Shown in pieces: positions 1 through 64,000 of a DNA stretch of 64,000 nt. The notes beneath the pieces are model-generated. The model had not been told where the DNA came from and searched no databases. It saw nothing but the letters and a program-made list of their open reading frames with translations. Positions within the stretch are counted from its first letter, which is position 1, and every line of letters begins with the position of its first letter. Origin of the DNA: Trueperella bonasi (GTDB taxonomy: Bacteria; Actinomycetota; Actinomycetes; Actinomycetales; Actinomycetaceae); NCBI RefSeq assembly GCF_030811535.1, contig NZ_JAUSQX010000001.1, positions 1,736,001-1,800,000 on the forward strand, in the 5' to 3' direction. Position numbers and translations under genes: made by a program.

Positions 1-668
1 GAGGCAATCAAGATGACGTTGCCGAACCTGCGGCCCTTAACGATCGCGGGATCAGAAATTCCGGCAACGTGCGGAAATGATTCGCGCAAGGCGCGTACTT
101 CCCGATACACCGGGGCTAGACCGGCTTCGCCTGCGATGTTCAGGCAATAAAGGCCCTCAGAGTCAAGCAGGTCCGCCGCCTTGCGATGCGCCTCGACGGT
201 GGCCAGGTGATGAGGGATACGCCCGGCGGCAAACGTGTCGCGGACGATCAAGTGCCAGGTGCCCTTGTTCGTGTCCAGGGTTTGGCGGGCGTCTTCTGCT
301 CGAATGCGAAGGAGTGGCGCTGAGGGTAAGTCGATCCAGTCCCGGACGAGCGTGGCTAGTTCGGCGTCGATCTCAATGGCAAGTTGCCTCGAATTTGGGC
401 GGCTTGCTTCGAGCGCCCGGGCCAAAGCGCAGCCCGCGGCCCCAAGGTGCAGTGCACGCAAAGGCCGCCCGGCGGTAAACATCGCGTTAGTTGCGATACG
501 GATTTGTTGCATGTATTCGAACTCGAGATGCGCGGGATCTGCGAGGTCGACGGCCGAGGACTCCACGCCGTCGACGTAAATGGTTAAAAGACTGCCGCTG
601 TGCTCCACTTCAATGGTAGACATCGAGGTTCGGACGCTGCGGGGCGCATCTTGTTTGTGACGAGGCAT
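1..668 (-). CDS. Spermidine-synthase-like methyltransferase-fold protein, 3' end beyond the window
   Basis: An open minus-strand frame starts at ATG 668 and runs off the left edge of the window (222 codons seen, no stop). The visible N-terminal part contains a Rossmann-like AdoMet/dcAdoMet-binding stretch (LHLGAAGCALARAL near residue 77) followed by an acidic strand end (IEID) about 25 residues later, then VRDTF, the order seen in the polyamine-synthase (SpeE-like) fold. Many actinobacteria carry such SpeE-like proteins of uncertain substrate, so true spermidine synthesis is not claimed. It is divergent from dinB, with about 60 bases between the two starts for both promoters. Confidence 0.7.
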   Translation of the reverse strand, partial: MPRHKQDAPRSVRTSMSTIEVEHSGSLLTIYVDGVESSAVDLADPAHLEFEYMQQIRIATNAMFTAGRPLRALHLGAAGCALARALEASRPNSRQLAIEIDAELATLVRDWIDLPSAPLLRIRAEDARQTLDTNKGTWHLIVRDTFAAGRIPHHLATVEAHRKAADLLDSEGLYCLNIAGEAGLAPVYREVRALRESFPHVAGISDPAIVKGRRFGNVILIA

Positions 669-731
669 GCGATCCAGTGTAGCGCTTAGATGTCGGAGCT
701 AGCGCGTAAACTGGCTGTGAAAGGAGCACAG

Positions 732-1967
732 ATGTCCAGGGGCCCGCGAAGCGAACGTGCGAAGCGAAATTGGGGGAGCGACGATTCCCAGACCAATATT
801 TTGCACGTAGACATGGACGCCTTCTTCGTGTCCGTAGAGCTGCTCTCGAGGCCAGACTTGGTAGGCAAACCCGTTGCAGTGGGTGGGCAAGACCGTGGTG
901 TGATCGCCGCTGCCTCCTATGAGGCTCGGCGGTTCGGGGTGAATTCGGCGATGCCGGTGGGGCAGGCGAAGCGATTGTGCCCCGAGCTGGTGATTTTGCC
1001 GACCAGCCACGGCCTTTACGGCAAAGTATCGAAGCGGATCATGGGGATCTTGGAGGATGTCACGCCACTAGTTGAGAAAATTTCTGTGGATGAGGCCTTC
1101 CTTGATGTGCGCGGGGCTCGCAAGATCTTTGGTACGCCAGTGCAGATCGCTCAGCACATTCGGGAAACGATACGGGCGCGGGAAAATGTTCCGGCGTCGA
1201 TCGGCATTGCCTCAACCAAACACGTTGCGAAAATCGCCTCCGCACACGCCAAACCCGATGGTCTGCTCCTGATCCCGCACGAGCAGACCATTCCCTTTCT
1301 ACATTCCTTGCCCGTTGGCGCGCTGTGGGGAGTTGGGCCCGTGTCGCGCGAAAAGCTTGAACGTAAAGGAATTAAAACCACCGGGGATCTGGCTGCCCTG
1401 GGGGAACACCGCCTTCGCCGGCTTCTTGGCGATGCGGCTGGTTCGCACCTGTATGCGCTCGCGATGGGGCACGATCCGCGTGCGGTCACTGTGGAATCGG
1501 TGGAAAAATCGGTGAGCCGCGAGCAGACCTTTTTCGATCCGATTATCGAGCGGAAGGAAGCCGAGCGGGTTTTGCTCCACTTGGCAGACGACGTCGCGCG
1601 TAGGTTGCGGCTACAAGAATTCGTGTCGTGGACGATCGGAATCAAAGTGCGCGCTGACGCCGATTTTTCGACCATCTCGCGTTCGGTGACTCTTGGCGGG
1701 CCCACCGATTTGGCAAGTGAGATTTATGCGGCGGCGCGGCGGTTATTTGCCGGGGTGGAAATCCCAGGTGGCGGGATCCGGCTGATTGGTGTGCGGGCCG
1801 AAAATTTGGCGAATCCCAGCGCTGGCGTGCAGATGTCAATCGACGACGACGGCCGGCGCGGCAAAGCCGAGGCTGCTATGGACTCGGTGCGGCAAAAGTT
1901 TGGTGGCCAGATCTTAAAACCTGGTTCTTTGATTGGCGAGGTCGAGGATCCGCGGGCTCTTGAATAG
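732..1967 (+). CDS. dinB: DNA polymerase IV (Y-family translesion polymerase)
   Basis: Error-prone polymerase that copies past lesions; 411 residues from the chosen start. The palm motif HVDMDAFF holds catalytic D27 and D29, and SVDEA holds D120 and E121. Fingers and helix-hairpin-helix regions follow (AHAKPDG, GVGPVSREKLERKGI), then a little-finger domain. A C-terminal QMSI stretch could contact the sliding clamp, which is an inference. ATG 732 is preferred over ATG 690 because an AAGGAG ribosome-binding site lies at 721-726 and the extra 14 residues add nothing to the family. All catalytic residues are present and the length is normal. Confidence 0.95.
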   Translation: MSRGPRSERAKRNWGSDDSQTNILHVDMDAFFVSVELLSRPDLVGKPVAVGGQDRGVIAAASYEARRFGVNSAMPVGQAKRLCPELVILPTSHGLYGKVSKRIMGILEDVTPLVEKISVDEAFLDVRGARKIFGTPVQIAQHIRETIRARENVPASIGIASTKHVAKIASAHAKPDGLLLIPHEQTIPFLHSLPVGALWGVGPVSREKLERKGIKTTGDLAALGEHRLRRLLGDAAGSHLYALAMGHDPRAVTVESVEKSVSREQTFFDPIIERKEAERVLLHLADDVARRLRLQEFVSWTIGIKVRADADFSTISRSVTLGGPTDLASEIYAAARRLFAGVEIPGGGIRLIGVRAENLANPSAGVQMSIDDDGRRGKAEAAMDSVRQKFGGQILKPGSLIGEVEDPRALE

Positions 1968-2053
1968 AGTTTCGTTACGGGCGTGAGCTCCCACTTTAGC
2001 CTCGTCAAAATTTTGCTGTATCCTGAATGAACGAACAGATGTATGGGGGAACC

Positions 2054-2428
2054 ATGGCTCTTTCTGATTACGAGCGGAAGATGCTCGAGCAGCTTGAGGC
2101 GCAACTTGCCGATGATGATCCGAAGTTGGCCGAATCGCTTGCAGCTAAGGAAAGCTCGGCGATGCAAACTGCGATTTCTCCGAAACATCTTGTTGTTGGG
2201 CTGATTGTTGCCGTAGTTGGGCTGCTCGTCGTGCTCGGTGCTGTAGCGATTGATCAGATTGTGTTGGGGATTGCTGGATTCGCCGTCGTGTTTGGCGGAT
2301 TTTGGTACTTGGCGGCCGGCATGGAACGCGTAGAAGCACCGGCTGGTTCGGGCCAGGCGCAACGAAAGTCCCGCACTTCTTTTATGGAGCAACAGATGGA
2401 TGAGTGGCGCAAGCGCCAGCAGGGCTAG
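2054..2428 (+). CDS. DUF3040 family small membrane protein
   Basis: A protein of 124 residues. The N-terminus (MALSDYERKMLEQLEAQL) is the hallmark of the actinobacterial DUF3040 family, here with the acidic DDPKLAESL segment. Two adjacent hydrophobic helices follow (about residues 45-70 and 72-88), then a basic tail. ATG 2054 is chosen over the ATG at 2027 because it has GGGGGAACC just upstream and begins at the family N-terminus. The function is unknown. The position between dinB and mraZ matches other actinobacterial genomes as I recall them. Confidence 0.85.
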   Translation: MALSDYERKMLEQLEAQLADDDPKLAESLAAKESSAMQTAISPKHLVVGLIVAVVGLLVVLGAVAIDQIVLGIAGFAVVFGGFWYLAAGMERVEAPAGSGQAQRKSRTSFMEQQMDEWRKRQQG

Positions 2429-2465
2429 ATCTTTTCATTCCCTGAATTAGCGTGGGCGCTCCCTT

Positions 2466-2516
2466 CCCGCGATACTTACTCTCACTCCTGCGATACCTAT
2501 TTCATTCCCGCGAGAT
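2466..2516. repeat. Three short direct repeats, CCYGCGATAC type
   Basis: CCCGCGATAC (2466), CCTGCGATAC (2487) and CCCGCGAGAT (2507) occur with spacings of 21 and 20 bases, about two helical turns, so all lie on one face of the DNA. Confidence 0.6.
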
Positions 2517-2594
2517 TTTTATTGGCACGTAATGTGGCGCCGCAATGATGCAAGTATCGCGCCACGCCGGCCGTGGGATGGGTAAGGCTCCCGT

Positions 2595-2722
2595 GTCGGC
2601 TATTACCCCGATTGGTCGCGTGCCAAACTTATCGCGTCCCAAATTGGTCGTGTCTCGATTTGATTGCATGCCAAATCGGTCATCGCGCAAGTCTGTTATC
2701 CCCCAAATCGGTCATGTACTAG
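2595..2722. repeat. Degenerate 16-bp tandem repeat, eight units
   Basis: Cutting the sequence every 16 bases from 2595 gives eight related units. Every second unit from 2611 starts ATYGGTC (2611, 2643, 2675, 2707), exactly 32 bases apart, and most units end CCAA or GCAA. The best unit (2611-2626) reads ATTGGTCGCGTGCCAA and is itself an imperfect TTGG...CCAA palindrome. Confidence 0.75.
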
Positions 2723-3012
2723 ACCGGATACAAATCATGGCGTGAAAATTTCATGACTATGGGTGTGCACATCGATGCTCGTGGCTAAAAACCGCTTTTC
2801 CTCACGATAAATTCCCGCTCGATGTTAAACGTGCCCTTGATAAGTGTATGGTGCCCGGATTGTGATGGACCCTTCCTAACCCGAGCCGCACCCAGCCCCA
2901 AAAACTTCCCACAGCCCAAATTTTGGCTGCCAAAGTGAAAAATCCCTCCACCAGATTTTTTGTTGATTTTCCGCGAAATATTCCAAAACTAAAGCGTGTT
3001 TCCTCTTGTAGT

Positions 3013-3048
3013 TGGAGCAAAGTGGAGTAAAGTGGGGTGCAAGTGGGA
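3013..3048 (+). promoter_or_regulatory. MraZ-type binding boxes upstream of mraZ
   Basis: Four TGGRG/TGGGA pentamers lie just before mraZ: TGGAG 3013, TGGAG 3023, TGGGG 3033 and TGGGA 3044, spaced 10, 10 and 11 bases. MraZ of other bacteria binds three or four TGGGN repeats separated by about 5 bases ahead of its own operon, so this is probably the autoregulatory operator of the dcw cluster. The promoter itself was not identified with confidence. Confidence 0.75.
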
Positions 3049-3062
3049 AAAGGGGGTGGATT

Positions 3063-3494
3063 GTGTTCCTAGGTACGTACGAACCACGGCTTGACGACAA
3101 AGGGCGCCTCATCCTCCCTGCGAAATATCGAGACCAGCTCCAAGGCGGGCTCGTTATGACGCGCGGGCAGGAACACTGCCTGTACATCTTTCCCATGTCG
3201 GAGTTCGAAAACATGCTGGAGCGTTTGAATCAAGCACCGATGACATCCAAGGAAGCACGCACCTATAAGCGCGTGTTTCTCTCGGGTGCCAACGATCAGA
3301 TTCCAGACAAGCAGGGCCGCATCACCATTCCGGTGGCGTTGCGTGACTATGCCGGTCTTGAACGTGAGGTTGCGGTTATTGGCTCTGGTTCACACGTGGA
3401 GGTTTGGGATCTCAACGAGTGGAATTCGTTCTTGAACGAGAACGAATCTGAGTTTGCGGATAGGGAAGACGAGCTCATCCCGGGAGTGTTTTAG
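3063..3494 (+). CDS. mraZ: MraZ transcriptional regulator of the dcw cluster
   Basis: DNA-binding protein of 143 residues with two SpoVT-AbrB-like halves: YEPRLDDKGRLILPAKYRD near residues 5-24 and DKQGRITIPVALRDYAGL near 85-102. GTG 3063 (MFLGTYEPRLDDKGR) is the family start, with AAAAGGGGG upstream; the frame stays open to 3012 but that would add an unrelated leader overlapping the operator. MraZ forms a ring that binds repeats before its own gene and represses the cluster, and matching repeats are present at 3013-3048. Confidence 0.96.
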   Translation: MFLGTYEPRLDDKGRLILPAKYRDQLQGGLVMTRGQEHCLYIFPMSEFENMLERLNQAPMTSKEARTYKRVFLSGANDQIPDKQGRITIPVALRDYAGLEREVAVIGSGSHVEVWDLNEWNSFLNENESEFADREDELIPGVF

Positions 3495-3592
3495 CCCCGA
3501 GGTCGGTCGGCCTTCCACCGGTGTCCTGAGGTAATTCCCCAACTTCAGGCCGGCGGTGGGGGACCAATCGATCTCGAGCAGAAGGAGGATCG

Positions 3593-4591
3593 GTGCGCAC
3601 AGCTGATAACAACGAGCTTCACCAGCCGGTCCTTACGCGTACCCTCCTTGACCTCCTCGCGCCCTCGCTCGCCGGCGATGCGGTGATGATTGACTGCACG
3701 CTCGGCCTGGGCGGCCACACCGAGGCATTTTTGCGCGAGTTCCCGCAGTTGCGCGTCGTCGGCATTGACCGCGACCCTTCGGCCATTCGCCTCGCTTCCG
3801 AGCGCCTTGAGCCGTTCGGCAGCCGGTTCGTGGCGGTTCATAGCACTTATGACGACGTCGATCTGGTTGCCGCCGAACACGGGCGCGACGGGAAGGTTGA
3901 CGCGATCCTCATGGACCTAGGCGTGTCCTCACTCCAGCTCGACGAGGCGGATCGCGGTTTTTCTTACGCTCAGGATGCGCCGCTGGATATGCGGATGAAT
4001 CCCGAAGCGGGCCGCAGCGCAAAAGAAATTCTTGCTACGGCCTCCCATTCTGAGCTTTCACGCATTTTACGGGTCTACGGCGAGGAAAAGTTTGCCGCGC
4101 GCATTGCAGAGGCGATCATCCGGCGTCGGGAAACCAAGCCGTTGGAGCGCACCGGCGAACTGGTGGAGATTGTGCGCGAGGCGATACCAGCAGCTGCTCG
4201 CCGCACTGGCGGAAACCCGGCCAAGCGCACCTTCCAAGCTCTGCGCATTGCCGTGAACGAGGAGCTCGAGATCCTCGAGTTAGCAATCCCGCGAGCAATC
4301 GAGGCGCTGCGTGTGGGTGGGCGCCTCGCGGTGGAGTCGTATCAGTCTTTGGAGGATCGCATCGTCAAGGAAACGTTTGCCAAAGGTAGCGCATCGACGA
4401 CGCCGGCCGGTCTGCCCGTCGAGCTCGATTCCCACAAACCCTATCTTCGCCAGCTACATCGCGGAGTTGTCAAAGCCAGTGAAGAAGAAATCGCGGAGAA
4501 TCCACGCAGTGCATCCGTCAGACTTCGCGGCGTTGAACGAGTCGCACCTACACCGAAACACCTATCCATCCCGAACCGAGGTAACCGATGA
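3593..4591 (+). CDS. rsmH: 16S rRNA (cytosine(1402)-N(4))-methyltransferase
   Basis: Protein of 332 residues (formerly MraW) that methylates N4 of C1402 in the 16S rRNA P-site region using AdoMet. HQPVLTRTLLDLL opens the catalytic domain, IDCTLGLGGHTEAFL is the AdoMet-binding glycine loop, and DLGVSSLQLDEADRGFSY is the most conserved block of the family. The GTG start at 3593 has a strong GAAGGAGG site. The 3' end overlaps ftsL by four bases (ATGA), indicating translational coupling in the operon. Confidence 0.97.
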   Translation: MRTADNNELHQPVLTRTLLDLLAPSLAGDAVMIDCTLGLGGHTEAFLREFPQLRVVGIDRDPSAIRLASERLEPFGSRFVAVHSTYDDVDLVAAEHGRDGKVDAILMDLGVSSLQLDEADRGFSYAQDAPLDMRMNPEAGRSAKEILATASHSELSRILRVYGEEKFAARIAEAIIRRRETKPLERTGELVEIVREAIPAAARRTGGNPAKRTFQALRIAVNEELEILELAIPRAIEALRVGGRLAVESYQSLEDRIVKETFAKGSASTTPAGLPVELDSHKPYLRQLHRGVVKASEEEIAENPRSASVRLRGVERVAPTPKHLSIPNRGNR

Positions 4592-4980
4592 GCACAGCAC
4601 TCAATACCCAGCGCGCATTTGCGGCGCCCAGCACACGCCCCGTCATCGAGATGCCGGGATTGGAAGTTGTGCCCACACCCGCGCCGGCACGCGGTTTCTT
4701 CGGCACCGTTTTCGTTTGTTTGGCATTGTTCGTAGGTTCGATTAGCGTCGCGTTTCACCTCAACACGCTCATGATTCAGGGCGCATACGACGTGAAAAAC
4801 ATTAATGTTGAACTGAATGAAGTGACAGCTCGGGAAGCCACCTTGGAAAAGGAGGCGATCGGGGTGTCCACTCCTCATGAATTACGTAAACGTGCGAGCT
4901 CGCTGGGGCTGGTTCCGGCCGAAGCTGCTTTGCACATTGATCTTGAAACCGGGGTGATCACCGCCCCGGCGAAGAAGTAG
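4588..4980 (+). CDS. ftsL: FtsL-like septum-assembly membrane protein
   Basis: A bitopic protein of 130 residues: a cytoplasmic tail, one membrane helix at about residues 36-58 (GFFGTVFVCLALFVGSISVA) and an external heptad-type coiled coil (NINVELNEVTAREATLEKE). It ends with the LRKRASSLGLVPA segment typical of actinobacterial FtsL. Sequence conservation in this family is weak, so the call rests on size, topology and position between rsmH and ftsI. The expected role is to bridge FtsQ and the FtsW-FtsI synthase at the division site. Confidence 0.88.
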   Translation: MSTALNTQRAFAAPSTRPVIEMPGLEVVPTPAPARGFFGTVFVCLALFVGSISVAFHLNTLMIQGAYDVKNINVELNEVTAREATLEKEAIGVSTPHELRKRASSLGLVPAEAALHIDLETGVITAPAKK

Positions 4981-4991
4981 GGGATTGGTGC

Positions 4992-6890
4992 ATGGCCAAG
5001 TCGCAGGACCAGCAGGTGGGGGATGCTCTTCGTAGCAGCCTCCGCCGCGGTCTTGGCTCTGGAAAAGGTTCAGATGCGCGGGCTCGGCACACCACTCGGC
5101 GGCGGTTGAATTCGGTGGCGGTGCTCATTCTCTTCGCCGCTATTTTGCTGTCTGTTCGGCTTGTTTATTTGCAGGTGGTGCAGGCTGACACGCTGTCGGA
5201 AACGGCGCGCGAGTTCAGATCGCGCTCATATCCGATTGAAGCTAAGCGCGGTGATATCTACGATGCCAACGGCGCTGTGCTGGCAACGTCCCTTGAGCGG
5301 TATAACGTGCGTGTTGATCAGACCGAGATTGTTGATTACGTGAGCCGCGATGAGGACGGCAAGATTGATGGTGCCGGTGCGGCGGCGGCCGCACGCGAGC
5401 TTGCGCCTCTTGTGGGGATCGATCAGGCTGAGTTGGGCGGTCTGCTCATGGGCGGGCCGAAGAAGAGCCAGTGGCAGCTTGTGGTTTCTGATATTTCGCC
5501 CGATGAGTGGCGGGAGATTAACAGTCTCGGAATCCGGGGAATTTATCCGGAGCGGTTTATGCAGCGCCAGTACCCGAATGGGAACGCCGCGGGTACGGTT
5601 TTGGGTTATTTGGGCGAGACGGAGGATTCGACGACGCCGACCGGCCGGTCTGGTATTGAGCAAAGTTTTGAGCAGGTGCTTGCTGGCACGCCGGGTTTGG
5701 TTCAGTTTGAAGTGGGGCCTAGTGGCACGGTGTTTCCGAATTCGCAGCGGCATGAAACTCCCGCTGTTGATGGTGGGGACGTGCATTTGACCATCGATCG
5801 AGATTTGCAAAGGGCCACGCAGGACGCGCTCGATGGTGTTGTTTCGGGTAGTGGCGCCGAGTGGGGTACGGCGATCGTGATTGAGGTGGGTAGCGGGCGC
5901 GTTCTGGCTCTTGCTGATTCTAATTCTCCTGATCCCGCCAACCTTTCGGCCACGGATCCGCGGCACTGGAATTCGCGCGCAGTCTCAGCGATTGTGGAGC
6001 CGGGTTCGACTGGCAAAGTGATTACTTATGCGACCGCGTTGAATGAGGGTGCTGTCGAGCCACTTGACCTGTTTCACGTGTCAACTCCGATGAAAATGCC
6101 CAACGGTGAGGTGATTCGCGATAATGATCCGCACCCAGCAGAGAATTTGACGGTGGCGGGAACGCTTGCGAAGTCGTACAATACCGGGCTTGTCCAGATT
6201 GGCGATCTGGTACCGGATGAAACGCGCTATCAGTATCTTCAAGATTTTGGGATTGGACAAAAGACTGGAATTGAGCTTCCGGGTGAGCAGTCGGGTACTT
6301 TGCATCCGGTTGAGAGCTGGGGGCCGCGAGGGCGCTACACGACGATGTTTGGCCAGGCATGGAGTGCCACAACACTTCAGCTGGCTCAGATGATGTCTGT
6401 GGTTGCGAATGACGGCGTGTATATTCCGCTCCACATCGTTGACGGCGTTGAGTCGCTTGACGGTGAGTTTACGCCGACGACGGTGGGCGAGTCGCGCCAG
6501 GTGCTCACAGCTGAAACGGCCGATGAGATGATGGAGATGATGCAAGCGGTGACCGACCCGTATTCGACGGGTTGGCGTGCCCGGGTTGACGGTTATAACG
6601 TGGCCGGCAAGACGGGAACGGCTCAGGTGCCGGATGCTTCGGGTGCGCTGACGAAGCGTGCGGGAACGTTCGTTGGTGCAATTCCTGCGGAGGATCCGCA
6701 GATTGTGTTCGCTTCGATTGTGTATAACGCCGGTGGCGCCGGATACGGTGGTGATACTGCGGCGGTGGTGTTTGCGCAGACGGCCGAGTTTGCGATGCGT
6801 CAACAGAAGATTCCGCCGTCTACCGAGCCGCTCGTGCGTCTACCGTGGTCGGAGACCGAACTTATTGAGGGGGTTCCCGGTGCGTCCTGA
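4992..6890 (+). CDS. ftsI: Penicillin-binding protein 3, septal transpeptidase FtsI
   Basis: Class B penicillin-binding protein of 632 residues that cross-links septal peptidoglycan together with FtsW. A membrane helix at about residues 41-60 follows a basic cytoplasmic tail, and the dimerisation domain starts at EAKRGDIYDANG. The transpeptidase carries all three active-site motifs: S339-T-G-K342 in EPGSTGKV, S395-Y-N397 and K540-T-G-T543. The C-terminus is short and has no PASTA domains. Its last 11 bases overlap the murE start. Confidence 0.97.
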   Translation: MAKSQDQQVGDALRSSLRRGLGSGKGSDARARHTTRRRLNSVAVLILFAAILLSVRLVYLQVVQADTLSETAREFRSRSYPIEAKRGDIYDANGAVLATSLERYNVRVDQTEIVDYVSRDEDGKIDGAGAAAAARELAPLVGIDQAELGGLLMGGPKKSQWQLVVSDISPDEWREINSLGIRGIYPERFMQRQYPNGNAAGTVLGYLGETEDSTTPTGRSGIEQSFEQVLAGTPGLVQFEVGPSGTVFPNSQRHETPAVDGGDVHLTIDRDLQRATQDALDGVVSGSGAEWGTAIVIEVGSGRVLALADSNSPDPANLSATDPRHWNSRAVSAIVEPGSTGKVITYATALNEGAVEPLDLFHVSTPMKMPNGEVIRDNDPHPAENLTVAGTLAKSYNTGLVQIGDLVPDETRYQYLQDFGIGQKTGIELPGEQSGTLHPVESWGPRGRYTTMFGQAWSATTLQLAQMMSVVANDGVYIPLHIVDGVESLDGEFTPTTVGESRQVLTAETADEMMEMMQAVTDPYSTGWRARVDGYNVAGKTGTAQVPDASGALTKRAGTFVGAIPAEDPQIVFASIVYNAGGAGYGGDTAAVVFAQTAEFAMRQQKIPPSTEPLVRLPWSETELIEGVPGAS

Positions 6891-8388
6891 AAACAAGGTG
6901 CGGGTTAGTTTGGCCGATATTGCGAGCGAGCTTGGCTGTGCGAACTTGCCTGATGGCATTGTGACCGGGGTGAGCGCCGATAACCGGACGATTCAGCCCG
7001 GGGATCTTTTTATTGCGAGCCGAGGCCGAACGGTACACGCGGCAAGTTTCGCGTGCTCGGCTATTGCGGCTGGTGCGGCAGCGATTCTGACGGACGCGCA
7101 GGGCGCCGAGCTGATAAATAATGAGATGCTTGGCGCGGAGGCGCCTGTTAGTGTGCCGTTGCTCGTCGTCGAGGATCCCGCGGCGGTTGCGGGGCAGGTG
7201 GCTTCGCACGTCTACGGCAATCCGGCGGCACAGTTGACCACGTTTGGTGTGACGGGCACGAATGGTAAAACCTCCACGGTGTACATGATTGACTACCTCT
7301 TGCGTCAGCTTGGGCGAAGGACCGGCCTGATCGGCACCGTGAGCGTCACAATAGGGGGCGAGGCGGTGCCGGCTGCGCTGACCACACCCCAACCGGTGGA
7401 CTTGCAAGGAATGCTCGGGGTGCTCGTCGAGCGCAGCGGGAGCGATCTGGTGATGGAGGTTTCCTCGCACGCGCTCGATCAAAAGCGTACGGATCCGCTG
7501 CGCTTCGACGTCGTTGGCTTCACAAATCTCACCCAGGATCACTTGGATTACCACGAAACTCTCAACGAGTACTTCAACGCCAAAGCCAGTCTGTTTGATC
7601 CGCAGCGTTCGGTGCGTGGCGTGGTGATTGTTGATGACGACGCCGGGGCGCGGCTTTACGAGGAGGCGGCCGAGAGGCGGCCGGGGGCGATTGTTTCGCT
7701 TTCGCTCAGTGGGCGCGCGGCTGATTGGACGGTCAGTTACGACGATCAGCAGTTTACGGTGGAAGGGTCGCGTGGGGTGCTGACAACGCATACGGATCTT
7801 CCCGGTCATTTCAATGTTGCTAACGCTGCGCTTGCGCTGGTGATGGTGATTGAATCCGGTGTGGATCCGGACGTGTTGGCGGAGGCGATTGCCCAGGGTG
7901 GGGTTTCGCCGGTGATTCCGGGCCGGATGGAAGTCGTGAGCGAACGCCCGTATGTGGTGGTTGACTTTGCCCACAATACTGACGCCTTGGAAAAGGCAAT
8001 GCTCGCGGTGAAGTGCGTTCGGCCAGGCAGGCTCATCGTGGTGACGGGCTCGGCTGGAGATCGCGATCGTGGTAAGCGCCCGATGATGGCGCGCGCAGTT
8101 GCGGACCACGCCGATCATTTGATCGTCACCGACGACGATCCGCACTCGGAAGATCCTGCCCAGATCAGGCGGGAAGTGATCGCGGGCATCCCCGAGGGTT
8201 TTTCTTGGCAGGAAATCGCAGATCGCGCGGAGGCGATCCGCACTGCGATCCGTGACGCACATGAGGAGGACGTTGTGCTTGTTGCGGGGCGAGGCCATGA
8301 GACAATCCAGGACGTTGCAGGCGAAGCTATCGAGATCGACGATCGGATGGTGGCTCGCGAAGCTCTAGGAATGGCGGAAGAAACATGA
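6880..8388 (+). CDS. murE: UDP-MurNAc-tripeptide synthetase, predicted lysine-adding
   Basis: Mur ligase of 502 residues that adds the third amino acid to UDP-MurNAc-L-Ala-D-Glu in the cytoplasm. GTG 6880 gives a normal N-terminal domain and overlaps ftsI; the upstream extension of the frame is not used. The ATP loop is TGTNGKTST (K130), and VMEVSSHALDQKR and NLTQDHLDYH are family blocks. The substrate-recognition motif is DDPH (D419-H422) instead of the DNPR that binds meso-diaminopimelate, so L-lysine or ornithine is more likely. The end overlaps murF by four bases. Confidence 0.95.
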   Translation: MRPENKVRVSLADIASELGCANLPDGIVTGVSADNRTIQPGDLFIASRGRTVHAASFACSAIAAGAAAILTDAQGAELINNEMLGAEAPVSVPLLVVEDPAAVAGQVASHVYGNPAAQLTTFGVTGTNGKTSTVYMIDYLLRQLGRRTGLIGTVSVTIGGEAVPAALTTPQPVDLQGMLGVLVERSGSDLVMEVSSHALDQKRTDPLRFDVVGFTNLTQDHLDYHETLNEYFNAKASLFDPQRSVRGVVIVDDDAGARLYEEAAERRPGAIVSLSLSGRAADWTVSYDDQQFTVEGSRGVLTTHTDLPGHFNVANAALALVMVIESGVDPDVLAEAIAQGGVSPVIPGRMEVVSERPYVVVDFAHNTDALEKAMLAVKCVRPGRLIVVTGSAGDRDRGKRPMMARAVADHADHLIVTDDDPHSEDPAQIRREVIAGIPEGFSWQEIADRAEAIRTAIRDAHEEDVVLVAGRGHETIQDVAGEAIEIDDRMVAREALGMAEET

Positions 8389-9782
8389 TCCCGATAAGCC
8401 TTTCGCAAGCGGCGATGGACGTTAAAGGTACGCTTGATGGCGCCGGTGATGAGATGGTCACGGGCGTCGTTTCAGATACCCGGCAGATTCGCGGAGGCGA
8501 GCTTTTCGTTGCCATTGCAGGTGAACGGGTGGACGGTTCGAGCCTTGCGGGTGCCGCGTTTAAAGCTGGCGCGGTAGGTGTTCTGACGGCCAACGCGAAG
8601 GTTGCCTTGGACTCGGGGGCTCCGGTGGATCGCATCATTTCAGTTGATGATCCACTCCTTGCGCTTGGCTCGCTCGCCCGGGAATCATTGCGCCGTGCAC
8701 GCCAGGCCAATCCTTCTTTGAAAGTCGTGGCCGTGACCGGTTCGGTTGGTAAAACGACGACGAAGGACCTGCTGGCCTCCATGCTCGCCATCCGTGGCCC
8801 GATCATTGCTCCACCCGGATCGTTGAACAACGAGCTTGGCTTGCCCCTTACGGTATTGCGAGCGGGCGCGGACACCGCCACGCTCGTGTTGGAGATGGGT
8901 GCGGACAGGATTGGAAATATCGAGTATTTGACCTCGATTGCCCCGCCGGATATTTCGGTGGTGCTATCGGTGGCACGGGCACACTTGGGCGAGTTCGGCG
9001 GAATCGAGAATATTGCGAAGGCGAAAGCCGAACTGGTGATCGGAACGAAACAAGGCGGCGTCGTGATCCTGAACGGAAACGACGAACGCGTGCGCGCCAT
9101 GGCGAACTTAACGGAAGCGGACGTCTACTTTTTTGGGGTGCAGGGGCTTCCCGGTCCACATGCTGAAGATGTTCGCCTTGATGATAGCGGCCATCCGAAG
9201 TTCACGTTGGTTACCTCTCGCGGTAGAGCAGAAGTGACGCTTGGGCTTGTTGGCGAACACCACGTGGCGAATGCGCTTGCGGCGGCGGCCGTGGCCGCAA
9301 GTTTCGGGATCGGCCCGGAACAGATCGCTCAGGTGCTGGCAAATAGCGGGCCCGTAAGCCCGCACCGAATGGCGGTGAGTGAACGCAATGGCGTTCTGAT
9401 CATTGACGATTCCTATAACGCTAATCCTGATTCGATGCGGGCAGGCCTCGATGCTCTTGAGAGCTTGGGGCGTGACCGCCGTAAGATTGCCGTGATTGGC
9501 GCGATGCTCGAACTCGGTGAAGCATCGGACGCCGAACACGCAGCGATTGGTGATTACGCGCATAAATCGGACGTTGATATCGTGATCGCGGTCGGTGAAC
9601 ATCTGCAGGCGCTGGTAGAGGCGGCGAAATCGCACGGTATTGACGTGCATGAAACCGATGCGGACACTGCACTGGCTGTGCTTTCCCCGATTTTCCAGCC
9701 CGGTGACGTAGTCTTGTTCAAAGGTTCTAATGGTTCTGGCGTGTGGCGCGTTGTAGAAGCGTTGCTGGGAGAGGATAGCTAA
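8385..9782 (+). CDS. murF: UDP-MurNAc-tripeptide--D-Ala-D-Ala ligase
   Basis: A protein of 465 residues that ligates D-Ala-D-Ala to the UDP-MurNAc-tripeptide, finishing the cytoplasmic pentapeptide. The ATP-binding loop is TGSVGKTTTKDLL (K123). LVLEMGADRIGNIEYL and IDDSYNANPDSMRAGLD are the central and C-terminal signatures of MurF. ATGA overlap with murE; the stop directly precedes the mraY start. Length and motifs are complete. Confidence 0.96.
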   Translation: MIPISLSQAAMDVKGTLDGAGDEMVTGVVSDTRQIRGGELFVAIAGERVDGSSLAGAAFKAGAVGVLTANAKVALDSGAPVDRIISVDDPLLALGSLARESLRRARQANPSLKVVAVTGSVGKTTTKDLLASMLAIRGPIIAPPGSLNNELGLPLTVLRAGADTATLVLEMGADRIGNIEYLTSIAPPDISVVLSVARAHLGEFGGIENIAKAKAELVIGTKQGGVVILNGNDERVRAMANLTEADVYFFGVQGLPGPHAEDVRLDDSGHPKFTLVTSRGRAEVTLGLVGEHHVANALAAAAVAASFGIGPEQIAQVLANSGPVSPHRMAVSERNGVLIIDDSYNANPDSMRAGLDALESLGRDRRKIAVIGAMLELGEASDAEHAAIGDYAHKSDVDIVIAVGEHLQALVEAAKSHGIDVHETDADTALAVLSPIFQPGDVVLFKGSNGSGVWRVVEALLGEDS

Positions 9783-10868
9783 ATGCTTGCAATTCTCATA
9801 GCGCTGGCAACGTCGCTCATCATTTCGCTGTTCGGCACGCCGCTTCTGGTGAGATTTTTGAAGCGGCGATCTTACGGCCAATACATTCGTGAGGACGGGC
9901 CAACCACCCACTTAGTCAAGCGCGGTACGCCCACGATGGGCGGGATCGTGATCATTGGCGCGACTGTTATCGGGTATACACTGGCCAATCTCGCCACCCA
10001 GCGACTTCCGAATGCCTCCGGCGTTCTCCTGCTATGCCTGATGGTGGGCATGGGCCTGATCGGTTTTCTTGACGACTACTCAAAGATCCGAAATGAACGC
10101 TCCTTGGGCCTGACCCCGATGGGGAAAATCCTTGGGCAGGGCGTGGTTGGCGTTGCGTTCGCGGTGGCATCTCTCCAGTTTAAGAATGACCTGAATCGTA
10201 CGCCGGCCTCGATGCGCATATCTTTTGTACGCGATACGGAGATGAACCTCGCGTTTGCAGGCACGGCTATTGGCGTGGTGTTATTTGTGATCTGGGCAAA
10301 CTTCCTGATCACCGCGTGGTCGAATGCTGTGAATTTGACGGATGGGCTTGATGGTTTGGCCGCGGGTGCGGCCTCGATCGCGTTCGGCGCCTATACGGTG
10401 TTGACTATTTGGCAGTCCTATCAATCCTGCCTGTCGGTGGTCAATCCTGCGCCCGGGTGTTACGACGTGCGTGATCCGCGAGATCTTGCGATCGTGTGCG
10501 CGGCAATTGTGGGCGCCTGCCTCGGTTTCCTGTGGCACAATACCTCACCTGCCGCGATCTTTATGGGGGATACGGGCTCACTGGCACTTGGCGGCGCATT
10601 CGCGGGCGTGTCAATCCTGACCCAAACCCAGTTCCTCGCTGTTTTGATTGGCGGCCTGTTCGTGATCATTGTGATGTCGAACGTCATTCAAGTGGGCTCG
10701 TTTAAAACAACCGGTAAACGCGTATTCAAGATGGCGCCGCTGCATCATCACTTCGAGCTTAAGGGCTGGAAAGAAGTAACGATCGTGGTGCGTTTCTGGC
10801 TGATCGAGGCATTGCTCGCAGCCGTTGGTATGGGCCTGTTTTACGCGGAATGGTTGGCGCAGCAATGA
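9783..10868 (+). CDS. mraY: Phospho-MurNAc-pentapeptide transferase
   Basis: An integral membrane enzyme of 361 residues that transfers phospho-MurNAc-pentapeptide to undecaprenyl phosphate, giving lipid I. About ten hydrophobic helices are visible. The catalytic blocks are FLDDYSK, NLTDGLDGLA and FMGDTGSLALGG, and the KMAPLHHHFELKGW loop with its histidines is intact. It starts at the base after the murF stop and its stop overlaps murD. A polar insert near residues 215-235 (SCLSVVNPAPGCYDVRDP) sits in an external loop and holds three cysteines. Confidence 0.96.
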   Translation: MLAILIALATSLIISLFGTPLLVRFLKRRSYGQYIREDGPTTHLVKRGTPTMGGIVIIGATVIGYTLANLATQRLPNASGVLLLCLMVGMGLIGFLDDYSKIRNERSLGLTPMGKILGQGVVGVAFAVASLQFKNDLNRTPASMRISFVRDTEMNLAFAGTAIGVVLFVIWANFLITAWSNAVNLTDGLDGLAAGAASIAFGAYTVLTIWQSYQSCLSVVNPAPGCYDVRDPRDLAIVCAAIVGACLGFLWHNTSPAAIFMGDTGSLALGGAFAGVSILTQTQFLAVLIGGLFVIIVMSNVIQVGSFKTTGKRVFKMAPLHHHFELKGWKEVTIVVRFWLIEALLAAVGMGLFYAEWLAQQ

Positions 10869-12328
10869 TGATTCCCGGTGCCCGCGACTTGGACGGCTTG
10901 CGGATCGCCGTTTTGGGGCTCGGCGTCTCGGGCCGGGCAGCCCTCGAAACGCTTTCGACGCGGGTGAGCGCGCAGCTATCTGCCTGGGATGCTAACGCCA
11001 CGGCCCGCGAAGCGTTCGCCGATCTTGACGGCGGTGCAAACGAGGATCCGGATGCTCTTCTTGATGAGCTACTTGCCTGGAATCCCGATGTTGTGGTGAT
11101 ATCCCCGGCGTTTGCCATGGTGGGCACCGAGTGGGGGCGGCTGCGTGACGCCGGCGTGAAAGTGTGGTCAGAAATTGAACTTGCCTGGCGCCTTCGTGCC
11201 GCGCACGCGGACGGCAGCTTCGCGCCGTGGCTGGCGGTGACCGGTACGAATGGGAAAACGACGACGGTCTCCATGCTTGCCTCCATCCTCCAGCACGCCG
11301 GATTACGCGGCGTAGCCGTTGGGAATGTGGGCACGCCAGCGGTAGCGGCAGTTAGCGCAACCGATGATGACGCACCACAAGCATTTGCCTTCGAACTTTC
11401 CTCCTTTCAACTCGCAGCCACGGAATCGATGGCTCCGGCCGCAGCTATCTGCCTCAATTTCGCCGACGACCATTTGGAATGGCATGGAAATCGGGAACAC
11501 TACCGCGATTCGAAGGCGAGCATCTATGCAAACGTGCACGGCCCCAGGATTTACCCTGTTGGTGAGCAAGCAGTTGAATCCATGGTGCTCGATGCCCCGA
11601 AGCTCGAAGGCGCCTACAACGTCGGCATCGCGATAGATACCCCGTTGCCGGGGCAGATCGGCCTGGTTGAAGACGTGATCGTGGACCGCGCTTTTGTGGC
11701 CGATCCCGCGCAGGCCGAAGCACTTTTCGAGCTTTCGGATCTGGCTCACCTGGCGGCGGATAACGGCGTTTTGCCGTTCCACATCCTGAAAGATGCCCTA
11801 GCAGCAGTAGCCTTGGCACGATCAATCGAGGTAGCACCGGAACACATTGCTGCCGGGCTGCGAGCCTTTTCGGGTGGGCGCCACCGGTTGGAATTGGTGG
11901 CAAACATTGACGGCGTGCGATACATCGACGATTCCAAAGCCACTAACGCTCATGCTGCACAGTCAGCGATTCGCGTGCTGGAAAACGTGGTGTGGATCGT
12001 GGGCGGGCAAGCCAAGGGCGCAAGCTTCACCGAACTCGTGGCGAAAGTAGCGCCGCACCTGCGCGCCGTCGTCGTGATTGGTGTGGATCAGGAGCCGTGG
12101 CGAAACGCGCTTGCAGACGCGGCAGTGCCCGTTCACTACGTCGATCCCGCTGCGGACAAGCCCATGCGCGAAGCGGTGGCGCAGGCCCAAGCTTTTGCAC
12201 ATTCGGGCGATACCGTGCTGCTCGCGCCCGCAAGCGCGTCGATGGACCAGTTCGCGTCTTACGCCGATCGCGGCGAACAGTTTGCGAACGCCGTGCGAGA
12301 CCTCGGGGGTGAACATGGCAGCTATTGA
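10865..12328 (+). CDS. murD: UDP-MurNAc-L-Ala--D-glutamate ligase
   Basis: A cytoplasmic ligase of 487 residues adding D-Glu to UDP-MurNAc-L-Ala. The N-terminal dinucleotide-like fold begins at RIAVLGLGVSGRAAL, the ATP loop is TGTNGKTTTVSML (K131), and the C-terminal domain contains YIDDSKATNAHA. ATG 10865 overlaps the mraY stop by four bases; an earlier in-frame start inside mraY is less likely. It overlaps ftsW by 14 bases. It is slightly longer than the usual 440-460 residues because of inserts in the central domain. Confidence 0.95.
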   Translation: MMIPGARDLDGLRIAVLGLGVSGRAALETLSTRVSAQLSAWDANATAREAFADLDGGANEDPDALLDELLAWNPDVVVISPAFAMVGTEWGRLRDAGVKVWSEIELAWRLRAAHADGSFAPWLAVTGTNGKTTTVSMLASILQHAGLRGVAVGNVGTPAVAAVSATDDDAPQAFAFELSSFQLAATESMAPAAAICLNFADDHLEWHGNREHYRDSKASIYANVHGPRIYPVGEQAVESMVLDAPKLEGAYNVGIAIDTPLPGQIGLVEDVIVDRAFVADPAQAEALFELSDLAHLAADNGVLPFHILKDALAAVALARSIEVAPEHIAAGLRAFSGGRHRLELVANIDGVRYIDDSKATNAHAAQSAIRVLENVVWIVGGQAKGASFTELVAKVAPHLRAVVVIGVDQEPWRNALADAAVPVHYVDPAADKPMREAVAQAQAFAHSGDTVLLAPASASMDQFASYADRGEQFANAVRDLGGEHGSY

Positions 12329-13550
12329 TGCCAAACCGCTGACTGAAAATGGCCGAATGCGGCGCGATGCCGTTCATCAGGGTCTGATGGTCGTGCTGCT
12401 CAGTACGGCGGCGCTGGTGGCTATCGGCCTTGTGATGGTGTTTTCTGCCACCGCTCCCGCTTCGATCAGGGTGGTGGATGCAAACCCGGACCAGGCACTG
12501 TTTTCCGTCGCAATTCGGCAGGTTATTTCAGCAATCATCGGTATCGTTTTTGGGATTATTCTTGCGGTACTGCCCGCGCGAATCTTCAATTCTTCGCTCG
12601 CACACGGAGCGCTCGGCCTGGGCGTGCTACTGCAAATCGGCGTGCTCCTTCAGGGCGGCGAAGGTGTTGGCGGAAACAATAACTGGCTTGATATTGGCCC
12701 GATCGCGATCCAGCCATCAGAGTTTTTGAAACTCGCAATGGTCGTCTGGCTGGCCTATATGCTCAGCTGCCTTACCTTAAAAGAGATCCGAACTCCGCAA
12801 ATGCTGGTCATTCCCACGCTCGGATTTGCGGCGGCAATCGGGGTGGTCGCCCTCGGTGGTGACCTGGGAACGGCGCTGATATTTGCCATGATCGCCCTGG
12901 GCATGTTCTGGATTGCAGGGGTGAGGGGTAAACATCTTGTGTTTCCGATTCTGATCGGCGGATTTTTAGGCGGTATTTTAGTGGTGGCTCGCCCCTCGCG
13001 CTTGCGGCGAGTGGGGGATTTTTTTGGAGACCTCGTGAGCCTTCCCGACATCCATTCGCCCACGCAGATTGAATTTGCGCAGTTCGCTTTCGGATCGGGT
13101 GGAGTGACCGGCGTCGGTATTGGTGCTGGCAAAGAAAAATGGTGGGACCTGAAAGAGGCGCATACCGATTTTATTTTTGCCGTGGTGGGTGAAGAACTCG
13201 GCCTATTGGGCGTGTTAGCCGTGATCGCGTTGTTCTTGGCGCTAGGTTGGGGCCTGAAACAGATCGCGTTCAATCATCCGAATAGGTACGGGCAGCTGGT
13301 CACGGGTGGTGCGGCGATGTGGCTGTGCGGGCAGGCTTTTGCCAACATGCTCGTGGTGGCGGGCTTGCTCCCCGTTTTCGGCGTGCCGCTACCATTTATT
13401 TCCTATGGAGGTAGCTCGATGATTGCCACGCTTGGCATGGTTGGCATCGTGACCGGAAGTGCCCTGAGCGTGCCGGGGGTGAAGGAGAGCTTCCGAGTTC
13501 CCAGTAGACTAGCTCACGGAGCACGAACGCTTGTGAGGAGAAACGGATAA
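12315..13550 (+). CDS. ftsW: FtsW, SEDS-family septal glycosyltransferase
   Basis: A polytopic membrane protein of 411 residues with about ten helices, the SEDS partner of FtsI that polymerises lipid II at the septum. Signature stretches are GNNNWLDIGPIAIQPSEFLK, DLGTALIFAMIALGMFWIAG, the external loop ending HTDFIFAVVGEELGLLGV, and GVPLPFISYGGSSM near the C-terminus. ATG 12315 is used, with GGGGGTGAAC upstream inside the end of murD; a much longer upstream frame has no homology. The stop TAATG overlaps the murG start by one base. Confidence 0.95.
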   Translation: MAAIDAKPLTENGRMRRDAVHQGLMVVLLSTAALVAIGLVMVFSATAPASIRVVDANPDQALFSVAIRQVISAIIGIVFGIILAVLPARIFNSSLAHGALGLGVLLQIGVLLQGGEGVGGNNNWLDIGPIAIQPSEFLKLAMVVWLAYMLSCLTLKEIRTPQMLVIPTLGFAAAIGVVALGGDLGTALIFAMIALGMFWIAGVRGKHLVFPILIGGFLGGILVVARPSRLRRVGDFFGDLVSLPDIHSPTQIEFAQFAFGSGGVTGVGIGAGKEKWWDLKEAHTDFIFAVVGEELGLLGVLAVIALFLALGWGLKQIAFNHPNRYGQLVTGGAAMWLCGQAFANMLVVAGLLPVFGVPLPFISYGGSSMIATLGMVGIVTGSALSVPGVKESFRVPSRLAHGARTLVRRNG

Positions 13551-14662
13551 TGCCGAATATCGTTCTTGCTGGTGGTGGAACAGCCGGGCATGTAAACCCG
13601 CTGCTTGCTACCGCGAATGCTATCCGAGAAGCGAGCCCGGACAGTCACCTCGTGGCGGTGGGCACGGACTCTGGTTTGGAGGCGAGCCTGGTTCCCGATG
13701 CTGGGTTCCAGCTGGAAACTATCGAGCGAGTGCCGCTTCCAAGGTCTATGTCGCTTGATATTGCGCGGCTTCCCATGAGGATTCGGGGCGCGACGACGGC
13801 GGCCGGCGCAATTTTGGATCGGCACCGGGCTGACGTGGTGGTCGGCTTTGGCGGATACGTGTCAACACCCGTGTATCTGGCTGCTCGGAAGCGAAAGATC
13901 CCGGTGGTGGTGCACGAAGGTAATGCTCGGCCCGGCATAGCGAATAAAGTGGGGGCACGCTTTGCGGCCACGGTGGCGTTGACCTTCCCGTCAACTCCGC
14001 TTCGCGCGAGAAAGGGCATCACGGTGTGCGTGGGCTTACCACTCAAGCCGGAGATTGAGGAGTTGGCCGCCCGCCCGGGTGGGCGGAAAGCTGCACGTTA
14101 TGAGGCGGCTGCGCGCTTTGGGCTTAATGCGGAGGAACCGATCTTGTTGGTAACGGGCGGTTCTTCGGGAGCAAAACACCTGAATGACGTGTTTGCTGCA
14201 GCGGCCGGTGACATTCGAAGTGTGGGTATCCAAACAATTCACGTGACCGGGCGCGGAAAAGATGCACCTGTGCGAGCCAAGGCCCCCGATTCGGGTTACG
14301 TTGTGATCGACTATGTGGACGATATGGAAAACGCTTATGCGGCTGCCGATCTGGCGGTTTCGCGGGCGGGAGCCGGAATGGTGGCTGAGCTTTCTGCGCT
14401 CGGGCTGCCTGCGGTGTTTGTTCCGCTTCCGATAGGCAATGGTGAGCAGGCGCTCAACGCGAAGGACGTGGTGAACGCGGGAGGTGCGATCATGATAGAC
14501 AACAAGAAGCTTGATGTGCGAGCAGTCCGAGATCGTATTATTCCCCTATTTGAGGCAGATACGCTACAAAAAATGTCCCAGCGTTCAACGGGTGTTTCGC
14601 CGCTTAATGCGGCTAGCAGGTTGTCGGAGATTGCGCTCCATCTTGCCGAGGCCGTGCGATGA
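13550..14662 (+). CDS. murG: Undecaprenyldiphospho-MurNAc-pentapeptide GlcNAc transferase
   Basis: GT28 glycosyltransferase of 370 residues making lipid II from lipid I on the inner membrane face. The first glycine-rich loop is VLAGGGTAGHVNP (residues 4-16). GGYVSTPVYLAA and VVVHEGNARPGIANK are N-domain signatures, and the C-domain holds LLVTGGSSGAKHLN and the UDP-GlcNAc site SRAGAGMVAELSALGLPAV. GAGGAG-type ribosome-binding site before ATG 13550; ATGA overlap with murC. Confidence 0.96.
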   Translation: MPNIVLAGGGTAGHVNPLLATANAIREASPDSHLVAVGTDSGLEASLVPDAGFQLETIERVPLPRSMSLDIARLPMRIRGATTAAGAILDRHRADVVVGFGGYVSTPVYLAARKRKIPVVVHEGNARPGIANKVGARFAATVALTFPSTPLRARKGITVCVGLPLKPEIEELAARPGGRKAARYEAAARFGLNAEEPILLVTGGSSGAKHLNDVFAAAAGDIRSVGIQTIHVTGRGKDAPVRAKAPDSGYVVIDYVDDMENAYAAADLAVSRAGAGMVAELSALGLPAVFVPLPIGNGEQALNAKDVVNAGGAIMIDNKKLDVRAVRDRIIPLFEADTLQKMSQRSTGVSPLNAASRLSEIALHLAEAVR

Positions 14663-15990
14663 AATACCATCTGATTGGCGCTGGTGGCGCCGGGATGTCC
14701 GTGGTGGGCCAGCTGTTATTGGAGGCCGGGCACGAGGTGAGCGGCTCGGACCGCGGTGAATCTGCGAATGTTGAGCGCTTGCGGAAGGCCGGCGGGAAGA
14801 TTGCGATCGGGCATGACGCCGCCAATGTTCCGCCAGGTGCCGTCGTCGTGGTTTCAACCGCGATCAAGGCCGATAATCCAGAGTTCGCGGTCGCCAAAGA
14901 ACGCGGCCAAGAGATTATCCACCGTTCTCAGGCGCTGGCGATAGCTGCGGCCGGTAAGGATTTTATTGCGGTGGCAGGCGCGCACGGTAAAACGACGACG
15001 TCGGGCATGCTCGCCGTCGCATTCGACGCGCTTGGGCGTGATCCATCCCGGGCCATCGGTGGTCAGCTTGCCGGCGGGATGTCGGGCGGGCATATGGGCG
15101 AAGGCTCAATGTTCATTGCTGAAGCTGATGAATCCGATGGCTCCTTCTTGAATTACTCGCCGCGCGTGGCTCTCGTGACGAATATCGAACCCGATCACTT
15201 GGACCACTTCGGTTCGGAAGAAGCGTTTCACGAGGCTTTTGCACAGTTCGCCCGCAGGATCGAGTTCGGCGGATTGTTGATCTGTTGCGCCGATAGTCCA
15301 GGTGCTTTTGACTTGGCGAAGCGCGCACGGGCAGCTGGGATGCGCACGTGGACGTACGGCCGGGGTGAAGGCTTGGAACACCACGCGAAGATTACCGACG
15401 TGGATGGGGGAGCAGCCCTCCAATTCCGTGGCAAACCGATCAAGCTACGGCTGGCAGTTCCGGGTGCACACAATGTTTTGAATGCTACGGGTGCGCTTTT
15501 GGTGGGCATTGAACTTGGCGAAGATGCGCAAGACATGGCCGACGCGTTGACGAATTTTCGTGGCACGGGGCGCAGATTTGAGCGCCGAGGCGAAAAGGCG
15601 GGGCGCACCGTCGTCGACGACTATGCCCATCACCCAACCGAGGTGCGGGCCACCCTCGAAACTGCACGCGAGGTGACGGCAGGTGGCGTGCGGGTCCTGT
15701 TTCAGCCACACCTGTATTCGCGCACCGAAAACTTTGCAAAAGAGTTCGCGGATGCGTTGGCGTTGGCGGATTCCGTCGTCGTAACGAACGTGTTCCCCGC
15801 GCGAGAAGTGCCAGAAGATGGTCGTGAATCGGATGCGATTACTGAGCTTTTGCCCAAGGCGGAGCTGGTTGCGGATCGGCACGATGCCGCGCGGCGGATC
15901 GCTGAACTTTCCAAGCCCGGTGACCTGGTGATCACGATGGGCGCGGGAGACATCACCGAGATGGCCGACGTCGTTTTAGGAGCCCTATGA
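14659..15990 (+). CDS. murC: UDP-MurNAc--L-alanine ligase
   Basis: Mur ligase of 443 residues adding the first amino acid, L-Ala. It starts with the nucleotide-binding IGAGGAGMSVVGQLL, has the ATP loop GAHGKTTTSGML (K111), the MurC block EADESDGSFL, the metal-binding histidine region EPDHLDHFG and the C-terminal DDYAHHPTEV. Coupled by ATGA overlaps to murG and ftsQ. Confidence 0.96.
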   Translation: MKYHLIGAGGAGMSVVGQLLLEAGHEVSGSDRGESANVERLRKAGGKIAIGHDAANVPPGAVVVVSTAIKADNPEFAVAKERGQEIIHRSQALAIAAAGKDFIAVAGAHGKTTTSGMLAVAFDALGRDPSRAIGGQLAGGMSGGHMGEGSMFIAEADESDGSFLNYSPRVALVTNIEPDHLDHFGSEEAFHEAFAQFARRIEFGGLLICCADSPGAFDLAKRARAAGMRTWTYGRGEGLEHHAKITDVDGGAALQFRGKPIKLRLAVPGAHNVLNATGALLVGIELGEDAQDMADALTNFRGTGRRFERRGEKAGRTVVDDYAHHPTEVRATLETAREVTAGGVRVLFQPHLYSRTENFAKEFADALALADSVVVTNVFPAREVPEDGRESDAITELLPKAELVADRHDAARRIAELSKPGDLVITMGAGDITEMADVVLGAL

Positions 15991-17171
15991 GGGCGCCTCG
16001 CCAGCCTCGTAAACCAAGCCGCTTGACCACCCAGTCGCCAGTGCCGCGCGAGGGCGGGGGAGAGTTGCCTGCCAAACGGCGGCCCACGATGGAAGACCAT
16101 ATTCCAACCGCGCCCGCGCCAGAAGTGTGGCACGACTGGGAGGACGTCGAGGATGCCGAGTGGTACGAGGACCCGGAAGATCTGGCGCAGGAAGTTGCTC
16201 TGGAGCGCCCCGATAACGACGACGGCGCGCGCGTTGAGGCCGGCGAGACCGATGACGCGAAACCAGAGGATCTCGCCGAGGGCACACCCGAGGAGCTTCG
16301 TGAGGGCGCGGTACAAAGCCGGTCGAAGGCTTTGGCGAAAATTAGCGAGCTCGAGCTGGGTAAGCGAGCGGGAATGCTGTGGGCCCAGACCAGGGCACAC
16401 GTGTTAGAGCGAAATGACTACCAGGATGGCGGGAATTCGATCAGTCTCGATGCGCGGCGGCAGGAGCGGCGCAGAGAAGAAAAGAAGATCCGGCTCAAGC
16501 GCCTTGGCATTGTTGCAGGTATTCTTGCCGCCGGTGCTTTTGTGGCCTGGCTGCTGCTCGGTTCCCCGCTTACGCGCTACGAATTCGATGCGGCGGATAT
16601 TACGGGATATTCAGAGCCTTCGATTGTTAATCGCGCTCAGGTGGAAGAAGTCGTGGCGCGGCGCGATGGTGATTCGGTTCTTTTATTAGACGAGCGCACG
16701 TTGGAAAACGAGATCGTGAGTGAGATTCCCGAGATCGCTACCGCGAGTGTGGATCGGCATTTCCCAGACGGCCTTTCCGTGGCAATTACCGAGGCCGTTC
16801 CCGTTGCGTGCATGTCTGCAGATGAGGGATGCGTAGCGGTCACCGAGAGTGGGGATTATCTAGATATTCCGCCGGATCTGGCAAGTACGCTGCCGCGAAT
16901 CGGCGATATCGGTGCGGAGTTGGATTCGGCAGCTGCGGTTGCGGATGCGCTTGCCGTACTTGGAACGCTGTCTGCATCCACGCGCGCTTTGGTATCCGAA
17001 ATTTCCATTGCAAACGGTGATTTAGTGACGATCAACTTTACCGATGGGCGCAGTGTTTTTTGGGGCGGGCTGGATCGCAACGATTTTAAGTCTCAGGTGC
17101 TTGACGCGCTTGTGAACCAGCCGGCCAGCCACTACGATGTGTCGATCCCGGAAGCTCCGGTCAGCAGATAA
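15987..17171 (+). CDS. ftsQ: FtsQ/DivIB cell-division protein with long acidic N-terminus
   Basis: A bitopic divisome protein of 394 residues. About 165 cytoplasmic residues come first, rich in Asp and Glu (WHDWEDVEDAEWYEDPEDL), then a basic stretch (RRQERRREEKKIRLKR), one membrane helix at about 172-193 (LGIVAGILAAGAFVAWLLLG) and an external POTRA plus FtsQ domain. The N-terminal tail is longer than in most FtsQ proteins. External residues such as FPDGLSVAITEAVPVACM fit the family. ATGA overlap with murC. The expected role is to hold FtsL/FtsB at the septum. Confidence 0.9.
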   Translation: MRAPRQPRKPSRLTTQSPVPREGGGELPAKRRPTMEDHIPTAPAPEVWHDWEDVEDAEWYEDPEDLAQEVALERPDNDDGARVEAGETDDAKPEDLAEGTPEELREGAVQSRSKALAKISELELGKRAGMLWAQTRAHVLERNDYQDGGNSISLDARRQERRREEKKIRLKRLGIVAGILAAGAFVAWLLLGSPLTRYEFDAADITGYSEPSIVNRAQVEEVVARRDGDSVLLLDERTLENEIVSEIPEIATASVDRHFPDGLSVAITEAVPVACMSADEGCVAVTESGDYLDIPPDLASTLPRIGDIGAELDSAAAVADALAVLGTLSASTRALVSEISIANGDLVTINFTDGRSVFWGGLDRNDFKSQVLDALVNQPASHYDVSIPEAPVSR

Positions 17172-17266
17172 AGCGCAGACTTTGCTGCAATTGGGCAACA
17201 CACCGGCGATGTCGTTGAAAATCGGCGCGCGCAACCGTACCTTTCTCGCGAGGTTGGAGCCAAAAT

Positions 17267-17287
17267 ACTTCAAGTTCAACTTGAAGT
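17267..17287. promoter_or_regulatory. Perfect palindrome just upstream of the ftsZ ribosome-binding site
   Basis: Arms ACTTCAAGTT (17267-17276) and AACTTGAAGT (17278-17287) flank one C. The element ends four bases before the GGAAGGA site of ftsZ, in the 132-base gap after ftsQ. It could be an operator, or an RNA hairpin limiting ribosome access. Confidence 0.65.
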
Positions 17288-17303
17288 TTGGAAGGAATAG
17301 CTT

Positions 17304-18515
17304 ATGTACGCGTTGAACAACTCGGCGAATATTAAGGTCGTTGGCGTTGGCGGAGGCGGCGTGAATGCTGTTGACCGCATGATCCAAGACGGCCTTGCAG
17401 GCGTCGAATTTATTGCGGTGAACACCGATAGCCAGTCGCTTGCCAAGTCCGAGGCGGAGACGAAGATCGACATCGGCCGAGACGTTTCTAATGGTCTTGG
17501 AGCCGGTGCGGATCCGACTGTTGGCCGCCGGGCGGCCGAGGAGAATATTGACGTCGTTCAGTCCACTCTCGAGGGTGCGGACATGGTGTTCGTGACTGCC
17601 GGTGAGGGTGGCGGAACCGGTACGGGTGCCGCTCCCGTGATCGCCAATGCGGCCCGTGAATTGGGAGCGCTGACCGTTGGTGTTGTTACGCGCCCGTTCT
17701 CCTTTGAAGGCTTGCAGCGCAATCGCAACGCGAATGAAGGCATCGCTGCTTTGCGTGAAGCGGTTGACACGTTGATCGTGATTCCGAATGACCGCCTGCT
17801 TGATGTGACCGAAGAAGACCTGTCGATCATTGAGGCCTACCGGCTGGCTGACGAGGTTTTGCATAACGGTGTGAAGGGGATTTCCGATCTGATCACGATG
17901 CCGGGCGAAGTGAATGTCGATTTCGCGGACGTCAACACGATCATGAAGGATGCCGGCACGGCGATCATGGGGATCGGTTCGGCGAACGGGCCGGATCGTG
18001 CGCTTCGCGCAACCGAGAATGCTATTTCTTCGCCTCTGCTTGAGGCTCGCGTTGACGGCGCGCATGGCGTGTTGCTCGCATTTACGGCCTCCACCGATTT
18101 CACTCTTACCGAGTATGCTGAAGCGTCCCAGCTGGTCAAGGAAGCTGTCGATCCGAATGCCAACATCATTATCGGTCTGATCATTGATGAATCGCTTGGT
18201 GATGAGGTCCGCGTGACCGTCATCGCTGCGGGCTTTGACGAGTCGAAGGACTACCTGATGAGCGGCCAGGAGCCTGACAAGCTTTCGGTACCCGTGGCTG
18301 CGCAGGCCACGCGGGCGGAAGCGGCACCGGAGCCGGCTGCTCCGGTGGAAAATCCCGTTGTTGAGCCCCAGGAGGCACAGCCGGCAGAATCTGCCCACCG
18401 CCCAAAGGTTAGCGGGGGTAACGAAGAGCGTTCGCTTGAGGTTCCCAAGGTGCAAGAAGAAAAGAGCCGCAGGCCCGACCTCGATATTCCGCCTTTCCTC
18501 TTCGGCGACGAGTAA
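17304..18515 (+). CDS. ftsZ: Cell-division GTPase FtsZ
   Basis: Tubulin-like GTPase of 403 residues that forms the Z ring. The GTP-binding parts are [16 protein letters not shown] near residues 12-27 and the tubulin signature [11 protein letters not shown] near 104-114. The T7-loop residues are in [14 protein letters not shown] near 198-211. A variable linker of about 70 residues rich in Pro, Ala and Glu leads to the C-terminal partner-binding peptide DLDIPPFLF, which contacts SepF and FtsW in actinobacteria. Strong GGAAGGA site before ATG 17304. Confidence 0.98.
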
Positions 18516-18573
18516 ACTGCTCGACGGTGAATAAAGGCGCCGAATAAAAACTTTTCCTTCTATCCTCTCTCTG

Positions 18574-18614
18574 AACCCAATGTTCCCCGGCACTTCGCCG
18601 GGGAACATTGGGTT
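18574..18614 (+). terminator. Transcription terminator of the dcw cluster
   Basis: A perfect 18-bp stem (18574-18591 with 18597-18614) with a 5-base loop begins 59 bases after the ftsZ stop. The stem holds the CCCCGGC/GCCGGGG core and is followed by TCTTAG, only a weak T tract. It probably ends the dcw transcript. Confidence 0.85.
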
Positions 18615-18836
18615 TCTTAGTCAGATGGGTGCGTTATTTACCCTTGTGTCCCATGTGTTCTATCGCCGTTTCGGTAGAGAAGCTCAAATCCGTGAAAAAA
18701 CCTTGCTACTGAGCCTTACGATCGACGCTCGCACCCTTATTACGGTTTTTGGCAGGTTATTTTCACGGATTTTTGGCCACTTGATTGGATGTCCGGGAGA
18801 AAAAGAACTCTCTAAATCTTTGGGAGTGCTGCCCAC

Positions 18837-18872
18837 GCAGTGCGGGGCCGTCCCGCAGTGCGGGGCCGTCCC
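18837..18872. repeat. 18-bp tandem duplication
   Basis: The unit GCAGTGCGGGGCCGTCCC is present twice head to tail (18837-18854 and 18855-18872) without mismatch. Confidence 0.85.
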
Positions 18873-18891
18873 GGGGGTCCATCTCGCCGAT

Positions 18892-18942
18892 GGGGATCGG
18901 TAAGCCACGAATTCCCGGATTTTCAGTGGCTTATCGATCCCC
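18892..18942. repeat. 17-bp inverted repeat with a 17-base loop
   Basis: GGGGATCGGTAAGCCAC (18892-18908) pairs with GTGGCTTATCGATCCCC (18926-18942) with one G-T wobble. No T tract follows, so it may be a recombined or mobile fragment, or an RNA structure, rather than a terminator. Confidence 0.7.
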
Positions 18943-19074
18943 GGGCGACTTATCGACCTCCGCGGGAGTGACGGATCTGCGCGGGGACGTTTACCGCCGC
19001 CACAACAGATCGGCGAAAGCCTGAGAACAAACAAAACGAGTGGCCAATGAGCTGAATTTTGGCACAATAGCACC

Positions 19075-19848
19075 ATGGACGAAGGCACCACAAACACACC
19101 GAGAACGAGCGGGCTTGTTGACTGGATCGATCCGAGCCTCCTACCACGCGGCGTGAAAGTTGGCTTCACCTCGAACGTAGGCGGCGCATCAACCGGTGAT
19201 CATGCCTCTTTCAATCTCGGTTTTCACGTGGGGGATGACCCTGGCGCGGTGAGCGCAAACCGCGGCCTGCTCCAGCGCGAAATAGGGGTAGAACTCACCT
19301 GGATGTCACAGGTCCATGGCAAGACCATCGCTCGAGCAAGTGAGGCAAGCCGAGGAGAGCTCGGTTATCTGAGCGTGGGTGAGGCGGACGCCGTCGTCGT
19401 CGAAACCGGGCAAGCGGCGGCTGTCATGGTTGCCGACTGCGTGCCACTCATCGTGGTGACCGACGACGGTAAGCGCGGCGCGGCCGTACACGTGGGACGA
19501 GCGGGCTTCGATCTTGGTATCGCGCATGCCGTACTGGATGCGCTCGGCACGGTCGACGTCGTCGCTTTCCTTGGCCCGTCCATAGCCGGAAGGTGCTACG
19601 AAGTAGGCGAAGAGCTAGCCACGCAGTTTGACTCTCGCTGGCCGGGTACGGCCGTAACAACTCGGTGGGGAACACCCGGGCTCGACATCGCAGGCGGACT
19701 CGAACGGCAACTTCAGGCGTGCGGCGTCACGAATATCCACAGATCACCCGTGTGCACGTACGCATCACCCGCACACTATTCCCACCGCCGGGCCACTCAC
19801 GAGGGCAGAAAAACGGGCCGCTTCGTCGGGCTGGTCCACATTGGGTGA
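19075..19848 (+). CDS. pgeF: YfiH/PgeF-type purine nucleoside phosphorylase or peptidoglycan editing factor
   Basis: A protein of 257 residues of the laccase-domain (DUF152) family. Family marks include TSNVGGASTGDHASFNLGFHVGDDP, MSQVHGKTI, VMVADCVPLIV and the C-terminal CTYASPAHYSHRR. The His, Cys and His in those blocks form the zinc site. Members act as purine nucleoside phosphorylase/adenosine deaminase, and in E. coli the protein prevents misincorporation of L-Ser in place of L-Ala in wall precursors. The position after ftsZ and before sepF is standard for actinobacteria. Confidence 0.88.
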   Translation: MDEGTTNTPRTSGLVDWIDPSLLPRGVKVGFTSNVGGASTGDHASFNLGFHVGDDPGAVSANRGLLQREIGVELTWMSQVHGKTIARASEASRGELGYLSVGEADAVVVETGQAAAVMVADCVPLIVVTDDGKRGAAVHVGRAGFDLGIAHAVLDALGTVDVVAFLGPSIAGRCYEVGEELATQFDSRWPGTAVTTRWGTPGLDIAGGLERQLQACGVTNIHRSPVCTYASPAHYSHRRATHEGRKTGRFVGLVHIG

Positions 19849-19926
19849 ACGACACACCGAGTATCATCGCCGTTTCGTCCCGATTCTCTAATAGTTTGGA
19901 GGAAGCCGAATAGGAAGGGATCACCG

Positions 19927-20355
19927 ATGGGCTTTTTTGACAGGCTCGCTGCCAAAGCAACACCTTATGCCGACGAGTACGACGACTACGAAGAAGAATA
20001 CGGTGATGACGACGCCGGTGATTACGACGGTGAAGAGTATTACGACGACGCCGAGGTGGCCAGCCTCCAGCCCGTAACTTCGGCTCCCGAGGTTGCTCGT
20101 ATCGTTACGGTGTGGGTAGCGTCTTTCAATGAGACGGAAACATTTGCGCGCGAATACCGCAACGGACTGCCGATCGTTCTCAACCTTTCCGAGGCGCCGG
20201 ACGCCCAACGCAATCGCATCATCGATTTTGCGCTCGGGCTGACCTACGGACTCGAAGGCGTCTTCAGCCATATCTCAGACGACGTGTTCCTCCTCACCCC
20301 CAAGAGCGTCAAGATCGAGACCCACGGCTCGGAATCCCAGCACTACTTCAAGTAA
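19927..20355 (+). CDS. sepF: SepF, membrane anchor of the Z ring
   Basis: A protein of 142 residues. The amphipathic N-terminal helix MGFFDRLAAK binds membrane. A very acidic, tyrosine-rich linker follows (DEYDDYEEEYGDDDAGDYDG), then the SepF core, with NLSEAPDAQRNRIIDFALGL and a C-terminal FLLTPKSVKI strand. In actinobacteria, which lack FtsA, SepF tethers FtsZ to the membrane. GGAAGGGATCACCG upstream of ATG 19927. It lies 78 bases after the yfiH-type gene, probably in the same transcript. Confidence 0.95.
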   Translation: MGFFDRLAAKATPYADEYDDYEEEYGDDDAGDYDGEEYYDDAEVASLQPVTSAPEVARIVTVWVASFNETETFAREYRNGLPIVLNLSEAPDAQRNRIIDFALGLTYGLEGVFSHISDDVFLLTPKSVKIETHGSESQHYFK

Positions 20356-20370
20356 GGCCTGGCATACTCA

Positions 20371-20655
20371 ATGTCGATATTCGGCACCATATTATTTTGG
20401 ACGTGCCAGCTATACACGCTCGTCCTACTCGCCCGGGTGATCCTAGATTTCGTTCAAATCTTGGCGCGCGATTGGTATCCGACGGGCGCGTTGCTCGTGC
20501 TCGCGAACCTTGTATACAAGCTGACAAATCCGCCGCTACGCTTCCTCGGTAAATACATTCCGCCGCTGAACCTTGGTGGTATCAGCTTAGACTTGGGGTT
20601 TATCGTGTTGTTCATCGGTGTCCAAGTGATACAACGGATATCGATTTACCTATAA
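20371..20655 (+). CDS. YggT family membrane protein
   Basis: A protein of 94 residues with two hydrophobic segments (LFWTCQLYTLVLLARVILDF and LGFIVLFIGVQVIQRI) and the conserved YKLTNPPLRFLGKYIPP motif between them. The family is found between sepF and divIVA in many Gram-positive bacteria. In other species it has been linked to osmotic tolerance and to the division machinery, but its molecular role is unknown. It begins 15 bases after sepF. Confidence 0.9.
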   Translation: MSIFGTILFWTCQLYTLVLLARVILDFVQILARDWYPTGALLVLANLVYKLTNPPLRFLGKYIPPLNLGGISLDLGFIVLFIGVQVIQRISIYL

Positions 20656-20840
20656 TCGGCTAGCAAATGATAGTGCGAGCGCGTTCGGACCGTGCGTTTG
20701 TGATAAATTAGACGATCGAACGACGTGTTAGATGCGTTATTAAGTAGGCGGATGCCGCTTCGCTGAAGTAGGCTAACCGGGGAACGCAAGCTAAGCCGCA
20801 GGTCACGCTTGCCGTAATAGTGAAATATGAGGTGAAGGAT

Positions 20841-21431
20841 ATGGCTCAGCTTACCGAGCATGATGTCATCAATATGCGCTTCAACGACGCCAAGCGTGCT
20901 GAAGACGGATTTGATAAGGATCAAGTTGATTTCTTCCTCGATGAGGTGGCTGAAACCATTGCCGCCTTGACGAAGGAGAAACAGGAACTCGAAGCTCAGC
21001 TTCAGGCTGCGCAGGCTCGCGTGACCGAGCTTGAGAACCAGTTGGGCCATGCGCAGCCACAGGCGGATGAGCATGCTCCGACGGAGGCGGCTTCCACCGC
21101 GACATTCGCGCCAGTTAGCGATAGCGAGCAGGATCAGGCTCAAAACGCCACGGCGATGCTCTCGCTTGCACAGCGTTTGCACGATGAGCACGTGGCTAAT
21201 GGCCGTGCGGAGGGTGAGCGCATTATCAGCGAGGCAAATGCCGAATCTGTGCGCATCATTACCGAAGCCGAGGAAACCCACAACCGCACGCTCACGAAGC
21301 TCGAAGAAGAGCGTTCGTTGCTTGAGCGGAAGATTTCTGAATTGCGTGAGTTCGAACGCGATTACCGTACGCGTCTGCGTAGCTACCTTGAGTCGCTGCT
21401 CCAGAACGTCGAATCGCAAAACCAGCAGTAG
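20841..21431 (+). CDS. divIVA: DivIVA/Wag31 polar growth scaffold
   Basis: A coiled-coil protein of 196 residues. The N-terminal lipid-binding domain reads LTEHDVINMRFNDAKRAEDGF with the conserved DQVDFFLDEVAE. A first coiled coil (LTKEKQELEAQLQAAQARV) is followed by an Ala/Pro-rich linker, and a second long coiled coil starts near residue 100 (NATAMLSLAQRLHDEHVANG). ATG 20841 follows AGGTGAAGG; the frame opens earlier at 20820 but that start has no ribosome-binding site. It marks cell poles or septa and organises wall growth. Confidence 0.95.
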   Translation: MAQLTEHDVINMRFNDAKRAEDGFDKDQVDFFLDEVAETIAALTKEKQELEAQLQAAQARVTELENQLGHAQPQADEHAPTEAASTATFAPVSDSEQDQAQNATAMLSLAQRLHDEHVANGRAEGERIISEANAESVRIITEAEETHNRTLTKLEEERSLLERKISELREFERDYRTRLRSYLESLLQNVESQNQQ

Positions 21432-21481
21432 GATTCTTGTCGAAAGAAGGGCACGGTGAGCGCCCTCCTTTCGTGTCCGCT

Positions 21482-22045
21482 ATGAAGAAACTCGCTTTGC
21501 CACTTGCGCTTGGCCTGATTGTCATCGTGGTGGATCAAGCGTCGAAGCAGTGGGCGCTTGACGCGCTGTCGGGTGGCCGGACTATTTCGGTTTTCGGAGA
21601 TTTTCTATCTTTTGAACTCGCTTTCAATTCGGGTGCCGCGTTTTCTTTTGGTAGCTCTGCCACCTGGGTTTTCACCCTAATTTCGGCGGTTGTGTCCGTT
21701 GCGTTGCCGTTTTTTATGGGGCGTTTTGGGCTGACTGGACGAATCATTTTGGGAATCGTGTGGGGCGGTGCCGTTGGCAATCTGATCGACAGGCTGGTGC
21801 GTGAACCGGGTTTCCCGGGCGGTTACGTTGTTGACTTCATTAATTACAACGGCTGGTTCATCGGTAATGTTGCCGATATCGCCCTGGTTGTTGGGCTGTT
21901 GGCACTGTTTTTGGTAGAAGTTTTTGCCGACGACGACGCCACCGGCGGCGTTGAAGCTAAGCCTGCGGCTGTGGCCGGCGCAGAGGATGGTGCCACCGAA
22001 GATACCGATACCGAACTCGATCCCGTTGAGGTAGACGAGGAGTGA
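21482..22045 (+). CDS. lspA: Lipoprotein signal peptidase II
   Basis: A membrane aspartyl protease of 187 residues that removes signal peptides from diacylated lipoproteins. Four helices are visible. The catalytic aspartates are D103 in GNLIDR and D118 in [15 protein letters not shown] and NSGAAFSF are conserved family blocks. The C-terminal tail is acidic. The start is uncertain: ATG 21482 gives the usual N-terminus, but GTG 21473 and TTG 21437 are in frame. Its stop overlaps the rluD GTG by four bases. Substrates in this window include ZnuA and the lipoproteins near 51-54 kb. Confidence 0.93.
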
Positions 22046-22959
22046 ACACGTATCTCGTGCCGGATGGCCTTGCGGGTGGGCGGGTGGATGCCACGCTCGC
22101 CACGATGACGGGCCTGTCGCGTGCGAAGTGCGCGGAGTTGATAGACGCCGGGGAAGTGCTGCTCGATGGTAAGATTCCGAAGAATTCAACCCGCGTGGCT
22201 GCGGGTGGGGTGCTGGAGGTACGTTTGCCGGCCGCCGAGCCCGCCGTCGTCGAAACTCCCGTGGAAGGCATGGGAGTCCTGTACGAAGATGCGGACCTGA
22301 TCGTGGTGGATAAGCCAGTGGGTGTGGCCGCGCATGCTTCGCACAATTTTGAGGGGCCGAACGTGCTGGGCGCCTTGCTGGCGGCGGGGGTGACGCTCAC
22401 GACGTCGGGCCCGCAGGAGCGCCAGGGGATCGTGCACCGGTTGGATGTGGGCACGAGTGGGGCGATGGCCGTTGCTAAGAGCGAGCTGGCGTATTCGGTG
22501 CTCAAGCGGGCGTTTCGGGATCGCACGGTGAAGAAGACGTATCATGCGCTGGTGCAGGGGCATCCGGATCCGATGTCGGGCACGATTGAGGCTCCGATTG
22601 GCCGGGATATGCGCCACCAGTGGAAAATGGGCGTACGCGCGGATGGTAAGCACGCAGTGACGCATTACGACGTGATTGAATCGATGGCGGGGGCCTCGCT
22701 GGTGGAGGTCGATTTGGAGACCGGGCGCACCCACCAGATTCGGGTGCATATGGCGGCGATTAAGCATCCGTGCGTGGGTGATGTGATGTATGGGGCTGAT
22801 CCGGTGCAGGCGGAAGCGCTTGGTTTGGAGCGGCAGTGGTTGCATGCTTGCGGGCTTGGATTTGCGCATCCACGAACGGGGAAGTGGCTCGAGGTGGAGT
22901 CGGGGTATCCGCAGGATTTGGCGCGGGCGCTGGCCATGGTGCGAGAGGGCATGTACTAG
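22042..22959 (+). CDS. rluD: RluD-type 23S rRNA pseudouridine synthase
   Basis: A protein of 305 residues. An S4 RNA-binding domain comes first ([20 protein letters not shown]), then the RluA-type catalytic domain. [15 protein letters not shown] holds the catalytic Asp (D135), and [20 protein letters not shown] is the other signature. It makes pseudouridine in the large-subunit rRNA, probably helix 69. GTGA overlap with lspA, and its stop overlaps the GTG of the next gene. The exact target (RluD versus RluA/C) is inferred from the domain layout. Confidence 0.92.
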
Positions 22960-23429
22960 TGGCGCGCGTGTGGCAGATTGTGAGCCGGCAGGAGCTTGAG
23001 CGGATTTTTGCGATCCGGGTGAAGGTGTTTGTTGAAGAGCAGAAGGTGAGCCACCAATCCGAGGTTGATGATCTGGACTTTTCCGAGACGACTTTGCATG
23101 TTCTTGCAACCGTGGATGGGAAGGACGCCGGTACTGCGCGGCTGATGATCGGCGGGCCCGGGCAGGCGAAGGTTGGCCGGGTGGCCGTGCATGAGTGGGC
23201 GCGGGGCATCGGCCTGGGGCGGGCTGTGATGGAAAAGATCCACGAGCTGGCGCGCGAGCATGCCGCTGACGACGACGGTGTGGTTCGCCTCGAGCTTTCT
23301 GGCCAGGATAACGCGATCGGCTTTTATGAGCGGCTCGGGTATGAGGTGACCACGGGGGAGTGGTATCTCGATGAAAATATTTGGCACCAGGATATGCATT
23401 TGATTTTGCGACGCGCCGAGGGGCGCTAG
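22959..23429 (+). CDS. GNAT family N-acetyltransferase
   Basis: A protein of 156 residues related to the ElaA/YjcF branch: the N-terminal IFAIRVKVFVEEQKVSHQSE and DDLDFSETTLHVLA are typical, and VAVHEWARGIGLGRAVMEKI is the acetyl-CoA pyrophosphate loop, followed by GFYERLGYEV. The GTG start overlaps the rluD stop, so it is translationally coupled. The substrate is unknown. Confidence 0.85.
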   Translation: MARVWQIVSRQELERIFAIRVKVFVEEQKVSHQSEVDDLDFSETTLHVLATVDGKDAGTARLMIGGPGQAKVGRVAVHEWARGIGLGRAVMEKIHELAREHAADDDGVVRLELSGQDNAIGFYERLGYEVTTGEWYLDENIWHQDMHLILRRAEGR

Positions 23430-23510
23430 TTTTGGGCGGTCCATCTGCCGGTGTGCATAGATCACAGGGCGGGATCAAAAAGTGTCGGAGGCGGTCAATA
23501 GACTGGGTGC

Positions 23511-26500
23511 ATGGCTAAGAATTTTGTGCATCTTCACGTTCACACCGACTACTCGCTTCTCGATGGCGCGGCAAAAATTGACAAGCTGGTAGCCGAGGTT
23601 GCGGCGCTTGGCCAGCCCGCCGTCGCGATTACGGATCACGGTAATTTACACGGTGCGTACGAGCTGTACAAAGCTGCCAACAAGGTTGGTATCAAGCCAA
23701 TTATTGGGCTTGAGGCGTATATGACGCCGGGAACCTCGCGCCACGATAAGACGCGCGTGTTTTGGGGTACGGAAGCCCAGCGTTCCGACGACGTCTCCAA
23801 CCGCGGCACTTACACGCATTTCACGTTGTTGGCCGAAAATAATACGGGCATGCACAACTTGTTCCGGATGGCTTCGATTGCGTCGATTGATCGGACGATC
23901 GGCAACTATGCGCGAATTGATCGTGAGCTGCTGGAGACGTATCACGAGGGCCTGATCGGGACGGCCGGGTGCCCGTCGGGGGAGATTCAGGTGCGCTTGC
24001 GCCTAGGCCAGTACGAGGAGGCGCTGAAGGCTGCCGGGGAGTTTCAAGATATTTTCGGCAAGGAGAATTTCTATTTCGAGCTGATGGATCACGGGATCGA
24101 AATCGAGCGTAGGGTTCGCGATGATTTGCTTTCGATTGCGAAAAAACTTGATGCGCCGCTCCTTGCGACGAACGATTCGCACTATGTGACCGAGGATCAG
24201 CACACGGTTCAAGAAGCGATGTTGGCGCTGAATTCTGGCACGACTTTGAATGATCCGAACCGCTTCCGCTTCGATGGTTCGAGCTACTATTTGCGCACGG
24301 CCGAGGACATGTGGAACACGTTCGGGCATGTCGATGGCGCGTGTGAGAACACGCTGGAGGTGGCCGAACGCTGCAATGTCAGTTTTGATGAGGATGCGAA
24401 TTACATGCCCGAATTCCCCGTACCTGAGGGGGAGAGCGAAGATTCGTGGTTTGTGCGCGAGGTCAACGCCGGTTTGCATCGCAGGTACGGTTCGGAGATT
24501 CCTACCGATGTGCGTGAGCGCGCGGACTACGAGGTTGACGTGATCGTGCAGATGGGATTCCCCGGCTACTTCTTGGTGGTCTCGGATTATATTCGTTGGG
24601 CGCGCTCGCAGGGGATTCGGGTGGGGCCGGGCCGTGGATCGGGTGCCGGTTCGATGGTTGCCTATGCTCTGGAGATCACCCAGCTTGATCCGATCAAGCA
24701 CGAGTTGCTGTTCGAGAGGTTCTTGAATCCAGAACGTATTTCGATGCCCGATCTTGATATTGACTTTGACGATTCGCGCCGCGATGAGGTGATTGAATAC
24801 GTCGAAAATAAGTATGGGCATGACAAGGTCGCTCAGGTAGTGACTTTTGGTACGATCAAGTCCAAGCAGTCGTTGAAAGATGCGGCCCGTGTGCTTGGCT
24901 ATCCGTATGAGATGGGTGAGCGCTTGACGAAGGCGATGCCGCCCGCTGTGATGGCTAACGATATTCCTGTGAAGGATCTGTTCAATAAGGAACATCCGCG
25001 CTATGCGGAAGCAGTTGAGATCCGGGAGATGATCGAGGGTGATCCGGATGCGAAGAAGGTTTATGAGCTTGCTTGCGGGCTCGAGGGAATGACGCGCCAA
25101 ACGGGCGTTCATGCCTGTGCTGTGATTATGTCTTCCAAACCGCTGACGGACGTCATTCCGCTGATGAAGAATAAGAAGGACGATCTGATCCTGACTCAGT
25201 TTGAGTATCCCGAATGCGAGGATCTGGGCCTGATCAAAATGGACTTCCTCGGGCTGTCGAATCTGACGGTTATTGAGGGCGCGCTGAAGAATATTCGGGA
25301 AAACGGTAAGGAAGCGCCGGACGTCGACACCCTCGCGCTGGATGACAAGAAGACGTACGAGCTGCTCGCGCGCGGTGAAACGCTAGGAATTTTCCAGCTC
25401 GATGGCGAGGGTATGCGAACCTTGCTGCGGCAAATGAAGATGGATACCTTTGCCGATATTTCGGCTGTTTCTGCCCTGTATCGCCCAGGCCCGATGGGCG
25501 CGAATTCGCACACGAATTATGCGTTACGTAAGAATGGCTTGCAGGAAAAGACTCCGATTCATCCTGAGCTCGAAGAGGCGCTGGAGCCGATTCTGGGATC
25601 GACTCACGGTTTGATCGTGTTCCAGGAGCAAGTGATGCGTATCGCGCAGCAACTTGCGGGCTTTAGCCTTGGCCAAGCCGATATTTTGCGTAAGGCCATG
25701 GGTAAAAAGCAGTCTGCCGTGCTGCAGGAGCAGTTCCAGAGCTTTTCTGACGGCATGGAAAAAAATGGGTATTCGAAGGAAGCAATCAAGACACTCTGGG
25801 ACGTACTCTTACCGTTCTCGAGCTACGCGTTTAATAAATCGCATTCGGAGGCCTACGCTCTGGTTTCCTATCAAACCGCGTATTTGAAGGCGCATTTCCC
25901 GGCCGAGTTTATGGCGGCTTTGCTGACGTCGAAGATGTCGGATAAGACGAAAGTTGCCACCTATTTGGCTGAATGCCGCAGGATGGGAATTCGGGTTCTT
26001 GTACCAGACGTGAACGATTCGGCGCCAGATTATGCGGCTGTTGGCGACGAGATTCGCGTCGGGTTGCGGGCCGTGAGGAACGTGGGAACGAACGTCGTGG
26101 AAGGAATTATTAAGGCGCGTGAAGAGAAGGGGCGCTTTACTTCCTTCCAGGATTTCTTGGACAAGATCCCGCTGTCAGCGTGCAATAAGCGCTCGATCGA
26201 ATGTCTGATTAAGGCGGGCGGTTTTGACAGCCTGGGTGAGAGCCGGCGTGCCTTGGTGACGATCGTTGATGAGGCGATTGATTCGGTGACTCCAGTCAAA
26301 CGCAATGAGGCCGCGGGCCAGTTCGATTTGTTTGCCGCTTTGGGTGGCGATGAGGCTGAGGGGCAAGGCTTTGAGGTCTCCGTGCCGGATATTCCGGAGT
26401 GGGATAAACAGGAAAAGCTGAATTTTGAGCGGGAAATGTTGGGCTTGTATGTGTCGGATCATCCGCTTTCGGGAATCGAGAATTTCCTTAAGCGAGTTGC

Positions 26501-27047
26501 TGATACCACTGTTGTTGACCTTCACGATGAGGAAGCGGTTACCAACGGCAAGCCTGTGCGGATTGCCGGGCTGATTACCTCCGTTCAGACGAGAATCACG
26601 AAGAATGGAGGAAAGGCGTGGGCGGCGGTCACGTTGGAAGATCGTACCGGTCCGATTGAAATCTTGTTCTTCCCGAACACGTATCAGCAGGTATCGTCGA
26701 TGCTGATTCCTGACAGCGTGGTCGTGGTGGATGCGACAGTTTCCATTCAGGAAGATAAGCCGCTCTCGCTCTATGCGAAGTCGATGTTCGTGCCGCCGCC
26801 GGGTGATCTTGATATGGATCTGCCCGTGGATTTGCAGATAGATGAGCGTATGTGTGATTCGGCCAGGCTTGACAGGCTTGCCGAGGTGCTCGGGCGTTAT
26901 CCAGGCCAATCCGCCGTGCGAGTGCATGTGAAGAATGGGAATAAGACGACCGTCGTGCAGCTCGCCGACGAGTACTCGGTTGCACCCGAGCCCAGCTTGT
27001 ACACCGACCTCAGGGTGCTGCTCGGGCGGGACTGCGTGATTCGGTAA
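23511..27047 (+). CDS. dnaE: DNA polymerase III alpha subunit
   Basis: Replicative polymerase of 1178 residues, DnaE1 type. The N-terminal PHP domain begins FVHLHVHTDYSLLDGA and retains the metal-binding histidine motif, as in actinobacterial DnaE1 with its PHP proofreading nuclease. The palm aspartates lie in MPDLDIDFDDSRRDEV near residue 415. GPGRGSGAGSMVAYAL and RPGPMGANSHTNYALR are further signatures. A C-terminal OB fold (VRIAGLITSVQTRITKNGG) and tail domain complete it. The monocistronic layout ends in a hairpin at 27063-27100. Confidence 0.97.
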   Translation: MAKNFVHLHVHTDYSLLDGAAKIDKLVAEVAALGQPAVAITDHGNLHGAYELYKAANKVGIKPIIGLEAYMTPGTSRHDKTRVFWGTEAQRSDDVSNRGTYTHFTLLAENNTGMHNLFRMASIASIDRTIGNYARIDRELLETYHEGLIGTAGCPSGEIQVRLRLGQYEEALKAAGEFQDIFGKENFYFELMDHGIEIERRVRDDLLSIAKKLDAPLLATNDSHYVTEDQHTVQEAMLALNSGTTLNDPNRFRFDGSSYYLRTAEDMWNTFGHVDGACENTLEVAERCNVSFDEDANYMPEFPVPEGESEDSWFVREVNAGLHRRYGSEIPTDVRERADYEVDVIVQMGFPGYFLVVSDYIRWARSQGIRVGPGRGSGAGSMVAYALEITQLDPIKHELLFERFLNPERISMPDLDIDFDDSRRDEVIEYVENKYGHDKVAQVVTFGTIKSKQSLKDAARVLGYPYEMGERLTKAMPPAVMANDIPVKDLFNKEHPRYAEAVEIREMIEGDPDAKKVYELACGLEGMTRQTGVHACAVIMSSKPLTDVIPLMKNKKDDLILTQFEYPECEDLGLIKMDFLGLSNLTVIEGALKNIRENGKEAPDVDTLALDDKKTYELLARGETLGIFQLDGEGMRTLLRQMKMDTFADISAVSALYRPGPMGANSHTNYALRKNGLQEKTPIHPELEEALEPILGSTHGLIVFQEQVMRIAQQLAGFSLGQADILRKAMGKKQSAVLQEQFQSFSDGMEKNGYSKEAIKTLWDVLLPFSSYAFNKSHSEAYALVSYQTAYLKAHFPAEFMAALLTSKMSDKTKVATYLAECRRMGIRVLVPDVNDSAPDYAAVGDEIRVGLRAVRNVGTNVVEGIIKAREEKGRFTSFQDFLDKIPLSACNKRSIECLIKAGGFDSLGESRRALVTIVDEAIDSVTPVKRNEAAGQFDLFAALGGDEAEGQGFEVSVPDIPEWDKQEKLNFEREMLGLYVSDHPLSGIENFLKRVADTTVVDLHDEEAVTNGKPVRIAGLITSVQTRITKNGGKAWAAVTLEDRTGPIEILFFPNTYQQVSSMLIPDSVVVVDATVSIQEDKPLSLYAKSMFVPPPGDLDMDLPVDLQIDERMCDSARLDRLAEVLGRYPGQSAVRVHVKNGNKTTVVQLADEYSVAPEPSLYTDLRVLLGRDCVIR

Positions 27048-27062
27048 CGGCCCACGCGCTAG

Positions 27063-27100
27063 CGGGCCCTGATGGCGTGTCCTTCTGCCGTCAGGGCCCG
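27063..27100 (+). terminator. Terminator hairpin after dnaE
   Basis: CGGGCCCTGATGGC (27063-27076) and GCCGTCAGGGCCCG (27087-27100) form a 14-bp stem with one mismatch and a 10-base loop, 16 bases after the dnaE stop and followed by TTCCTGTTG. Confidence 0.75.
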
Positions 27101-27113
27101 TTCCTGTTGCTGC

Positions 27114-27230
27114 GAGTACCAACGCCTGTTTGCTTCTAGGAGCACCAATCGGCATAGGGAGCACCCATCGAGGGGTGTTGTGACCCGTTTGGTGCTCCGC
27201 TTGGCCGCCTTCCGCAAAGGGGGCACCAAT
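27114..27230. repeat. Scattered GAGCACCAAT-like repeats
   Basis: GAGTACCAAC (27114), GAGCACCAAT (27140), GAGCACCCAT (27159) and GGGCACCAAT (27221), plus an inverted GGTGCTC near 27191, lie in the dnaE to S4-gene gap. No gene was found here. Confidence 0.45.
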
Positions 27231-27330
27231 CACTTATGCGGGGAACGTTTAACGTCCTCCTTATGAGTGATTCCTGCCCGGTTTGGAAACAGGCGCCTTG
27301 CCGCTAGGAAGTGCAGCCGCGTGCTGGGTG

Positions 27331-27546
27331 CTAGCGGGTTTGAGCGACGACGCGGATTGAGTACCCGCCCACGCTCACTACATCGCCGGCCTCGAGCTTG
27401 TGGGCACGGCGAGTCTCAACCTCACCATTTACGGACACCTCGCCAGCCTCGATGAGGTCACGGGCATGCGCGCCACTCTCAGCAAAATTCACGAGCTTGA
27501 CTAACTGGCCAAGCTTAATCGGCAATCTGACAGGGAAATCTTCCAT
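27331..27546 (-). CDS. S4-domain RNA-binding protein
   Basis: A 71-residue protein that is almost only an S4 domain: MEDFPVRLPIKLGQLVKLVN then ARDLIEAGEVSVNGEVETRR and GDVVSVGGYSIRVV. Small stand-alone S4 proteins include the RqcP/HslR type that helps ribosome-associated quality control, but short actinobacterial members are uncharacterised. ATG 27546 gives the family N-terminus; an in-frame ATG at 27570 would overlap the DedA gene. It follows the DedA gene closely on the same strand. Confidence 0.8.
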   Translation of the reverse strand: MEDFPVRLPIKLGQLVKLVNFAESGAHARDLIEAGEVSVNGEVETRRAHKLEAGDVVSVGGYSIRVVAQTR

Positions 27547-27550
27547 GGCA

Positions 27551-28258
27551 TTATCGTGCGTCACGAATGGCATCGATAGCAACCTGCGGGTGAGTCTCGT
27601 CGCTATCACGGCCGCTATCTCCGCCAAGCGTTACAGCTTCGCCAGCCTCTTCAATATCCCCAGGCTTTGTAGTTTCGCCGCCGCTCATATCTTCACTCTG
27701 CGAGCCCGTACTATCCCCGGCCCCGTCATCCTTCGAGATCGCCGCGATTACCGCACGATTTCCGCGCCGAGCACGCCACACGAAAAACACCACTAGCAGC
27801 GCAATCGCACCGACGACAACGATAGGCGAGCCAGCAACCGCGCCAATCGCAGCAGACCACACCGCCCATCCGATCGTCGTATAAATGAGCGCCCAAGCCA
27901 GGGCGCCAGGAATCATAGCGGGAGTGTAGCGCGGCCAACGCATGCGGATCAGGCCCGCGCTCAGCTGTACTAAGGTCTGAAAGCCAACGGTCAAGAACGA
28001 CAGGGGGATCAGGGGCCAGCCTCGCCGTTGCAACACTTCGATCGCATGTTCGGTTGAAGGCGCGTGAATCCGCTTATACAAGCGCAAGCGCCAGCCGCCA
28101 TCCGGCCGCCCGCGAGTCATGATGAATTTGCCCATGTAACGGCCGATCCAGTACGTCGTCTGCGCACGCGTAAAAGCGCCAAAGAACAGGAACAGGTAAA
28201 CGAACACGACTGGTCCGTTGTTGATGAAGTCCATGATTGGGTCGATCACGTTAGCCAC
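27551..28258 (-). CDS. DedA/SNARE-associated family membrane protein
   Basis: A protein of 235 residues with about four membrane segments. VYLFLFFGAFTRAQTTYWIGRY and RRGWPLIPLSFLTVGFQTLVQLSAG resemble the DedA core, though the usual acidic E-x-x-x-P-x-P motif at the N-terminus is replaced by NNGPVVFVY. A polar C-terminal tail of about 60 residues is rich in Asp, Gly and Ser. DedA proteins are proposed to flip undecaprenyl phosphate or phospholipids; this divergent member should be treated as DedA-like. GTG start at 28258. Confidence 0.7.
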   Translation of the reverse strand: MANVIDPIMDFINNGPVVFVYLFLFFGAFTRAQTTYWIGRYMGKFIMTRGRPDGGWRLRLYKRIHAPSTEHAIEVLQRRGWPLIPLSFLTVGFQTLVQLSAGLIRMRWPRYTPAMIPGALAWALIYTTIGWAVWSAAIGAVAGSPIVVVGAIALLVVFFVWRARRGNRAVIAAISKDDGAGDSTGSQSEDMSGGETTKPGDIEEAGEAVTLGGDSGRDSDETHPQVAIDAIRDAR

Positions 28259-28290
28259 ATCGCTACTGTACGCGACACCCTGTATTTTTC

Positions 28291-28683
28291 CTAGGCACTA
28301 GCCGGCGCGCATTCCTCACAAAGTCCGTAGATTTCCAGATCGTGGGATACTTGTGTGAAGGAGTGTTGTTTAGCGACTTCCTCTGTGACGGACTCGAGTT
28401 CATCGATGGTTATCTCAACGGTTTTCCCACAAGATCTGCATATTAAGTGATGGTGGTGCCCGTCGTGTTCGCAATACCGAAACAGCTGAACGTCTGAATT
28501 CTCCTGCCTGAGCACGTCGATGCTGCCGTGTTCGGCCATTGCTTGAAGATTGCGATAAACGGTTGCGAGCCCTACGCTTTCGCCGCGTTCGACGAGGAGT
28601 TCGTGAATGCGTTGGGCTGGCAAAAATTCGTCGGTTTCACGCAGCAGTTCGCTAATTGCGCTGCGTTGGCGGGTCATTCTCAC
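28291..28683 (-). CDS. zur: Fur-family regulator, probable zinc regulator Zur
   Basis: A repressor of 130 residues. The winged helix carries TRQRSAISELL and SVGLATVYRNLQAMAEHGSI. A His-rich segment (CEHDGHHHHLICRSCG) and two CxxC pairs (CRSC and CEEC) form structural and regulatory zinc sites. It is the last gene of znuA-znuC-znuB-zur, 33 bases after znuB, so zinc, not iron, is the likely effector. The start is GTG 28683 or ATG 28677. It probably represses the operon through the site at 31501-31515. Confidence 0.87.
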   Translation of the reverse strand: MRMTRQRSAISELLRETDEFLPAQRIHELLVERGESVGLATVYRNLQAMAEHGSIDVLRQENSDVQLFRYCEHDGHHHHLICRSCGKTVEITIDELESVTEEVAKQHSFTQVSHDLEIYGLCEECAPASA

Positions 28684-28716
28684 GCGTGGTCACGTCCAAT
28701 CTTTGGCCGATGAGGC

Positions 28717-29634
28717 TCAGAAATCTGAATGCCTTGAGTCTACCGTGGACGAGCCGCCGTTGGGATGGGGGTGATAGTGGCGTGGCCGGCTCGTTAGGCG
28801 CAACAGGAGTGGCCTGAGCAGAGCCACCAGCCCGTAGATCGTCACCATGAGCACGACGATTGTCGCACCCGGCGACCACGGTTTGATGTACGTGATCGTC
28901 AGCCCAGTAAGTGCAGTCACGACGCCGATGACCATCGCCGCGTGCATCGTGGTTTTAAACGAGCGGGTTACGGTCTGGGCGATTGCTACTGGCACGATCA
29001 TGAGCGCAGACACGAGCAAAGCCCCAACGATCCGCATGGCGACTGCTACCGTGAGCGCGGCCGTGACCGATATGAGTACCGAGAGTAGTTGGGTTGGCAG
29101 TCCGGATGCGCGCGCAAATTCCTCGTCATAGGACAGGGCGAAAAGCGCGGGCCGCAGCCCAAGACCGATTGCCAGTATGAACGCGGCTAGAACGACGGTC
29201 AAGATTGTATCCATGCGCGTGACTGTGGAGATTGACCCGAACAGGTAGGCGTTGAGGTTCGACGTCGTTCCGCCGGCGATCCCGATCAGTAACACGCCGC
29301 CGGCGATGCCGCCGTAGAACAAGATTGCGAGTGCGACGTCGCCAGATGCGTGCCCGTGCGTGCGCATCCATTCGATCAGGAGAGCCCCGAGAACTGAGAC
29401 GACGATCGCGCCTGGTACTGCCCAGGCGTCTCGGTCGGCAACGCCCGCAGCGGAGGCGGCAAGCCAGCCTAGAGCGACGCCGGTTAGCGCGACATGCCCA
29501 ATACCGTCGCCGAGCAAGGTCAATCGGCGTTGGACGAGGTAGGTTCCGACGACGGGTGCGGACAGGCCTACGAGGAAGGCGACGATCAGCGCTCGTTGCA
29601 TCAGTGTTGACTGGAGCATCTCGGCGATGATCAT
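28717..29634 (-). CDS. znuB: Zinc ABC transporter permease
   Basis: Membrane permease of 305 residues of the ABC-3 family (ZnuB/TroC). It opens MIIAEMLQSTLMQRALIVAF, has about eight helices and the family motif GDGIGHVALTGVALGW. The C-terminal VGALLVSALMIVPVAIAQ is the conserved core helix. Four-base overlap with znuC. It works with ZnuA outside and ZnuC inside to import Zn(II); manganese cannot be excluded from the permease alone. Confidence 0.92.
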   Translation of the reverse strand: MIIAEMLQSTLMQRALIVAFLVGLSAPVVGTYLVQRRLTLLGDGIGHVALTGVALGWLAASAAGVADRDAWAVPGAIVVSVLGALLIEWMRTHGHASGDVALAILFYGGIAGGVLLIGIAGGTTSNLNAYLFGSISTVTRMDTILTVVLAAFILAIGLGLRPALFALSYDEEFARASGLPTQLLSVLISVTAALTVAVAMRIVGALLVSALMIVPVAIAQTVTRSFKTTMHAAMVIGVVTALTGLTITYIKPWSPGATIVVLMVTIYGLVALLRPLLLRLTSRPRHYHPHPNGGSSTVDSRHSDF

Positions 29635-30386
29635 AGGGGTCCTTCCAGGTAGGGCGAGCGGAAGTGCGGTGCTTCGCTCGCGCCAGCGTGATAGCCGGAG
29701 CCGCGCAGGTCGGCGATCTCCGTGGTGTGTTCGCGTACCCGCCCGGCGTCGAGGATGAGCGCTTCGTCGATAAGTTCGAGGTATTCATGCACTTCGTGCA
29801 ATACAAGAACCAGGGTCTTACCCTCGGCTTGCTGCCCGCGCAGAACCTCTAAGATGGCCTGCCGAGAATCGGCGTCGACGCCCGCGAAGGGTTCATCCAA
29901 AACGATCATGTCAGGGTCGCGAACGAGGGCGCGTGCCGTGAGGATGCGTTGCTGTTGCCCACCGGAGAAGGTTTGCACGGATTCGTGTGCTCGGTGGTCG
30001 AGGCCAACTTTGGCGAGCGCTACCAACGCCTTTTCTTTGGCGCCGCGTGGTGGGCGCAGCCGGTTTCCGTAAACCAGCCCGCCGGTAACGGCTTCGAGCG
30101 CGGTTGCCGGGACCCCCGACGTCGCTGTGACCCGCTGCGGCGCATAGCCGATTCGGCCCCACTCAACGCTACGCCGAGACGCCAGATTCTTGCCGAATAG
30201 TTCAATGCGCCCAGCGCTCATGGGAATAGCCCCGACAAGCGCACGCAAAAGTGTGGACTTGCCGGAGCCATTCGAGCCAACGATTGCTAGCGTGCGCCCG
30301 GCCTGAAGTTCAAAGTTAATCCCAAGCAGGATGTGCGCTGAACCCAGTTCGACGTGGACGCCGCTGGCACTGATTGCTGTGCCCAC
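29631..30386 (-). CDS. znuC: Zinc ABC transporter ATP-binding protein
   Basis: An ATPase of 251 residues: Walker A GSNGSGKST near residues 34-42, Q-loop YAPQRV, signature FSGGQQQRI, Walker B MIVLDEPFAGVD and the switch histidine LVLHEVHE. It overlaps znuB by four bases and starts six bases after the znuA stop, fixing the operon order. Confidence 0.93.
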   Translation of the reverse strand: MGTAISASGVHVELGSAHILLGINFELQAGRTLAIVGSNGSGKSTLLRALVGAIPMSAGRIELFGKNLASRRSVEWGRIGYAPQRVTATSGVPATALEAVTGGLVYGNRLRPPRGAKEKALVALAKVGLDHRAHESVQTFSGGQQQRILTARALVRDPDMIVLDEPFAGVDADSRQAILEVLRGQQAEGKTLVLVLHEVHEYLELIDEALILDAGRVREHTTEIADLRGSGYHAGASEAPHFRSPYLEGPL

Positions 30387-30392
30387 CGCGTG

Positions 30393-31481
30393 TTAGCAGC
30401 CCATCGACTTACGCAGGACTTCCAGATTCTGTTCCATCACCTCAATGTAGTCCATGTCCGGATTACGTTGGGTTGCGGCTGGATCCAGAATTTCGACGGC
30501 GAGGTCCGCCTCGTCGCCAATCGCTGTGGCGGTCTTGACTTCGCCGTCGGAGGTTGCGAATACGGTATCGAGATCGTGTTCTTCCGCGAGTTCAGCCACT
30601 TCGCGTACTCGTGCTGGGGAGGGCTCAATCTCTGGATCGAATCCTGCGATGCCGATTTCATTGAGGCCACCTTCGAGTGCGAGGTAAGCAAATGCCTTGT
30701 GTGAGACCAAGAAGGTATCGGTACGGCACTGCAGACCGTTGAATGAATCGAGCTCATCGGCAATGGCCTGGAGGCGTTCTTTCACCGCATCGAGGTTTGC
30801 CGTGTAGGTCTCCTCGTTATCCGGATCGAGCGCGATCAGCTCGGTAGCCACCTGATCGGCCGCGAGGATCATACGGTTCGGATCTGTCCAGAAGTGCGGA
30901 TCGTGGGTGCCGTGATCGTGGTCGTGACCATGGTCGTGATCGTCGTGTTCGTGGGCGTGGTCATCGCCGTCGTGGTCGTGATCGTCGTGTTCGTGGGCGT
31001 GGTCATCGCCGTCGTGGTCGTGATCGTCGTGTTCGTGGGCGTGGTCATCGCCCTCGTGGTCGTGGTGGTGATGCGGATCGCCACCAAGCTCTTCGTAGGG
31101 GAGCAGATTCACGTACTCGCCAATGTTCACAGCTTCCTTCTCGGAAGCTTCGATTGCGCTATCGATCGCTGGGGAAAGCTTTTCGATGTACAGCACCAGG
31201 TCGGAATTTTCCAGATCGGCAACTTCGCGCGGTGAAAGTTCAACGCCGTGCGCGTCGGCACCCGGCGGAGTCAAATCGGTGATTTCAACATTCTCGCCGC
31301 CGATTTCTTCAACTAGGAACGTGAGCGGGTAGAACGACGTCGTTACACTGATCGTCTCGGTCGCGGTGGTTTCATCGGAGCCGCTGGTAGGCGCCCCATC
31401 GGTTTCTTCGGTGGCGTCAGAACACGCGCTAAGCGCGAGTGCGCCGGCAAAAAACAGCCCTAAAATCTTCTTTGTATTCAT
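30393..31481 (-). CDS. znuA: Zinc-binding lipoprotein of the Znu transporter
   Basis: A substrate-binding lipoprotein of 362 residues. The signal peptide ends in LALSAC, giving a lipidated Cys at residue 20. The A-1 cluster fold shows TTSFYPLTFLVEEIGG, the metal ligand region PPGADAHGVELSPR, and HDPHFWTDPNRM. Between residues about 140 and 182 a His/Asp loop repeats a 14-residue unit three times, encoded by a 42-bp repeat. Such loops are typical of zinc-specific ZnuA and catch or sense Zn. First gene of the operon. Confidence 0.95.
   Translation of the reverse strand: MNTKKILGLFFAGALALSACSDATEETDGAPTSGSDETTATETISVTTSFYPLTFLVEEIGGENVEITDLTPPGADAHGVELSPREVADLENSDLVLYIEKLSPAIDSAIEASEKEAVNIGEYVNLLPYEELGGDPHHHHDHEGDDHAHEHDDHDHDGDDHAHEHDDHDHDGDDHAHEHDDHDHGHDHDHGTHDPHFWTDPNRMILAADQVATELIALDPDNEETYTANLDAVKERLQAIADELDSFNGLQCRTDTFLVSHKAFAYLALEGGLNEIGIAGFDPEIEPSPARVREVAELAEEHDLDTVFATSDGEVKTATAIGDEADLAVEILDPAATQRNPDMDYIEVMEQNLEVLRKSMGC
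30938..31063 (-). repeat. Three 42-bp tandem repeats in the znuA histidine loop
   Basis: Units begin at 30938, 30980 and 31022 and are nearly identical; the third differs by one base (CCC for CCG). Each encodes 14 residues rich in His and Asp. The reading frame is kept whatever the copy number. Confidence 0.9.
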
Positions 31482-31500
31482 TTATGCAGTCTTTAGTAAC

Positions 31501-31515
31501 TGAGAGCCATTGTCA
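31501..31515. promoter_or_regulatory. Putative Zur operator upstream of znuA
   Basis: TGAGAGCCATTGTCA lies 20-34 bases before the znuA start. It keeps the TGA...TCA ends and the central ATT of the Zur consensus TGAAAATGATTTTCA, about 10 of 15 positions. The location and the linked zur gene support it; binding is not shown. Confidence 0.5.
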
Positions 31516-31688
31516 ACTAGATACGGGGGTGGTGGCATGTTCCACACGCTCCTATTAGGGCGGTTGAGCCGATCCCGCCTAGAATAGTTGCGACCTTATG
31601 GCCACCGGGTTTCCGGTGCATGCTGCGGCAGCCAGTCGCGGCAAGTTCGTCCGCATCATCCAGATGTGGAAAAGAAAGGAGCGAAACA

Positions 31689-33083
31689 GTGGCCAAACCG
31701 GCACCTTCGCGTCTCGATCAAGTGATCAACCTCGCCAAGCGCCGCGGCTTCGTATACCAGTCGGGCGAAATCTATGGCGGTTCGCGTTCCGCATGGGATT
31801 ACGGACCACTCGGCGTCGAACTTAAAGAAAACATTAAACGCCAGTGGTGGAAACGCAACGTCCAGGGCCGCGACGACATCGTCGGCCTGGACTCCTCGAT
31901 TATCCTCCCGCGCCAAGTCTGGGAAGTTTCCGGGCATGTGGAAACCTTTTCCGATCCGCTCGTCGAATGCCTCAGCTGCCATAAGCGCCTGCGTGAGGAT
32001 GAGCTGAAGGAGATGTATGCGCAGAAGAACGACGTCGCTGAAGACGACGTCGCAATGGCCGACGTGCCGTGCCCGAACTGTGGCACTCGCGGCCAGTGGA
32101 CCGAGCCGCGCGCGTTTTCCGGCCTGCTCAAGACGTTCTTGGGGCCCGTCGACGACGAAGCCGGGCTGCACTACCTGCGCCCGGAAACCGCGCAGGGTAT
32201 TTTCGTGAACTTCGCAAACGTCATGACCTCCGCGCGGATGAAACCGCCGTTCGGCATCGGCCAGACCGGCAAGTCCTTCCGCAACGAGATCACGCCGGGT
32301 AATTTCATTTTCCGCACCCGCGAGTTCGAACAGATGGAAATCCAGTTCTTCGTGCCACCGGGAACCGACGAGGAATGGCACCAGCGCTGGATCGACGAGC
32401 GTCTATCCTGGTACACAGATCTTGGTATCGACCCCGAGAACCTGCGCCTGTACGAACACCCGAAGGAAAAGCTTTCGCACTACGCCAAGCGCACGGTGGA
32501 CATCGAGTACCGTTTCGGCTTCCAGAACAACGAGTGGGGCGAGCTTGAGGGCATCGCCAACCGCACCGATTTTGATTTGACCAACCACTCGGAGGCCTCG
32601 GGTAAGAAGCTCGAATACTTCGACCAGCAAACCGGCGAACGCTACATTCCATACGTGATTGAGCCGTCCGCCGGGCTGACCCGCTCTCTCATGGCCTTCC
32701 TCGTTGAGGCCTACGCCGAGGACGAAGCGCCGAACACCAAGGGTGGTGTGGATAAGCGCGTTTTGCTCAAGCTCGATCCGCGACTCGCGCCGGTCAAGGC
32801 CGCCGTGCTGCCGCTGTCTCGCTCAGAAAAGCTTTCGCCGCTTGCCAAGGAGCTCGCGGCCGAGCTGCGCCGGCACTGGAACGTTGATTTCGACGACGCC
32901 GGTGCGGTCGGCCGACGTTACCGCCGCCAGGACGAGATCGGAACGCCGTTCTGTATCACCGTGGATTTCGATTCGCTGGACGATAACGCCGTGACCATCC
33001 GTGATCGGGACACGATGGAGCAGGTGCGCATCCCGGTCGATGAGGTGAAGACCTACCTGGCCGGTAAGCTCGTGGGCTGCTAG
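31689..33083 (+). CDS. glyS: Glycyl-tRNA synthetase, alpha2 type
   Basis: Class II aminoacyl-tRNA synthetase of 464 residues charging tRNA-Gly. The N-terminus [20 protein letters not shown] leads to [17 protein letters not shown]. Zinc-type cysteines appear in [12 protein letters not shown] and [22 protein letters not shown] and [20 protein letters not shown] are motif 2 and neighbours, and an anticodon domain follows. GTG 31689 is chosen because AAAGGAG precedes it; the frame is open to 31620 but without homology. The stop overlaps the GTG of the next gene. Confidence 0.96.
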
Positions 33084-34273
33084 TGAGTGAACAACCAGTT
33101 GGGGCCGGCTCGCATGCGCATTCGCATTCGGGCCGGCTCGATCTTGCCCCGAAGGATCGGCGGCGGGTCCAGCTGATTTTGGCGGCGATCGTGGTGCCGA
33201 TAGCGGTGTTGACGATCGTTGGGCTGGCGATGCTGTGGCCGCGCGGGGAGACGCCGGTTGGCTCCGTCCAGTTGACGGCTCCGGGCGTTGAGATGGCCGT
33301 CGGCGAGGTGACCTCGGTGGCGGAGATGGACGAACTGGGCCAGACTCGCGTGCTGATGGACGTGGACGGGGTGGAAGTGCCCGTGCACGTGCCCTTCGAC
33401 ATCGTGGACAACGGGTTGGACGTGGGCGATCGCATCACGGCCATGTTTAACCCGACCGCACTAGACACGGGCACGCCCTATATTTTCGTGGATTTCGTGC
33501 GTGATTTTCCGCTTGCTGTGTTGCTCGTGCTGTACGTGTTCGTCGTGCTGCTCGTGGCCCGCGTGAAAGGGCTTGCCGCGCTTGCCGGCCTGGCCGCCTC
33601 GCTCGCCGTCGTTGGAGCGTTTATGCTGCCGGCGCTCATGGTGGGCAAGGAGCCGCTACTCGTGGTGATCGTGGGCGCCTCGGCGATGATGTTCGCTTCG
33701 ATCTATCTTGCGCACGGCGTGTCGATTCGAACGACGACGGCCGTGCTCGGAACGTTTGGCGGGCTGATTATCACCGGCGTGCTGGCGGCCTGGGCGGTGG
33801 AAGCCAATAACCTGACCGGCACGCTTTCGGGCGATGCGATCGCGCTGTATGGCGAGCTTGGGTATTTGAAGATGAGCGATATTTTGCTCACCGGGATTGT
33901 GCTCGCCGGGCTTGGTGCGCTCAATGACGTGACGATCACGCAGGTCTCGACAGTGTGGGAACTGCATTCAGCGAATCCGGCGGCGAGCCGGCGCAGGGTT
34001 TTTAGCCAGGGCATGGTGATCGGGCGCGACCATATTGCCTCGACCGTGTACACGCTGGCCTTCGCCTATGTTGGGACCTCGCTGCCGCTGTTGATGAGCG
34101 CAGCCCTGGTGGATCGCGGGTTTTTGGATTTGATGACGGTGGGGCAGATTGCCGAGGAGATTGTGCGGACGCTCGTGGCGTCGATTGGGCTGGTGCTTGC
34201 GATTCCCATGACGACGGCGATTGCCACGTGGCTGGCTCCCGTTGCTCCGGCGAAGCGGGTGTTGGCGAAATGA
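33083..34273 (+). CDS. YibE/F family membrane protein
   Basis: An integral membrane protein of 396 residues. A short His-rich tail (GSHAHSHSGRLDL) precedes a first helix, then about 110 external residues with a barrel-like pattern (GEVTSVAEMDELGQTRVLMDV) and seven or eight helices. VLARVKGLAALAGLAASLAVVGAFMLPAL and LGALNDVTITQVSTVWEL are YibE/F signatures. The function is unknown. It is coupled to glyS (overlap of one base) and to dus (four bases). Confidence 0.85.
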   Translation: MSEQPVGAGSHAHSHSGRLDLAPKDRRRVQLILAAIVVPIAVLTIVGLAMLWPRGETPVGSVQLTAPGVEMAVGEVTSVAEMDELGQTRVLMDVDGVEVPVHVPFDIVDNGLDVGDRITAMFNPTALDTGTPYIFVDFVRDFPLAVLLVLYVFVVLLVARVKGLAALAGLAASLAVVGAFMLPALMVGKEPLLVVIVGASAMMFASIYLAHGVSIRTTTAVLGTFGGLIITGVLAAWAVEANNLTGTLSGDAIALYGELGYLKMSDILLTGIVLAGLGALNDVTITQVSTVWELHSANPAASRRRVFSQGMVIGRDHIASTVYTLAFAYVGTSLPLLMSAALVDRGFLDLMTVGQIAEEIVRTLVASIGLVLAIPMTTAIATWLAPVAPAKRVLAK

Positions 34274-35664
34274 GTAACTTTCCACGGGCGCCCGAGCGGG
34301 TGGCTGGGCTGGTTGGGCGTGTGGCCGGGCTGACTGAGCTTGAAGCCGGGCCCGGGGTGGTGGCCGGGCCGCGAGGTGACGGCTCTGAAAATTGGCCGCT
34401 GGCTGTGCGGATCGGCAACTTAGCACTTGGCACGCCGGTGATGCTTGCGCCAATGGCCGGCGTGACCAACCCGCCGTTTCGTCAGCTGTGCCGCGAATTC
34501 GGTGAGCAGGCGTTGGCTGATTTGGGCGTTGGCGCGCTGAGGCAAACTGGCCTAGATGGGCGCAACGCTTCGCAGGTTGATCAGGGCTTTTCAGAAATAC
34601 CCTCTTTCAGACCGGGGAGCTATGCGCCTGCTGGACTGTACGTGTGCGAGATGATTACCTCGCGTGCATTGATCGAGCGTACGCCGGAAACCATGAGGAT
34701 GATCGAGCCGGATATGGGAGATCCCGTTCGGTCGATCCAGCTGTATGGCGTGGCGCCGGCGGCGATTGCGGAATCCGTGCGGCTGTTGGTTGGTAATGGT
34801 TGGGCTGATCATATTGATCTGAATTTTGGCTGCCCGGTTCCAAAGGTAACCCGCAAAGGCGGGGGATCGGCGCTGCCGTGGAAGCATGATTTGTTTGCGG
34901 AGATCGTTGAGGCCGCGGTGAAAGCAGCGGAGGCCGAGTCCGGGGGAGCCGTGCCCGTGACCGCGAAGTTCCGCATCGGGATCGACGATGATCACGAGAC
35001 CTTCCGCGATGTTGCGCGGATGTGCGAGGACGCGGGGATTGCCGCGCTGGCCCTACATGCCCGCACGATGGCACAGCATTATTCGGGCCAGGCCCGCTGG
35101 GAAGCGATTGCTGAGCTTCGCGCGATGACCGATCTGCCGGTGTTTGGCAACGGGGATGTGTTCGAGGCCGAGGACGCGCTAGCGATGGTCGAAGAGACCG
35201 GGGCCGTTGGCGTGGTGGTTGGGCGCGGGTGCCAGGGCCGCCCGTGGCTGTTTTATGATCTGGTGGCCGCCGCCCACGGCAGGTCAGCTCGCTATCGGCC
35301 TTCTTTAGGCGAGGTGGCGGACGTGATTGTCCGCCACGCGGAATTGTCGGTGGAACATTTTGCCGATGAGGGCCGTGCGATGCGGGAGATGCGCAAGCAC
35401 GTTGGCTGGTATTTGCGCGGATTCTCGGTAGGTGGCGAAGCGCGCCGGGATCTCGGGTTAGTCGATTCGCTCGACGATCTGCGCCGGCAGCTTGGCCGCT
35501 TAGATCTGCCCCAAGATTATCCCGAAGCGGCCGAAGGTAAGCGCGGGCGGGCCGGCGGAGAGAAGCGGCCGCATCTGCCCGAGTTCTGGCTGGACTCCCA
35601 CGAGCTCAACGAGGCCCAGCGAGCTAAGATCCACGAGGCCGAACTCGGCATTTCCGGCGGTTGA
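34270..35664 (+). CDS. dus: tRNA-dihydrouridine synthase with a family-unusual insertion
   Basis: FMN-dependent enzyme of 464 residues reducing uridines in tRNA, DusB-like. The TIM barrel begins APMAGVTNPPFRQLCREFG; the active-site Cys is in NFGCPVPKVTRKGGG; FMN contacts are in GNGDVFEAEDA and VVVGRGCQGRPWLF. Two oddities: a Gly/Ala-rich N-terminal extension of about 45 residues, and about 43 extra residues between CREFG and GLYVCEMIT (34504-34632), which are normally adjacent. The reading frame is intact. ATG 34270 overlaps the YibE/F stop. Confidence 0.93.
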   Translation: MSNFPRAPERVAGLVGRVAGLTELEAGPGVVAGPRGDGSENWPLAVRIGNLALGTPVMLAPMAGVTNPPFRQLCREFGEQALADLGVGALRQTGLDGRNASQVDQGFSEIPSFRPGSYAPAGLYVCEMITSRALIERTPETMRMIEPDMGDPVRSIQLYGVAPAAIAESVRLLVGNGWADHIDLNFGCPVPKVTRKGGGSALPWKHDLFAEIVEAAVKAAEAESGGAVPVTAKFRIGIDDDHETFRDVARMCEDAGIAALALHARTMAQHYSGQARWEAIAELRAMTDLPVFGNGDVFEAEDALAMVEETGAVGVVVGRGCQGRPWLFYDLVAAAHGRSARYRPSLGEVADVIVRHAELSVEHFADEGRAMREMRKHVGWYLRGFSVGGEARRDLGLVDSLDDLRRQLGRLDLPQDYPEAAEGKRGRAGGEKRPHLPEFWLDSHELNEAQRAKIHEAELGISGG

Positions 35665-35696
35665 CCCGGATTTTTCGGTGGCCGACCGGCCGGGCT

Positions 35697-35738
35697 ACTC
35701 AGCACCCCGCGCATTTCTGCTGAGTTTTTGCTGTTTTT
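35697..35738 (+). terminator. Terminator after dus
   Basis: The stem ACTCAGCA (35697-35704) with TGCTGAGT (35718-35725) is followed by TTTTTGCTGTTTTT, the clearest intrinsic terminator in the window. It closes glyS-yibE/F-dus. Confidence 0.85.
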
Positions 35739-35807
35739 CGGCTGTTTCGTTGATCAAAACGCTCAGATTCAGCACAAATGATCGGTGGTCCGAGTATCAA
35801 CGGGAAA

Positions 35808-36929
35808 TCAGCGCCAGATCCAGGCCGCCTCGCCGGGCGGAACTACAAGATTCGGCCCGTTTTCCGGCAAAGCGATCATCGACGACACTAACACGCGCCC
35901 ATCGTTCGGGATCTCATAGGGGTGGGGCCCAAAATTGAGCAGCATGGTCACGTGGTCGTTGGCGAGAAACACGAAGCCGTCATCAACCTTCGCCGTATCA
36001 ATCAGAATATTCGCCTTATACATGCCAAGGGATTCCCGGAACCGCAGCGCGTGCCGGGTCGAAGGGCTTTGCAACTGCACATCTTTTTCAAAGTGAATCA
36101 TCCCGGGCATATAACAGGTGGCGAGCAACAGGGCAGACCGGCTCAGCCGCCCCGGAATCCTATCTAAGACTTCCCACGTGGCATTCCACGACGGAAGCGT
36201 TCCACCCGCCCGAAACATCTGGAACGAGGCCAGCGCCTGCTGGCTATAGTTGGCCGCGTCAAGCTGGGGAGCTGAGGCAACCTCAAATCGCACCACATCG
36301 AAGTAGTCATCGAGAGCGTGGTCGGCAACGGCATCGAAGCTCGGGCCGCGAAAGTTGATGGAAAGGACGGCATCATCATCGGTGAATTTCACCCAGGCTT
36401 GCAGTTCGCGAACATCCCATCCCGCATGAACGTGCCCGCCGCTATCCGCACTCTCGCCGCCAACTGCCAGCTCACCATCCGCACTCCCGCCTCGATCGGC
36501 TATCCGCCCGCCGCCATCCGCATCGCCATCGCTCACCTCTTCGGTGCCCAGGTCCACCCCGCGGGCGCCCTTTTCGAACCATTGTGAGAGGATGCCAAAT
36601 CGCTCATCGGCACCGAATCCCGCAGCCCCGCGTACAGCAAACATTCCCGCGCTTACATCGGGTAGAACAACGATTCCGCGTCTGCCTGCGCGTTCCATCA
36701 CGGCGGCCACATAGTCAGGATCATCATCGGCTGACAGGCCGGGCATGGTCGTCACGTCGATGTCGTGGCGGGCCAGGTGGGAAATCAGTTCCACGGCCGC
36801 TTCGGTGGTGGGAACTTCTTCGGGTGTGGCGTGATACCAGATGTGCCGGTCAATCCAGGCGTTTTCGAATTGTGGCGCGCTGGCCAAGGGAGTCGATTGT
36901 GACACGTTGTCCACACCCACATTTTCCAC
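35808..36929 (-). CDS. Degenerate GH13 alpha-amylase-like protein
   Basis: About 373 residues. The C-terminal half resembles the end of a GH13 barrel and its beta-domain: RSALLLATCYMPGMIHFEKDVQL matches the region around strand 8, and VFLANDHVTMLLNFGPHPY with PPGEAAWIWR matches the C-terminal sandwich. The N-terminal part reads like a barrel strand (RRGIVVLPDV). No catalytic Asp/Glu motifs of GH13 (DxVxNH, GxRxD, Glu strand) are visible, so it is probably inactive or a relic with a new role. A low-complexity insert (SDGDADGGGRIADRGG) lies mid-protein. Start uncertain: GTG 36929 or 36920; the frame continues to 36995 but would overlap dgt. Confidence 0.55.
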   Translation of the reverse strand: MENVGVDNVSQSTPLASAPQFENAWIDRHIWYHATPEEVPTTEAAVELISHLARHDIDVTTMPGLSADDDPDYVAAVMERAGRRGIVVLPDVSAGMFAVRGAAGFGADERFGILSQWFEKGARGVDLGTEEVSDGDADGGGRIADRGGSADGELAVGGESADSGGHVHAGWDVRELQAWVKFTDDDAVLSINFRGPSFDAVADHALDDYFDVVRFEVASAPQLDAANYSQQALASFQMFRAGGTLPSWNATWEVLDRIPGRLSRSALLLATCYMPGMIHFEKDVQLQSPSTRHALRFRESLGMYKANILIDTAKVDDGFVFLANDHVTMLLNFGPHPYEIPNDGRVLVSSMIALPENGPNLVVPPGEAAWIWR

Positions 36930-36967
36930 ATAGCTATTGTGCCATGAGATCCGGGTAAGGTTAATTC

Positions 36968-38218
36968 GTGAACTATTCGAGCTTTGATACTGCACGGTGG
37001 TCGCCGGAGAACAAGAAGAATCCTTCGCGCACGGATTTTGAGCGTGATCGGGCGCGGATCCTTCATTCCTCGGCCCTGCGCCGCCTGGGTGCCAAGACCC
37101 AGGTGCTTGGCCCGGAGTCCAACGATTTCATTCGCACGCGGCTCACCCATTCGCTTGAGGTGGCGCAGGTTGGCCGTTCGCTTGCAAAAATGCTGGGCGC
37201 TGATCAAGACCTCGTGGAGGGTGCTTGCCTTGCTCACGATATTGGCCATCCGCCGTTTGGCCACAATGGCGAGCGCGCGCTCGATTCGATCGCGGCCAGC
37301 ATCGGCGGTTTTGAGGGTAACGCTCAGACCTTACGTATTCTTACTCGGCTTGAGCCGAAGCGATTTCACGACGACGGCCGCCCGGCCGGCTTGAATCTGA
37401 CGCGAGCGATGGTGGATGCCACGGTTAAGTATCCGTGGGGTAGTGGCGAGGGACCATCGGGCAGGAAGTCCCGCAAGTTTGGTTTTTATGAGTCGGATCG
37501 CCCGGCGTTTGAATGGGCACGCGAGGGCGTCACGGGCACCGGCCAGTCGGCCGAAGCGCAGATCATGGACCTCTCCGATGACATCGGCTATTCGATCCAC
37601 GACATCGAGGATGCAATTGTCCGCAGCTATCTGGTGCCGAACCAATTCCACACGAATCGCGAGGCCAAGCTGGAAGCGGTGATTGAGTCGACGCTCGGCT
37701 GGTATGGCAGTGTGGTTTCGGCCGATGATCTCGCGGCTGCCGCCGAGCGGCTGTTTGCCATGAAATCCTGGCCAGCAGACTATAACGGCACTTTGCGCGA
37801 CCTCGCCCAACTCAAGGATCTTACTTCCGATCTGATCGGCCGTTTCGTCTCGGTGATCTGCACGGCAAGCCTCGAGGCCAGCGGCGGTGAGCCAATGATC
37901 CGCTATCATGCAAGCGTCATGATCCCGCCAGATACGCTCGCTGAAATTACGTTCCTTAAGGGCTTGGCCGTTCACTTCGTCATGGCGCCGCGCGAAACCG
38001 AACCGATGTATTACGAGGAGCGCACGCTCATCATGGATCTCGTGGACGCGATCAGCGAGGCACCACTCGATCGCCTCGAACGCCACTTCATTGAGATGTG
38101 GAAACAGGCTGGCGACGACGACGCCCGACTGCGCGTCGTCGTCGACCAGATCGCATCGCTAACCGACCAGTCGGCCCGGCTGTGGCATGCCCGCTACTGT
38201 GGAATGCTGCGGCACTGA
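36968..38218 (+). CDS. dgt: dGTP triphosphohydrolase-like HD-domain protein
   Basis: A protein of 416 residues that hydrolyses dNTPs to nucleosides and triphosphate. The HD metal site is RLTHSLEVAQVGRSLAK (His) and ACLAHDIGHPPFGHNGE (HD), with the later Asp in AQIMDLSDDIGYSIHDIED. RDRARILHSSALRRLGAKTQV is the family N-terminus. GTG 36968 is divergent from the amylase-like gene. It lies 48 bases before dnaG, a common actinobacterial pairing. A 19-base duplication crosses its stop codon. Confidence 0.93.
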   Translation: MNYSSFDTARWSPENKKNPSRTDFERDRARILHSSALRRLGAKTQVLGPESNDFIRTRLTHSLEVAQVGRSLAKMLGADQDLVEGACLAHDIGHPPFGHNGERALDSIAASIGGFEGNAQTLRILTRLEPKRFHDDGRPAGLNLTRAMVDATVKYPWGSGEGPSGRKSRKFGFYESDRPAFEWAREGVTGTGQSAEAQIMDLSDDIGYSIHDIEDAIVRSYLVPNQFHTNREAKLEAVIESTLGWYGSVVSADDLAAAAERLFAMKSWPADYNGTLRDLAQLKDLTSDLIGRFVSVICTASLEASGGEPMIRYHASVMIPPDTLAEITFLKGLAVHFVMAPRETEPMYYEERTLIMDLVDAISEAPLDRLERHFIEMWKQAGDDDARLRVVVDQIASLTDQSARLWHARYCGMLRH

Positions 38219-38239
38219 GCGTGGAATGCTTCGGCACTG
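38199..38239. repeat. 19-base direct repeat across the dgt stop codon
   Basis: GTGGAATGCTGCGGCACTG (38199-38217) and GTGGAATGCTTCGGCACTG (38221-38239) differ by one base and are 22 bases apart. The first copy includes the last dgt codons and part of the stop codon. Confidence 0.85.
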
Positions 38240-38266
38240 GGCCGAGCCGGGCGCTAATATAAGGGC

Positions 38267-40228
38267 GTGGCCGGCCTGATAAAGAAGCAGAGTATTGACG
38301 AGGTGCGCGATCGTGCGCGCATCGAGGATGTTGTGAGTCAATACGTTACGCTCAAGCCGGCCGGGGTGGGTTCGATGAAGGGCCTATGCCCGTTCCACGA
38401 TGAGAAGACGCCGTCGTTCAACGTGCGCACGCACGTGGGCCGCTACCACTGTTTTGGCTGCGGCGAAGGCGGAGACGCGATTTCGTTCATCATGAATATC
38501 GAACATATTTCGTTCGTGGAAGCCGTGGAATTACTGGCGGAAAAGACGGGCGTCACGCTCCAGTACGAGGAAGGGGCCCGGCAAGTGGATCGCGGCCCGA
38601 GGGATGTGACGCGCTCGCGGCTCGTGGACGCGCATAAGATCGCCGAAGAGTTTTACGTCAAGCAGTTGGCCACCCCGGAGGCGGCCGAGGCCCGGGCGTT
38701 GCTGGCCGAGCGCGGCTTTGACGCCGATGCGATCGCACATTTTGGCGTGGGATACTCGCCGGATTCGTGGGACGCCGTCCTCAAAGAGCTGCGCCGTAAG
38801 GGATTCACGGAAAAGGAGATCGCGGCGTCGGGGCTGGTCTCGCAGGGTTCGCGCGGGGTTTACGACCGGTTCCGCGGCAGGGTGATGTGGCCGATCCGTT
38901 CGATTACGGGGGACACGATCGGCTTTGGCGCTCGCATGATCGGCGACGGCGATGGCCCGAAATACTTGAATACGCCCGAGACGATGATTTATAAGAAGTC
39001 GCAGGTGCTCTACGGGCTGGATTTAGCCAAGCGCAGCATTGCCCAGGATCGAAGGATCGTGGTGGTGGAGGGCTATACGGATGTGATGGCCGCACACCTG
39101 GCCGGGGTGCCGCACGCGGTGGCCACGTGCGGCACGGCTTTTGGCGAGGAGCACGTGAAGATTGTGCGGCGTCTTCTCGGCGATTCGGCGAATCCGGCGG
39201 CGGGCGTGATTTTCTCGGACGGTAAGGCCTTTGGCGGGGAAGTGATTTTCACCTTCGACGGCGATGAGGCCGGCAAGAAGGCAGCCCTACGCGCTTTCCA
39301 GGAAGACCAAAGCTTTGCCGCCCAAACCTTCGTGGCGATCGCCCCGGGCGGGCTCGATCCGTGCGACGTGCGGCTGGCCTTCGGTGACGACGAGGTGCGA
39401 AAGATGGTCGACGGGCGCCAGCCGCTCTTTGCGTTCGTCATCAAGTCGATCCTTGAGGGTGCGCCGCTGCATACGGCCGAGGGGCGCGCAGCCGGGCTGC
39501 GTGCGGCGGCCCCGGTGATTGCGAGCATCCGCGATCGGGTATTGCGCGCCGAATACGCCCGCGAGTTGGCCGGTTGGCTGGGCATGGATGAGCGGATCGT
39601 CTACCAGACCGTCGCCCAAGCAAAGCGCGTGCCGCCGCAGATTCAGTGGGCGGATGGCACGCCCGTCGAGGATCCGCAGCCCACGAATGCGCTACCACCG
39701 CGCGCTTCGATCAAGGATCCGATCGCGCGCGTCGAGCGGCAGGCGCTGGAGGTCATGCTGCAGCTGCCCGGGTTGGCTCGAGCGGCGAATGCTCAAGATT
39801 TACCCGGTCAAAGTTTCAGCGTGCCTACCCATCAGGCGGTACACGATGCGATTCGGGCGGCCGGGGGAGTTGTGCTGTACGAGCAGCGGCTCGAGGAATT
39901 GAAGTCGGCTGGCCACACTGAGGATCTGGAGGCTAAAGCCACCAGCTGGTATGTGGAGCGCGTGCTCGAGCAGGCAGATGGTGTGGTAGCGCAGGCGATC
40001 ACGCAGCTGGCGGTGGAGCCGCTGCCGGAGGTGAGCGCGGATCGCCAGTGGCCGTATGTACGTGGGATCATGATGTCGCTGATCAAGCAGGGGATCACGC
40101 GCCAAATTGGTGAGGTGCGCGGCAGGGTGCAAAGGGCCGCCCCGGATTCCGAGGAGCAGACCAAGCTGTTCGAGCGCCTGGTGGAGCTTGAGAATCAGAG
40201 GCGGCTATTCGATGAAACGGATACCTGA
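38267..40228 (+). CDS. dnaG: DNA primase
   Basis: Primase of 653 residues making RNA primers at the replication fork. The zinc-binding domain has C41-P-F-H44 and C62-F-G-C65. The TOPRIM core holds VVVEGYTDVMAAH (Glu) and FTFDGDEAGKKA (DxD), and the RNA-polymerase domain contains MIGDGDGPKYLNTPET. A helicase-interacting C-terminal domain of about 150 residues ends LVELENQRRLFDETD. GTG 38267 start. Complete and of normal length. Confidence 0.96.
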   Translation: MAGLIKKQSIDEVRDRARIEDVVSQYVTLKPAGVGSMKGLCPFHDEKTPSFNVRTHVGRYHCFGCGEGGDAISFIMNIEHISFVEAVELLAEKTGVTLQYEEGARQVDRGPRDVTRSRLVDAHKIAEEFYVKQLATPEAAEARALLAERGFDADAIAHFGVGYSPDSWDAVLKELRRKGFTEKEIAASGLVSQGSRGVYDRFRGRVMWPIRSITGDTIGFGARMIGDGDGPKYLNTPETMIYKKSQVLYGLDLAKRSIAQDRRIVVVEGYTDVMAAHLAGVPHAVATCGTAFGEEHVKIVRRLLGDSANPAAGVIFSDGKAFGGEVIFTFDGDEAGKKAALRAFQEDQSFAAQTFVAIAPGGLDPCDVRLAFGDDEVRKMVDGRQPLFAFVIKSILEGAPLHTAEGRAAGLRAAAPVIASIRDRVLRAEYARELAGWLGMDERIVYQTVAQAKRVPPQIQWADGTPVEDPQPTNALPPRASIKDPIARVERQALEVMLQLPGLARAANAQDLPGQSFSVPTHQAVHDAIRAAGGVVLYEQRLEELKSAGHTEDLEAKATSWYVERVLEQADGVVAQAITQLAVEPLPEVSADRQWPYVRGIMMSLIKQGITRQIGEVRGRVQRAAPDSEEQTKLFERLVELENQRRLFDETDT

Positions 40229-40230
40229 TC

Positions 40231-40245
40231 GGCGACGCCGTCGCC
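40231..40245. terminator. Short hairpin between convergent dnaG and the tat operon
   Basis: GGCGAC-GCC-GTCGCC forms a 6-bp perfect stem in the 30-base gap between the two convergent stops. It has no T tract on either side, so its terminator role is weakly supported. Confidence 0.35.
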
Positions 40246-40258
40246 CGGATCTGCTGCG

Positions 40259-40516
40259 CTACTTCCCGTAACGCTCCACGAGGTTCGCGACCTTGGCGAC
40301 CATGTCGGACACGTCCGCGCTGTCCTTGGCAGCCAGTCCGATGAGGAACAAGGTCATAGGAGCGCCGGGCCGGGAGGGGCCGTGGGCGATTTTCGCGGTG
40401 AGGTCGAGCAGTTCGTGGCGGTTCGCCTTGTATGAGCTGGCGTCGAGCCCTAGCTCTTCGGCCACGGCGTCCAACCATTCGCCCATGATTTCCATCTTCT
40501 TAGCTTCGTCGGTCAT
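40259..40516 (-). CDS. DUF6457 domain protein
   Basis: A small protein of 85 residues matching DUF6457: EWLDAVAEELGLD at the start, DLTAKIAHGPSRPGAPMTLFLIGLAA in the middle, with the AHG...RP...P block typical of the family. In actinobacteria this domain is often found next to or fused with molybdenum-cofactor genes such as mobA, as I recall; no biochemical role is known. ATGA overlap with tatC makes it the last gene of the tat operon. Confidence 0.8.
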   Translation of the reverse strand: MTDEAKKMEIMGEWLDAVAEELGLDASSYKANRHELLDLTAKIAHGPSRPGAPMTLFLIGLAAKDSADVSDMVAKVANLVERYGK

Positions 40517-41445
40517 TGTTCCTCCTGTGGGTTATTTTCAGTCTCGCTAGCAGGTTCGGCACGAGTGTTAGAGTCCGCGTGACCTTCTGGCGTTACGTTA
40601 GCCTGAGTCCCAGCGCCCGCTGACTCGATTTGAGCTGCCTCCGCCGCCTTTTCTAGGCGTTCGAGTTCATGATCCAGCTTAGCCTCCTCGCGGGCCTGCC
40701 GCCGGTTGCGCAAGCGTTCGTTCACATAAGAGATCAGTACGGCGATCAAATACAGCCCGATGAGTACGAAGGCTTGGATGGTCATCGGCCAGGGCGATGG
40801 CAGCGGATTCGCGATTGCGGCAAACACGAACGCTAGCACAACGAACCAGCGCCAGTGCTTGAGCATCGTCTTGTACGACATGACGCCTAGGAAGTTCAGC
40901 ACCACCAACACTTCGGGCAGTAAAAACGAAACCCCAAACGCCATGACGAGCCGCATGTAGAAGGTGACGTACGTCGTCGCGCGAATAAAGCTCGCCGAAT
41001 TCTCGGGATTAAAGGACGTCAGAATTTCCACCGCGATCGGAGCCATCCGCATGCCGGAAACCACGCCGGCCGCAAACAACACCACGCCAACGAACCCGAA
41101 GCCGATGATGTGCCAGCGTTCGCGGCGTTTGAGCACGGGGGAGATGAAGGCAAAGAGTTGTAGCACCCACCAGGGGCTGGAGATGATGGTGCCGAGCCAG
41201 AGGGCTACGCGGAATTTGAGGTCGAAGGCGGCGCCGATTGTGTCGAAGTTGAGGATGGCGGCTTGGTCGGTGATGTTGGAGAGGGGTCGGGTGATGAACT
41301 CCATGGCCGGGTCATAGAGGTACCATCCGCCGATTGCGCCAATTCCGATTCCGGCTAGGGCGAGCAGGAGGCGTTTGCGTAGTTCGCGAAGGTGTTCGCG
41401 AATGGGCATGACTCCTTCGGGATTGTTGCGCTTGCGCCGGCTCAC
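40513..41445 (-). CDS. tatC: Twin-arginine translocase subunit TatC
   Basis: Six-helix membrane protein of 310 residues, the signal-peptide receptor of the Tat system. MPIREHLRELRKRLLLAL is the conserved N-terminal amphipathic start. ITRPLSNITDQAAILNFDTIGAAFDLKFRVALW and the FSFLLPEVLVVLNFLGVMS-like stretch (GVSFLLPEVLVVLNFLGV) are core parts. The C-terminal tail is long and charged. Overlaps of four bases with tatA and with the DUF6457 gene. Confidence 0.95.
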   Translation of the reverse strand: MSRRKRNNPEGVMPIREHLRELRKRLLLALAGIGIGAIGGWYLYDPAMEFITRPLSNITDQAAILNFDTIGAAFDLKFRVALWLGTIISSPWWVLQLFAFISPVLKRRERWHIIGFGFVGVVLFAAGVVSGMRMAPIAVEILTSFNPENSASFIRATTYVTFYMRLVMAFGVSFLLPEVLVVLNFLGVMSYKTMLKHWRWFVVLAFVFAAIANPLPSPWPMTIQAFVLIGLYLIAVLISYVNERLRNRRQAREEAKLDHELERLEKAAEAAQIESAGAGTQANVTPEGHADSNTRAEPASETENNPQEEQ

Positions 41446-41780
41446 TGGGCTGATTGTTGCCCGTCGGTTTGGTCAGCGTTGCCCTGAGCTGTGCCGCCCT
41501 GCCCAGTACCAGCCTGGCCAGTACCGCCTTGAGCCGTACCGCCCTGGTCGCCGAGCTGCTGATTCATGCCGTGCACCTGCTGCGGATTACCAACCTGCCC
41601 AGTTTGCCCCACCTGCGAGGGCGGCAGCTGCTTGGGATCGTCGTCTTGAAGTTCGCGCAGCTCTTTCTTCATGATTTTGGCGGATTGGCCGATCGATCGG
41701 GTGATCTCGGGCAGTTTGGCCGAGCCGAAGACGATGATGATCACGACGATCAGCACGATGATGTGCCACGGTTTAATCAT
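41442..41780 (-). CDS. tatA: Twin-arginine translocase subunit TatA
   Basis: A protein of 112 residues: one membrane helix (IIVLIVVIIIVFGSAKLPE), the FG hinge, an amphipathic helix (ITRSIGQSAKIMKKELREL) and a low-complexity Gln/Gly/Thr tail (GTGQAGTGQGGTAQGN). TatA multimers form the translocation path for folded proteins. It is 47 bases downstream of tatB and overlaps tatC. Confidence 0.93.
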   Translation of the reverse strand: MIKPWHIIVLIVVIIIVFGSAKLPEITRSIGQSAKIMKKELRELQDDDPKQLPPSQVGQTGQVGNPQQVHGMNQQLGDQGGTAQGGTGQAGTGQGGTAQGNADQTDGQQSAQ

Positions 41781-41827
41781 TGTGGTTCCTTTCCCGGACG
41801 GGCCGAGGTGGTGGTTGATAGTTTATT

Positions 41828-42166
41828 TTAGCGCTGGTTGGGCGTGCGGCGCTCGGGCGGCTTCTTGGGCGGGGTGGCGCCGGTTTGTTTGGCCCAGGCT
41901 TCCATTTCTTCTTGCACGGCTTCGCGGATCATTTGCCGGGGGTCTAGCCCGCGCATGTCGAAAGCCGATAGATCGACGTCGCCCAAACCGCTTGCTTGGA
42001 AATCGGCGCTTGTTTCTTCGCGGACGCGGGCGGAAAAGCCTTTGGCGGCGTCGACGAGTTTTCGGAATCCGCGCAACGCTCCAGTGATGGCCTCGGGGCC
42101 GAGCACGATGGTGGCGACGATGAGGATGATCAGGAACTCACCGCCGGAGATTCCAAAAAATTCCAT
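41828..42166 (-). CDS. tatB: Twin-arginine translocase subunit TatB
   Basis: A protein of 112 residues with the TatB-type start MEFFGISGGEFLIILIVATIVLGPEA (Glu in the membrane part, GPE hinge) and a longer amphipathic helix (GFRKLVDAAKGFSARVREET). The C-terminal region is more conserved and charged than in TatA. First gene of the operon tatB-tatA-tatC-DUF6457. A 62-base divergent promoter region separates it from the TorD-like gene. Confidence 0.92.
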   Translation of the reverse strand: MEFFGISGGEFLIILIVATIVLGPEAITGALRGFRKLVDAAKGFSARVREETSADFQASGLGDVDLSAFDMRGLDPRQMIREAVQEEMEAWAKQTGATPPKKPPERRTPNQR

Positions 42167-42228
42167 ACGTTTATCCTACGTTGTATAAGGGGTAACCTCT
42201 AGGTAGGTAAGCGAGAGCGGGAGGCAGT

Positions 42229-42906
42229 ATGGGTACGACGCCGTGGCAGGATTCGGTGCCGGAGGTCAAGATGCGTGCGGTGCAGGTGGCGACGGCGCTG
42301 TTTTCGCTCGCGCGGTTTTTTGTGGAGGCGCCAAATCCGGAGATTACCCGCCGGTTTACCGATCCGCAGATGGCGGGGACGTGGCCGGTACGTGATGAAG
42401 ACTCGTTGGCGGCGATTGAACAGATTGCGCGCGCCGACGAGATGGCGATCATGTTGAACGAGGATTTCAATCGGATGTTCGGCCCGGCGGGGGCGTTGAT
42501 GATGGCCGAATCGGAGTATACGGGCGAGAATCATTTGCCGCTGGTGCAGGCCTTGAACCGAAAGTATGAGGAGCGCGGGTATCGGCCGCAAAAGACGGAG
42601 GGCTATCCGCGCGATCATTTCGCCGTGCAGTTGGGGTTCTTGGGGCATCTAGTGGCGAAGCTGGCCGATGAGCCGGGGGTGGCCGCCGAAGTGCGGGCGT
42701 TCCGGGCCGAACATGTAGATCGCTATGCCGATGACCTGCTGACCTTGTTGGATGCCCACGCGCGCACGCAGATGTATCGGGGCGTGGTGGTGTTGACGCG
42801 CCGGGCGCTGGATGCGTTGGACGAGGTTGTGGGCATGGTGGGTGCTGAGCCAGCGGGAGAGGTGCCTGAGGGAGCCGTGCCAACTGGAGACGGTGCCGAT
42901 GGCTGA
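42229..42906 (+). CDS. TorD/DmsD-like molybdoenzyme chaperone
   Basis: An all-helical protein of 225 residues. ALFSLARFFVEAPNPEITRRF, LNEDFNRMFGPAG and the block YPRDHFAVQLGFLGHLVAKLAD resemble the TorD family, whose members bind Tat signal peptides and insert cofactors into molybdoenzymes such as DMSO reductase. Divergent from tatB. The last bases overlap the next gene, an Fe-S protein. No molybdoenzyme is in the window, so its client must lie elsewhere or be lost. Confidence 0.7.
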   Translation: MGTTPWQDSVPEVKMRAVQVATALFSLARFFVEAPNPEITRRFTDPQMAGTWPVRDEDSLAAIEQIARADEMAIMLNEDFNRMFGPAGALMMAESEYTGENHLPLVQALNRKYEERGYRPQKTEGYPRDHFAVQLGFLGHLVAKLADEPGVAAEVRAFRAEHVDRYADDLLTLLDAHARTQMYRGVVVLTRRALDALDEVVGMVGAEPAGEVPEGAVPTGDGADG

Positions 42907-43765
42907 CCACGTTTCCTCACTGTTGCGCTGGCTGTTTGCGCACGACCTCCCAAAAGAGGTGGTGCTTGCCTGCGAGCATACGGAGGTGCCGCGGCTTGGG
43001 CGCGGGCGGCAGGCCGTGGTGTGGAATGGGTGCCTGAAAGATGCGCCGGTGGGTTTTCCGGCGCAGATGTTGGCGTTGGGTGTGCAGAAGGTTGGCGTGT
43101 TGCCGTGTGGGGAGAACCCGGATGCGGTGGGGGAGCAGCTGGCGGAGTGGGAGTCGCTCACCCCGCGGTTAATCTACGACGCCGGGGCGCTCAAGCCGGG
43201 CATCTTCCGCGGCCCCGAGGCGCTTACGGTGGGGCAGATTCCGGTGCCAAGGCGCGTGATTATGGGGCTCGGGCTGCGGGATAAGCCGCCGTATTCGCTC
43301 AAGGGTGATGACACGGCGCGGACGTTGGCGGCCCTCGAAGTACTGACCGCGAAGGGGCTGGTGCGAAGGGGAGAGGGCCTCGATTCGAAACTTGGTGGCG
43401 TAAGGCTGGGCGTGAGTGCGTGTACGGCGTGTGGGGTGTGCGTGCAGGCGTGCCCTCATGGTGCCTTGACCTTGTTGCATCACGAGACGGGCTCCGTGCT
43501 GTGGCAGACCTCGGAACTATGCCGGGGCGAACAGAAGTGCGTGCAGTTGTGTCCGATGGAGGGGCTGTGGGTGCAGGGGGAGATGCGGCTGGCGGACTTG
43601 TTGGACGAGCCCGAGCGGCAACTGTTCGTGTTGGAGAGCGCGACGTGTGAAAAGTGTGGGGCACGGCATCCCGCGAGTGAGGGTGCGCTGTGCCAGGTGT
43701 GTGAATTCCGGCGCTCGAACCCGTTTGGGAGCATGGCCCCGCCGGCAGGTTTTCATCCTCGGTGA
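42899..43765 (+). CDS. 4Fe-4S dicluster protein with MvhD-like N-terminal domain
   Basis: A protein of 288 residues. The N-terminal 130 residues (VVLACEHTEVPR, VVWNGCLKDAPVGFPAQMLALGVQKVGVLPCGE) resemble the MvhD/FlpD domain that passes electrons in heterodisulfide-reductase-type complexes. A ferredoxin domain follows with C175-C178-C181-C185-P and C208-x5-C214-x3-C218-P, then a C-terminal zinc-ribbon or rubredoxin-like knuckle with C250, C253, C265 and C268. The start overlaps the TorD-like stop by eight bases. Probably an electron carrier of a molybdoenzyme; function inferred. Confidence 0.65.
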   Translation: MADHVSSLLRWLFAHDLPKEVVLACEHTEVPRLGRGRQAVVWNGCLKDAPVGFPAQMLALGVQKVGVLPCGENPDAVGEQLAEWESLTPRLIYDAGALKPGIFRGPEALTVGQIPVPRRVIMGLGLRDKPPYSLKGDDTARTLAALEVLTAKGLVRRGEGLDSKLGGVRLGVSACTACGVCVQACPHGALTLLHHETGSVLWQTSELCRGEQKCVQLCPMEGLWVQGEMRLADLLDEPERQLFVLESATCEKCGARHPASEGALCQVCEFRRSNPFGSMAPPAGFHPR

Positions 43766-43791
43766 GATGCGCTGGTACACTGTTGCAGTCA

Positions 43792-43865
43792 GCCCCCATA
43801 GCTCAGACGGTTAGAGCAGGGAACTCATAATTCCTTGGTCACAGGTTCAAGTCCTGTTGGGGGCA
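43792..43865 (+). tRNA. tRNA with CAT anticodon, probable elongator tRNA-Met
   Basis: Cloverleaf: acceptor GCCCCCA with TGGGGGC, D stem GCTC/GAGC, anticodon stem GGGAA/TTCCT around loop CTCATAA, T arm ACAGG-TTCAAGT-CCTGT, discriminator A. G1-C72 pairing excludes initiator tRNA. Elongator Met or lysidine-modified Ile2 remain possible. CCA is not encoded. The accessory region begins immediately downstream. Confidence 0.9.
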
Positions 43866-43991
43866 CTTTTGCTGGTTTAGCTCATTTCGAAACTGTTCCG
43901 AGCTGTGGATAAACGATTGATCTTCGCGGGGATATGCCATAGGCTCTTCTCGGAAGCAGGCATTGAAATAGGATGCCAGAGCGCCAATTCG

Positions 43992-44016
43992 AGGGACCTG
44001 ACATCGTCGGGTCCCT
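43992..44016. terminator. Hairpin between tRNA-Met and the DUF3800 gene
   Basis: AGGGACCTGAC (43992-44002) pairs with GTCGGGTCCCT (44006-44016), with one mismatch and a 3-base loop. It is placed to end the tRNA transcript, but no T tract follows. Confidence 0.5.
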
Positions 44017-44062
44017 ACGCATTTCCGGTGGTTGCCTAAAAAGACGCTGAGAAGGAGCTCAC

Positions 44063-44989
44063 TTGCTGATCGCATACTTGGACGAGATCGGTGAGCCTGG
44101 AGCATTTGTCTCAAAGGAACATGACAGATTCAATACGAGCCCTGCATTCGGTTACGCCGGGTTTGTAATCCCTGACGGCAAAGCGAGGGAGTTTGGCGCT
44201 TTATTTACAACCAAAAAGAGACAACTGTTCTCGCGTGAGATTGCGGAAGCAGAGGTTAAGAAGCCAGGTTCTGAATCCACGTGGGAGATGAAGGGAGCGA
44301 ATTATTTTCATAAACATACTGATCGGAAGAATCCTGAACGTATCCGTATTTTTAATTCCTTAATTCACAACCTCCTAGGGTACGGAGGCCACATTTTCTA
44401 CTATGCGGATGAAAAAGAGAGAGGGACGCCAAAACAGACGCGTTTGGATACCGACGCCCGAGAAAAAGGAGCGATGGAAGAGAGCTTAAACAGGTTGGCG
44501 CGTTATGCTGAGTCGCAAGATCAGAACATGCTCGTTATCATCGACCAAATTAACGAAAAAGAGCGAAAAATGCGAGCTCACAGAATATACGGGCACGTGT
44601 ACAGCAGGAGTCAGACAGCCGATGAAATGAAACGAATCATCGAAGCTCCAATGCACTTGGACTCTGGAATATCAGGTTCAATACAATTTGCAGACTGGAT
44701 CGCTGCAGTAGTAGGACGCGCTATCGATTATCACCTCATCGAAGAATCGAAGTTCGACTGGGTTCCTGCTGTCATCAGCTCCTTGCAGCCTCAGAAGAAA
44801 GCCTTCACTTACGAATCTAAACTTCACCTTTTTGAAAGAACGATCGAAGACATTAATCACTCGCAGTTGTTCTGCAAGGAGAGGCCCGTTTATCCAGCTC
44901 ACCACGACCAATACTTCGACGCTGACACGGCCGAGAAAATGAAGCGCATTTTTTATTCTTCTCGAAGACAGGAGAGTCGGAAGGGGTAA
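44063..44989 (+). CDS. DUF3800 family protein
   Basis: A protein of 308 residues. The N-terminus LIAYLDEIGEP matches the YxDESG strand of DUF3800, and SGSIQFADWIAAVVGRAIDY matches its C-terminal Asp-containing helix; the family is thought to have an RNase H-like fold. It is common in phages, islands and defence neighbourhoods and its function is unknown. TTG 44063 follows GAAGGAG. Base composition is visibly more AT-rich than the flanking core genes, and it sits directly after a tRNA, both consistent with horizontal acquisition. Confidence 0.75.
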   Translation: MLIAYLDEIGEPGAFVSKEHDRFNTSPAFGYAGFVIPDGKAREFGALFTTKKRQLFSREIAEAEVKKPGSESTWEMKGANYFHKHTDRKNPERIRIFNSLIHNLLGYGGHIFYYADEKERGTPKQTRLDTDAREKGAMEESLNRLARYAESQDQNMLVIIDQINEKERKMRAHRIYGHVYSRSQTADEMKRIIEAPMHLDSGISGSIQFADWIAAVVGRAIDYHLIEESKFDWVPAVISSLQPQKKAFTYESKLHLFERTIEDINHSQLFCKERPVYPAHHDQYFDADTAEKMKRIFYSSRRQESRKG

Positions 44990-45229
44990 CTGTAGGTTTG
45001 GTCGACAGTTTCGTGGAAACTGAATTTATTAGAACCTCGTAATATTACCTCCGAAGCACAAAATTCTTTAATGTTTTAGGCATGGTCAAGGCCAGTGGCG
45101 ACACAGCTATGTGGGAAACACCCTCCGGAGTCGAATAACAAGCACTTTGATTGCGAAAGTTACTGCCGCCGAATCTAGATTTAAAACTATGTTTATCAAT
45201 TGGCACTGAGCACTAGGTGGTCTGATCTT

Positions 45230-45926
45230 ATGGACCGGCTTTACGGATACTATGAGTGGGACGAGAACATCGGCAGTCCAGGTCAAAGGGAAGAAGGTGG
45301 ATTGAGCTAAAGCCTCCATGGAGAGGAAGGAGTACTTTTGGCCACGCGCGCTTCATGCAGGTCGATGAACCTCTTGGGGAATATGAACCTCTTGGGGAAT
45401 ATGATGATTACTCGTACGAAAACACCTTTGTCACATCTGTGCGTCGGCGCGAAGCTGAGGATGATGGTCAATTAGAAGCCATCGTTGCTGGAGCTGTTGT
45501 CGGGCTCGGAGTCTATGTTGCCACCAAGGCGGCGCCGTACGTTACGGAGTGGTGGAATGGACGGGCTCGGCCCGCAATAAGTCAGAAGGTAAAGAAGTTT
45601 CGGCAGTTAGGTCAAAAAAGCGAAATAACGTCGAGAGCATAGAAGCAATTAAAACTCCTTCCTCGGAGGTATCGACCAATCGAGTGCAAGTTATGTCAGC
45701 TCAAGAGGCGATGGCCAGATTGATTGCGGGTGCGGCGGCGACCGCTTACGCTGATGAACAATTTCATAGGGTTCAATCTGTTCGGATAGTCGGTCTTGAA
45801 GACCATGGACAACTCGAAGCTCTAGTTAAAGAAATACCGGAAGATGAACTGAATAACCTCTGTTTGGAAATGGCGAAGAATCCTGAGCTTTTAGGAGATT
45901 CTCACTCGCCGATATCGCAAGCATGA
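45230..45926 (+). pseudogene. Broken gene for a membrane protein of unknown family
   Basis: Three frames join into one protein. ATG 45230, after AGGTGG, gives MDRLYGYYEWDENIGSPGQR then a TAA stop at 45308-45310. The same frame continues HGEEGVLL until a T4 run (45336-45339), where one lost base shifts it into GHARFMQVDEPLGEYEPLGE. That frame encodes a membrane helix (IVAGAVVGLGVYVATKAAPY) and ends at 45642. A second one-base shift at an A6 run near 45618 leads into AQEAMARLIAGAAATAYADE and the end at 45926. I do not recognise the family with confidence; the bipartite layout suggests a small helical protein with one membrane span. Confidence 0.6.
45379..45414 (+). repeat. 18-base tandem duplication inside the pseudogene
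   Basis: A unit containing AACCTCTTGGGGAATATG is present twice in a row, encoding EPLGEY twice in the middle frame. Exact ends may be off by a few bases. Confidence 0.7.
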
Positions 45927-46317
45927 TTCCCTTGTCGGGGACTGTGGAAATAAGTGTGTAACTGGCCTGGATCGCTGACGTTGGTCGGGCGTGGAAGGTG
46001 GACGGGCGCCGTCGTCGTTGATCTCGTTACCGTAGGTTCCAGCCGAGCCCGGCGTCACACCGCCGTAAAGTTCCAAGGATGCAATCTCAATAGGCGGACA
46101 CTTCTCGCAGAAAAGCGTCCACATGTTGAGACTCAATTCTAGCCCCTTATGCTACAGCGACGTCACCCAATGCCCGAAATCACATGTGAATCTAAGTGTT
46201 CACCCTATTAGACGTCTCTGGTGACTATCGCCTCAGCTGCCGGTCAAGCGGTCTTTCCTGAAAATTTCGCTCTTAAAATCGAGGGGTCAGCAACCGCACT
46301 CGAAAAGGACGGAAAAC
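45927..46317. other. Intergenic region, no supported gene
   Basis: 391 bases. Short frames on both strands lack ribosome-binding sites and known motifs. The stretch around 45945-46010 looks GC-richer than its left neighbour, so an old junction may lie here. The 3' end holds the promoter and leader of the symporter gene, with GGACGGAAAAC before ATG 46318. Confidence 0.5.
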
Positions 46318-47745
46318 ATGACGCCGTTTGGCTGGCTCATACTCACCTTAGGCATCCTCGTTGGCGGGGGAGTGGCCGTTATCGGAACGTACATCGGCAA
46401 ACGCCAGATGAAAAGCCACGAACACTTCTTCACCGGAGGCCGCAACGTCACCATGTCGCTCATGACGGCCACGTGGATCGCATACGCCGTCGGCACCGGG
46501 CTGATCTTCTCACCAGCCGAGGCCGCCTACACTTCCGGAATGTCAGCGATGATTGGCTACGCACTCGCGCTCACGATCGCCTACCTCGTCTTTATCCCGG
46601 TCTCACGAAAAATCCGTGACCGCATTCCCGAAGGCCACACCATCGCCGAATACACCAAGGTTCGCTACAACACCCCGATGCAGCTGCTCACCACAATCGT
46701 CACCGTGATCTACATGTTCGTGCTCCTGGTGTCGAACCTGATCGGCGCGGCGCTCGTGTTTAAACACATGGGCGGGGTGCCGATGATCGTTTCCGTGCTT
46801 GCTATCGGCATTCCCACCCTGTACTTCGCCGGCGCCGGCGGCGTGAAAGCGGCAATCGTCACCAACGGCCTGCAGTCACTGCTCATCACACCGCTGATCA
46901 TCCTGCCCGCCGCCTACATCCTCACCGACCTCGGCGGCCCGGGACCGATCTACCAAGGCGTACTCGAAAACAAGCCAGAATTCCTCAACATCGGCTGGGA
47001 CGCCTCCACCCAATTCGCTATCATGATCATCTTTGCGGTCACCTCCGCGGAGCTGCTCAACCAGTCGCTGTGGCAACGCATTTACACGGCGAAAAACCAG
47101 AAAGTGATCAACCGTTCACTGGGAGCCGCAGCCGTGATGGTCTTCCCCATGACGATCGTCGCCGCCTTCCTCGGCTTCGCCGCCATCGGCCTTGACACCA
47201 CCGTTCCCCACACGTCCATCGTGTCGGGCATGGTCATCTTCGAAAACACCCCCAGCTGGATCGCAGCACTGTTCGCGGTGGTTGTGGTGCTCGCGGCGTC
47301 GTCCACCGGCGGCGACGCTCTGGCCGGCTTTTCATCGATTTTCTCCTTTGACGTCGTTCGCACCATCAAGCCTTCCATCACGGCAAAGCAAGCGGTGAGC
47401 GCCGGACGAGTGGGTGTTGTAATCTTCGGACTGCTAGGAATGGTGATCGCCTATCAGGCGCCGTCGATCTTGTTCCTACTCTTGCTCGCAGACCTACTGG
47501 CGTGTGCCGCCGTTGTGCCCGTCATAGCGGGCCTGTACTCGGCGCGAATCCCAGCGTGGGGTGCGTTCACTGCGTGCGTCGTAGGAATCGTGGCCGGCCT
47601 GCCCATGTTCCTCGCCGGTCAATCCCTACCCTCGTTCGCAACCGCATTCGGGGCCGCCACACTCATCACCCTGATCAGCGCTGCCGCGAGCAAGAAGCGC
47701 TACAACTTCTCCAAGCTCGCCACCGAAATCGAAAACATTTCCTAG
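46318..47745 (+). CDS. Sodium:solute symporter family transporter
   Basis: A membrane protein of 475 residues with about 12-13 helices of the SSS family. FFTGGRNVTMSLMTATWIAYAVGTG is the typical first unwound-helix region, and WIAALFAVVVVLAASSTGGDALAGFSSIFSFD is the SSS block with sodium-site serines (SSTGGDALAG). The substrate is unknown; vitamins, nucleobases or carboxylates are possible. The stop is followed at once by an AGGAGGA site and a 58-codon membrane-protein gene and then a cyclo-ligase-like gene, forming a three-gene operon. Confidence 0.88.
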   Translation: MTPFGWLILTLGILVGGGVAVIGTYIGKRQMKSHEHFFTGGRNVTMSLMTATWIAYAVGTGLIFSPAEAAYTSGMSAMIGYALALTIAYLVFIPVSRKIRDRIPEGHTIAEYTKVRYNTPMQLLTTIVTVIYMFVLLVSNLIGAALVFKHMGGVPMIVSVLAIGIPTLYFAGAGGVKAAIVTNGLQSLLITPLIILPAAYILTDLGGPGPIYQGVLENKPEFLNIGWDASTQFAIMIIFAVTSAELLNQSLWQRIYTAKNQKVINRSLGAAAVMVFPMTIVAAFLGFAAIGLDTTVPHTSIVSGMVIFENTPSWIAALFAVVVVLAASSTGGDALAGFSSIFSFDVVRTIKPSITAKQAVSAGRVGVVIFGLLGMVIAYQAPSILFLLLLADLLACAAVVPVIAGLYSARIPAWGAFTACVVGIVAGLPMFLAGQSLPSFATAFGAATLITLISAAASKKRYNFSKLATEIENIS

Positions 47746-47756
47746 GAGGAAGCGCC

Positions 47757-47933
47757 GTGTATTCACAAACATTCTTCACCGTATTAATTATTGGCTCGCT
47801 CATTTCATTGTTCTTCGTCTACGGGTTCCAAGTGGGCGTGTTCGTCAAAGACCACCGGGACAGGCACGACGACGCCGACCAATCCGCCAGCTACGCCGAT
47901 CTACCCGCCAACCACGCCGACGAAAGGAACTGA
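47757..47933 (+). CDS. Small single-span membrane protein of the symporter operon
   Basis: 58 residues from GTG 47757, after a strong AGGAGGA site overlapping the end of the symporter gene. One helix (FFTVLIIGSLISLFFVYGFQ) is followed by a His/Asp-rich tail (KDHRDRHDDADQ). Its position between transporter and enzyme, its own ribosome-binding site and the membrane helix make it a likely accessory subunit, comparable in place to DUF3311-type partners of other SSS carriers, though I see no sequence match. Confidence 0.7.
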   Translation: MYSQTFFTVLIIGSLISLFFVYGFQVGVFVKDHRDRHDDADQSASYADLPANHADERN

Positions 47934-47934
47934 T

Positions 47935-48675
47935 ATGGAAGCCGCTGAAGCCCGCGTCATGATCTGGGAAAAACTACGCAAAGTAGCACGCCCCGATTCA
48001 CGATTCTCCTGGGATTTCGCCGAATTTATTGCCGACTACGAAGGCTCCGACGAATGTGCCCGCCGCTTCGCCGAAACGGATGTGTACAAGAGCGCCGACG
48101 TCGTTTTCATCACGCCAGACAACAACCTCGAACACCTGCGCGAACTGCTGATCCGCGACGGCAAAACGATGATCATGACCAACTACTCAATCTCGCGCGG
48201 CTTCTTCCTACTGCGCCCCGAATGGGTGCCCGAGGGCCAAGAAATACTTGCCTCAACGCTGGATGGAGTACAGCGGTTCTGGCAACATCGCACCCTCGGA
48301 CAGCTGGCTGCGGAAATTGAGCGAATCCCTGTGCTGGTATCGGGGGCGTCTGCGATCACGCCGTCGGGAATCCGATTCGGTAAAGGGCACGGCTACTTCG
48401 ATCTCGAATGGGCCATGTTCTACACCAAGGGCCTTGTGGACGTGAATTCAACCGTGGTGGCCGTAGGGCACGACTGCCAAGTTGTTGACGTTCCGGTGCA
48501 GGTGCGGCCCTACGACACGGCGATTGACCTGATCGTCACGCCCACGCAGATCATCGAGACGCGCAACGAATTCCCCAAGCCCGAGCACGGCGTGATGTGG
48601 TACCTCCTCGAGGACGACATGCTTGGCCGAATACCGCCGCTACAGGAGCTGTGGGCCGAAGAATTCTGCAAGTAA
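47935..48675 (+). CDS. 5-formyltetrahydrofolate cyclo-ligase-like protein
   Basis: A protein of 246 residues of the MTHFS/COG0212 superfamily. GIRFGKGHGYFDLEWAM corresponds to the conserved GKGGGYYDR loop but lacks its final Tyr-Asp-Arg. VVAVGHDCQVVDVPVQVRPYDTAIDLIVTP matches the C-terminal block (HDxxxD VP). ATG 47935 lies one base after the small-protein stop. The changed active-site loop and the transporter neighbours suggest a paralogue acting on an imported compound and not housekeeping folate repair; this is an inference. Confidence 0.75.
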   Translation: MEAAEARVMIWEKLRKVARPDSRFSWDFAEFIADYEGSDECARRFAETDVYKSADVVFITPDNNLEHLRELLIRDGKTMIMTNYSISRGFFLLRPEWVPEGQEILASTLDGVQRFWQHRTLGQLAAEIERIPVLVSGASAITPSGIRFGKGHGYFDLEWAMFYTKGLVDVNSTVVAVGHDCQVVDVPVQVRPYDTAIDLIVTPTQIIETRNEFPKPEHGVMWYLLEDDMLGRIPPLQELWAEEFCK

Positions 48676-49059
48676 CCGGGCTTGGTGATTGCCGAAACAG
48701 CCTCTGACCTGCGCAATGTGAGAATACGGGCCGCTAATCTAACACGGTTTCGGTGTTTGGCGGATTTCGTGACAGATTAGCGCGGCCGGTATCTCGTAGA
48801 GCGGTGAACGCCTAGCGAAACTAACGCACAAGATTCGCTGACGCATCTACGCGTTCAGAATTCAGCCACACACGCGACCATTCCCGATTTCGCCAGAGAG
48901 CAAAAGGTTGTCTGCTCCAGGTAGATCAGAGGCTCATTGGGCAAAACGCCGCCCACCGGTTACTCGCCGTCGCGTATTCGTTGCAGAATTTGACGCGAGA
49001 TCACTTAGTATTTCGGGACCATGAGTCCTCCTTTGGGCGTCATGATCCCAAAATGCCTG
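48676..49059. other. Intergenic region with two inverted repeats
   Basis: No gene supported in 384 bases. 48731-48785 forms a nested hairpin: CCGCTAATCT with AGATTAGCG outside, and AACAC with GTGTT inside. 49015-49049 holds GGGACCATGA and TCATGATCCC. The first may end the symporter operon transcript. Confidence 0.55.
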
Positions 49060-49233
49060 CTAGTAGGATTCAGAACTTGGTGCCCCACGAATCAAATCAA
49101 TTCCTGCACTGGTTCCGAGAGCCGACGCACCCGCTTCGACGAGCGATACCGCCTGATCGAAATCCTTGATCGCGCCGGAAGCCTTGACCAGCACGCCGTC
49201 TCGAACCCTGTCAACAAGATACCGAAGAGATTC
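49060..49233 (-). pseudogene. deoC: 3' remnant of deoxyribose-phosphate aldolase
   Basis: About 57 codons on the minus strand encode LVDRVRDGVLVKASGAIKDF and VEAGASALGTSAGIDLI, matching the C-terminal end of DeoC: the VKASGGI strand with the catalytic-site Lys, then the phosphate-binding GxSxG region. The first 160 or so codons of the gene are missing; upstream codons of the same frame have no similarity. A true relic left by deletion or by replacement next to the toxin-antitoxin locus. Confidence 0.75.
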
Positions 49234-49309
49234 GTCTAAGGGGTGCGTTCGAGCCCGTGTCATTGTACCTAGCCACACTATTGACTGCTGTAGCCGAAGG
49301 GCTCCACTT

Positions 49310-49622
49310 ATGTTCGTGGAAATTCTCACCAGTTGTTTGTTCGATGCGTGGCTGGACAAGTTGAAGGATAAGCATGCCCAGCGTCGTATTTCGTATGCTC
49401 TAGCGAGGTGCGAAGCCATGGGAGAATGATCGGAGATATTAAACCGCTTGGCGGCAAAATAGTGAACTGAGATTTGATTTCCGTCCCGGTTACCGGATTT
49501 ATTTCACATAAGTGGGGACTGTTACCGTTTTTCTGCTCGCTGGAGGAGATAAGAGTAGCCAAAGTAAGGACATTCGAGTTGCCCGTGAACTGGCTAAGGA
49601 GTTGTGCAAGGAAAGAGAATGA
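49310..49622 (+). pseudogene. higB: Decayed HigB/RelE-type toxin gene
   Basis: Three frames read in series restore a Gp49-like HigB toxin. Frame 1 from ATG 49310 gives FDAWLDKLKDKHAQRRISYA and ends at TGA 49427. A second frame gives MIGDIKPLGGKI up to about 49460. The third gives SELRFDFRPGYRIYF, a TAA stop at 49509, then VGTVTVFLLAGGDKSSQSKD and ends in ELAKELCKERE. So two one-base losses and one nonsense change kill it. The final TGA overlaps the higA ATG, the normal HigBA arrangement. Confidence 0.85.
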
Positions 49623-49927
49623 GTGACGTAACGTTTTCTAAATTCGATGCAAGTAAATACTTGGACAGTGAAGAGGCGGTAAATGACTACCTAGCAATAG
49701 CTCTCGAAGACGGTGATCCCAAAACGATCCAAGTTGTACTGCGCGATATTGCGCGAGCACGTGGGATGAGCCAGCTCGCGAAAGAAACTGGGCTTAACCG
49801 TGAATCTCTCTACAAGACCTTATCTAGGGGTGGTAATCCGTCATTTGCCACCATCACGAAAATCATGAACGCGCTGGAGATTAAATTTACTCTTGCATCC
49901 GAAACTCCGGGAGTAATGCGCCTCTAG
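49619..49927 (+). CDS. higA: HigA-type antitoxin, HTH domain
   Basis: An intact antitoxin of 102 residues from ATG 49619. The N-terminal FSKFDASKYLDSEEAVNDYL and IALEDGDPKTIQVVLRDIAR are typical of the addiction-module antidote family. The XRE helix-turn-helix is GMSQLAKETGLNRESLYKTL. It overlaps the last bases of the toxin relic by ATGA. With its toxin dead it is an orphan; it may survive as a repressor or an anti-addiction gene. Confidence 0.88.
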   Translation: MSDVTFSKFDASKYLDSEEAVNDYLAIALEDGDPKTIQVVLRDIARARGMSQLAKETGLNRESLYKTLSRGGNPSFATITKIMNALEIKFTLASETPGVMRL

Positions 49928-49941
49928 ATCTAGTCGGTTTT

Positions 49942-50862
49942 CTATAGGTGAGTCGCCAACCACGTCAGTGCCTCCGAGGTTCCCGCGTGTACCTTCACGT
50001 TCGCGAGCTCGTCGCCTTTCGTGGCCCCACGGTTGATAATTACGATCGGGATCTGCCACTTATGTGCGCGGCGCACGAGCCGCAAAGCCGAACCAACCGG
50101 TAACGAGGATCCGGCGACGAGCAGCGCTTCGGCGTCGTCGATCAATTCCGTTGCCGCCACTAAGTCCTCCGGCCGCACGGAACCTCCGAAGAACACCACG
50201 TTTGTCCGCAAAATCCCGCCACAACGCTCGCAGTCAGCCACGCGGAAATCTTGGGTGTTGGCAACGGTGGCATCGGCGTCGGGAGCAATCGCATCCCCGC
50301 CCTCAAAATCGGGCATCCAGTTCGGATTCAGCGCCTCGAGCCGCCCGTGAAGCGCCTCCCGCGGGCTGACCTCGCCGCAACTCGTACACACGACCTCATC
50401 AAAGCGCCCATGTAAATCCACCGTGGTAGACCCCGCGCGGCTATGCAACCGATCCACATTCTGCGTAATCACGCCACTGACCACGCCAAGCTCCTCCATG
50501 AACGCCAGCGCCCGGTGGCCCGCATTCGGCTCGGCCCTGCTCGGCCCGCGCCAACCCACGTGATTGCGCGCCCAATAGTGCCTGCGCCAGCGTTCTTCGG
50601 CCATGAACTGCTGGATCGTCATCGGTTTGCGCTCGCGCGAACCGGGGGAGCGGTAATCCGGCAGTCCCGAATCCGTTGACAGACCGGCACCCGTTAGTGC
50701 CGCAATACGCCTGTGTTGGAGAGCGGCGAGGGCGGGTTGGAGAGCGGCTTCGAGGTCGGCCGGGTCGGGGAGCGCGGCACTCGCCGGTGGGACTTCGACG
50801 TTCTTGACGCGTAGATTTGGCGCTTGCGAGCTGGGGAAATAATCGTTGATATCGTGCGCCAT
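49942..50862 (-). CDS. Sirtuin, NAD-dependent protein deacylase
   Basis: Sir2 family enzyme of 306 residues. The NAD-binding signature is ALTGAGLSTDSGLPDYR; ITQNVDRLH and the catalytic His in VDLHGRFDEVVC follow; zinc cysteines are CTSC and CERC; VAGSSLPVGSALRLVRRA and the late IIINRGATKGDELANV complete the Rossmann fold. An N-terminal extension of about 50 residues precedes the core. It removes acyl groups from lysines using NAD+. Confidence 0.92.
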   Translation of the reverse strand: MAHDINDYFPSSQAPNLRVKNVEVPPASAALPDPADLEAALQPALAALQHRRIAALTGAGLSTDSGLPDYRSPGSRERKPMTIQQFMAEERWRRHYWARNHVGWRGPSRAEPNAGHRALAFMEELGVVSGVITQNVDRLHSRAGSTTVDLHGRFDEVVCTSCGEVSPREALHGRLEALNPNWMPDFEGGDAIAPDADATVANTQDFRVADCERCGGILRTNVVFFGGSVRPEDLVAATELIDDAEALLVAGSSLPVGSALRLVRRAHKWQIPIVIINRGATKGDELANVKVHAGTSEALTWLATHL

Positions 50863-50929
50863 GCGTCTAGTCTACTTCGCCTGTGGAAAACGACGACGAC
50901 GGGGTTGCGTTTCGGCCTAGGATCTAGGC

Positions 50930-51574
50930 ATGGATACCCGTCGATTTCCGAAACTCCGCCGGATTGTCATCGCCGTGCCAAGCTTCTTGGCGCTTGCGCT
51001 GTGCGTTGGCCTGCTCGTTTCGTGTAATAGTGGTTCGGATCCCGAGCCGAGCGCGAGTTCCTCGAATGTGCCGGACGATTCGGGATTGAATGAGCCGACC
51101 GACGACTACACGATCCCTCCGCGGCCCGAAAACGTGCCCAAGCCTGAGGAACCCGAACTCACCGCCATCGACATCGACAATGCCTACGAGCTTGCACGTT
51201 ACTATCTTGATCTTTACCCGTATGTGAAAGCCACTGGCGACACCACGGAATGGGAGAAGTACGCGCACCCGGAGTGTGAGTACTGCCAGACGGTTGTGGA
51301 TTCTGCGGTTGTCGCGAACGAAGCGGGCGCTTGGTCTGACTTCAATTTAGGAGTTGTTGAGGAAGCGACTTTCCTTTCCACAGGAGGCTTAGATTTCCGA
51401 GTGGATTTCCTGGTAGATCGTGACGAAATTGTGTACTACGGGCCCGAAGAAGAAGTTCGAACGGATGCTGGACAGCACACTGTGGTTATAGGACTCAAGG
51501 AAGTAGATGGTGAGCTTAAAGTACGATCATTTGATATCTTGGTGCCCGAGGTCTTCGGAGTTGAAGACCTTTGA
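50930..51574 (+). CDS. DUF6318 family lipoprotein
   Basis: A secreted lipoprotein of 214 residues. A basic N-terminus and helix (IVIAVPSFLALALCVGLLV) end at the lipobox LLVSC (Cys32). A Pro/Glu-rich linker leads to the DUF6318 domain: NAYELARYYLDLYPYVKATGD and HPECEYCQTVVDSAV with its CxxC-like pair. Function unknown. The stop overlaps the TTG of the next gene (TTGA), so the two are coupled. A second member class sits in the same place in related genomes as I recall, unverified. Confidence 0.8.
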   Translation: MDTRRFPKLRRIVIAVPSFLALALCVGLLVSCNSGSDPEPSASSSNVPDDSGLNEPTDDYTIPPRPENVPKPEEPELTAIDIDNAYELARYYLDLYPYVKATGDTTEWEKYAHPECEYCQTVVDSAVVANEAGAWSDFNLGVVEEATFLSTGGLDFRVDFLVDRDEIVYYGPEEEVRTDAGQHTVVIGLKEVDGELKVRSFDILVPEVFGVEDL

Positions 51575-52419
51575 TAGTTTCGGTCCTCATGACGATCATT
51601 CTGGCTATCAGCCAGCATGACGATGAAATGAATACCAGCTGGGAAACCTCTGTTAGCGGAGCCTCGGTGACAGTTGGAGCTGAACATAGAGGTGCGGAGC
51701 GATCACGTGCACCGGCTCCGCAAGTCAATAGCGGCGGATCTCGTGCGCCGTCTACGAGCAACATCCGCCCAGCGCCGCTCGCACCAGTCGCGTATCCACC
51801 AGCGCTTTCCACCCGAACGCCCAGCCAAGACATTTGCGATCTGTATTTCAATGAGCGCGCGGGTGGGCTTTACGGTAACCATCGGGTTTTCACTCCATCC
51901 GATGCTCTGATTGCGCATTGTTTCGGCGATCGGTCTTCGCCTGATGAGGCAGCGGCACCAGCGGCCCCAACCCCGGCAGAGCTCGGCACCTATATTCGCG
52001 ATAACTCGCAGACCATCATCAACGCGGGCACTCTCACCTTCGAACCGATGTCCGGCGACGTTTTGATCAACAAAGACGTCTACCTATCCTCAAGCGCCCG
52101 CCCATACTCGGCCACCCTCAACCTGCTAAATACGCCCGTCGAAGTGCAGCTTACACCCACCTCCTACACGTGGGATCTCGGCAACGGCACGGCCTTCACC
52201 ACGTTCACACCCGGCGGCCCATACCCACACGGCGAAGCCCGCGGTCAATACTCGCAACCGGGCATCTACGCGCCCTCCGTACACATCCGCTGGCACGTCA
52301 CCATCAAAATCGGCGGCAGCCCAAACTGGTACACCGTGCCCGGAAACGCCTACACCACCACCTTCGGCCCGCCACTAACCGCCGTTGAAGCAGAAGCCGT
52401 ACTCACCACCAACCGTTAG
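51571..52419 (+). CDS. Secreted protein of unknown function, PKD-like C-terminus
   Basis: A protein of 282 residues. A short hydrophobic N-terminus (MIVSVLMTIILAIS) serves as signal or anchor. A Ser/Ala/Pro linker (APAPQVNSGGSRAPSTS) precedes a domain with a Cys pair (ICDLYF, HCFGD). The C-terminal 120 residues are beta-rich; YTWDLGNGTAFTTF and GQYSQPGIYAPSVHIRW look like a PKD-type fold (W-D-G, then PG-Y). TTG start overlapping the DUF6318 stop. Surface display is inferred; no function known. Confidence 0.65.
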   Translation: MIVSVLMTIILAISQHDDEMNTSWETSVSGASVTVGAEHRGAERSRAPAPQVNSGGSRAPSTSNIRPAPLAPVAYPPALSTRTPSQDICDLYFNERAGGLYGNHRVFTPSDALIAHCFGDRSSPDEAAAPAAPTPAELGTYIRDNSQTIINAGTLTFEPMSGDVLINKDVYLSSSARPYSATLNLLNTPVEVQLTPTSYTWDLGNGTAFTTFTPGGPYPHGEARGQYSQPGIYAPSVHIRWHVTIKIGGSPNWYTVPGNAYTTTFGPPLTAVEAEAVLTTNR

Positions 52420-52529
52420 CTAGGTACGCGCCAGCCATCCACGTTCCAGCTGTCCACGTACTAACTAACCACCCGGCGTCGGATCAGATAAAATAAACGC
52501 GTTTGTTAACGCAATGAAAGGCGCCACCC

Positions 52530-52778
52530 ATGGCCACCGAAGAAGATCCAGAAACTCGCGATCATCCCAGCAAGCCGAGCAAAATGGACCACTTCACCCC
52601 CGAAGAACGCGAACAAATCAAACGCTCACAACGCCGCATCATGGCCGGCGGCCTCGTTTTCGGCATCCTCCTCGCCATCCTCGGATTCTTCGCCGCCCAA
52701 AACCTCACCTCAAACGACGACAGCCAGCCCCCAGCAACACCCCCAGCAATAGAAAAGATCACACATGTTCGGACGTAA
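52530..52778 (+). CDS. Small single-span membrane protein
   Basis: 82 residues: a charged N-terminal half (HFTPEEREQIKRSQRRIMAG), one membrane helix (GLVFGILLAILGFFAAQNL) and a short polar external tail. ATG 52530 after GAAAGGC. Its last 14 bases overlap the following gene, so they share a transcript. I do not recognise the family. Confidence 0.7.
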   Translation: MATEEDPETRDHPSKPSKMDHFTPEEREQIKRSQRRIMAGGLVFGILLAILGFFAAQNLTSNDDSQPPATPPAIEKITHVRT

Positions 52779-53253
52779 AAAACTACCCACCCACCTCTCC
52801 AACGAAAACGGCAAGATGCCCATTGCAGCCACACCAGCCGAACCCGAAGGCACCTGGCTCGCAGGCTGGGAAGGGCACTTCGCCGTCGTACCAGAAACGG
52901 GGGAGCGGCAAACCTACACCTGGGCCGACTTCGAAGCCGCCACCTGGAACGACGACACGGACACGCTCACCCTCACCTTCGTCGACCCCCGCCACGAACC
53001 CATGAGCTTCACCATCCCACGCGAAGCCGACCCCACCGCCATCACCATGATCCACGAACGCATCGAACGCTCCATCGTCCACCGCCAAGTCGAAGAGCTA
53101 CCCTCCGGCGCTATCGCCCGCGGGCAAGTCCGCCGCAATGCGGACGAAACCCTGTTCACCCAAATCATCGTCGACGCCAACATCACCGACGCCGACCGCG
53201 AAGCCCTCGACACCCTCGAAAACCAGCTACGCGAGAGCGTCGGGCTCGACTAG
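52765..53253 (+). CDS. Conserved-looking protein of unknown function
   Basis: A soluble protein of 162 residues with no signal peptide. WLAGWEGHFAVVPETGERQTY and TLTLTFVDPRHEPMSF suggest a PH-like or beta-sandwich fold, with C-terminal helices (ITDADREALDTLENQL). ATG 52765 overlaps the small membrane protein gene by 14 bases. Not recognised. Confidence 0.7.
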   Translation: MFGRKKLPTHLSNENGKMPIAATPAEPEGTWLAGWEGHFAVVPETGERQTYTWADFEAATWNDDTDTLTLTFVDPRHEPMSFTIPREADPTAITMIHERIERSIVHRQVEELPSGAIARGQVRRNADETLFTQIIVDANITDADREALDTLENQLRESVGLD

Positions 53254-53359
53254 CGCAAGCCACCCGACAAGCCACCTGTGGAACCACCCACACTGCCCGA
53301 AAAACCGGCCCGCAAAATTCGCTTTTGCAGATCTGTTTGCTAAAGTGATCAAGTCGCAA

Positions 53360-53431
53360 TCCCGCGTAGCTCAATGGCAGAGCATTCGACTGTTAATCGA
53401 AGGGTTGTTGGTTCGAGTCCAACCGCGGGAG
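53360..53431 (+). tRNA. tRNA-Asn (GTT)
   Basis: Acceptor TCCCGCG with CGCGGGA, D stem GCTC/GAGC, anticodon stem TTCGA/TCGAA around CTGTTAA (anticodon GTT), T arm GTTGG-TTCGAGT-CCAAC, discriminator G. CCA is encoded at 53432-53434. Confidence 0.95.
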
Positions 53432-53527
53432 CCACTAGCCCTAGCGCTCTTCGCAAGAAAAACTCGCCGATTTTCAAGGTACGCATTTCCAAGGCGTTTA
53501 GCTGACCGCGTTCGGTAATCTGAGCTT

Positions 53528-54133
53528 ATGAAGAAAACTCTCACCCCCGTCGTCGCTACCTTGGCCTTGACCGGAGCTTTGACCTTGGCCGGATGCGTAG
53601 ATCACGCCGAAACCTCGCCGTCGCCGAGTGGTACCGCACCGACGGGCACCGAACCGACGGGCACGGGACCAACTGGTACAGCACCGACGCACACCAGCCC
53701 CACGCAGCAAGCCGCGGGTAGCGAAACGTGCGTGGGTAAATTCGGCTGGGGCGCAGGGTCGGTGCACCCGGATTACTACTACGCGTGGTCTGCCACCGTG
53801 AACGCCGATCACACGCTCGATTTCACCTATTCCACAGAGTACTTCGGGGTAGCAGACCCGCTGGTCGAAGAAAAAGGCATTAAAATCTCGGCCGACGAGC
53901 ACGCCGCACTGTGCGAAGCGATCACGAACCTTGAAGAACCCGACATGAAGAAAGATGGCGGGCAGCCCTTTTGGTGGGATCTCACCGCCGGCGGCCGCCA
54001 GTTCAAAGGCTCGACTGACGAAAGCAGCGATTACTGGTACGCCGAGAAACTGGCGGTACAACTCATCGGCCAGGACATGTTCGACGACGTGCGTAAACAG
54101 CACGAAACTTTAATTGAACAAGAAGGAAATTAG
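53528..54133 (+). CDS. Lipoprotein of unknown function, first of a tandem pair
   Basis: A lipoprotein of 201 residues: the signal peptide ends LTLAGC (Cys23), followed by a Thr/Gly/Pro repeat (PTGTEPTGTGPTGT) and a globular domain with CVGKFGWGAGSVHPDYYYAW, LCEAITNLEEPDMKKDGG and a C-terminal amphipathic helix (MFDDVRKQHETLIEQ). No known family recognised. Its paralogue lies 36 bases downstream, frameshifted. The likely location is the outer face of the membrane. Confidence 0.8.
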   Translation: MKKTLTPVVATLALTGALTLAGCVDHAETSPSPSGTAPTGTEPTGTGPTGTAPTHTSPTQQAAGSETCVGKFGWGAGSVHPDYYYAWSATVNADHTLDFTYSTEYFGVADPLVEEKGIKISADEHAALCEAITNLEEPDMKKDGGQPFWWDLTAGGRQFKGSTDESSDYWYAEKLAVQLIGQDMFDDVRKQHETLIEQEGN

Positions 54134-54169
54134 CGCCGGCGCCACAGACACTCACGTTGGGATCAGGGT

Positions 54170-54762
54170 ATGAAAAAGATTTTCGCACTCACCACCGCCG
54201 CCGCTTTAGCTTTTGGCCCGTCCGCATGCTCGTCAGATTCCGCAGAAACTACCGAAACGTCAGGATCGTCGGAGGCTACTAAGGAAACGGGAACGGCCGA
54301 AACCGCTGAAACATCAGAAGCATCCGAACCGTCAGCTGAGTCCGATGCCCCCGATGTTAGCGGCAAAACCTGCACGGGCCTCCTCTTCCTTGAGGCGCGC
54401 CAGAACCCGTAGACACCTACTTTCATTGGGCAGTGAGCATCGACATTCTGGATTACTTGAATTTTCACTACACCGTTGACGGCTCACTATACGAAAATCA
54501 CTTAACAAAAGCAGAATTTATTGACATCACGCCCGAACAACGCGCCGAGCTCTGCCAGGCAGTCATGAAACTCGAAGACAACGGGGCCACAAACGCGGAC
54601 GGCGAAGTATTCTCGTGGACGTTGAGTACCGACGACGGCGGCATGGGAGGCTCCACCGACGACGCCGACGCCTACCGCGAAGTCGTCGAGCTTGCCGAAC
54701 AGCTAGTGGGGCCCGAGCTCTTTGAGGAGACGCGTCGAAAGCACGAAGAGCTTATTCAGTAG
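54170..54762 (+). pseudogene. Second tandem lipoprotein, frameshifted
   Basis: A paralogue of the preceding gene broken by one indel near 54378-54395. Frame 1 gives a lipoprotein signal (AAALAFGPSAC), a Ser/Thr/Glu linker and KTCTGLL before stopping at 54412. A second frame, open through the same spot, gives GAPEPVDTYFHWAVSIDILD and continues LCQAVMKLEDNGATNADGEV and ELFEETRRKHEELIQ to 54762. These match LCEAITNLEEPDMKKDGG and MFDDVRKQHETLIEQ of the intact copy. Function is probably lost unless the shift is programmed. Confidence 0.8.
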
Positions 54763-55163
54763 CGAAGGTTTGGCGCGTGGGCGAGAAAATGAACCACGTG
54801 TATCCGATTCTGCCGATTCCGGAGGCGGTCAAAGCGCACAAGCAGGTTGCTGAAATCATTCGTGACTAGTCACAGTCCAACTTGCCCGAATGCCAAAGTG
54901 CTGGGGCAAACCACTCACAGATGCGAAGGCTTTTGTCCGGGCCGCCCACAGATGCGAGGAGTTGTGCCTAAACGCGAGGGGTAGTTCCCCTCGCAGGTGG
55001 GTAGGACCCCTCGCGTTTGGGATGAGGTCCCAGACGAGCACAGTGTGAGAGCAGTGCGGGCTAGAGCCAGATGGGCAGAACCCCTCGCGTTTGCGGAATA
55101 AGGGCAACCACCCCACAGCCAACCGGCTTTGGCCACACGCCCATCGAGTGAAACAATAGGCCC
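54763..55163. other. Intergenic region with dispersed repeat copies
   Basis: 401 bases. A 26-codon frame at 54789-54869 (HVYPILPIPEAVKAHKQVAE) weakly resembles the C-terminus of a zinc-free quinone oxidoreductase and could be a relic. The rest carries CCCCTCGC-type repeats, including an inverted pair. The last bases hold the def promoter. Confidence 0.45.
54970..55018. repeat. Inverted repeat and dispersed repeat copy A
   Basis: AAACGCGAGGGG (54970-54981) is perfectly inverted as CCCCTCGCGTTT (55007-55018). The right part, CCCCTCGCAGGT (54987-54998) then eight bases then CCCCTCGCGTTTG, recurs at 59746-59780. A further CCCCTCGCGTTTGCGG lies at 55081-55096. Confidence 0.8.
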
Positions 55164-55655
55164 ATGGCTAAACGAGACATCCGCATAATCGGCGACCCCG
55201 TCCTGCGCACACCCTGCGATCCGATCAAAGAAATCACGCCCGGCGTGCGCCAACTGGTCCAAGATCTTCTTGACACCGTCGACGAACCCGGCCGCGCCGG
55301 CCTTGCCGCCAACCAAATCGGGGTCTCCTTGCGCGCTTTCTCGTGGAATATCGAGGGCAACATGGGCTACATCCTCAACCCCGTGATCACCGATATGTCC
55401 ACGGATGAATTTCAAAACGACGACGAGGGCTGCCTCTCCGTTCCCGACCTGTGGTTTCCCTGCAAACGCGCGGTTTACGCACGCGCCGAAGGAACTGACC
55501 TCGATGGCAAGCCCGTCGTCGTGGAAGGTGACGGCATTTGGGGCCAGCTCGTCCAACACGAAGTTGACCACCTCGATGGCTACCTCTACATCGACCGCCT
55601 CGAACGTTCACTTAAAAAAGAAGCCTTCCGCCAACTCAGGGAAAAACAAGCATGA
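55164..55655 (+). CDS. def: Peptide deformylase
   Basis: A metalloenzyme of 163 residues removing the formyl group from nascent proteins. The three motifs are [20 protein letters not shown] with metal ligand C90, and [16 protein letters not shown] with H132, E133 and H136. The actinobacterial type 1 length is normal. ATGA overlap with the next gene; upstream gap rich in repeats. Confidence 0.97.
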
Positions 55656-56572
55656 AACCGATCCTCCTGCTCGCCGGCGCATCCGGATTCATTGGCACGC
55701 GCCTGATCGAAGCGTCAGTGTCGGCAGGTTACGACGTGCGGCGGCTCGTACGCAGCGACGACGCCGAGCCGGTCGCCTGGGTGGAGAACTTCCTGTGGGA
55801 CCCGGCTCGCGGCCAAATCGACGAGGCCGCCCTTGACGGCGCTCACGCCGTGATCTGCCTGAACGGCGCGGGCCTGTTCAGCAAGCCCTGGACGGATTCC
55901 TACAAGCAGATCCTGTGGGATTCGCGGATCGACTCCGTCCGCACAATCACCGACGCGCTCATCGCCCGCGACGACCGGCCCCACGTGTTCATCAGCGGCT
56001 CGGCGATCGGCTACTACGGGCCAGATAACGGAGATACCGTGCTCACGGAAGACAGCCCCAATGGCGGAGGCTTCCTCGGCGAACTTTGCGAAGCGTGGGA
56101 AGGCGAGGCCAATCGGGCGGCCGATGCCGGCATCAGAACCGTCACCGCACGCACCGGGCTCGTAATGGGCGCAAGCGGCGGAATGCTCGGCATCCTGCAA
56201 CACCTGTACCGCATTGGGTTCGGCACACAATTGGGGGATGGCACGAACTGGATGGCCACGATCGCGCGCGATGATTACGTGCGTGCGCTGCTTTATATTC
56301 TGCTGACGGATAGCATCGAAGGCCCGGTCAACATGACCAGCCCGGACCCGGTGCCGAATAAAATCTGGCACCGCGCACTGGCCGAGCACGTCAACCGGCC
56401 CGCTTTCCTGCGCGCCCCCGAATTTGCGATGCGCCTGGCGCTTCAAGACTTCGCGGATGAAGCTGTGCTTGCCTCCCAGCGGGTCATGCCGCAAAAGCTT
56501 CTCGAACACGGATACACGTTTATTGCGCCCACGGTTCCCGCTATTTTCAATCACGAGGTCCCCATGGCGTGA
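55652..56572 (+). CDS. TIGR01777-type NAD(P)-binding epimerase
   Basis: A protein of 306 residues of the extended SDR fold. [18 protein letters not shown] is the Rossmann glycine loop. [26 protein letters not shown] and the C-terminal [14 protein letters not shown] (DUF1731 region) are typical of the YfcH/SulA-like TIGR01777 family. Coupled to def by ATGA. The substrate is unknown. Confidence 0.87.
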
Positions 56573-56653
56573 CTTTCGCCCGCCCGTGTGGCATTCTTGA
56601 GATATCGGACCTTCCCGGGTGTTACGGGGAATTTCACCCAATAGGAGGTCACG

Positions 56654-57157
56654 GTGAACAACAAAGCCACACGAGGCGTCATATTTATTCATTCGGTAAC
56701 ACCGGCCGTTCAACCACACGTTGAATGGGCGGTAACAAGCGTGCTTGGCTATCCCGCCCATTTTGAGTGGACGAAGCAACCAGCCGCACCCACCATGAAC
56801 CGCGGCGAAATTTCTTGGACAGGCGAGGCCGGCACCGGCGCGCAGATCGCATCCGCGCTCGGCGGCTGGGAACACTTGCGCTTCGAAGTCACGGAAGAAC
56901 CCACCAGCACCACCGACGGCGGCCGCTGGTCATGCACCCCCGGGCTCGGAATTTTCTACGCGCAAACCGACCAGCTCGGCAACGTCGTCGTACCCGAGAA
57001 TCGGATCCGCGCGGCGATCGAAGATTCGAACGGGGATGCCCAAGAACTTCGGCGCCTGCTCGACGTGGCGTTAGGCCAAGCCTGGGACGACGAACTTGAA
57101 GCGTTCCGCTACGCCGGCGCGGGGGCTCCCGTGCGCTGGCTACACCGCGTGGGTTAA
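56654..57157 (+). CDS. DUF3145 family protein
   Basis: A protein of 167 residues matching actinobacterial DUF3145: TRGVIFIHSVTPAVQPHVEW, then SWTGEAGTGAQIASALGGWEHLRFEV and the C-terminal LGQAWDDELEAFRYAGAG. GTG 56654 follows AGGAGGTCAC. No signal peptide or membrane helix. The molecular function is unknown; the family is restricted to actinobacteria. Confidence 0.88.
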   Translation: MNNKATRGVIFIHSVTPAVQPHVEWAVTSVLGYPAHFEWTKQPAAPTMNRGEISWTGEAGTGAQIASALGGWEHLRFEVTEEPTSTTDGGRWSCTPGLGIFYAQTDQLGNVVVPENRIRAAIEDSNGDAQELRRLLDVALGQAWDDELEAFRYAGAGAPVRWLHRVG

Positions 57158-57180
57158 ATCTGCCGGGCCAAAGGGCAACG

Positions 57181-57618
57181 TCAAGACTTAAACAGGTCCG
57201 CTAAATCCTCCAGCGCGGATTGCAAATCCTCCGGCTCCTCCGCGCCCGGTTCGCCCTGCGCCGCACTTGCTTCGCCCTGCGCCATGCCCGCATCGGTGGC
57301 GTGCCCGTTCGTACCTTTCGCCTCAGCTGGCGTGTCGGCCTCGCCACCAGTCGATTCCAGAAATTCCAGCGGCACATCAGAAAGCGCATGCTCCAACAAA
57401 CTGGCCACTGTGGTGGAAGCCGTGATATCGGCGTCGTTGATCTCTACCTTCGCCATTTTCTCCAAACCCGCAGCTAGCGCCCAAATCGACACCGCATCAA
57501 GCCCGAGATCGTCAACCAAGTGCGCCTGCGGAACGATCTCTTTTTCCGGAATTTCGGGCGCAATCTGGGCAAGAAGCACGCGGGCGCGGGCAAGTGCAAG
57601 ATCGTGGCGGTCGGCCAT
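57181..57618 (-). CDS. Acyl carrier protein-like, attachment serine replaced
   Basis: A protein of 145 residues. The first 80 residues read as an ACP: LVDDLGLDAVSIWALAAGLEK aligns with the DLGLDSL motif but position 42 is Ala (codon GCG at 57493-57495), not the Ser that takes phosphopantetheine. A long acidic, Gly/Ala/Glu-rich tail follows (GMAQGEASAAQGEPGAEEPE), ending LQSALEDLADLFKS. AGGAGTGAA precedes ATG 57618. It cannot be a classical carrier; S44 nearby is not in the right place. Confidence 0.75.
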   Translation of the reverse strand: MADRHDLALARARVLLAQIAPEIPEKEIVPQAHLVDDLGLDAVSIWALAAGLEKMAKVEINDADITASTTVASLLEHALSDVPLEFLESTGGEADTPAEAKGTNGHATDAGMAQGEASAAQGEPGAEEPEDLQSALEDLADLFKS

Positions 57619-57678
57619 TTCACTCCTAGAATAGGTTTCCAAGCCATGCAGGAAAACTGAATCGGTTAGGATCAGGTT

Positions 57679-58320
57679 ATGGCATTTATAGAACTCATGC
57701 GGCAACTGTTCGATGCGTCTCACCACGGCGAGGACACCCCGCACATCCAGCGAGCTGTTCAACTGCGCGACACGCTTTCGGACGATCCGAATGATATCGC
57801 GGCGTTTGAGGAGCTCGCCTCGATTATCAAGAATGCCGAAACCGATCGTAATCCGGCCGACCCGCTCACCGGTGAGAGGGTGACCCCGGATACCGACGAG
57901 CCTGCCACCGACCCCGAGTTGGTGCTGTATGCGCTCGCCGAGGAGATCGGTTCGGATTCGCGGGCGTGGTATCCGCTCGTCCAGCTCGCCCGCCTTTCGG
58001 GAACCAACGACGCCGAATCGGCGCGGCGTTTCCTTGAGACCGCGGCGGATCGCGACGAAACGGGGCTCGCGCTTGCAGAAGGGGTGAAGCTGCTGCGAGA
58101 AACAGGGCAACACGAAGCGGCAATTCAGCTCGGGCTTGGCCGCTGGCAACCCGAGACGCAGATTGTCGCAGTGGGCGAGGAGCTTGCGAACGCGGCGCTC
58201 GAAGCGAAAAAGATTGACGAGGCCCGCGGATACGTGGAGATCCTCAAGGAAGCCGGCGCGCCGGAGGACGTCATCGATGACCTCTCCCTGGCAATCGCCA
58301 CCACGGACGAGGCAAATTAA
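57679..58320 (+). CDS. TPR-like helical repeat protein
   Basis: A protein of 213 residues, all helix, with alternating amphipathic pairs (ALAEGVKLLRETGQHEAAIQLGLG, AALEAKKIDEARGYVEILKEAG) that look like tetratricopeptide repeats. No signal peptide. AGGATCAGGTT before ATG 57679. Its stop TAATG overlaps the YciO gene start. It may be a scaffold; partner unknown. Confidence 0.65.
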   Translation: MAFIELMRQLFDASHHGEDTPHIQRAVQLRDTLSDDPNDIAAFEELASIIKNAETDRNPADPLTGERVTPDTDEPATDPELVLYALAEEIGSDSRAWYPLVQLARLSGTNDAESARRFLETAADRDETGLALAEGVKLLRETGQHEAAIQLGLGRWQPETQIVAVGEELANAALEAKKIDEARGYVEILKEAGAPEDVIDDLSLAIATTDEAN

Positions 58321-58943
58321 TGGCAACCTTCGTTGAAATCCACCCGGACAATCCGCAAACGCGGCTCGTGCGAAAAGTGGTGGACCGCCTGCGCGCGGGC
58401 GAAGTGATCGCACTTCCCACCGATTCCGGATACGCGATCGCGTGCACGCTTGCAAACAAAGACGGCTTGGAGAGGATCCGAACCATCCGCCAAGTGGGGG
58501 AGAAGCACCATTTCACGTTGCTGTGCCACGATTTTGCGCAGCTGGGATCGCTGGTCATTGTGAATAATGCGTTCTTCCGGCTGATCAAATCGCTCACGCC
58601 CGGGCCCTACACGTTCATTATGAAAGGCACTAAGGAAGTGCCGCGCATGATGCTCAACCCGAAGAAAGCCACCGTGGGAGCGCGGATTCCCGAGCACAAT
58701 ATCACCCAGGCGATCGTGGGCGAACTGGGCGAGCCGCTCATGTCGTCCACGCTGATCTTGCCGGGCGAAGAGGAGCCGATGTCGGAAGGCTGGGTTGTGA
58801 ACGAACGGCTCGGTAACGCGCTGGACGTGGTTGTTGACGGGCCTGTTGGCGTTGATGGCCCGACCACCGTGATCGACCTATCGAGCGGAGAGGCGATGAT
58901 CGAGAGAGTCGGTGCGGGCGATATCTCGATGTTTGATGTGTAA
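58320..58943 (+). CDS. yciO: YciO/YrdC family protein (Sua5-like)
   Basis: A protein of 207 residues with the YrdC fold that binds dsRNA or ATP and threonine. GEVIALPTDSGYAIACTL, LLCHDFAQLG, LTPGPYTFIMKGTKEVPRM and VGARIPEHNITQAI are family blocks. The YciO branch (LMSSTLILPGEEEPM) is distinct from TsaC, so threonylcarbamoyl-AMP synthesis is less certain. Coupled to the genes on both sides (TAATG overlaps). Confidence 0.85.
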   Translation: MATFVEIHPDNPQTRLVRKVVDRLRAGEVIALPTDSGYAIACTLANKDGLERIRTIRQVGEKHHFTLLCHDFAQLGSLVIVNNAFFRLIKSLTPGPYTFIMKGTKEVPRMMLNPKKATVGARIPEHNITQAIVGELGEPLMSSTLILPGEEEPMSEGWVVNERLGNALDVVVDGPVGVDGPTTVIDLSSGEAMIERVGAGDISMFDV

Positions 58944-59665
58944 TGCTTAAAGCAGTTCTTTTTGATTTGGACGGCACGCTGGCCAATTCCGGCCCGATCA
59001 TCACAAGCATGATTTCGCAGACCATGCGCGAGCTGGCCGGCGTGGATCAGCCCGACGCCGCCTACCGGCGATACGTGGGCCCGCCGCTGAATGAGAGTTT
59101 TGCCCACATGGGCGTAGCCGAGGCGGAGATTGAAAGCTACATCGATCACTACCGGGCGGCCTATGCACAAGTTCACCACATGACGCCTGCCTTCGACGGA
59201 ATGGAAGAGCTTTTGGCCGCCGTTCGTGAACGTGGGCTTGCGGTTGGGCTTGCGACGTCGAAACTGCAGGCACTCGCCGAAGAGGTGGTCGGCAACCTTG
59301 GGCTCACCGACTACTTTGATACGCTGTGCGGCTGCCACCCGGAGGAAGTGCACCTGGGTAAAGCGGCCGTCGTGGCAACGGCTTTGGATCAGCTGGCGCA
59401 GGCCGGGCACCTGGGCGAAGGCGCGGGCGAGCCGAGCGTAGGTGAACCGAGTGCAGGTGAGCCGAGCTCTGGCGTTCAGTGGCGCGACGACGTCGTGATG
59501 GTGGGCGACCGCATCTACGATATCGAAGGCGCACAGCAATATGGCGTACGGACGATCCTCGTGACCTGGGGCGATACTTGGCCCGACGAGGTGGCGCTCG
59601 CATGGAAAACTGCGGCCACCCCCGCCGAGCTGCTCGACATCCTTGGCAATCTGTCCAACTCGTAA
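58943..59665 (+). CDS. HAD-superfamily phosphatase, phosphoglycolate phosphatase-like
   Basis: A protein of 240 residues. Motif I is FDLDGTLANSG, motif II VGLATSKLQ, and motif III/IV VMVGDRIYDIEGA. A cap domain with MTPAFDGMEELLAAV lies between. Before motif IV there is a low-complexity insertion, GEPSVGEPSAGEPSSG, made of a repeated GEPS unit and absent from typical members. The TAATG overlap with yciO places it in the same operon. Confidence 0.85.
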   Translation: MLKAVLFDLDGTLANSGPIITSMISQTMRELAGVDQPDAAYRRYVGPPLNESFAHMGVAEAEIESYIDHYRAAYAQVHHMTPAFDGMEELLAAVRERGLAVGLATSKLQALAEEVVGNLGLTDYFDTLCGCHPEEVHLGKAAVVATALDQLAQAGHLGEGAGEPSVGEPSAGEPSSGVQWRDDVVMVGDRIYDIEGAQQYGVRTILVTWGDTWPDEVALAWKTAATPAELLDILGNLSNS

Positions 59666-59743
59666 GGTGAGCGCCAAAGGTTAGCGCCACCTGCGAGGAC
59701 TCTTGCCCAGCAACTAAACGATGCAATGACCACCTGAACCTAC

Positions 59744-59782
59744 GCCCCCTCGCAGGTCACCAAAACCCCTCACGTTTGCGGA
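59744..59782. repeat. Dispersed repeat copy B
   Basis: CCCCTCGCAGGT (59746-59757), eight bases, then CCCCTCACGTTTGCGGA. Same order and spacing as the copy near 54987 beside def, suggesting a family of short interspersed intergenic repeats. Confidence 0.75.
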
Positions 59783-61582
59783 TTAAAGATTGCTGAACTG
59801 CGACTGATACAGGTCATGGTAGGCACCCCGGTGGGCAAGCAGAGTCTCATGCGTGCCTTGTTCCACGACGTCGCCATCGACCATCACGATGATCAGATCG
59901 GCGTCACGAATCGTGGAGAGCCGGTGTGCGATCACGAACGACGTGCGGCCCTCGCGCAACTCACCCATCGCGCGCTGCACCAACATTTCGGTGCGTGTAT
60001 CAACCGACGACGTCGCCTCATCCAAAATCAGCACGGCCGGATCCGATAGATATGCTCGTGCGATCGTCAGCAGCTGCTTGCCGCCGGCAGAGATATTGCC
60101 GCCCTCGTCGTCGATCATCGTGTGATAACCATCGGGAAGCTGACGGATCAGCCGATCGACGCCCGTCGCTTTTGCTGCCGCGACCACCTCGTCAAAGGTC
60201 GCTCCCTCTTTGCCAAGCGCAATGTTTTCCTCGATCGTGCCCTCGAACAACCACGTGTCCTGCAAAACCATGCCGATCTGCGAACGCAGTGAATCCTTGG
60301 AAAAATCGCGAGTGGAAACGCCATCGAGGGCGATGCGCCCGCCGTCGATCTCATAGAAACGCATGAGTAGATTGACCAGGGTGGTTTTACCGGCGCCGGT
60401 TGGCCCGACAATCGCGATCTGATCCCCGCGCCGCACGTTTAAGTTCAACCCGTTAATCACCGGGATGCCTTCTTCGTAGGCGAACTCGACGTTTTCGAAC
60501 GTGATCGTGCCGCTGCGGTCAGTTTCCGAAATCAGGTTCTCATAGTTCGCGCTCGCATCCGGGGCCATTTCAGGCGCATCCAAAAACTCGAAGATCCGCT
60601 CGGCAGACGCCGCCGAAGACTGCAGCAAACTCGCCATCGAGGCAAGCGTGGAAACCGGCTGGTTCAGCTGGCGCGAATACTGAATGAATGCCTGCATGCC
60701 GCCAATCGTGAGCTGCCCGTTAATCACCTGCAGGCCGCCCATCACAGCCACAATCACGAACCCGAGATTGGAGACAAAACCCATGGTCGGCTGCGAAAGC
60801 TGCGAAATGAACTGACCCTTATAGCCCGCCACAAAAAGCTCGTGATTGGCCTCGTCGAAAATCTCCTCGAAATCCTCCTCCAGGCCGTAGGCCGTGACAA
60901 CATCCAGGCCCGTAAATGACTCTTCCACGATTGAGGAAACCTCGCCAGTTTTCGCCCACTGCGTGCGAAACTGCGGGCGCGACTTACGTAAAATCACGAC
61001 GACGGCCGCGATCCCGAGCGGGGTGACGGCCAGGGTGGCAAGCGAAAGTGAGGGCGAGATCCAGACCATCAGCGCTACCGTGCCGATCACGGTGTACACC
61101 GAGATAACCACTTGATTAAAGGCCTGCATCAGCGTTTGAGTAACATTATCGATGTCGTTAGTAACGCGCGAAAGGATATCGCCGCGCGGTTGGCGATCCA
61201 GCCAAGATAGAGCCAGTTGGTCGATCTTGTTTTGTGCTGAGCGGCGCAGGCGGTAACCCAGATTTTGGACCAGCTGGCGGATAAAAATTCCAGCCACAAA
61301 ATTTGTGATCGCCGCAATTGCATACAAGCCGATCACCACGCCAAGCACCCGTGCCAGATCGCCGAAGTCAGCGCCGTCGGCGCGTATGCCATCCACAATC
61401 ACGTTCGTCGCATCGCCCAAGAACTTCGGGCCAAGCGCCGCGCCAACCGCCGAGACCAGCATGAGGAACAGAGCAAGAAAGACGCGTAGGCGATCCTCGG
61501 AAAGCCGGTTCCATAACTGGCGAAGGGCAGCGCGGGCATCACGTGCCTCAGTGGCGGCTTGGCTTTGGTTCATCCGGCTCAT
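59783..61582 (-). CDS. Heterodimeric ABC exporter subunit with consensus Walker B
   Basis: A protein of 599 residues: six helices (to about residue 330), then an ATPase. Walker A is GPTGAGKTT, Walker B VLILDEATSSVD with the catalytic Glu, and H-loop VIAHRLSTI. The signature is degenerate (ISAGGKQ instead of LSGGQ). ATG 61582 overlaps the upstream subunit stop by four bases (ATGA), with GGAGGCACG before it. Multidrug or peptide/lipid export, by family. Confidence 0.9.
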   Translation of the reverse strand: MSRMNQSQAATEARDARAALRQLWNRLSEDRLRVFLALFLMLVSAVGAALGPKFLGDATNVIVDGIRADGADFGDLARVLGVVIGLYAIAAITNFVAGIFIRQLVQNLGYRLRRSAQNKIDQLALSWLDRQPRGDILSRVTNDIDNVTQTLMQAFNQVVISVYTVIGTVALMVWISPSLSLATLAVTPLGIAAVVVILRKSRPQFRTQWAKTGEVSSIVEESFTGLDVVTAYGLEEDFEEIFDEANHELFVAGYKGQFISQLSQPTMGFVSNLGFVIVAVMGGLQVINGQLTIGGMQAFIQYSRQLNQPVSTLASMASLLQSSAASAERIFEFLDAPEMAPDASANYENLISETDRSGTITFENVEFAYEEGIPVINGLNLNVRRGDQIAIVGPTGAGKTTLVNLLMRFYEIDGGRIALDGVSTRDFSKDSLRSQIGMVLQDTWLFEGTIEENIALGKEGATFDEVVAAAKATGVDRLIRQLPDGYHTMIDDEGGNISAGGKQLLTIARAYLSDPAVLILDEATSSVDTRTEMLVQRAMGELREGRTSFVIAHRLSTIRDADLIIVMVDGDVVEQGTHETLLAHRGAYHDLYQSQFSNL

Positions 61583-63351
61583 CGTGCCTCCTCCACACTC
61601 ACCTGCGAAGCCACGATCTCCTGATAGGTCACGCAAGTGTGGAGAAGATCCTCGTGGCGGCCACGGCCAACGATCCGGCCGGCGTCGAGCACATGGATCT
61701 CGTCCGCCTGCTGAATCGTGGAAATACGCTGGGCCACGATGAATATCGCAATATCGCCGACGAAGGCGCGCAAACCCACGCGCAGCCGCGCGTCGGTGAC
61801 GTAATCCAAGGCGGAGAAGGAGTCGTCAAAGATCAGCAGGTCGGCCTGGCGGTGGCCGGTGGCGTCAGGCAAGCAGCGGTAAATTGCCCGGGCGATCGTT
61901 AGCCGCTGACGCTGGCCACCGGAGAAGTTCTTGCCCCCCGCCTCCACGTCAGAATCGATGCCGTTCTCGAGCTTCTCGACGAAGTTCCATGCCTGTGCGG
62001 CTTGCAGAGCTCGCTTGACGCGCTCGGGATCTATCGGTGCATTCGGCTTGGGTGAACCCGAAACATTCGAGGCTATCGTTCCGGAAAAGAGGAAGGCGCG
62101 CTGAGGAACAAGCGCGATCCGTGAACGCAGTTCTTTGGGATCCAGCTCGGTGACGGGAATGCCACCGGCACGAACCTGCCCGCCCGATGCGTCAATCAGC
62201 CGGGGGAGTAGCCGAACAACGGAAGACTTGCCTGCGCCGGTCGATCCGATCAGAGCCGTAACCTTTCCCGGCTCGAAACGCATGTCAATATCGCTGAGAA
62301 CCGGCTCTTCGGCACCCGGATACTGCAAACATGCGCGATCCAACTCGAAGTCGATGGGACCGGCGGGCAGCGGTATAGGCGAAGTTGGCGCGGAAATCGA
62401 GGGATCGACGTCGTAAATCTCCTGCAAGCGCTTAGCGGAAACCTCGCCGCGCGGAAGGAACATGACCATCATGCCCGCCATAATCACTGCCATCATGATC
62501 ATCATCAGGTAGGTGATATAGGCGGTGAGCGCTCCGACTTCCATCGCGCCACCGACGATCAGGTGGCCAGCAAACCAGACCACACCAGCAGATGCCGCGC
62601 CAATAATCAGATTCGCCGCCGGCATCATAAACGCCCACAAAAGGCCGATCTCAAGCCACACCCTCCGGAGCTTTTTGTTCGCCACATCGAATTTTTCGCG
62701 AGCTGCGCGCTGGCGGACGAACGCGCGGATCACTCGAACGCCAGTTAACTGTTCACGCAGAAGGGTGTTGATGCGGTCGATGCGCTTTTGTTGCATTTGA
62801 TAGCGGGGGAGGAGCGCCCGCATAACCAACAAAATGAGGGCGGCAAGCACGGGCACCACGATGACGAGCAGTAGCGATAACTGGGCATTTTGCTGGATCG
62901 CCATGAAAACGCCCCCGAAACCCATGAGCGGCGCCGTGACCATGATCGTGAAGGTTAAGAGGGTGACGGTCTGAACCTGAGTGACGTCGTTGGTTGTGCG
63001 AGTGATGAGCGTTGGGGCGCCGAACTGGCGCTGATCGGAGGTTGAAAAGGATTGGACCTGGCGGAATGTGCGGGCACGTAGCTCTCGGCCAAATTCCATG
63101 GCCGTTTTCGAGCCGAGGTAAATTGCGCCAACCATCGCGAAGATCTGCACGATTGCGATAGCAAGCATCATGGCGCCAAGCCGCCATATCACCTGGGTGT
63201 TTTCGGGGAGCACGCCGTCGTCAATAATCTGGGCGTTGATTGCCGGAAGAACGAGACTAAGGAGGACTTGGAGGGTTTGAAGGATGATAATCCCGCCCAA
63301 TGCGGCTTTCTTCCGTTTAAGGAAGTGCCAGCCCAGCCGTAAAATAGTCAA
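61579..63351 (-). CDS. Heterodimeric ABC exporter subunit with degenerate Walker B
   Basis: A protein of 590 residues, first gene of the pair. Six helices begin LKRKKAALGGIIILQTLQVL. The ATPase has Walker A GSTGAGKSS, intact signature FSGGQRQRLTIARA, but Walker B LLIFDDSFSALD with Asp in place of the catalytic Glu; the switch residue is in VAQRISTI (Gln in place of His). This is the asymmetric pattern of TM287/288- and BmrCD-type exporters. TTG 63351 with GGAGGG upstream. Confidence 0.9.
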   Translation of the reverse strand: MTILRLGWHFLKRKKAALGGIIILQTLQVLLSLVLPAINAQIIDDGVLPENTQVIWRLGAMMLAIAIVQIFAMVGAIYLGSKTAMEFGRELRARTFRQVQSFSTSDQRQFGAPTLITRTTNDVTQVQTVTLLTFTIMVTAPLMGFGGVFMAIQQNAQLSLLLVIVVPVLAALILLVMRALLPRYQMQQKRIDRINTLLREQLTGVRVIRAFVRQRAAREKFDVANKKLRRVWLEIGLLWAFMMPAANLIIGAASAGVVWFAGHLIVGGAMEVGALTAYITYLMMIMMAVIMAGMMVMFLPRGEVSAKRLQEIYDVDPSISAPTSPIPLPAGPIDFELDRACLQYPGAEEPVLSDIDMRFEPGKVTALIGSTGAGKSSVVRLLPRLIDASGGQVRAGGIPVTELDPKELRSRIALVPQRAFLFSGTIASNVSGSPKPNAPIDPERVKRALQAAQAWNFVEKLENGIDSDVEAGGKNFSGGQRQRLTIARAIYRCLPDATGHRQADLLIFDDSFSALDYVTDARLRVGLRAFVGDIAIFIVAQRISTIQQADEIHVLDAGRIVGRGRHEDLLHTCVTYQEIVASQVSVEEAR

Positions 63352-63497
63352 CTAAACCCTCCGTCACACGTGTAGCTCGCCTAGTCTACGCCTAGGTGGG
63401 TGTGTACGTGACATTTGCGGGACGATTCCGGACCGATCTTAGGAAAAATCGGAGAAAAGGGCCCGAGAGATCCCTCAAATGTCCGCTGGTTGTTTAC

Positions 63498-63509
63498 TTG
63501 ATAAATCAA
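63498..63509. promoter_or_regulatory. TTGAT-AA-ATCAA palindrome before the GNAT gene
   Basis: A 12-base palindrome lies about 14 bases before ATG 63523 and overlaps the likely -35 to -10 spacer of the GNAT promoter (TAGGAT downstream). It is also between two divergent transcripts, the ABC exporter and this gene. A possible operator of the MarR type; no regulator gene is adjacent. Confidence 0.4.
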
Positions 63510-63522
63510 CTAGGATCGCGAC

Positions 63523-63939
63523 ATGAGTATTAGCTATGCTAATGTGGTTCCAGCCGGTGACGATGTGCGCAATCTGTACAATTCAGTTGGTTGGAGCGCA
63601 TACACTAACGACCTTCCTTCGTTGATGAGTGGCCTCGAGAACTCGACACGTGTGGTCACCGCGTGGGATGATGAACAACTCGTTGGTTTGGCGCGCGTCA
63701 TCTCTGACCGAGCTACCATTGCCTACCTCCAGGACATTCTCGTGGATCCGGAATATCAGCGCAGGGGTGTTGGCCGCGAGTTGCTTCATCAAGCGCTTGA
63801 ACCATTCAACGTCCGTCAAACTGTGCTACTCACCGATGCCGAACCTGGCCAGCGAGCGTTTTACGAATCGGTTGGCTTTACGGAGGTTCGTGATGTTGAA
63901 CCCGACGGGCTTCGTGCCTTCGTTTTGCTGGCAAGTTAA
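63523..63939 (+). CDS. GNAT family N-acetyltransferase
   Basis: A protein of 138 residues. DLYNSVGWSAYT-like N-terminus (NLYNSVGWSAYTNDLPSLMS) and the acetyl-CoA block DILVDPEYQRRGVGRELLHQ followed by FYESVGFTEV. It resembles small GNAT enzymes of the YhbS/aminoglycoside-like group. ATG 63523. The following 61 bases to the window edge show no gene. Confidence 0.87.
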   Translation: MSISYANVVPAGDDVRNLYNSVGWSAYTNDLPSLMSGLENSTRVVTAWDDEQLVGLARVISDRATIAYLQDILVDPEYQRRGVGRELLHQALEPFNVRQTVLLTDAEPGQRAFYESVGFTEVRDVEPDGLRAFVLLAS

Positions 63940-64000
63940 GAACAAGGGAAAGTGGGCCACCAAGATAGTGATTTCGTTGCGTAATCGCGCGCGGACGACG

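Follow-up and report, generated by a model that had tools for sequence, protein, structure and literature searches.

The genes at 40259..43765 of the window (the whole 64,000-nucleotide stretch of Trueperella bonasi DNA that was analysed) probably form the maturation-and-export part of DmsABC-type (DMSO/S-/N-oxide reductase) respiration, split from the dmsABC genes, with an Fe-S protein serving as a maturation factor. The sequences establish the genes themselves, their association with DmsABC throughout the family and a lineage of its own for the chaperone TorD2. Both the insertion of [4Fe-4S] centres into exported molybdoenzymes and their sensing before export are poorly understood outside the Nap system.

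Layout of the locus and its proteins

40259..40516, minus strand: DUF6457 protein, 85 aa (PF20058, 4e-20, 71.9 bits vs. cut-off 27)
40513..41445, minus strand: tatC (PF00902, 3.9e-51; TIGR00945, 135.3 bits vs. cut-off 132.7)
41442..41780, minus strand: tatA (PF02416, 5.3e-14; NF001854 and TIGR01411 above cut-off)
41828..42166, minus strand: tatB, from a weak match and its position (TIGR01410, 39.5 bits, below the cut-off of 56.5; NF002377, 4e-10)
42167..42228, no strand: divergent intergenic region of 62 bp between tatB and the TorD-like gene (from the sequence)
42229..42906, plus strand: TorD/NarJ-family chaperone, second paralogue, TorD2 (PF02613, 35.9 bits vs. cut-off 22.2)
42899..43765, plus strand: Fe-S accessory protein (alignment, Cys/Arg table, structure models and fold matches)

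The arrangement described in the sequence-only reading, in which tatB-tatA-tatC-DUF6457 diverge from a TorD-like gene coupled to an Fe-S gene, was confirmed, with every gene present and intact. The conserved start of the Fe-S gene was placed at ATG 42899 by alignment of homologues, corrected from 42812, and the gene therefore overlaps the end of torD by 8 bp (ATGGCTGA). The export apparatus does lie in the same locus, as had been supposed: the TatC and TatA models were passed, whereas tatB scored below the TIGR01410 cut-off and was therefore called partly by position. The genome search for TatC returned this gene as its single match, and no inverted repeat of at least 12 bp was detected in 241 bp around the tatB/TorD-like intergenic region.

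The Fe-S protein, which has no apparent signal peptide and for which the structure models have a pLDDT of 92, begins with a putative MvhD-like domain (aa 1-114), followed by the twin-Arg motif PRRVIMG (R118 R119), ferredoxin sites (aa 175-218) and a CxxC...CxxC knuckle (aa 250-268). The three Cys clusters noted earlier are correct for the C-terminal half (CTACGVCVQACP; CRGEQKCVQLCP, with three Cys only; and the knuckle), but that count left out a further three-Cys set (C25, C45, C70) in the N-terminal domain. The label "MvhD-type" holds at most at the level of fold and for the N-terminal domain, whose four best structural matches are all MvhD-type subunits from Hdr complexes, with Z-scores of 6.1-6.7 (below 8, with the next row at 5.8); PF02662 (FlpD) gave no match to the window protein at E<=1, and a PDB sequence search with this domain returned no relative. 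Across 30 Fe-S sequences neither the RR pair nor the knuckle varies, whereas many members have other residues in place of ferredoxin Cys; one cluster-II Cys is commonly E or D, with C kept in several lineages.

TorD2 falls in a clade apart from the TorD1 of the dms operon (99/91 support in the tree) and fails the NCBIfam equivalogs, reaching 26.0 bits vs. 162 with the DmsD model and 16.6 bits vs. 132 with the TorD model. The earlier statement that DUF6457 occurs with molybdenum-cofactor genes was borne out, as outside the family it adjoins mobA, moaD and moeA; its relatives adjoin dmsABC-torD-FeS in many genera, and DUF6457 gains a firm molybdenum-cofactor context. Long open frames hinted at a MobA-DUF6457 fusion, but in the neighbourhoods that were read mobA stands next to DUF6457 as a gene of its own. 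Among open-licence papers, none was found on DUF6457, on TorD with MvhD or on Trueperella with DMSO reductase.

Probable client enzymes and conserved linkage

The Tat-signal molybdoenzyme predicted to be encoded elsewhere was found in two copies. The closed 1.9-Mb genome carries two Tat-signal DmsABC operons, own TorD included, ~580 kb from the locus, and the genome search identified two DmsA proteins (TIGR02166, 1013.2 and 1043.1 bits, cut-off 777.7), both of which carry SRRTFLK signals and TAT_signal (PF10518) matches. DmsB2 scores 245.5 bits with TIGR02951 (cut-off 214.1), both DmsC proteins pass PF04976 (84.8 and 98.1 bits, cut-off 22.3), and the suggested check for moa/mob cofactor genes found moaA in the genome. 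Besides DmsA1, DmsA2 and NuoG, no molybdoenzyme was found in the genome. A third PF00384 protein was considered as a client and rejected, being NuoG, and nitrate reductase (NarJ) was rejected since family genomes with a PF02613 match and without DmsC have no Fe-S gene.

Among 91 family genomes (raw counts, kinship ignored), the Fe-S gene and DmsC are both present in 40 and both absent in 49; none has the Fe-S gene only, and the two with DmsC only are drafts with contig ends at this locus. In one genome of the same genus (G002), the matches to the Fe-S protein, DmsC, TatC, DUF6457, PF02613 and moaA are all absent together. The Fe-S gene lies <=15 kb from DmsC in 29 of 40 family genomes, from TatC in 24 of 39 and from DUF6457 in 28 of 37. 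Nor is the linkage strain-specific: an identical layout recurs in five further genomes of the genus, Arcanobacterium keeps the Fe-S/Tat/DUF6457 part and looser forms occur in many genera. In most other genera, the Fe-S gene lies inside a dmsABC-torD cluster, and Georgenia/Oceanitalea have a single cluster with all five window gene types and dmsABC. The order in L073 and L074 is DUF6457-FeS-TatB-TatA-TatC-DmsA-B-C-TorD2-TorD1.

Role of the Fe-S protein

The genetic association of the locus with DmsABC is strong, and in the biochemical role that we infer, TorD2 and the Fe-S protein would be produced jointly and work in the cytoplasm on the precursor of DmsA: TorD2 would hold the apo-enzyme plus its signal peptide and the Fe-S protein would help to build or reduce the DmsA [4Fe-4S] centre, or check its presence, before export by TatABC. 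The reported action of NapF on NapA provides a model for the Fe-S protein step, DUF6457 would act on the molybdenum-cofactor side, and the conserved internal RR motif could, speculatively, be the point at which the Fe-S protein docks to the chaperone or to Tat components. The most likely reading of the Fe-S protein is a maturation factor that partners TorD in the cytoplasm; a place as a respiratory subunit is disfavoured because of the replaced ferredoxin Cys, the invariant RR pair and knuckle and the lack of an apparent signal peptide. The locus had been proposed as a "maturation and electron-transfer module". This proposal passed both of the refuting checks named with it, on enzyme and cofactor genes and on the spread of the linkage, and is largely right, but the phylogenetic and gene-order evidence points to maturation rather than to electron transfer.

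Ferredoxin folds usually carry electrons, which counts against the maturation reading, as does the electron-transfer role of the two subunits matched in structure, MvhD and HycF. The Fe-S protein could instead be a ferredoxin-like hub in the cytoplasm that exchanges low-potential electrons with the molybdoenzyme system or with some other soluble complex, with TorD2 merely co-transcribed, and this alternative, though unlikely, keeps some weight, since the MvhD-like and the HycF-like fold both belong to electron-transfer subunits, HycF makes contact with the molybdoenzyme FdhF (PMC9474812) and the arx papers place ArxB2 among the structural components or small subunits. However, DmsA-DmsB-DmsC is already a complete chain to the membrane and DmsA is Tat-signalled, the partner conserved across phyla is TorD, with no redox enzyme consistently linked, and the ferredoxin Cys vary more than the RR pair and the knuckle do. 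Maturation also has to accommodate the marginal effect of NapF deletion in E. coli and Wolinella (PMC10609526) and long forms from haloarchaea and Bradyrhizobium in which no RR motif is seen.

A redox or oxygen sensor gating export, whose clusters would report anaerobiosis or iron status and whose RR motif would block or release TorD/Tat, is improbable. The presence of a Tat-like motif although an N-terminal signal is missing, the association with TorD and often with Tat genes, and the E or D at one cluster-II Cys, which might make the cluster labile, would agree with it, but several lineages keep a C at this position, and lability would therefore not be general. It is scarcely credible that the linkage is accidental, with housekeeping Tat genes beside unrelated ones and an Fe-S/TorD2 pair serving nothing specific; TatC is present in 24 family genomes without DmsC, but co-occurrence and the repeated, rearranged linkage over many genera strongly disfavour such an accident.

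The TorD-associated family and known systems

The Fe-S protein, earlier held to be of a kind that could not be placed, belongs with a TorD-associated family including ArxB2-like proteins. Related loci were searched with a 10-row subset of the 30-row Fe-S alignment, and the Nitrospirota relative L104 was the bridge to further relatives; the weak matches examined below L104 were generic ferredoxin-type (RnfB-like, electron-transfer-flavoprotein-like and glycyl-radical-activase-like) and were left out. Longer relatives, from Nitrospirota, Pseudomonadota, Campylobacterota and haloarchaea, have TorD and molybdo-oxidoreductase genes as neighbours. All seven non-actinobacterial relatives inspected adjoin TorD, and the six with an enzyme gene listed or readable adjoin a molybdo-oxidoreductase, the seventh, Sulfurovum, having a gap in the table where the enzyme gene would stand. 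The window protein shares the family architecture (central domain, RR, paired ferredoxin sites and CxxC...CxxC knuckle, adjoining TorD); its ferredoxin-plus-knuckle part aligns by profile to L104, L129, L130 and L133, with the N-terminal part weakly supported by sequence. The RR motif is invariant in both the A1 and the A5 alignment, the haloarchaeal Haladaptatus relative has a bona fide FlpD domain (PF02662, 3.5e-18, 66.2 bits), and tblastn of the window protein against plasmid records gave no match. It is quite unlikely, but conceivable, that such proteins represent an overlooked third general maturation factor for exported molybdo/tungsto-enzymes, spread over Bacteria and haloarchaea: an Fe-S protein partnering TorD, mostly with an internal imitation of a Tat signal, that would occupy the TorD/TatBC site until it has passed on its own cluster or this cluster has been oxidised; if so, only enzyme with a finished Fe-S centre would be exported.

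Among known systems, NapF is likewise a cytoplasmic Fe-S protein serving a Tat-exported molybdoenzyme, has an N-terminal twin-Arg motif in E. coli (VKIDASRRGILTG) and offers a precedent in its reported part in the Fe-S assembly of NapA before export (PMC10609526). However, it has four ferredoxin motifs and neither MvhD-like domain nor knuckle, the window protein reaches 22.3 bits with the NapF model TIGR00402 (cut-off 102.2), and NapF aligns to the profile over the ferredoxin part only; therefore, homology beyond ferredoxins is not claimed. FdhE also has CX2C metal sites and is dedicated to exported molybdoenzymes (PMC10609526), but has four CX2C motifs, whereas the window protein has two, in the knuckle, plus ferredoxin sites, and no FdhE-family profile was among its listed Pfam and NCBIfam matches. 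HycF/HyfH of formate hydrogenlyase likewise place a Cys-quartet metal site after two ferredoxin sites (HycF 7z0t_F, Z 10.0, 107 residues, rmsd 3.6), but the match stops short of the N-terminal MvhD-like domain and RR motif, HycF is stably bound in a complex as one of its subunits, and the window protein falls below both models (NF009053, 27.5 vs. 204; NF006076, 21.2 vs. 270). MvhD/FlpD resemble residues 1-114 in fold (Z 6.1-6.7) and differ in domain context, with identity of 12% at most and no Pfam FlpD match here.

Proteobacterial TorD-fdh operons with hypothetical ferredoxins similarly have TorD and a ferredoxin-like gene beside a molybdoenzyme, a likeness of genetic context (PMC4464133); Bradyrhizobium L132 is likely one case. 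ArxB2 of Sulfuricella denitrificans plasmid pSCD (L130, which fits arxB2 by position and the paper's cluster description, not by a named record) has the same order of parts, a central domain that bears a conserved Cys-Leu motif, then RR, paired ferredoxin sites and knuckle, and the same kind of genetic company, a molybdo-oxidoreductase and the TorD-like ArxD. ArxB2-like proteins differ in being longer, with an extra N-terminal ferredoxin, in having ArxA and not DmsA as the enzyme, and in their ~20% identity; the window gene is not ArxB2 in the strict sense, having no arx cluster around it in a genome whose enzymes are DmsA. The role of ArxB2 has been called unclear and its gene specific to arx (PMC6549141). 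Grouping the actinobacterial Fe-S protein with ArxB2 and with the long forms of FDH-type clusters, as one widespread TorD-linked family, provides a shared hypothesis that can be tested for all of them and speaks against ArxB2 being arx-specific.

Window locus and molybdoenzymes of the genome

The genome carrying the window (bases 1736001-1800000) is closed and 1.9 Mb in size, and the genes under study form two divergent groups 62 bp apart:

40259-42166, minus strand: tatB, tatA, tatC and a DUF6457 gene
42229-43765, plus strand: a TorD/NarJ-family gene (product TorD2) and an Fe-S protein gene (42899-43765)

The end of torD contains the start codon of the Fe-S gene (ATGGCTGA), tatB is the weakest gene call at the locus, and the TatC encoded here is the only one found in the genome. 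Among named relatives, the one from Trueperella bernardiae is closest to the Fe-S protein (65% identity), and its locus (L069) shares the window's order dgt-dnaG-DUF6457-tatC-tatA-tatB / torD-FeS. A DUF3800 gene (44063-44989) lies immediately 3' of the Fe-S gene and was not found at this place in the same-genus loci L009-L013.

The sequence-only reading had placed a molybdoenzyme elsewhere in the genome, and a genome search located two Tat-signal DmsA proteins in a single locus (L004, genome 1186001-1206000), together with moaA. Two of the three PF00384 proteins are these DmsA, encoded in adjacent dmsABC operons (locus positions 7192-9909 and 14000-16465), both with an SRRTFLK Tat signal and a score above the TIGR02166 cut-off; the third, NuoG within a nuo operon, was rejected as a client. 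Neither a sulfite-oxidase-type (PF00174) nor a xanthine-oxidase-type (PF02738) molybdoenzyme was found in the genome. Downstream of the first dmsABC set, beyond a prolyl-oligopeptidase gene, is the gene for the paralogue TorD1. L004 holds two complete dmsABC sets but only this one TorD1 gene nearby, and between the sets is a gene for a pyridine-nucleotide-disulfide reductase that has a rhodanese domain. In Ancrocorticia populi (L075, 3-6913), three tandem DmsA-like genes are followed by one dmsB-dmsC-torD1-torD2-FeS set, and Flaviflexus (L093, L094) likewise has several consecutive DmsA.

Co-occurrence and linkage with DmsABC

Among 91 family genomes, the Fe-S protein and DmsC occur together in 40, the Fe-S protein alone in none, DmsC alone in two and neither in 49 (Fisher P 8e-24, kinship ignored). 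Both DmsC-only genomes (G003, G006) are drafts in which a contig starts at the window-equivalent locus itself, a few hundred bases ahead of tatC. In the genera mixed for DmsC (g1, g9, g12, g16, g21, g24, g28), every genome lacking DmsC also lacks the Fe-S gene, which is similarly absent from family genomes having a PF02613 match without DmsC; in the same-genus G002, Fe-S protein, DmsC, TatC, DUF6457, PF02613 and moaA are all absent together. The draft G029 (genus g22; 50 contigs, 99% complete) has DmsC and the Fe-S protein with no TatC found, possibly an assembly gap.

Gene order around the Fe-S gene differs between genera, and the gene lies less than 15 kb from DmsC in 29 of 40 genomes, from TatC in 24 of 39 and from DUF6457 in 28 of 37. 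The strongest single argument for the window genes serving DmsABC is the consecutive order DUF6457-FeS-TatB-TatA-TatC-DmsA-DmsB-DmsC-TorD2-TorD1 in Oceanitalea (L073, DUF6457 and DmsA verified by Pfam) and Georgenia (L074). DUF6457 occurs in 39/42 family genomes with DmsC vs 8/49 without it and, in other families, directly adjoins mobA (PF12804), moaD (PF02597) and moeA (PF03453); judged by these neighbourhoods, it is a molybdenum-cofactor-associated protein. In a tree of 59 TorD-family proteins, TorD2 stands apart from TorD1 (99/91) and groups with proteins of Georgenia/Oceanitalea, Nocardioides and three further family genera, with inner placement unsure because several terminal branches are long; TorD1-TorD2-FeS are consecutive in some genomes (L019, L034, L036).

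Residues, fold and proposed role of the Fe-S protein

The 30 family Fe-S proteins could be aligned over their length, with R118-R119 and C250/C253/C265/C268 invariant. The arginine pair lies in motifs (PRRVIMG, PRRALLG, SRRSFLG) similar to the Tat consensus; that it acts as a Tat mimic is put forward as a hypothesis only. The ferredoxin position 211, which lies in the second ferredoxin site (window 43520-43555), is Cys in 13 of the 30 rows; the remaining rows have E, D, S or T there, which could result in a [3Fe-4S] or acid-ligated [4Fe-4S] cluster. Other ferredoxin Cys are lost in four rows (L029, L034, L035, L036). Most rows have C25, C45 and C70 as a set; all three are missing from L014, L031 and L033 (an Arcanobacterium and Flaviflexus-like genomes), and L034 lacks C45 alone. 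This joint pattern suggests that the three form one metal site.

Structure prediction gave a confident model (pLDDT 92.3, pTM 0.83), in which the best match to the C-terminal half is E. coli HycF (Z 10.0, 107 residues, rmsd 3.6), whose Cys quartet binds a metal ion close to the molybdoenzyme FdhF (PMC9474812). Predicted separately (pLDDT 92.1), the N-terminal 114 residues best match 8rvu_F, 7bkb_F, 5odh_D and 5odc_D (Z 6.1-6.7, a range prone to chance arrangements; 85-87 residues, rmsd 3.2-3.6), all four top rows being of the same MvhD-type kind, and a haloarchaeal relative (Haladaptatus) has a true FlpD domain.

A combined maturation and electron-transfer module had been proposed. The TorD pairing that recurs across phyla, the already complete DmsABC chain, the lack of any redox partner linked consistently to the Fe-S gene, and the better keeping of RR and the knuckle (C250/C253/C265/C268) than of the ferredoxin Cys together favour a probable role of the Fe-S protein in maturation over one in respiration. 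TorD-family chaperones are established to bind the signal peptide and apo-enzyme, and the cytoplasmic Fe-S protein NapF binds NapA in E. coli and is required for NapA Fe-S assembly in Rhodobacter, although its loss is of little consequence in some species (PMC10609526). The Fe-S protein may play a NapF-like part for DmsA.

Relatives outside the family and ArxB2

Across 35 actinobacterial loci, the Fe-S gene is nearly always close to torD and/or dmsABC, except in a Tat-linked Arcanobacterium type and on truncated contigs. The bridge into plasmid records was a Nitrospirota locus (L104), in which the C-terminal part of an apparent molybdoenzyme is followed by the Fe-S gene and TorD (PF02613, 2.1e-21); the long forms reached through it come from Azoarcus, Sulfuricella, Sulfurovum, Cereibacter, Bradyrhizobium and Haladaptatus. 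A TorD-family gene lies less than 7 kb from the long form in all six inspected, and a molybdo-oxidoreductase or formate dehydrogenase is listed nearby in five of the six; the Sulfurovum locus has an NrfD anchor listed and a gap at the expected enzyme-gene place. The Fe-S family profile spans the ferredoxins and knuckle in L104, L129, L130 and L133, and ends at the ferredoxin in control ferredoxins whose alignment was inspected. The RR is invariant in the five-sequence alignment A5, but it was found in neither the Haladaptatus nor the Bradyrhizobium protein. In Bradyrhizobium (L132, 1-6054), a formate dehydrogenase-torD cluster, also holding DUF3306, DUF3305, DUF6352, DUF6505 and a biotin/lipoate ligase-family gene, is divergent from the long form.

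In Sulfuricella, an operon opens with the Fe-S gene and continues with molybdo-oxidoreductase, Fe-S, NrfD and TorD genes; divergent from it are genes for a binding protein, a sensor kinase and a regulator. This is the described arxB2ABCD / arxXSR arrangement; the arx genes of the Sulfuricella strain are on a plasmid, and the role of arxB2 is stated as unclear (PMC6549141). The proposed link between the Fe-S protein and ArxB2 rests on gene position, profile match and common motif order, at an identity of only ~20%.
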